Shown here in pieces: positions 1 to 20,224 of a stretch of 20,224 nucleotides of DNA. Position 1 is the stretch's first letter; each line of letters begins with the position of its first letter. The DNA is taken from positions 1 through 20,224 of IMG/VR virus record IMGVR_UViG_3300028298_000040. The stretch is one strand, 5' to 3'. A model generated the notes under the pieces. It was not told where the DNA came from and ran no database searches. It worked only from the letters and a program-made list of their open reading frames with translations. The translations under genes and the position numbers were made by a program. The DNA is from a virus.

Positions 1-2
1 AT

Positions 3-1163
3 GCGGATGCTAAGCTAGAACTTAAAGGCTACCTTGATAGTAAGGAAGGAATCATCAAGAGTGCAGAAACTAATCAGGCTTATCTTGAAAAGGTACAGCG
101 CCTGAAGGATTTAGGTGCGCAAAACTATGACGACTTCAATGCGTCAGAGGTTATTGTTGAAATCAATGAATCATACAAAATGGTGTGGGACGTGAAGGCT
201 AATCAGTTTGTCAGACACCTTATAATTATCGCAGCAGACAGGGCTATTCTATATGACAAACCATTGTCAGAGGCTATTGGTATCAAGAAACTTCCTATCG
301 TCACTTGGGCGGACGACCCAGATTTGAATGACATCTGGTGTGATGGTAAGGGTGATTCTGTTCGAACTATCAACAAGGTGGTGAACATGTACATCTCTCA
401 GGACTTGGAGAACCGAACATACCGAAACTTCGGAATGTACTTCTTCAATACTTTGAATGGTCAGTTCCAACCTAGAGCCTTTGATCCGAAGCCTTTCGGA
501 ATGTACGGAGTACCCGGAAACCCAGCGGAGGTTGTTAAGCAGGTAGAAATCCCAGTTTTGAATGATACTACTCAGCAGATTAGCTTCTTGAAGGATTTAA
601 TCCAATCATCTGTGGCACAAACAGCGACAGAACGAGGTGAGCAGACAAAGTCACGAACTACTCTTGGTGAGGTACAGCTAAACTTACAGCAGTCTCAGGG
701 ACGAAACTCTGTTTCAGCCAAGCACTATCGTCGCGCGTGGGAGGAGATTGGTGAAATCTTCTATGAATTGATGAGCAATAACACTAATGGTCAGGTTACT
801 CTATACAAGAAAGGTTCTGATGGTGACTTGTATGCTAAGGATATTTATCCATCAGATTGGATTAGTCCAGAAGGCTACCAGTGTGACGTAATCATGAAGT
901 CAGAGTCAGACGCTATGGATCAGTTTGCTCTACAGAAAGCTCAGTACACTATTATGAATTTCCAGAACAACCCTATTGCTTTGAAGATTGCCAAGAAGAA
1001 ACAGTTAGAACTTTTGGATTGGACACAGGACGAAATTGACCAAGCGATGCAAGCTGAAGAAATGGGAATGATGCCACCAGCGGGGCCGACGGAAGGCGCG
1101 GTGAAGTCACCAGCTGGAGCTTTTAACAACTCGCAGATGATGCAACAGCAAACTCAACAATAA
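3..1163 (+). CDS. Portal protein, 3' part (5' end outside window)
   Basis: The frame is open from the first complete codon at base 3 to TAA at 1161-1163, giving 386 visible residues; the true start lies upstream. An internal ATG at 180 is not the start, because the 59 codons before it read on as helical, charged protein. Portal proteins form the dodecameric ring at the head vertex through which DNA is packaged and ejected. The visible part has the look of the C-terminal half of podovirus-type portals: a segment reading VWDVKANQFVRHL, then 'WADDPDLNDIWCDGKGDSVR', a long region rich in Asn and aromatic residues, then a long helical stretch with 'NLQQSQGRNSVSAKHYRRAW' and a Gln/Met-rich, disordered tail. 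Position directly upstream of scaffold and capsid genes supports the call. The family is assigned from pattern recognition and gene order; no alignment was run. The next gene starts on the last base of the stop codon (TAATG). Confidence 0.82.
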   Translation, partial: ADAKLELKGYLDSKEGIIKSAETNQAYLEKVQRLKDLGAQNYDDFNASEVIVEINESYKMVWDVKANQFVRHLIIIAADRAILYDKPLSEAIGIKKLPIVTWADDPDLNDIWCDGKGDSVRTINKVVNMYISQDLENRTYRNFGMYFFNTLNGQFQPRAFDPKPFGMYGVPGNPAEVVKQVEIPVLNDTTQQISFLKDLIQSSVAQTATERGEQTKSRTTLGEVQLNLQQSQGRNSVSAKHYRRAWEEIGEIFYELMSNNTNGQVTLYKKGSDGDLYAKDIYPSDWISPEGYQCDVIMKSESDAMDQFALQKAQYTIMNFQNNPIALKIAKKKQLELLDWTQDEIDQAMQAEEMGMMPPAGPTEGAVKSPAGAFNNSQMMQQQTQQ

Positions 1164-1474
1164 TGAACCTATTAGAAAAATTCTTAAAAAAGGTTGGGGT
1201 TACAGAGTTCTCTCAATTAACAGTTGAAGAGAAGGAGACATATAGAAAGTGGGATAGTATACTATCAGGAAGGAAGTTGACCGACGAAGAGGTGGCAACC
1301 TTCTTAAGTACGGAACTAGAGGAGACGGTTCAGAAGGTCATAGACCAGAAACTAACCTCTAGGGAAGACATCTTCCTCAAGATGAAGTTAGATTTTATTA
1401 GAAAAATTCAAGGTTTTCTCAATGTTCCTAAGGTGGAAAAGAAGATACTTGAGCAAAATATAAACCAATTATGA
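1163..1474 (+). CDS. Small helical phage protein of unknown function (103 aa)
   Basis: Starts at ATG 1163, overlapping the portal stop by one base, and ends in TGA at 1472-1474, which overlaps the next start by four bases (ATGA). The tight overlaps at both ends indicate translational coupling and make this a real gene. The protein is charged and predicted almost wholly helical, with a central 'LTVEEKETYRKWDSILSGR' segment followed by 'LTDEEVATFL' and a second long helix rich in Glu and Lys. I recognise this as a type of small protein often found right after the portal gene in environmental phages, but no function is known to me. A role in packaging, in portal assembly or as a virion accessory is possible from position only. 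No signal peptide or membrane segment is visible. Confidence 0.8.
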   Translation: MNLLEKFLKKVGVTEFSQLTVEEKETYRKWDSILSGRKLTDEEVATFLSTELEETVQKVIDQKLTSREDIFLKMKLDFIRKIQGFLNVPKVEKKILEQNINQL

Positions 1475-1713
1475 TATTAAGACTACGTGTAGAACATATG
1501 AAAGATGCTAGTGGTGAGAAGAAGCGAGTTCTTTTCTCTACTTTGACGACTGAGATTAAGGGGATGGAGCGTATAGACGCTGTGGCTGAGCTAGATGAAC
1601 ACTGTATCTTAGGCAGAGAAATCAGTCAGCTTATAGCTGAACTTCTCGCTCTGAAGACAAAGGACTTAAAGGTCGGAAGAAAGGCTATTATTAAAAGTAA
1701 AAAGAAAAAATAG
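1471..1713 (+). CDS. Small basic protein of unknown function (80 aa)
   Basis: Starts at ATG 1471 inside the stop of the preceding gene (ATGA overlap) and ends at TAG 1711-1713. The N-terminal third looks like beta strands (ILRLRVEHM, then KKRVLFSTLTTEIKGME). The middle is helical and leucine-rich (ISQLIAELLALK). The C-terminus is a very basic tail ending in KSKKKK, which could contact DNA or an acidic partner. No family is recognised. It sits in a run of four small genes between portal and scaffold, with one base between it and the next start, so it is probably co-translated with its neighbours. Coding status rests on these overlaps and the clean frame. Confidence 0.75.
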   Translation: MILRLRVEHMKDASGEKKRVLFSTLTTEIKGMERIDAVAELDEHCILGREISQLIAELLALKTKDLKVGRKAIIKSKKKK

Positions 1714-1714
1714 T

Positions 1715-1978
1715 ATGAAAAAAGAAACACTTTATAAGAAGATGGACAATATCCGAAAGGCGGCAACAAATGCGGTTGGTACAGCCATTGCAGCCCCAGC
1801 TATTATCAAATCTAAGATGGCCATTAATCAGAGTACTAAAGATACAAAGGCTTTAAAAACTGCCAGAGAATATGAAGGTATGCCAAATGAAAATCCAGAT
1901 GGATCTTTTACAGATGGTTTCAAGGCACGTTCTGTGGCCGCTGGAGTCCGAGCAAGACTATTAAGAGGTCAAAAATAG
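1715..1978 (+). CDS. Small basic protein of unknown function (87 aa)
   Basis: ATG at 1715 lies one base after the previous stop; the gene ends at TAG 1976-1978. The protein is basic, with an Ala-rich moderately hydrophobic stretch at residues about 16-31 (AATNAVGTAIAAPAIIK) that is too short and polar for a firm transmembrane call. It is followed by a polar region with 'NENPDGSFTDGFKARSVAAG' and an Arg-rich end. It resembles small phage head-region proteins of unknown role but no family is named with confidence. The extended -10 site for the next gene starts 18 bases after this stop. Confidence 0.72.
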   Translation: MKKETLYKKMDNIRKAATNAVGTAIAAPAIIKSKMAINQSTKDTKALKTAREYEGMPNENPDGSFTDGFKARSVAAGVRARLLRGQK

Positions 1979-1995
1979 TAGACAATAAAAAGTCG

Positions 1996-2004
1996 TGATA
2001 TAAT
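1996..2004 (+). promoter_or_regulatory. Extended -10 promoter (TGATATAAT) for a leaderless transcript
   Basis: The string TGATATAAT is a full extended -10 element (TGN plus consensus TATAAT). The hexamer is 1999-2004 and the ATG of the next gene is at 2011, so a start site at the usual distance falls on or next to the ATG, giving an mRNA with essentially no leader. No good -35 sits at 17 bases; TAGACA at 1979-1984 matches TTGACA at five of six positions but leaves a 14-base spacer, which is short. The extended -10 may make a -35 unnecessary. It would drive the 65-residue gene and the scaffold/capsid block. Same layout as at 15501 and 19265. Confidence 0.65.
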
Positions 2005-2010
2005 AATTAT

Positions 2011-2208
2011 ATGAATCTACAAGAAGCATTAGCAAAAGAGTCATTTGGAGAAGAAGAATTGAAAGTAATCAACGCTCACCGCGCAGAACTTTCAGACGCT
2101 GATCTGATTCGACTAGGTTTCAAACAACCAGAGCCAGCTGAAGAAATTAACCCTTCAGAAGACGCTCCGGTTGTTGAAAAGCCGAAGAGAACAAAGAAAG
2201 TAGTTTAA
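2011..2208 (+). CDS. Small acidic/basic-tailed protein of unknown function (65 aa)
   Basis: The ATG at 2011 follows an extended -10 box by six bases, which fixes the start and suggests a leaderless mRNA; the gene ends at TAA 2206-2208. The N-terminal 45 residues are helical and acidic (FGEEELKVINAHRAEL, then DADLIRLGF). The C-terminal 20 residues are Pro/Glu-rich and then Lys-rich (KPKRTKK), most likely disordered. No known domain is recognised. It is the first gene of the unit that contains scaffold and major capsid protein, so a head-assembly accessory role is plausible but is inference from position. A 92-base non-coding leader with a hairpin separates it from the scaffold gene. Confidence 0.72.
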   Translation: MNLQEALAKESFGEEELKVINAHRAELSDADLIRLGFKQPEPAEEINPSEDAPVVEKPKRTKKVV

Positions 2209-2233
2209 CAATTAACCGTCCCAAACCTGTTGT

Positions 2234-2264
2234 AACCTTTATGGTTCTGCCCTCACGGGAACCA
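2234..2264 (+). promoter_or_regulatory. Structured leader with two alternative hairpins before the scaffold gene
   Basis: In the 92-base gap before the scaffold gene, TGGTT (2242-2246) can pair with AACCA (2260-2264), with CCC (2250-2252) pairing GGG (2257-2259) around a TCAC loop and CTG bulged. The same GGTT (2243-2246) can instead pair with AACC (2234-2237) over a five-base loop. The two folds exclude each other. No T-run follows, so this is not a classic intrinsic terminator. Function (RNA stability, processing or translation control of scaffold) is unknown. Confidence 0.4.
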
Positions 2265-2300
2265 CATAAGCTTTAGAACAAACGGGATTAAAAAACAAAA

Positions 2301-3044
2301 ATGACAGATACCCACCAAACTTCAGTTGAGGACACTTCACAAGTCAACCCTCCAGAAACGGTAACAGAGACAACTGCAAACATTAATAGTAAGCACGCCG
2401 AGGACACTATTGATTATAAAACAAAATTCAGCGAGTCTTCAAAAGAAGCACTCCGACTGCTAGAGGAAACTCGAGCAAAGGATGCAGAAATAGAAAGACT
2501 CAGGACAGCAGCTGAATCAGGCACCAGCTATGGTAACAATTCAGACGCACTCTATCCGGGTTTTGAAAACCTTGACGATGAAGCACAGAAGAACCTTTTA
2601 GCTTATACGAACAGCATTAAGAAGAATACGCTAGACGAGGTCTATAAAGACCCAGCTATCGCCTTCGCGAAGCAGTCATATAACGAAAGGGTTTGGTCTG
2701 AAGCATTTGATAGCGCCGCTAGTGAGTTTCCCGAACTCAAAGATTCTCAAAGTGAATTTAAGCAGAAGTACTTTAAGGCCGACAATGTTCCTACGAACAT
2801 CAAGGACATCTTGAAAGACTTGGCTAAGGTTCACCTATTTGATAAAGCTAGAGACATCGGAGCAAAACAAGCTAAAGAACAAGCTGAGAGAATCGACATT
2901 GAGCGAGCCAAAGGTGGAGATAAAACTCCAACAGCGTCCCGAACACTTGAAGATTGGAATCAGATGGCTAAGTCAAATCCTGCGGAATTTGCTAAGAACT
3001 CAAAACAATTTAACGACGAGCTTGCATCTGGAAAATTAAAATAG
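2301..3044 (+). CDS. Scaffolding-like protein (247 aa)
   Basis: The gene begins at ATG 2301 after an A-rich stretch and ends at TAG 3042-3044, 27 bases before the major capsid gene. Scaffolding proteins direct procapsid assembly and are then lost from the head. What supports this: location immediately upstream of the capsid gene; a polar, Thr/Glu-rich disordered N-terminus (residues 1-40); a coiled-coil stretch at about 45-73 with 'KEALRLLEETRAKDAEIERL'; and a long, highly charged helical remainder with no cysteines and no hydrophobic core segment. A short repeated-Lys/Glu helix at about 185-205 is followed by a C-terminal region 'TLEDWNQMAKSNPAEF', a type of tail seen in phage scaffold proteins that bind the coat. 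Sequence identity in this class is low, so the call leans on order and composition. Confidence 0.75.
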   Translation: MTDTHQTSVEDTSQVNPPETVTETTANINSKHAEDTIDYKTKFSESSKEALRLLEETRAKDAEIERLRTAAESGTSYGNNSDALYPGFENLDDEAQKNLLAYTNSIKKNTLDEVYKDPAIAFAKQSYNERVWSEAFDSAASEFPELKDSQSEFKQKYFKADNVPTNIKDILKDLAKVHLFDKARDIGAKQAKEQAERIDIERAKGGDKTPTASRTLEDWNQMAKSNPAEFAKNSKQFNDELASGKLK

Positions 3045-3071
3045 CGTTTATACGTTAATTTTAAAAATAAA

Positions 3072-4181
3072 ATGACTCAAAGTTTAGCTGCGAATACTCC
3101 AATAAAGTATTCGTTAAAGTTGGTACAACTTTTGTACAATGAAACACTGTACACAAAGATCACAAACACTAATTACGAAGGTGAGATTCGTGATTCAGGT
3201 GACAGAGTTCGAGTTCGAACTCTAGGTAAGCTCGCTCTAAGTGCATACACTAAGGGTATGACTTTAGTTGCTCAGGAATTGGCTCCTACATCTGAAGACT
3301 TGATTATCGATCAACAGTACTACTTCCGATTCGGAGTAGATGATATCGATAAGATGCAGAATGACGTCAACACAATTACTGAATACGCTCAGACTTCAAA
3401 GAGAGATATGCAGGAATTGCTAGATACAGATCTTTTGACTTACATGAGAAAGAATGTTGACGGACGAAACGCTATCGGTACTGTTTACAATACTGGTACA
3501 GTTTCTATTGCCGCTACAACAGGTGTCGTTCAAGGAACAGCTACTTTCACAGCGGCTATGGTTGGTGGGTATCTATCAGTAAACTCTACTGCTACTACTC
3601 CTACTTACTACCTAGTAACTGCTTTCACTAACGCTTCTTCAATCACGATTAAAGATCTTGATGGTGTTGCATACACTGGTGGAGCTATTGCTTCAACAGC
3701 AGTTGGTTCAGCTTATGTAATCAATGCAGCAACAGCTACAGCGGTTACAAAGAGTAACATCTACAAACAACTTGTAGACTTGAGAACAGTTCTTGGACAG
3801 CGATTGACTCCTAAGGAAGGAAGGTTCCTAGTTATCAACTCGGTGGCTGAAGGTGCTTTGTTACAGGCTCCAGAATTTATCCCAGCAGTAGGCTCAGCTT
3901 ACGACGATGCGGTAAAGGGTGCTAAAATCGGAAAGATTGCAGGATTTGATGTTTACACATCAGAACTAATCAACGGTGATAACACTACTGGTTACTGGTA
4001 TGTAGCAGGAACACGAGATTACTGTGCTATGGCTCTTCAGATCATGAAGACGTCTATGGTTTCAGAATCAAATGACCCTACTTCATTCATGACAACTGTT
4101 AAAGGTTTGTTGGTTTGGGGAAGAAAAGTGTTCGCTGGAAACAGAGGACGCGGTGCGGTTCTTAGAGCAACTATCTCTTAA
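3072..4181 (+). CDS. Major capsid protein with an inserted beta domain (369 aa)
   Basis: Starts at ATG 3072, ends at TAA 4179-4181. This is the shell protein, probably of the HK97/P22 coat fold. Residues 1-135 carry the typical pattern of podovirus coat proteins: 'YNETLYTKITNTNYEGEI' then a Val/Arg strand (GDRVRVRTLGKL) and a long helix region 'DDIDKMQNDVNTITEYA'. Residues about 136-218 form a Thr/Ala/Gly-rich beta-strand insertion ('GTATFTAAMVGGYL', then 'SSITIKDLDG') that looks like the surface domain inserted in many environmental capsid proteins. The core resumes at about 220 with 'IYKQLVDLRTVLGQRLTP' and 'IAGFDVYTSELI', ending in a small basic C-terminus. Lysine is mostly AAG (13 of 18) and arginine often CGA (6 of 16), which reflects this phage's own codon style. 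A hairpin follows the stop. Confidence 0.88.
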   Translation: MTQSLAANTPIKYSLKLVQLLYNETLYTKITNTNYEGEIRDSGDRVRVRTLGKLALSAYTKGMTLVAQELAPTSEDLIIDQQYYFRFGVDDIDKMQNDVNTITEYAQTSKRDMQELLDTDLLTYMRKNVDGRNAIGTVYNTGTVSIAATTGVVQGTATFTAAMVGGYLSVNSTATTPTYYLVTAFTNASSITIKDLDGVAYTGGAIASTAVGSAYVINAATATAVTKSNIYKQLVDLRTVLGQRLTPKEGRFLVINSVAEGALLQAPEFIPAVGSAYDDAVKGAKIGKIAGFDVYTSELINGDNTTGYWYVAGTRDYCAMALQIMKTSMVSESNDPTSFMTTVKGLLVWGRKVFAGNRGRGAVLRATIS

Positions 4182-4189
4182 TAGGTTTC

Positions 4190-4223
4190 CTTTATCTCCA
4201 ACATTGTTGGGGGTAGGGATAAG
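4190..4223 (+). other. Intergenic hairpin after the capsid gene
   Basis: CTCCAAC (4196-4202) pairs with GTTGGGG (4206-4212, one G-T pair) around an ATT loop; an outer stem CTTTAT (4190-4195) with ATAAG (4219-4223) closes over a one-base bulge and a six-base internal loop. There is no T-run after it, so it is not a clear intrinsic terminator. It could act as an mRNA 3' stabiliser or processing site that lets capsid transcript exceed the downstream tail genes. Seen by eye; no folding energy was computed. Confidence 0.45.
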
Positions 4224-4234
4224 CCCATTAAATT

Positions 4235-4870
4235 ATGACAACAACCCAAATAACCCAGCTCGTTCGACTTAAGCTTTTAGAGAGTGGAACTGATATAATA
4301 TCAGATGCCACTATATTAATATATGCTAACCTCGCTCATAAAGATGTTATTAAAAAAGCTTTTCCAAATAGTTCTATTACTACTTCTACTGTTACTTTTA
4401 CTGCTGGCGTGGGGACATTACCAGCGACTTTCGGAACCCTCTACACGGATGCAATTGATAGTAATGACAATATCTTCCCAGAAGTTTCTATAGCAGATTT
4501 TGTTAGAAAAGAAGCAGGAGGAGAAAACTGTGTCACTATTGAGAGTGCAACAATTAAAGCCTCTCCAACTACAACAGCAAGTTTAGTGATTAAATACTAT
4601 CCTACATATTCTACTTTGACAGCTTCGGTAAACCCCACGATTGATGAATACCTACACGAACCAATTATTTATGGAACACTAGCGCGCGCGTACGAGGACT
4701 TACAAGATCCAGAGCTATCTCAGTTCTATTCAAACAAGTTCGACTCAATGCTTGATAAGAAATTAAGCGTGCTATCTAATTACGAGGAAAATGCAGAGCG
4801 AGGAGGTCAAATGTTTAATGGCATAAACATCTTAGGTAATGGCACAAGCCAAGACCCAGATAAATGGTAA
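4235..4870 (+). CDS. Head-to-tail adaptor protein (211 aa)
   Basis: Starts at ATG 4235, ends at TAA 4868-4870, six bases before the nozzle gene. In podoviruses the adaptor forms a ring under the portal and joins it to the tail. The visible pattern fits that class: an N-terminal helix bundle 'ITQLVRLKLLESG' and 'ILIYANLAHKDVIKKAF', a central beta region rich in Thr with 'GVGTLPATFGTLYTDAI', then a helical C-terminus 'YGTLARAYEDLQDPELSQFY' followed by 'KFDSMLDKKLSVLSNY'. The last motif (L-R-A-Y-E-D-L-Q-D-P-E-L) is one I associate with adaptors such as that of podovirus SU10. The position between coat and nozzle agrees. A TGATATAAT string inside the gene near 4290 is in coding sequence and has no in-frame ATG close behind it, so it is not annotated as a promoter. 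Confidence 0.75.
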   Translation: MTTTQITQLVRLKLLESGTDIISDATILIYANLAHKDVIKKAFPNSSITTSTVTFTAGVGTLPATFGTLYTDAIDSNDNIFPEVSIADFVRKEAGGENCVTIESATIKASPTTTASLVIKYYPTYSTLTASVNPTIDEYLHEPIIYGTLARAYEDLQDPELSQFYSNKFDSMLDKKLSVLSNYEENAERGGQMFNGINILGNGTSQDPDKW

Positions 4871-4876
4871 AAAACT

Positions 4877-6022
4877 ATGCCGTTAAAATCACAACAATTT
4901 TCAATAATTCAAGATGAAATAGTAAAACTCCTTGATGTGGATGGCGCAGGGGACGGAAGAAATGTTCCTATCAATATGAACTTCGTCGATACAGGGTACC
5001 TTACTAAGGACACTGGTTTTACTTTGTTTGGTAAATCAGAAGATGATCAGTGTCATTCTTTGTTTCAGTACAAGAAGAAGAATGGTGACACTCATACTAT
5101 TCGCGCTAAGGGGACAAAACTCCAGTCCTACAACACAGTGGACAGAAGCTGGACAGATATTGCAGGGTGTCCTACTTTCACAGCTGGCGCTCAGTTTGGC
5201 TTCATTGTCTACCTAGACTTACTTTATCTTGGGAACGCCGTTGAGAGTATGTATACCTGGAACGGTACCACGTTTACTGAGTATGCTTCAGCTCCTAAAG
5301 GAAACATCTTCGAAGTGTTTGAAGACCGAGTGTTTGTGACAGGGGTAACTCTGGAGCCATTTACTGCTTACTATTCAAACGTGAGTGTCGGAACCGCCTA
5401 TACTGTTACAGACGTAGTTAAACCTCTCGGTACCGACTCAGTTACTAACCTGAAAAACTATCAGGGAACTTTAATGATTTTCAAGAAGGAGAGTATCTAT
5501 AAGCTTACTTTCATTTATGACCAAGTAGTTTCCCTCTTCGTCCCTAAACTGGAAGTACAATCCAGTACCTATGGAGCCTGTTCGAGGAAGTCCGTCGCTT
5601 GGGTAGAAAACGAACTGTGGTTTTTTACAGGTAGGGAGGTTCGCGCTATTGGATATCAGGACAATACATCAGGGGCTTTTGGAGTAAATCGTTCAGCTCT
5701 CTCAGAACAAATCAAGCTAACCCTCAAACAAATCAGTGTAGATAATTACAACCAGTGTTTAGTAGCGTATAATGATAGGAGGTTCTATCTTTGTGTACCG
5801 ATAGATGCTGACACCAACGATACAACCTTTGTCTGCCACCTTCTCTACAGTAAGGCTTGGACGAAATACACAGGCAGAGATAAGGCAAGGATTGACAGCT
5901 TTCTATTTATCGAAGGAGATACTTATACCGCTTCATCAAGTCCTCCATATGGAGTGATAGATTGGCAGGTCGACGCAGCCGATATCGCAAATATTAACAA
6001 CGATTTAGTAACAGAATCATAA
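4877..6022 (+). CDS. Tail nozzle / tail hub protein, beta-propeller type (381 aa)
   Basis: Starts at ATG 4877 and ends at TAA 6020-6022. The protein is beta-rich, with repeated units in which an aromatic Gly-bearing strand is followed by a short turn: 'SLFQYKKKNGDTHTIRA', 'GFIVYLDLLYLGNAV', 'MYTWNGTTFTEYA', 'NIFEVFEDRVFVTGV', 'LMIFKKESIYKLTF', 'SVAWVENELWFFTGREVRAI'. This is the pattern of propeller-type nozzle proteins (P22 gp10 / T7 gp12-like) that prolong the tail tube beneath the adaptor and anchor fibres. Two Cys-bearing positions (residues 53 and 98 region) are not part of a known motif. Position after the adaptor and before the fibre genes fits. The length is shorter than the T7 protein and near that of P22 gp10. 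Assigned from pattern and order. Confidence 0.72.
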   Translation: MPLKSQQFSIIQDEIVKLLDVDGAGDGRNVPINMNFVDTGYLTKDTGFTLFGKSEDDQCHSLFQYKKKNGDTHTIRAKGTKLQSYNTVDRSWTDIAGCPTFTAGAQFGFIVYLDLLYLGNAVESMYTWNGTTFTEYASAPKGNIFEVFEDRVFVTGVTLEPFTAYYSNVSVGTAYTVTDVVKPLGTDSVTNLKNYQGTLMIFKKESIYKLTFIYDQVVSLFVPKLEVQSSTYGACSRKSVAWVENELWFFTGREVRAIGYQDNTSGAFGVNRSALSEQIKLTLKQISVDNYNQCLVAYNDRRFYLCVPIDADTNDTTFVCHLLYSKAWTKYTGRDKARIDSFLFIEGDTYTASSSPPYGVIDWQVDAADIANINNDLVTES

Positions 6023-6035
6023 TTAAAACACACAA

Positions 6036-6662
6036 ATGACGAATGTCAAAATTACAGAATTAAGTGCCATAACTGCTCCGGTCATAACGGACGTAGTTCC
6101 TATTGTTTCAGATCCAGCCGGAACACCGGTGACTAAAAAGGTGACTGTTGCTAATCTCTTGAACACTCGTAGATTGTTCTCTATCGTACCGGCAGGAGAT
6201 TTCGCTTTAACAGCAGGGGCTTCGGCTCAGGCGGCACTTCCTACAACCGGAGATGTCTTCACTCTTGAGGGGACGACGACATATCGTTTTGAAGGTACTT
6301 ATTATATAACGAAATCAGGAACGACTTGTACAACCGCTCTTGGTTTTGCTCTTGCTGGAGGTGCTTCTATTACTTCGATTCTTTATACGGCACTTTGTCA
6401 AAACATCGCCAAGAATACCACTGGTTCGACCCATGGGTCTGCCTGGATAGACACTGTTTCTGCAACCGTAGTGAACGCAACAGCTACGACTGCGGCTTAT
6501 ATAAAATTTGAAGGACTAATTCGAATGAATGCAGGAGGAACAGTTACTCCTCAGATTACTTTCTCAGCCACTCCTACAACTCCTATTATGTTAGCGAATT
6601 CGTACATTTGGTTTGAGAAGATTGGAACAAGTGTTGAAAATACACTTGGAAGTGTTGCTTGA
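6036..6662 (+). CDS. Tail/head appendage protein with fibre-type anchor (208 aa)
   Basis: Starts at ATG 6036 and ends at TGA 6660-6662. Residues 1-45 match a common phage appendage anchor: 'KITELSAITAPVITDVVPIV' then 'DPAGTPVTKKVTVANLL'. Residues about 48-200 look like one compact beta sandwich (strands FSIVPAGDFAL, TYRFEGTYYIT, AYIKFEGLIRMNAGG) ending in a typical final strand 'SYIWFEKIGT'. The domain looks complete, so the homing-endonuclease gene that follows has not cut this protein. It is probably a short receptor-binding or decoration protein on tail or head. Composition is Thr/Ala-rich like the rest of the fibre region. The function is inferred from anchor type and location. Confidence 0.7.
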   Translation: MTNVKITELSAITAPVITDVVPIVSDPAGTPVTKKVTVANLLNTRRLFSIVPAGDFALTAGASAQAALPTTGDVFTLEGTTTYRFEGTYYITKSGTTCTTALGFALAGGASITSILYTALCQNIAKNTTGSTHGSAWIDTVSATVVNATATTAAYIKFEGLIRMNAGGTVTPQITFSATPTTPIMLANSYIWFEKIGTSVENTLGSVA

Positions 6663-6672
6663 TAATAAATGT

Positions 6673-7224
6673 ATGAAAATATATAAAAATCCGAACGATA
6701 AAAGAATAGGAACAAAAAGAAAAACTCCAGCTTGGAATAAAGGCAAGGTTGGTCTTCAAGTGTCTACAAGAAAAGGAAAGAGTTTTCCAGAAAAGTCTGG
6801 TCCGAATAGTCCGGCATGGAAGGGGGGCCTTCCTGTGTGTTTTTGTGGCAAGAAATTATCAGCATATGATTCAAAGAGATGTGTTAAATGTCATATTCGT
6901 GAGGTGTCTGAAATGAAAGGTGAAAGTCACTTTAACTATAAAAAAGACAGGAGTATGATTAAAATATCTGATCGCCATATAGATGCTAATTACAAAATCT
7001 GGATGTTAGCAGTTAAAAAGAGAGATGGTTGGAAATGTAAAATTGCTAACAAAGATTGTGAAGGTCGTATGGAGGCTCATCATATCTTGACTTGGAAAAA
7101 TAATCCTGAACTACGGTATGAGGTAAAAAATGGTATCACACTTTGTCATTTTCATCATCCTCGAACAAGAGAAGCAGAGAGTCGCTTATCCCCTTTTTAT
7201 CAGAGTTTAATTAGCGTAGCTTAA
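6673..7224 (+). CDS. Free-standing HNH homing endonuclease with NUMOD3 motifs (183 aa)
   Basis: The open frame reaches back to 6613, but ATG 6673 is preferred: it avoids a 50-base overlap with the previous gene and starts directly at the conserved part. Residues 12-26 (GTKRKTPAWNKGK) and 44-52 (GPNSPAWKGG) are NUMOD3-type DNA-binding motifs, with a weaker third at 83-90. C56, C58, C70 and C73 form a small zinc-ribbon-like cluster. The nuclease core has C122 and C129, the A-H-H-I at 135-138, N153, then L-C-H-F-H-H at 157-162: the HNH pattern with a second metal knuckle. Homing endonucleases of this type cut a related DNA lacking the gene so that repair copies it in. Lysine codons are 20 AAA to 7 AAG, opposite to the capsid gene, which suggests a separate origin. 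No intron or intein is visible around it, so it is a stand-alone element lodged between fibre genes. Confidence 0.88.
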   Translation: MKIYKNPNDKRIGTKRKTPAWNKGKVGLQVSTRKGKSFPEKSGPNSPAWKGGLPVCFCGKKLSAYDSKRCVKCHIREVSEMKGESHFNYKKDRSMIKISDRHIDANYKIWMLAVKKRDGWKCKIANKDCEGRMEAHHILTWKNNPELRYEVKNGITLCHFHHPRTREAESRLSPFYQSLISVA

Positions 7225-7232
7225 ACAAAAAT

Positions 7233-7433
7233 ATGTCAACACTTATAACCGAATCAGGAAACACTTTACAAGCAGAAACCGTATCAGGTGTTGCTAGTGC
7301 TTCTACTTTGAACGACATAAGTGTGGTGACTATTTATAAGGAAACTTTCGATACTAATCCTACGTCGAGGGATTGGTTGGTTGGTAGCCTTTGGGTTTGG
7401 GATTCAGTTAATTTAAGAATGAAAATAGCATAA
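7233..7433 (+). CDS. Short fibre protein or remnant of a fibre N-terminus (66 aa)
   Basis: Starts at ATG 7233, eight bases after the HNH stop, and ends at TAA 7431-7433, one base before the next gene. Residues 1-33 look like a phage fibre anchor (TESGNTLQAETVSGVASAST). Residues 34-66 read 'YKETFDTNPTSRDWLVG' then 'LWVWDSVNLRMKIA', which is how a lectin-like (LamG-like) beta-sandwich domain begins; the full domain needs about 150-170 residues, so only its first strands are present. The next gene starts anew with a similar lectin-like opening in another reading frame. This looks like the stump left when a fibre was split or had its C-terminal module exchanged, though it may still be made as a small anchor protein. 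No single indel near 7433 restores a longer recognisable domain. Confidence 0.6.
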   Translation: MSTLITESGNTLQAETVSGVASASTLNDISVVTIYKETFDTNPTSRDWLVGSLWVWDSVNLRMKIA

Positions 7434-7434
7434 T

Positions 7435-9615
7435 ATGGCTGTCATTTACGATACATTTCCAGGGTCCTCGATAGACACAACAAAGTGGTCGGCAACGGCT
7501 GGTGTTGCTGTCAGCTCAGGTAAGGTTACGGTCACTGGTTCTGAAATTGGTGGAGGAAACTACATAACAAGCGTTGGAACTTTTGGACAAGGAAAGACTT
7601 ATACCTTTACTAATGCCTACATGGAAAGGACGACCCTTTCAGGTGTAGAAATGGGTTTTCCAAGTGGATTTCGTTTCGGAAATGCCTGGACAACTAATGG
7701 AAATTATCAGGCCTATGGCCCCTCTACTTCTACTGATACAGGTATTGCTTGTAGCACTACTCCAAGAGAATTTAAAATTGACTGGAAAATAGATGGAACC
7801 GCTTTGTTTTACATAGATTCAGTTCTAGTTTTCACTTGTGCAGATGTTGATACTGCTACACGTAGTCTGAAATTTAGTCAGTACGATAATACCAAGACAA
7901 CAGTTTGCGAAGAAGTTAGTTATGTCTTCTCTGAATCAGCCGTAGGGGCGTCAGTTGATGTTCTAGTTGTCGCAGGAGGAGGTTCAGGAGGTTACAACGG
8001 CAACAGTAGTTATTTCAATGGAGGAGGAGGAGCTGGAGGTATGTCTTACTTAACTGGCGTTAAAGTTACGTCTACTGGGTATACAATTACAGTTGGTGCT
8101 GGAGGTTCTACTTCAGGTTCTGGAAATAATGGTTCTGATTCTTCATTTTCGACAGATCTTACAGCGACAGGTGGAGGTAAAGGAGGTGTTTATTCCTCCG
8201 GTGGAAGTACTGGGGGATCAGGAGGAGGTGGAACGTATTTCGGCGGGTCTACTTCTGGAGGAGGGGCTAGTATTCCTCTTCAAGGATATGCAGGAGGTTC
8301 TGGGACAAGTAGTCCTTCAGCAAAGGCAGGAGGCGGAGGAGGAGCTGGAGGTGAAGGTACTACAACAGCAGGTATTGGTCTTGCTAACTCTATTACTGGG
8401 GCCTCAGTTACTTATGCTATTGGAGGAGCAGGAAGAAGTGGGACAGCAGCCGCAGGTGGAGCTGGAGAGAGTGATGCTGGGGCTGCAAATCGTGGAAATG
8501 GAGGAGGAGGAGGATATCCGTCACCTGGTGCTGGAGGCTCTGGAGTTGTTATCGTTAGATATCTAACTACTGATATTCCGTCGGCAACAGGAGGTACAGT
8601 TACAACCGATGGTCTTTATACCGTTCGAACTTTTACAGCCAGTGGTACTTTTACACCAGACGTACCACCAAGTGTTACAACTGGATCTATTTCAAATATT
8701 GATTTTTCAATAGCAACGGCGGCAGGAAATGCAACATCAGACAACGGTGCAGCCATCACAGAACGCGGTGTTTGTTGGAGTACAGCAACGACTCCGACGA
8801 CTGCTAATGATAAGGCGACATCTGCTGGAACAACTGGTACTTACACTGTTTCAATGACTGGTTTGTCTGGTTCTACTCACTACTACGCTAGAGCTTATGC
8901 AACCAATGCTAACGGTACATCTTATGGCTCAGAAGTTGAGTTTGATACAACTTCAACTAGCCCTGATACTTTATATTGGGATATTAGCGGGGTAGAGGGT
9001 GAAACTTATGCTGTGTCAGTTTATGTTGGGGGTTCCACTGGAACTGTTACAGTAAAACTAGGATCTACTGGTACTACTCAGGTCATAAATGCTGGAGCTG
9101 GCACGACGGTATTTCAAGGGACTTATGGAGGTCTTAATGGTTTAACCTTTGTCGCTAGTGCTACTTTTGATGGTTATATAGACAACGTATATCATGTACT
9201 AATTTTAGGAGATGCTTCTATAAATTGGTCACTCAACACTCTTACCAATGTATTCCCTATCAACTCATCAGTCTTATTCAAGCGTCTTGAAGATAAAGAT
9301 TTTGATAAATTTAGAGTTTATCGCTATTTAGATATTCAATTTAAAGACTTAACCGCTTACGTCACTGTTTTACTTAAAAAAGAAAAAGATGAATCTGGAT
9401 CAGATAGCGGGAAGGAGTTTTTAGTTAGTAACACCAGTGGCTACACCCTTCCTTTTATAAACAAGAAAGTTTCAATGTTGACTAAAAACTATGGAATGAG
9501 AGTTGGGTTCTCCCACAACAGGCTGAGTGAAACATTCACCGTCTGCCAGTTTGTGATTTCAGGAAAGGAGGCGTTAAAGAAGACTTTTAGCAGTAGTAAG
9601 ATTATTAGTATATAA
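7435..9615 (+). CDS. Large Gly-rich tail fibre with lectin-like and fibronectin-like domains (726 aa)
   Basis: Starts at ATG 7435 and ends at TAA 9613-9615. Domain order by eye: residues 1-165 a lectin-like beta sandwich beginning 'YDTFPGSSIDTTKWSA' and containing 'REFKIDWKIDGTALFYIDS'; residues about 172-375 a glycine-rich domain beginning 'VDVLVVAGGGSGG' with many GGGG blocks and closing 'GSGVVIVRYL', the pattern of the Gly-rich domain common in phage fibres; residues about 411-506 a fibronectin-III-like domain ('ITERGVCWSTATTPT', 'GLSGSTHYYARAYATNANG'); residues 510-726 a less familiar region with a beta-rich part and a charged end. Glycine codons in the Gly block are mainly GGA. It lacks an obvious anchor of its own, so it may dock through the 66-residue protein just upstream. 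It probably projects from the tail and contacts the host surface. Confidence 0.75.
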   Translation: MAVIYDTFPGSSIDTTKWSATAGVAVSSGKVTVTGSEIGGGNYITSVGTFGQGKTYTFTNAYMERTTLSGVEMGFPSGFRFGNAWTTNGNYQAYGPSTSTDTGIACSTTPREFKIDWKIDGTALFYIDSVLVFTCADVDTATRSLKFSQYDNTKTTVCEEVSYVFSESAVGASVDVLVVAGGGSGGYNGNSSYFNGGGGAGGMSYLTGVKVTSTGYTITVGAGGSTSGSGNNGSDSSFSTDLTATGGGKGGVYSSGGSTGGSGGGGTYFGGSTSGGGASIPLQGYAGGSGTSSPSAKAGGGGGAGGEGTTTAGIGLANSITGASVTYAIGGAGRSGTAAAGGAGESDAGAANRGNGGGGGYPSPGAGGSGVVIVRYLTTDIPSATGGTVTTDGLYTVRTFTASGTFTPDVPPSVTTGSISNIDFSIATAAGNATSDNGAAITERGVCWSTATTPTTANDKATSAGTTGTYTVSMTGLSGSTHYYARAYATNANGTSYGSEVEFDTTSTSPDTLYWDISGVEGETYAVSVYVGGSTGTVTVKLGSTGTTQVINAGAGTTVFQGTYGGLNGLTFVASATFDGYIDNVYHVLILGDASINWSLNTLTNVFPINSSVLFKRLEDKDFDKFRVYRYLDIQFKDLTAYVTVLLKKEKDESGSDSGKEFLVSNTSGYTLPFINKKVSMLTKNYGMRVGFSHNRLSETFTVCQFVISGKEALKKTFSSSKIISI

Positions 9616-9616
9616 T
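9587..9616 (+). promoter_or_regulatory. Possible promoter for the ejection-protein block (TTAGCA ... TATAAT)
   Basis: A consensus TATAAT at 9611-9616 overlaps the TAA stop of the fibre gene and ends nine bases before ATG 9626. TTAGCA at 9587-9592 matches TTGACA at four of six positions with an 18-base spacer. There is no TGN extension. The expected start site lies about three bases before the ATG, as at the other leaderless-type sites. The evidence is weaker than for the three extended -10 sites because the area is AT-rich. Confidence 0.4.
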
Positions 9617-9625
9617 TAATATAAC

Positions 9626-11626
9626 ATGGCACAACTAATTAATGGCAAATGGGTATACGATCAGAATGACAAGTTTGATGCAATGACTGGAAAGCCTTTG
9701 GGTGCCGTCGCAGGGGCTTCGACTGATACCCAAGAACCCGATAATCCTAATTATCCACCACGAGGGACAAGTGATTATGTCATGCCTGGTACGAACATTC
9801 CATTTCGAAATGAGGAGCAAGCTTCTCTGTTTGGGTACAACGGAGAAGTGGCTCAGAACGCTGTCCAGAATAATTACGCCTCATCAGGTTTTGGTAAAAG
9901 TGTGCCAGTGTTCTCCGCTGACGAATCAAAAAGCTTTGCTGCTAAGTCTGGGTTTTCTGGTCTGGGTAAAGATAGTCAGTTCGCAGGACTTACTTCTGCA
10001 CAGGCTACAGCTAAGGCCACTGAATTGAAGAAAGGACTTCTAGCCAATACTTCTGCTAACACATCTTATGCTTACAATCCTCAAACTATCTCAGGTTTCG
10101 GTAAGAAGGTTGGCGACTTAAAAATTCAGCTTGATAGTTTGAACTCCTCTCCGTGGGATAACTCAAATCAAAAGCGAGAAAATGGTCAAATGATTTTAAA
10201 CGGTTACACAAATCAACTAGCAGGTCTTTTCTCATCTCAGGAAGACTTTAAGTCGGCTTTAAATAATCCAGATCTTCAAGGGGCCTTACAGAAGTTTCAG
10301 TCACTTGGTGGTAATACGGCTGATATCGCAGCTAAAATTAGTGAAGCTCCAGCTGGTAGTCAAGATGCAACGAACACACCTCCGAAGAAGTCTACTGACC
10401 AGAGTATGACTCAATATCTGGGAGACACGAGTGGTGTCGATGCTCAACAAGCTTTGAAAGACCTTATTCCTGAGGACTCTTTGGTTCAGCAACAGATTGC
10501 TTTCCAGAACTCGATTCCTGAAAAGTATAAGGACTTATACTTCGGAACTCCAGAGAAGGCTGGGATTTTACAGCAGAAGATTGATATTGAGAAAGAGAAA
10601 GTTGAATTATTGAAGAAGAAAGCTGAGACAGACAAAGCAAATGCTAACGCTCAGGTTCAATACAATATTGAGAAGAACAATGCAGACGTTGCTATTGAAC
10701 AGGCTACGATTGAACAGAATAGACAAGCTGCTAAAAACTACATGACCGGAGCGTTGGCTAAGCTTGGTGCGCTTAATACTACAGGTGCTGCACCAGTCGC
10801 GCTTGCCACTTTAGAGCAGAAGTACCAGCAACAGTCTCAGACTTTGAACACTAAGTTACGGTTTGCTAACCAGCAGTTAAGTATAGACCTTAACGAGAAG
10901 GTTAGCGGAGTAGACTACAAGCGTGATGAGGATATCCTTTCATTGAAGAGCGACCTTAGCAAGGATAAAGAGGATGTTTATAAGGAAATCTTCAAACTTC
11001 AGAATACTGCTGATAAGGAGAAGTTTAGTCTTATCTCTAAGTTCCAAGATGAGTTTACTAAACGTAAAGACGCTTACTCTAAGGAGGCTAAACAGTTGGC
11101 TGAGAAGAACTTGAATGAAATGAAGAGTATTATGAAGACTTTTGATCCTCAGCGATTCTTGAAAGAATTTGGTGGAGATATTAAGGATAATAGACCAAAG
11201 AAGGGTGATGGATCGGGTTCAGGCTCTCCCGCATTAACTTTTGCTAACTTTGTTGCAGGGAAACAAAAGGAAGAGCAGAGAAGTCTATCTGGTAAGGGGG
11301 TGAAGAGTATTACACCAGAGTATCTTTCATCATTATTGGATTCGAATGTTTCAAGTGACTTGAAAGCGGTAATCGCAGGCGAAAAATCTCTTTCAACTTA
11401 TACTCCATCAGTCCAAACAAAGGTACAGCGTGAAATGACTAAGCTGGGAATTAAGAAGGAAATGCTTTCTACATTAAACAATAAACCATCAGAAGTAGAC
11501 GCTCTCAAGGAGGCTAAACAGTTTATGAAAGACAACCCAGATGTTGAAATTGGTGATATAAGACAGAGATTCTTGGAGAATTATCCTGATAAGGCCACTC
11601 TGTTTAAAGAGTATTTTCCACAATAA
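9626..11626 (+). CDS. Coiled-coil internal virion / ejection-type protein (666 aa)
   Basis: Starts at ATG 9626 and ends at TAA 11624-11626, six bases before the next gene. Residues 1-110 are polar and low in complexity (NGKWVYDQNDKFDAMTGK; Pro/Asn-rich). Residues about 312-505 are a long, highly charged helical stretch with heptad character ('DIEKEKVELLKKKAETDKA', later 'KEAKQLAEKNLNEMKSIM'), interrupted near 375-395 by an Ala/Gly-rich segment. A flexible linker DGSGSGS lies near residue 528, followed by a helical C-terminal domain of about 130 residues ending in 'IRQRFLENYPDKATLFKEYF'. No catalytic motif is seen. By place (after the nozzle and fibres, before the polyvalent protein pair) it is best explained as an internal or ejection protein, analogous in position to T7/P22 internal virion proteins. 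This is inference; no family match is claimed. Confidence 0.6.
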   Translation: MAQLINGKWVYDQNDKFDAMTGKPLGAVAGASTDTQEPDNPNYPPRGTSDYVMPGTNIPFRNEEQASLFGYNGEVAQNAVQNNYASSGFGKSVPVFSADESKSFAAKSGFSGLGKDSQFAGLTSAQATAKATELKKGLLANTSANTSYAYNPQTISGFGKKVGDLKIQLDSLNSSPWDNSNQKRENGQMILNGYTNQLAGLFSSQEDFKSALNNPDLQGALQKFQSLGGNTADIAAKISEAPAGSQDATNTPPKKSTDQSMTQYLGDTSGVDAQQALKDLIPEDSLVQQQIAFQNSIPEKYKDLYFGTPEKAGILQQKIDIEKEKVELLKKKAETDKANANAQVQYNIEKNNADVAIEQATIEQNRQAAKNYMTGALAKLGALNTTGAAPVALATLEQKYQQQSQTLNTKLRFANQQLSIDLNEKVSGVDYKRDEDILSLKSDLSKDKEDVYKEIFKLQNTADKEKFSLISKFQDEFTKRKDAYSKEAKQLAEKNLNEMKSIMKTFDPQRFLKEFGGDIKDNRPKKGDGSGSGSPALTFANFVAGKQKEEQRSLSGKGVKSITPEYLSSLLDSNVSSDLKAVIAGEKSLSTYTPSVQTKVQREMTKLGIKKEMLSTLNNKPSEVDALKEAKQFMKDNPDVEIGDIRQRFLENYPDKATLFKEYFPQ

Positions 11627-11632
11627 AATAAC

Positions 11633-13720
11633 ATGGGACTATATGATGATTTAAAACCAAATAGTCAGCCACAACAAAAGACATCAGGAATGTTTGATGA
11701 TTTAGCAGTTCCTAAAAAAGAAGGAATAGCTAGTTCTGTGTTTGGTACGGTTAAGGCAACAGGACAGGGATTTCTAGACATGTTTACTAATCCAAGTGAG
11801 GCCCAGAAGGCTTATGAGGCGAACTATCTCCCTTATGCTCCTAAAAGTAACCCTATAATACGGGCGATTACAGCTCCAGGGGTGGCCTCTATGAGAGTGA
11901 CAACAAGACTGTTGAATTCGGGACTTATGCCGTTAGCTGATGATGTCGCTAATATCTACGAGGTTTCAAGAAAAGGGGGGATTGCCGACCAAGTTAAAGA
12001 AGGTAAAATTCCAGCTTCTTATTTAGATGATATAGCAGTACTTAAGAAAAATGGATACAACATTACTGGAGATGTTGCTCAGGCAGTACTATCTCTTTAT
12101 GGGGGAAGTGCTGTTAAGAATGTTGCAAAAGCAGGAGTCAAAGAAGGATTTAAGAAAGCTTTTGTTACTGGAGCAAAAGAGACAGCCCCTGTTGGTTTGT
12201 TGTTTGGGGCAGCACAGGTAGCGTCTGAGGGAGAGACTGATATCAAGAAGATAGCCACAACACTAGGTGTTTCTACTGCTACGGCTATGCTTTTAGGTGG
12301 GATGGTGAGAGGAACAGTTCCTGCTACCAAGTCGGTATCAGCGAAGATAGCAAAACTATTTGAAGAGAAAAAAATCAAGGTACCTGTTGTTTCTGAATCA
12401 GTGCCATCTAATATTAAAGTAAATACTCCCAATTCTCGTTACTCGGACTACCGAGCATCTCAGGGCTATGAACCTTATGTTGACCCCAATACTCTTCCTG
12501 TCATAGAAGGTGGCGCTCCTTTGGTAGACAAAAATCCTCTGCCTACGGTGAAACAAGGAGAAAATCCTAAGGTTTTTGTGAACTACCCAGAGAGGTTGCC
12601 AGAGCCTTATATTCCTCAAGACAAATTACCTACCATCGAAATGGGCGAGAAGTTGCCAGACAAAAGTGGCTTACCAACAATTCAGATGAATGATATCCCT
12701 GAAGTTTTCCCAGGAGATATGACTTATCATCCGATTGACTCAATCACGAAGACAACATCAGGCATTGTAAGAGCCGGAAAACAAGCGCCTGAGTTAATAC
12801 AACAGATTTACAATCCAATTAAGAAGTCTCCTGAAGTGGCTCCGCCTAAGGTGCGTCCAACTAAAACTTCATTTGAAGTTCCAGATGAGTTCCAACAAAA
12901 GAAGACCGAGCTTGAAATACGAAAGGAAGCATTAAACCAATCTCCTTTTAATAAATTAGATGCTCGTCGTTATCAAAAAGAAGGAGATATTCGAGAGTTG
13001 GGTGATGTAACTAATAAAAAAGTAGCTGACAAAATGCAGAACGATATGGGTGAAGTAGGGATAGAAGATGCGACAAAATTCCAAGAAGAGCATACCAAGT
13101 TCAGAGAAAATAAGGCTCAATTCATTCAAGATGAAAAGATATTTAAGCAGGAAGTCCAAAACGCCAAGTCATCTTTTAAGTCTGAGGTGGCGTCTCTTGA
13201 AGATGTAGCAAAACAATCGAGTCTTGCTGATGATATCGCGACACAAATGGAGAAGGATTATCCTAACAACAGTTTTGACCGCCAGACAAATAAGCAGCAG
13301 ATTGAGGTGGTTCTTAAGAAAGACCGAGATGAAATCATCCAAATAGCTATGGGGAATAAAAAATCAACTGATGGGATTCCAGAAGTAGCCCACTATGCTG
13401 TCTTGAAGAACATAGCGGATCAAGAAGCGGCTAAAGGAGACATCTCTTTAGCAAGAGAAATCTCTTATTCTAATGTTGACAGAAAGGCTGGTCAAAACCT
13501 TCAGGCGGCTAATATTGCCATGAAAGATAATGTGTCTGATATTATCAAAGATGTTAGAATAAAGATGGAAGATAATTTACCCACTCGTGTTAAAAAAGGC
13601 AAGGACGTAGAGATTAGCAGGATAAAGAAGACTATTAATGATGCCTTGAAAGGAATAGAAGATATGAAACCTACTCGGGAAATGATTATTAGTGCTTTGG
13701 AAAAGATAAAATGTAAATAA
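11633..13720 (+). CDS. Large polyvalent / ejection-type protein, N-terminal half (695 aa)
   Basis: Starts at ATG 11633 and ends at TAA 13718-13720, one base before the next gene. The N-terminus repeats a short motif (YDDLKP at 4-9, FDDLAV near 22-27) often seen at the start of phage ejection proteins. Residues about 145-230 contain Gly/Ala-rich hydrophobic segments ('VGLLFGAAQVASEG', 'LGVSTATAMLLGGMV') that could enter a membrane. Residues about 280-362 hold four copies of a Pro-rich motif (LPVIEGG, LPTVKQG, LPTIEMG, LPTIQMN). The last 180 residues are helical and include 'VAHYAVLKNIADQEAAKGD' with 'SLAREISYSNVDRKAGQNLQ', a pattern I associate with the middle of large phage polyvalent proteins. 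The expected C-terminal part is found in the next gene, so the two genes probably act together in DNA delivery. Confidence 0.62.
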   Translation: MGLYDDLKPNSQPQQKTSGMFDDLAVPKKEGIASSVFGTVKATGQGFLDMFTNPSEAQKAYEANYLPYAPKSNPIIRAITAPGVASMRVTTRLLNSGLMPLADDVANIYEVSRKGGIADQVKEGKIPASYLDDIAVLKKNGYNITGDVAQAVLSLYGGSAVKNVAKAGVKEGFKKAFVTGAKETAPVGLLFGAAQVASEGETDIKKIATTLGVSTATAMLLGGMVRGTVPATKSVSAKIAKLFEEKKIKVPVVSESVPSNIKVNTPNSRYSDYRASQGYEPYVDPNTLPVIEGGAPLVDKNPLPTVKQGENPKVFVNYPERLPEPYIPQDKLPTIEMGEKLPDKSGLPTIQMNDIPEVFPGDMTYHPIDSITKTTSGIVRAGKQAPELIQQIYNPIKKSPEVAPPKVRPTKTSFEVPDEFQQKKTELEIRKEALNQSPFNKLDARRYQKEGDIRELGDVTNKKVADKMQNDMGEVGIEDATKFQEEHTKFRENKAQFIQDEKIFKQEVQNAKSSFKSEVASLEDVAKQSSLADDIATQMEKDYPNNSFDRQTNKQQIEVVLKKDRDEIIQIAMGNKKSTDGIPEVAHYAVLKNIADQEAAKGDISLAREISYSNVDRKAGQNLQAANIAMKDNVSDIIKDVRIKMEDNLPTRVKKGKDVEISRIKKTINDALKGIEDMKPTREMIISALEKIKCK

Positions 13721-13721
13721 T

Positions 13722-15497
13722 ATGTCAATTTGTATCCCCCAAAATTATATAGATGCGGTAAAAGAGGTAGTCTCAAACCCAAGCTCAAAAGACAGACTTT
13801 CTAAGTTGAAGGATATTTTTAATGGAGATGAAAAACTTGCTAGAGAGATTAATCTTTTATATGAAAAGAGCTTGTTGTTAAAAAAGCAGTCAACAGCTTT
13901 TGATAAGTTCATAGACAATATTAATGGTCAGACTGTAAAAAATAGAGCAAAGTTAAAAGAGTCTTTTTTGAAGAACCAAGAAAGAAAAAATGCAATCATA
14001 AGCGATTCGGGACTTGATGAAATATCGAGGGAGATATTTGATAGAAAATACAAACTAGACCTCCCAGATGAAGCTATAGTTGAATTGGCCAAAGCTAACA
14101 AAAAGACTAGGGAGTTGAAACCTCTCATGGAGAAGACACCTTCTGATTCCCCTGAACGGATAGCTTGGGCGGAAGAGCATGTCAAAATTCAAGAGATATT
14201 AGATGGAGTTATTAACGTAAATAATGACAAGGGCTTTCTCGCGACAATAGGCGCACAGGCCGGCGATGCTTGGAATAGAATAAAATCAAAGGAAACCTTA
14301 CTTAATAAGGCGGTAGAAACGCTTAAGACGGCTAAGGACATCGCTTTAGCTCCTGTCTACAAGTCGATTGGAGCATCGGTCGACGCATCTTTTATGTTCA
14401 GACAAGGAAGAAACCTACTGGTTGAAGACCCTAAAATATGGGCAAAAACAGTACAAGAAGCTTTTAAGCCGATCAAAAATATTACAAGTAAAACTCAACA
14501 AGACCTTATCTTACGAGAATTTAAGATTAAATTAGCATCAAGTAAACTGTACCAAGAAGCTTTGGACTCAGGGTTAGGAGTAGGGGTTATTGAAGAGTTC
14601 TTCCCTACATCTTTGGCAGAAAAGATACCAGTTATAGGAAATACATTTAAAGCCTCAGACATCTCGTTCACAATGTTTGCTCAAGGAGGGCGTATGAGTT
14701 TATTCGAAAAACTTTATAAAAATACCGCTGATAATCTTGGGGTGACTAAGTTGGAACCACAATTGGCCAAAGATATCGCGACTAGAATTAACTCTGCCTC
14801 TGGTCGTGGAAACTTAGGTAGGTTTGAAAATCAAAGTGGTTTCTTAAATAAAGTGTTTTACTCAGCGAGGTGGATTAAATCTCAAACTGACGTATTTACT
14901 ATGCCCTTCAATGGTAATCTTGATCCTATCGTTCAAAGGCAAGCCCAGATACAATCTGCCAAAATCATTTCGTCAGTAGGGGCTACTATGTTTTTTGCTT
15001 CAATGTTTACTGATGTTGAATCTGACCCTCGCAGTTCCAAGTTTGGAAAAGCCAAGATTCCAGGTTCGAAAGACTTATGGGTAGACCTAACTGGAGGACT
15101 CGGCTCTTACATTGTTCTGGCAACTAAGTCTACTCTAGCCTTAGCCAAATCAGCAGGATTAACAGACATGAAAGCTTCTAAGAGTGCTATCTCTGGTAAA
15201 CTTACTGATATAAATAGTGGTAAGTTTGGAAGTGATACTGTTTTTGATTTGTTTGTAAATTTTGGAGCAGGTAAAACTGCCCCGAGTTTAAGTGCTCTAA
15301 TACAGTATTTTAGAGGACAGGACTATTCTGGGAACAAGCCCACTGTGGCTGGGACTGTTTCTAATTTAATTACTCCAATCTCTCCAAAGAACTTTTATGA
15401 ATCATTACAAGACGAAGATTTCGTGTCAGCTCTTATTGGGTGGGTAGCTGATTCAACTGGACTATCTACTGCCAACTATGGAAAGTATAAGAAGTAA
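13722..15497 (+). CDS. Large polyvalent / ejection-type protein, C-terminal half (591 aa)
   Basis: Starts at ATG 13722, one base after the preceding stop and in a different frame, and ends at TAA 15495-15497. Residues 1-130 are helical with 'DEKLAREINLLYEKSLLLKK'. From about residue 355 the C-terminal signature of large phage polyvalent proteins appears: 'SASGRGNLG', then 'FLNKVFYSARWIKSQTDVF', a hydrophobic helix 'IISSVGATMFFASMF', 'DPRSSKFGKAKIPG' near 434-447, 'LWVDLTGGLGSYIVLATK', and 'FRGQDYSGNKP'. In related phages this block usually ends one very long protein, here split over two genes. The membrane-active look and the place beside the coiled-coil protein suggest an ejected virion protein, perhaps lining a channel through the host envelope. 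Function is inferred; no enzyme motif is visible. Confidence 0.65.
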   Translation: MSICIPQNYIDAVKEVVSNPSSKDRLSKLKDIFNGDEKLAREINLLYEKSLLLKKQSTAFDKFIDNINGQTVKNRAKLKESFLKNQERKNAIISDSGLDEISREIFDRKYKLDLPDEAIVELAKANKKTRELKPLMEKTPSDSPERIAWAEEHVKIQEILDGVINVNNDKGFLATIGAQAGDAWNRIKSKETLLNKAVETLKTAKDIALAPVYKSIGASVDASFMFRQGRNLLVEDPKIWAKTVQEAFKPIKNITSKTQQDLILREFKIKLASSKLYQEALDSGLGVGVIEEFFPTSLAEKIPVIGNTFKASDISFTMFAQGGRMSLFEKLYKNTADNLGVTKLEPQLAKDIATRINSASGRGNLGRFENQSGFLNKVFYSARWIKSQTDVFTMPFNGNLDPIVQRQAQIQSAKIISSVGATMFFASMFTDVESDPRSSKFGKAKIPGSKDLWVDLTGGLGSYIVLATKSTLALAKSAGLTDMKASKSAISGKLTDINSGKFGSDTVFDLFVNFGAGKTAPSLSALIQYFRGQDYSGNKPTVAGTVSNLITPISPKNFYESLQDEDFVSALIGWVADSTGLSTANYGKYKK

Positions 15498-15500
15498 TTA

Positions 15501-15509
15501 TGGTATAAT
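15501..15509 (+). promoter_or_regulatory. Extended -10 promoter (TGGTATAAT) for the adhesin genes
   Basis: TGGTATAAT (TGN 15501-15503, TATAAT 15504-15509) is a perfect extended -10. It begins three bases after the stop of the polyvalent gene and ends seven bases before ATG 15517, so the expected start site is one base from the ATG: a leaderless mRNA. No convincing -35 is seen at 15-19 bases upstream. It would drive the two adhesin genes and the small gene after them. Confidence 0.68.
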
Positions 15510-15516
15510 TAAACAC

Positions 15517-16536
15517 ATGACAGACCCCCTCGAAGAAAAGCGCCAACTGTACCAGCTACATAAGAAAGGTTATGAAGAAATAGCGAAGGCTATGGGTGAT
15601 AAGAAGGCTTTTTCCATTAATGTAAATGGCAAAGTAAAGGAAGTAGAAGTAAAAAGCCAGAAAGGAGACCCCGGCGCACCTGGGAAGAATGGTTCAACCC
15701 CGGTCAAAGGTGTTGATTACTTCACTGAGAAGGAACTTGAGAAGATTGCTGATGAGGTTTTTATTCGTGTTCGTAAACCAGAAGATGGGAAAGACGCATT
15801 TGTTGATTATCCTAAGTTGGAAGAATTTATCAAAGCAGAGATTAGAAAGATTCCTCGGCCAAAGAATGGTGAAAATGGTAAGGACGCCGTTGTTGACTAT
15901 AACTCAATTATCGTCGCTGTATTAAAACAAATACCAGAAGTAGATTACCCTTCAATTCATAAGTACATCAGAGAGGAAACTCAGAAACTAGAAGATAATC
16001 GCCCGATTAGAACTTTCAATAGTGCAGGGCCAACCAGTCGTTTAACTGAAATGTCGGATGTAGATCCCAACGGTTTAACTTCAGGTCAGTTTTTATCTTG
16101 GAATGGTACTCAATGGGTTGCAACACCACCAGCTGGATATGTAATGTGTGGCTTTAATACAATTTCTACCCCAGCTGATGCAACTACGTATTTCTTTGGG
16201 TCAGCTGGCTTCATAGGAGGTGTCACTCAAGGTTTTTACCGTTTTCGTATACCTAAAGCTGGTAACCTAGTAAAGGTTATAGTAGAAAACTACTATAGTG
16301 GTACTCAGCCAACGGCCGAGACTTCAACATTGAACGTTAGGAAGAATGGTACTACAGATTATGCCTTTACAGCCAATGATTTCCGAAACAATACTCAGGG
16401 ATTGGCATTTACCTACAATCTTTCTGGTTACACTTTAGTCGCCGGTGATTATATTGAATTTTGGTTCACTACACCGACTTGGGTGACAAATCCTGGAACT
16501 TCATTAACTTTAAAAACTACTATTTATATCGAGTAA
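15517..16536 (+). CDS. Adhesin 1: collagen-like anchor plus beta-sandwich head (339 aa)
   Basis: The open frame runs from 15478, but ATG 15517 is chosen because it follows the extended -10 box by seven bases and avoids overlap with the previous gene. Residues 1-45 are charged and helical. Residues 49-60 contain a short collagen-like Gly-X-Y run (GDPGAPGKNG), followed by 'TPVKGVDYFTEKELEKIAD', two more Gly-Lys-Asp elements separated by helices, and the block 'SAGPTSRLTEMSDV' with 'LTSGQFLSWNGTQWVA' near 170-205. The rest (about 208-339) is a compact beta domain ('TYFFGSAGFIGG', 'YRFRIPKAGNLVKVIVENYY', 'AGDYIEFWFTTP') that looks complete and receptor-binding. The N-terminal 205 residues are paralogous to those of the next gene. 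It is probably a trimeric virion adhesin joined to the tail by its N-terminus. Confidence 0.72.
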   Translation: MTDPLEEKRQLYQLHKKGYEEIAKAMGDKKAFSINVNGKVKEVEVKSQKGDPGAPGKNGSTPVKGVDYFTEKELEKIADEVFIRVRKPEDGKDAFVDYPKLEEFIKAEIRKIPRPKNGENGKDAVVDYNSIIVAVLKQIPEVDYPSIHKYIREETQKLEDNRPIRTFNSAGPTSRLTEMSDVDPNGLTSGQFLSWNGTQWVATPPAGYVMCGFNTISTPADATTYFFGSAGFIGGVTQGFYRFRIPKAGNLVKVIVENYYSGTQPTAETSTLNVRKNGTTDYAFTANDFRNNTQGLAFTYNLSGYTLVAGDYIEFWFTTPTWVTNPGTSLTLKTTIYIE

Positions 16537-16540
16537 ACAA

Positions 16541-18961
16541 GTGACAAAAGAATTACCTATTGAAATAAACGTAACAGCAGAGCCGGGGAAGGACGGCTAT
16601 ACTCCTGTAAAGGGAACTGATTACTTCACACCAGAGGAACAGGCGTCTTTTGTTAGTGATATAATGAGTCGTATACGGGTTCCTCAGGATGGAGTTGATG
16701 CACAACCTATGGATTATTCAAAGGTTGAATCGTTTATCGCCTCAGAGGTAGCCAAGATTCCTAAGCCAGAGGTTGTCGACAATACTGTTGACACTGAATC
16801 AATTGTAGCTGAAGTCTTAAAGAAGATACCGGAACAGCCAGAGATTGTGGTTGATTACGAGGCGCTTAAGAAGTTCTGCCTAGAGGAGATCCAAAAGATT
16901 GAAGACAACCGAGACTCGCGCGTAAGACAGCTACATAGTGGTGGGCCGACAACTAGGTTAAATGAAATCTCAGACGTTGACGCTGACAACGCTACCTCCG
17001 GTCAAGTTCTCTCATACAACGGATCAAGATGGGTTCCTATCACCATCTCCGTACCACCCACCACCTCCCCAGGTGGCTCTACCACTCAAGTTCAATTCAA
17101 TGACGCTGGAGCTTTTGGAGGAGATGCAGGATTTACTTATGATAAGACTACAGACTCTGCCACTCTAGCAGGTAATCTGTCAGTCTTAGACGACCCCTAC
17201 GCAGTAGGTTGGAACGGCTCTACGAATGTCCCTACCAAGAACGCTGTTTACGATAAAATAGAAACTCTGGTCACTGGTGTTTCTTCTGTCACAGCCACCA
17301 ACTCTACCCTCACAATCTCCCCAACTACAGGAGCAGTTCTTGCAGGTCTTAACCTTGCAAATGCAAACACTTGGACAGGACAACAAACTTTTAATACATC
17401 AACAGCTATATTTGGATTAGCTCCGACATTCTCCACGATGACAGCTGGGTCGGTATTGTTTGCTGGTACTTCAGGGCTTCTTTCACAAGACAACACTAAC
17501 TTCTTTTGGAATAACTCAACAAAAAAATTAAAACTAAATAATTCATTACAATTTTCTCAAGATGCTTCATATAATTATATATTAGGTGATGGTGGGACAA
17601 ATGATAATCGTTCGCTTTGGATGTCGGCTGGTGCGGGATATGAAAGCGGCGGGGTGGCATACGGTTCTGGCAGTGTTTTGTTTCAAGGCGCAGCGGCGGG
17701 GAGTTTAACAACTGCTAATGGCAATGGTGGTGCTGGCGGTGGGATGACCTTTAAGCCGTCCGATGGTGGGTCTTCTTCTTTTGTTGGCGGCGGTTCAAAC
17801 ACAGGGGGTGGCGGAGGTTCTGTCAGCGTTGGTTCAGGTTATGGTGGTGCGGCGTCTAGCAGCACTAACAGCAACGGTGGCGGGAGCGGCGGCGAGATTG
17901 GTTTTTACGCAAATGCGGGCGGCTCAGCTACTGGTGGCGTTTCTGCTACTGGCGGAGCGGGTGGTAGAATGATTTTCAATACCGGCGCTGGTGCGGTCGC
18001 TTCGGGAGGTTCTTCTAGCAACAACAGCGGAACAGGTGGCGCACTTACCTACATAACTGGTACTGGCGCTCAAGCTATTGATGTAGGAGTGGCTACAAAC
18101 GTAGGCGGAGCGGGCGGGTCAATTTCTTATACTTCTGGTAATGGAGGTGATGCCGGAAATTCATCAACATCCAATACGACAGGAGATGGTGGGTCTGTTG
18201 TATTTAACTCTGGGCGAGGGGGGGATGTTACTGGTACTGGTTCTGCTGCAGATTTTTCTGGGCAGGGCGGAAATATGCAGTTCTTCGGGGGTCGTGGAGG
18301 GGCTTCTAAATTTAACGGTGTTGCTGCCGGATTTGGGGGGCTAGTAACAATCAGCGGCGGAACCGGCGGAGCGGGAAGTGTAAATGGCGCAATCCCTAAT
18401 ACGGGCGGTGGATTTACTGGAACAGGTGGTACAGGCGGCGGTAATACTGTTGCAGGAGCTAATGCTAATGTAGGAGGTGCTGGTGGTTCTTTTCAATTAA
18501 AGGGTGGAAGTGGCGGAGCTGCAAGGTCATCCACATTGTCCAATACGGCTGGCGCTGGCGGTTTCTTAAATCTCCTTGGCGGGACCGGTGGTATATCATC
18601 TTCTGGTACTGCTAGACAAGGCGGAGCGGGTGGTTATGTCAATATCAATGGTGGTACTGGTTCTACCTTAAACGGCGCAGGAGGGTCGGTATATCTGGTC
18701 GGAGGCCCAGGGAGCGGAACTGGTGTAGTTGGTAACGTATATCTGGGGAAAGACTCATCAGGAAACACCAGAGGAACTGTAATTGCTGTAGTGCCAATTA
18801 GATTAAAGGCATACACTGTGGCAACACTTCCAGCTGGTGTTCAAGGAGATACAGCCCTTGCCACTGATTTACTTGCTCCTGCCTTTCTTGTCGCCGCCGT
18901 TGGTGGTGGTGCCGTAGTAGGTCCAGTATTTTTCAATGGTGCCGCTTGGATAGCTTATTAA
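16541..18961 (+). CDS. Adhesin 2: shared anchor plus Gly-rich repeat shaft (806 aa)
   Basis: Begins at GTG 16541, four bases after the previous stop, with no ATG nearby that preserves the anchor; ends at TAA 18959-18961. Residues 1-165 parallel the previous adhesin: 'GKDGYTPVKGTDYFTPEE', three helical segments, then 'SGGPTTRLNEISDVDAD' and 'SGQVLSYNGSRWVP'. Residues about 180-330 are fibre modules seen in many environmental phages ('TTQVQFNDAGAFGGDAGF', 'VGWNGSTNVPTKNAVYDKIE', 'NANTWTGQQTF'). Residues about 360-725 are about 14 degenerate Gly-rich repeats of roughly 25 residues. The last 65 residues ('KAYTVATLPAGVQGDTAL', 'GGGAVVGPVFFNGAAWIAY') are a common fibre C-terminal cap. Base composition changes abruptly along the gene (C-rich, then AT-rich near 17515-17590, then G-rich), the mark of a mosaic built by module exchange. 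Probable receptor-binding fibre. Confidence 0.75.
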   Translation: MTKELPIEINVTAEPGKDGYTPVKGTDYFTPEEQASFVSDIMSRIRVPQDGVDAQPMDYSKVESFIASEVAKIPKPEVVDNTVDTESIVAEVLKKIPEQPEIVVDYEALKKFCLEEIQKIEDNRDSRVRQLHSGGPTTRLNEISDVDADNATSGQVLSYNGSRWVPITISVPPTTSPGGSTTQVQFNDAGAFGGDAGFTYDKTTDSATLAGNLSVLDDPYAVGWNGSTNVPTKNAVYDKIETLVTGVSSVTATNSTLTISPTTGAVLAGLNLANANTWTGQQTFNTSTAIFGLAPTFSTMTAGSVLFAGTSGLLSQDNTNFFWNNSTKKLKLNNSLQFSQDASYNYILGDGGTNDNRSLWMSAGAGYESGGVAYGSGSVLFQGAAAGSLTTANGNGGAGGGMTFKPSDGGSSSFVGGGSNTGGGGGSVSVGSGYGGAASSSTNSNGGGSGGEIGFYANAGGSATGGVSATGGAGGRMIFNTGAGAVASGGSSSNNSGTGGALTYITGTGAQAIDVGVATNVGGAGGSISYTSGNGGDAGNSSTSNTTGDGGSVVFNSGRGGDVTGTGSAADFSGQGGNMQFFGGRGGASKFNGVAAGFGGLVTISGGTGGAGSVNGAIPNTGGGFTGTGGTGGGNTVAGANANVGGAGGSFQLKGGSGGAARSSTLSNTAGAGGFLNLLGGTGGISSSGTARQGGAGGYVNINGGTGSTLNGAGGSVYLVGGPGSGTGVVGNVYLGKDSSGNTRGTVIAVVPIRLKAYTVATLPAGVQGDTALATDLLAPAFLVAAVGGGAVVGPVFFNGAAWIAY
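17624..18740 (+). repeat. About 14 degenerate 25-residue Gly-rich repeats in adhesin 2
   Basis: Each unit reads roughly G-x-G-G, three alternating hydrophobic residues, x-x-G-x-G-G, then a 10-13 residue Ser/Thr/Asn linker. Examples of the core are GGAGGSISYTSGNGG, GDGGSVVFNSGRGG, GQGGNMQFFGGRGG and GGAGGSFQLKGGSGG. The 11-base word GGCGGAGCGGG recurs exactly at 17951, 18104, 18365 and 18620, always in the same codon phase (spacings 153, 261 and 255), pointing to past duplication. Glycine codons here are mainly GGC/GGT, unlike the GGA-rich block at 7950-8550. Confidence 0.75.
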
Positions 18962-18975
18962 AATAATATAAATAT

Positions 18976-19272
18976 ATGAAACCACAAATTCTAAAAAAAG
19001 AAATTAAAAATCAAAATCTAGACGGTTCTTTGTATGACAACTCAGTCTATGAAATCCCAGTAGAACATACTGACGATTATGGGAATCTTTACTACACTAA
19101 ACTCACAAGGTCTTGCACAGAATACGACAAAGAACAGCAAGATAAACGGGATGCTCTACAGGCGGAAATTGATGCCCTCAAAGATGAAAACGAGGTAGCA
19201 AAGAAAATTGCTGAAAAGGAAGCAGAATTATCAACACTAGAAGTTTTACCAGTTAGCGAAGAAATGGTATAA
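18976..19272 (+). CDS. Small protein with C-terminal coiled coil, after the adhesins (98 aa)
   Basis: Starts at ATG 18976, 14 bases after the adhesin stop, and ends at TAA 19270-19272, a stop that lies inside the -10 box of the next promoter. The first 45 residues look beta-rich ('LDGSLYDNSVYEIPVEH', 'YGNLYYTKLTRS'); residues about 47-90 form a charged coiled coil ('KEQQDKRDALQAEIDALKDE'). No signal peptide or membrane helix. Small proteins directly after a fibre gene are often fibre-assembly chaperones, and the coiled coil would suit that, but the sequence does not match a chaperone family I recognise. Treat the role as unknown. Confidence 0.68.
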   Translation: MKPQILKKEIKNQNLDGSLYDNSVYEIPVEHTDDYGNLYYTKLTRSCTEYDKEQQDKRDALQAEIDALKDENEVAKKIAEKEAELSTLEVLPVSEEMV

Positions 19273-19273
19273 T
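19245..19273 (+). promoter_or_regulatory. Extended -10 promoter (TTTACC, 17 bp, TGGTATAAT) for the lysis-like block
   Basis: TGGTATAAT (19265-19273) is a perfect extended -10. TTTACC at 19245-19250 matches TTGACA at four of six positions with the ideal 17-base spacer, so this is the best promoter in the window. The hexamer ends eight bases before ATG 19282, placing the start site about two bases upstream of the ATG. The TAA stop of the preceding gene (19270-19272) lies within the TATAAT. It separates the adhesin unit from the small membrane proteins and peptidase. Confidence 0.75.
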
Positions 19274-19281
19274 ATTAGCAT

Positions 19282-19434
19282 ATGAAAATATCAATCGAAC
19301 TTGCAAACGCAATCCTTAATTACTTAGCTTCACGACCTTACATTGAGGTAGCTAAACTTATCAATGATTTACAAGCTCAAGCTCCTAAACCAGAAGAAAT
19401 TAAAACGCCTACGGAAGAACCTAAGGCTTTGTAA
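19282..19434 (+). CDS. Small conserved phage protein of unknown function (50 aa)
   Basis: ATG 19282 follows the extended -10 box by eight bases; the gene ends at TAA 19432-19434. The protein begins 'MKISIELANAILNYLASRPY' and continues as one amphipathic helix pair to about residue 33 (IEVAKLINDLQAQ), then a Pro/Glu-rich tail. I recognise the N-terminal pattern (hydrophobic strand, A/V-N-A-I-L-x-Y-L, R-P-Y-x-E-V) from very small proteins found in many tailed phages near fibre or lysis genes; their function is not known to me. The clear promoter, the clean start and the three-base link to the next gene make this a real gene despite its length. Confidence 0.75.
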   Translation: MKISIELANAILNYLASRPYIEVAKLINDLQAQAPKPEEIKTPTEEPKAL

Positions 19435-19436
19435 GA

Positions 19437-19754
19437 ATGAAACGCATGGAAAACCTAGAAGCACCGAAAACAATAGAAGAAGTGGGGATACACTTGATGT
19501 ATATGTCGGGCACTTTGAAGGAAATGAAAAGGTCTTTGGATGCTTCTCAGGCGAACCATGTACCTATCTCTGTGTACCTAGAAAACAAGGAGGAGATTAG
19601 CAAAAAAATTAAATCTCTAGAGGAGGAAACAGAAGTTATCCAGACCTTTATTAGCTCTTGGGTAGGTAAAGTCTGGGGTATTAACTTCACAATCGGTATT
19701 GTAATTGCAGGGATAATGTTTGTAGTAAGTAACTGGCACAACTTTATAAAATGA
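19437..19754 (+). CDS. Holin-like membrane protein with coiled coil (105 aa)
   Basis: Starts at ATG 19437 (a second ATG at 19446 would shorten it by three residues) and ends at TGA 19752-19754, overlapping the next start by four bases (ATGA). Residues 1-45 are soluble and helical; residues about 51-70 form a coiled coil ('KEEISKKIKSLEEETEVI'); residues about 79-100 are one strong transmembrane helix ('INFTIGIVIAGIMFVVSNW') with a short polar end. A coiled coil followed by a single C-terminal helix resembles the haemolysin XhlA-like class of phage lysis accessory proteins. The place before another tiny membrane protein and a peptidase supports a lysis role. A weak AAGG lies ten bases before the ATG, the nearest thing to a Shine-Dalgarno in the window. 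A holin-type function is inferred, not shown. Confidence 0.65.
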   Translation: MKRMENLEAPKTIEEVGIHLMYMSGTLKEMKRSLDASQANHVPISVYLENKEEISKKIKSLEEETEVIQTFISSWVGKVWGINFTIGIVIAGIMFVVSNWHNFIK

Positions 19755-19864
19755 ATAACGAAGATGAAATTGGAGTACTAGATGAAGGTTCTATAGGAGC
19801 AATGTGCTTCGCAGTATTCATTATCGTAGCTTTATTAATCGGTGGTTATTATTTAATATTTTAA
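19751..19864 (+). CDS. Tiny single-span membrane protein (37 aa)
   Basis: ATG 19751 lies within the stop of the previous gene (ATGA overlap) and TAA is at 19862-19864. The protein has an acidic N-terminus (MNNEDEIGVLDEG) and one hydrophobic helix over residues about 15-37 (IGAMCFAVFIIVALLIGGYY), ending directly at the C-terminus. The four-base overlap with the holin-like gene and a three-base gap to the peptidase gene argue for co-translation. Together with the previous gene it may form a holin/antiholin or spanin-like pair; no lipobox is seen, so it is not an obvious o-spanin. The function is unknown. Confidence 0.62.
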   Translation: MNNEDEIGVLDEGSIGAMCFAVFIIVALLIGGYYLIF

Positions 19865-19867
19865 ACT

Positions 19868-20224
19868 ATGTTCAACTATCTATATCGCAAATTTTTCTTC
19901 AAAGTTCCGCAGTTAGGAGATAACCTAGATACTCGTACAGAGGGTGAGAAGCTAACAGCTTTTGATAACCGAGAAATTGCCTTTGCAGGTTCACCAATCC
20001 AATGGGTAGAGAAATCTTCTTGGAAGAACTATCCTATTAAATACCAGTACTACACTGGGGAATGTGTAGCTCAGTCCACAACTAAGCATCTAGGCATCAA
20101 CGACAAGGTAGGAATAGGTCAGTACGCTAGTCTTTCGGCAGAGTTCTTTTACTACTACAGGTCAAACAGACCAGATGCTGGAATGATTTGGCTAGACGCT
20201 ATGAACATCGCTACTACGAAAGGT
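19868..20224 (+). CDS. Papain-like (C1) cysteine peptidase, 5' part (runs off window)
   Basis: ATG 19868 follows the previous stop by three bases; 119 residues are visible and the frame stays open to the end. The segment at residues 60-70 reads Q-Y-Y-T-G-E-C-V-A-Q-S: C66 would be the catalytic cysteine and Q60 the oxyanion-hole glutamine, with the same six-residue spacing as in papain (Q19, C25). It is followed by 'LSAEFFYYYRSN' and 'DAGMIWLDAMNIATTKG', which match the L-S-x-Q and G-G-x-x-x-x-A-x-x-Y-x-x-x-x-G regions of C1 peptidases. The catalytic His and Asn would lie beyond the window. No signal peptide is seen; residues 1-45 may be a short propeptide-like or virion-binding part. Next to holin-like genes it could work in lysis or as a virion-borne peptidase; a capsid-maturation role is less likely from its position. 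Confidence 0.75.
   Translation, partial: MFNYLYRKFFFKVPQLGDNLDTRTEGEKLTAFDNREIAFAGSPIQWVEKSSWKNYPIKYQYYTGECVAQSTTKHLGINDKVGIGQYASLSAEFFYYYRSNRPDAGMIWLDAMNIATTKG

Follow-up and report, generated by a model that had tools for sequence, protein, structure and literature searches.

A predicted papain-type (C1A) phage lysin from a family with an acidic third triad residue, in a tailed phage with a probable Patescibacteria-type host

The window, that is, the whole stretch of DNA analyzed (an entire IMG/VR record of 20,224 bases), closes with a gene that is cut by the contig end and that, judged from its sequence (19868-20224), is the start of a genuine papain-family (C1A) cysteine peptidase. This gene probably encodes a holin-released, wall-targeted phage endolysin of the papain type (C1A, xylellain-like). 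A lysin is favored by the combination of a wall-binding domain in the relatives, neighboring membrane proteins and the known lysis enzymes that related phages have at the corresponding place. The preliminary description had listed an unusual lysin beside a virion-borne entry enzyme and a protease against a surface layer; the first of these now leads as the most probable of the three.

Gene layout of the window

A tailed-phage structural module is present in the window, with tail and fiber-like genes up to position 18961. The late region ends with the peptidase gene, which is 16 kb away from the portal and capsid genes. The main features are the following:

3-1163, portal-type protein, so called because of where it lies and of weak family evidence, without a strong database match
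3072-4181, major head protein (PHROG 267, 4.5e-34)
7435-9615 and 16541-18961, plus strand, two long proteins, rich in glycine and repeat-like, that probably serve as tail fiber or in adsorption
18976-19272, plus strand, soluble ORF of 98 aa in the same gene run as the peptidase (ORF list)
19282-19434, plus strand, small soluble ORF of 50 aa in the same gene run (ORF list)
19437-19754, plus strand, 105-aa protein whose hydropathy peaks at residue 79 (2.23), with one transmembrane (TM) segment; a putative holin or accessory protein of one
19751-19864, plus strand, 37-aa protein, also with one TM segment (translation, hydropathy peak 2.57) and likewise a putative holin or accessory protein of one
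19868-20224, plus strand, C1A peptidase, N-terminal 119 codons from an ATG start, open at the contig end (translation)

The genes are tightly packed, with a 4-base overlap between the two membrane genes and a peptidase start 3 bases after the second, in agreement with the two small membrane proteins that had been placed directly upstream. The N-terminal part of the 105-aa protein is charged and probably coiled, its single TM segment is C-terminal, and a Pfam scan of this protein gave no family above the cut-off. For the 37-aa protein, we infer a holin role from its position. No match to the 98-aa or the 50-aa ORF was obtained in the fetched related loci.

The peptidase fragment

In the fragment, Q60 (codon 20045-20047) and the catalytic C66 (codon 20063-20065) have the papain spacing Q-x5-C, the only such motif among the 23 window genes checked, and both the L89-S90-A91-E92 segment and the G105-M106 region were seen. 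When the 119-aa fragment was used as a direct query, no match was obtained in Pfam, NCBIfam, PDB sequences, viral contigs or GenBank phages, and a structure model of the fragment alone was poor (pLDDT 61.9). Against a profile of 12 full-length relatives, from which the window protein was excluded, the fragment scored 95.4 bits (E 3e-28); none of 2000 shuffled controls exceeded 5.0 bits, and none of the other window ORFs was significant against this profile. All 13 rows of the family alignment share Q60, C66, Y95, R98, N100, G105, M106 and G119, and the LSAE and Gly regions fall in conserved stretches of the family.

The preliminary description had called a C1-type peptidase from the Q/C pair, the LSAE segment and the Gly region. 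The pair is conserved, since Q60 and C66 are invariant and the leave-one-out score is high; the other two elements also held, and the call itself was reinforced by the leave-one-out profile and by the PDB and xylellain matches described below.

Full-length relatives

The relatives were reached via the neighborhood, through phages with a related portal-type protein, for which 56 related loci were found in viral contigs. Three of 37 portal-related records encode a protein that matches the fragment (E near 1e-8), the open frames being 327-343 residues long. Searches with these three proteins, singly and as an alignment, led to 12 distinct full-length IMG/VR proteins, which together with the public phage protein UOF78884.1 constitute the 13 full-length members. 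UOF78884.1, deposited as a 'hypothetical protein' of Siphoviridae sp. ctPCi537 (MW202577.1, Manatee Spring), is a distant relative that scored 102.5 bits to the family profile and has the same Q, C, H and D residues. A viral-contig search with a 591-aa window gene product gave nothing.

Additionally, 50,697 GenBank phage records were searched by tblastn with six queries (the window fragment, full-length P0002 and P0004, and the catalytic parts of L085, L086 and L087). Among the matches listed, C1 relatives were present only in a 595-kb phage and in MW202577. The search with P0004 returned 540 records, mostly wall-binding-domain matches among those listed. Two GenBank phage hits, H1 and H22, gave no score against the catalytic profile and were therefore rejected as relatives.

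Fold and catalytic residues

Two family members passed the Pfam Peptidase_C1 model (PF00112) with 36.9 and 35.0 bits against a cut-off of 20.7, and in the remaining members the score was below the cut-off or absent. In the PDB, the family profile matched procerain B (8e-11) and cathepsin K (2.5e-10), in an alignment covering Gln, Cys and His through the papain NSWG position. The AlphaFold model of the relative L083, built from the 13-row alignment, had a mean pLDDT of 84.4. Its best structural match was xylellain (PDB 3OIS), a short bacterial C1A peptidase (Foldseek E 2.5e-14, Z 26.8, rmsd 3.2, 238 residues). This match extends over the entire catalytic region, N-terminal extension included, at 20% identity between xylellain and the phage family. 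The next matches were procathepsins or cathepsins and mite allergens (Z 20-23). The fold predicted for the family is papain-like, as had been anticipated. The full-length members gave no CHAP or NlpC/P60 match when scanned with Pfam; no such chain appeared among the structural matches listed for the L083 model, which alone excludes nothing.

The oxyanion Gln and the catalytic Cys are found in the window and in all members, and the catalytic His in every full-length member. C1A peptidases generally have an Asn-type triad, whereas the third residue in the phage family is Asp (11 of 13 full-length members) or Glu (2 of 13) and Asn in none, at a position that aligns with the NSWG Asn of procerain B. 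Therefore, of the His and Asn expected beyond the fragment, the relatives have the former, and the latter is replaced by an acidic residue. Other enzymes of the papain-like superfamily are known to use Asp or Glu as third residue (PMC10318531), and activity of this site is therefore possible in spite of its departure from papain proper; since the fold is also papain-like, the acidic residue was considered a variant and the C1 call stands. A more distant C1 peptidase in the 595-kb phage genome (LR756511.1; L104, 3932-4771, plus strand) keeps the Asn (IQNSWG) and gave no PG_binding_1 match.

Wall-binding domain and export

The C-terminal wall-binding domain that had been suggested as worth looking for was detected in the relatives: PG_binding_1 is at the C-terminus, above the Pfam curated cut-off, in all 12 full-length IMG/VR members (24-64 bits versus 23), while the match in UOF78884.1 was below it (18.0 versus 23 bits). 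By analogy, we infer that the window copy carries the same C-terminal PG_binding_1 beyond the contig end. We know of no peptidoglycan-binding domain in xylellain. An N-terminal hydrophobic segment is absent from 12 of the 13 full-length members, so export would need a holin-type route; P0002 has a weak one.

Genomic setting

A search of metagenomic phages for the same neighborhood showed that one-TM proteins come before the enzyme in most relatives; this is the arrangement in the window, L060, L058, L083, L085, L091 and MW202577. The gene order in MW202577, a complete circular genome, is one-TM protein, C1 peptidase, small TM protein and TM-anchored lysozyme-like protein. The C1 gene is followed in L091 by a small SLT or lysozyme-like gene (SLT_3 2.3e-7) and in L083 and L088 by weakly supported small candidates of this type. 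In L088, the C1 gene comes directly after a structural-type gene.

Other hydrolases are located in the same late region of portal-related phages: M15 with PG_binding_1 in L068, M15_3 in L070, Amidase_3 in L072 and GH6 in L064. The GH6 protein (1582-2622, minus strand; PF01341, 9.8e-33), an unusual enzyme here, adjoins small TM proteins, in a phage whose portal is 76% identical to that of the window. Moreover, in L108, an integrated and more distant relative, CHAP follows directly after a one-TM protein. Because related phages hold these other hydrolases in the corresponding region, we read this as a single lysis position filled by different enzymes, the positions having been compared by eye.

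Two proteins of these loci deserve separate mention. The L068 protein (1485-2552, minus strand) is endolysin-like, with a central PG_binding_1, a C-terminal M15 and an N-terminal HEICH zinc-peptidase-like motif. In L072, a 284-aa protein (8991-9845, plus strand) located between the one-TM protein and Amidase_3 has papain-like Cys/His motifs by eye; it was discarded as a candidate, being without profile similarity to the family.

Host of the phage group

A scan of 84,980 genomes gave one portal relative only, on a contig of a 1.7-Mb MAG. The sampled genomes of this phylum are mostly 0.5-1.4 Mb, and ribosomal protein L30 is absent from 56 of 59 of its genomes and present in 13 of 14 controls. 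Small genomes without L30 presumably point to Patescibacteriota. In a second genome of the phylum, a related prophage was found on a 149-kb contig (L107 10548 to L108 about 16737), with integrase (1.3e-25), terminase, portal, capsid, one-TM protein and CHAP endolysin; the integrase has apparent host glycosyltransferase genes on one side and those for terminase, portal and capsid on the other. The integration of a related prophage in a genome of this phylum speaks for hosts of the Patescibacteria type in this phage group, and the host of the window phage, by analogy with this distant relative, is probably Patescibacteriota. When 96 genomes of the phylum were searched for bacterial relatives of the catalytic domain, the wall-binding part alone matched.

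Proposed function and alternatives

As an endolysin, the enzyme would accumulate in the cytoplasm, presumably late in infection, without an export signal, and the adjacent small membrane proteins, as putative holin or holin accessory, would let it through. The C-terminal PG_binding_1 would then dock it on peptidoglycan, and the Cys-His-Asp/Glu site would cut a peptide bond of the wall, possibly in a stem or cross-link peptide or in a wall-bound protein, with the cell bursting as a result; the window copy is here assumed to be full length and active. Endolysin activity is a prediction for all family members. Several points weigh against it. To our knowledge, no C1A enzyme acts on peptidoglycan; the endolysin proper could instead be a small lysozyme-like protein, a gene for which is present in several of the phages that have the C1 enzyme; the membrane proteins matched no known holin family (105-aa protein, Pfam); and the His, the third residue and the wall-binding domain of the window copy lie beyond the contig end.

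C1A enzymes are endopeptidases that act on proteins, which is in favor of a lysis accessory protease: a wall-docked C1A would cut a wall-linked protein or a surface layer, and a separate lysozyme-like enzyme would cut the peptidoglycan. The genes after the C1 gene in L091 and MW202577, and the weak candidates in L083 and L088, fit this division of labor. However, the neighborhood of some members showed no second enzyme, and the comparable gene in the integrated relative and in others is a peptidoglycan hydrolase (CHAP, M15, Amidase_3), so that an accessory protease appears rather unlikely. Less likely still is a virion-borne enzyme in the tail that opens the wall locally at infection. Virion lysins may bind peptidoglycan too, and the gene is close after tail and fiber-like genes and, in L088, directly after the structural-type one; nevertheless, the enzyme is a protein in its own right (320-350 aa) rather than a portion of a tail protein, with genes for membrane proteins between it and the tail genes in the window and in most relatives. 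As for an intracellular protease of head maturation or host takeover, phage C1-type peptidases without an assigned role do exist (PHROG 16701 'peptidase', weak matches; PMC10380794), but the peptidoglycan-binding domain of the relatives and the distance from the portal and capsid genes make such a function very improbable.

Comparison with known phage enzymes

C1A peptidases in tailed phages were already known: a 2023 survey described xylellain-type C1A genes in Myoviridae and Siphoviridae (PMC10380794). CHAP, NlpC/P60 and Amidase_5 endolysins have a papain-like fold and Cys-His catalysis, are modular with wall-binding domains and lie beside holins (PMC10318531, PMC8586454), but the family described here matches C1A sequences and structures instead. 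A papain-clan peptidase in a phage endolysin, the N5 domain of a mycobacteriophage lysin, was described in 2012 as the first of its kind (PMC3314691); in contrast to the present C1A family, N5 is C39-like and usually one of three domains. In the open-access literature (main texts, with few subscription journals), we found no C1A domain described in the role of a lysin or in fusion with a peptidoglycan-binding domain, and no report of a lysis setting or an acidic triad residue for phage C1A peptidases.

The papain-fold types of phage lysins so far are CHAP, Amidase_5, NlpC/P60 and C39-like, to which a cathepsin-like C1A lysin would add a catalytic type; cleavage of peptidoglycan cross-link peptides, if it occurs, would be a new activity for C1A. 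The acidic third triad residue sets the family apart from ordinary papain-family proteases at a defined position that can be put to the test. More tentatively, and with somewhat more doubt than confidence, a C1A domain with this residue could be the sole catalytic domain of a distinct lysin class that replaces ordinary endolysins in phages of Patescibacteria-type hosts, cutting cross-link peptides or a wall-bound protein layer. The probable hosts, ultra-small bacteria, are hard to culture and their walls are poorly known; for this reason, the wall-opening enzymes of their phages offer a route to learning what holds these walls together.

Separately, in the structural part of the window, an HNH-endonuclease-like ORF (6613-7224, plus strand) was recognized by eye; it is inserted among the structural genes and has relatives in about 10 of the fetched loci.
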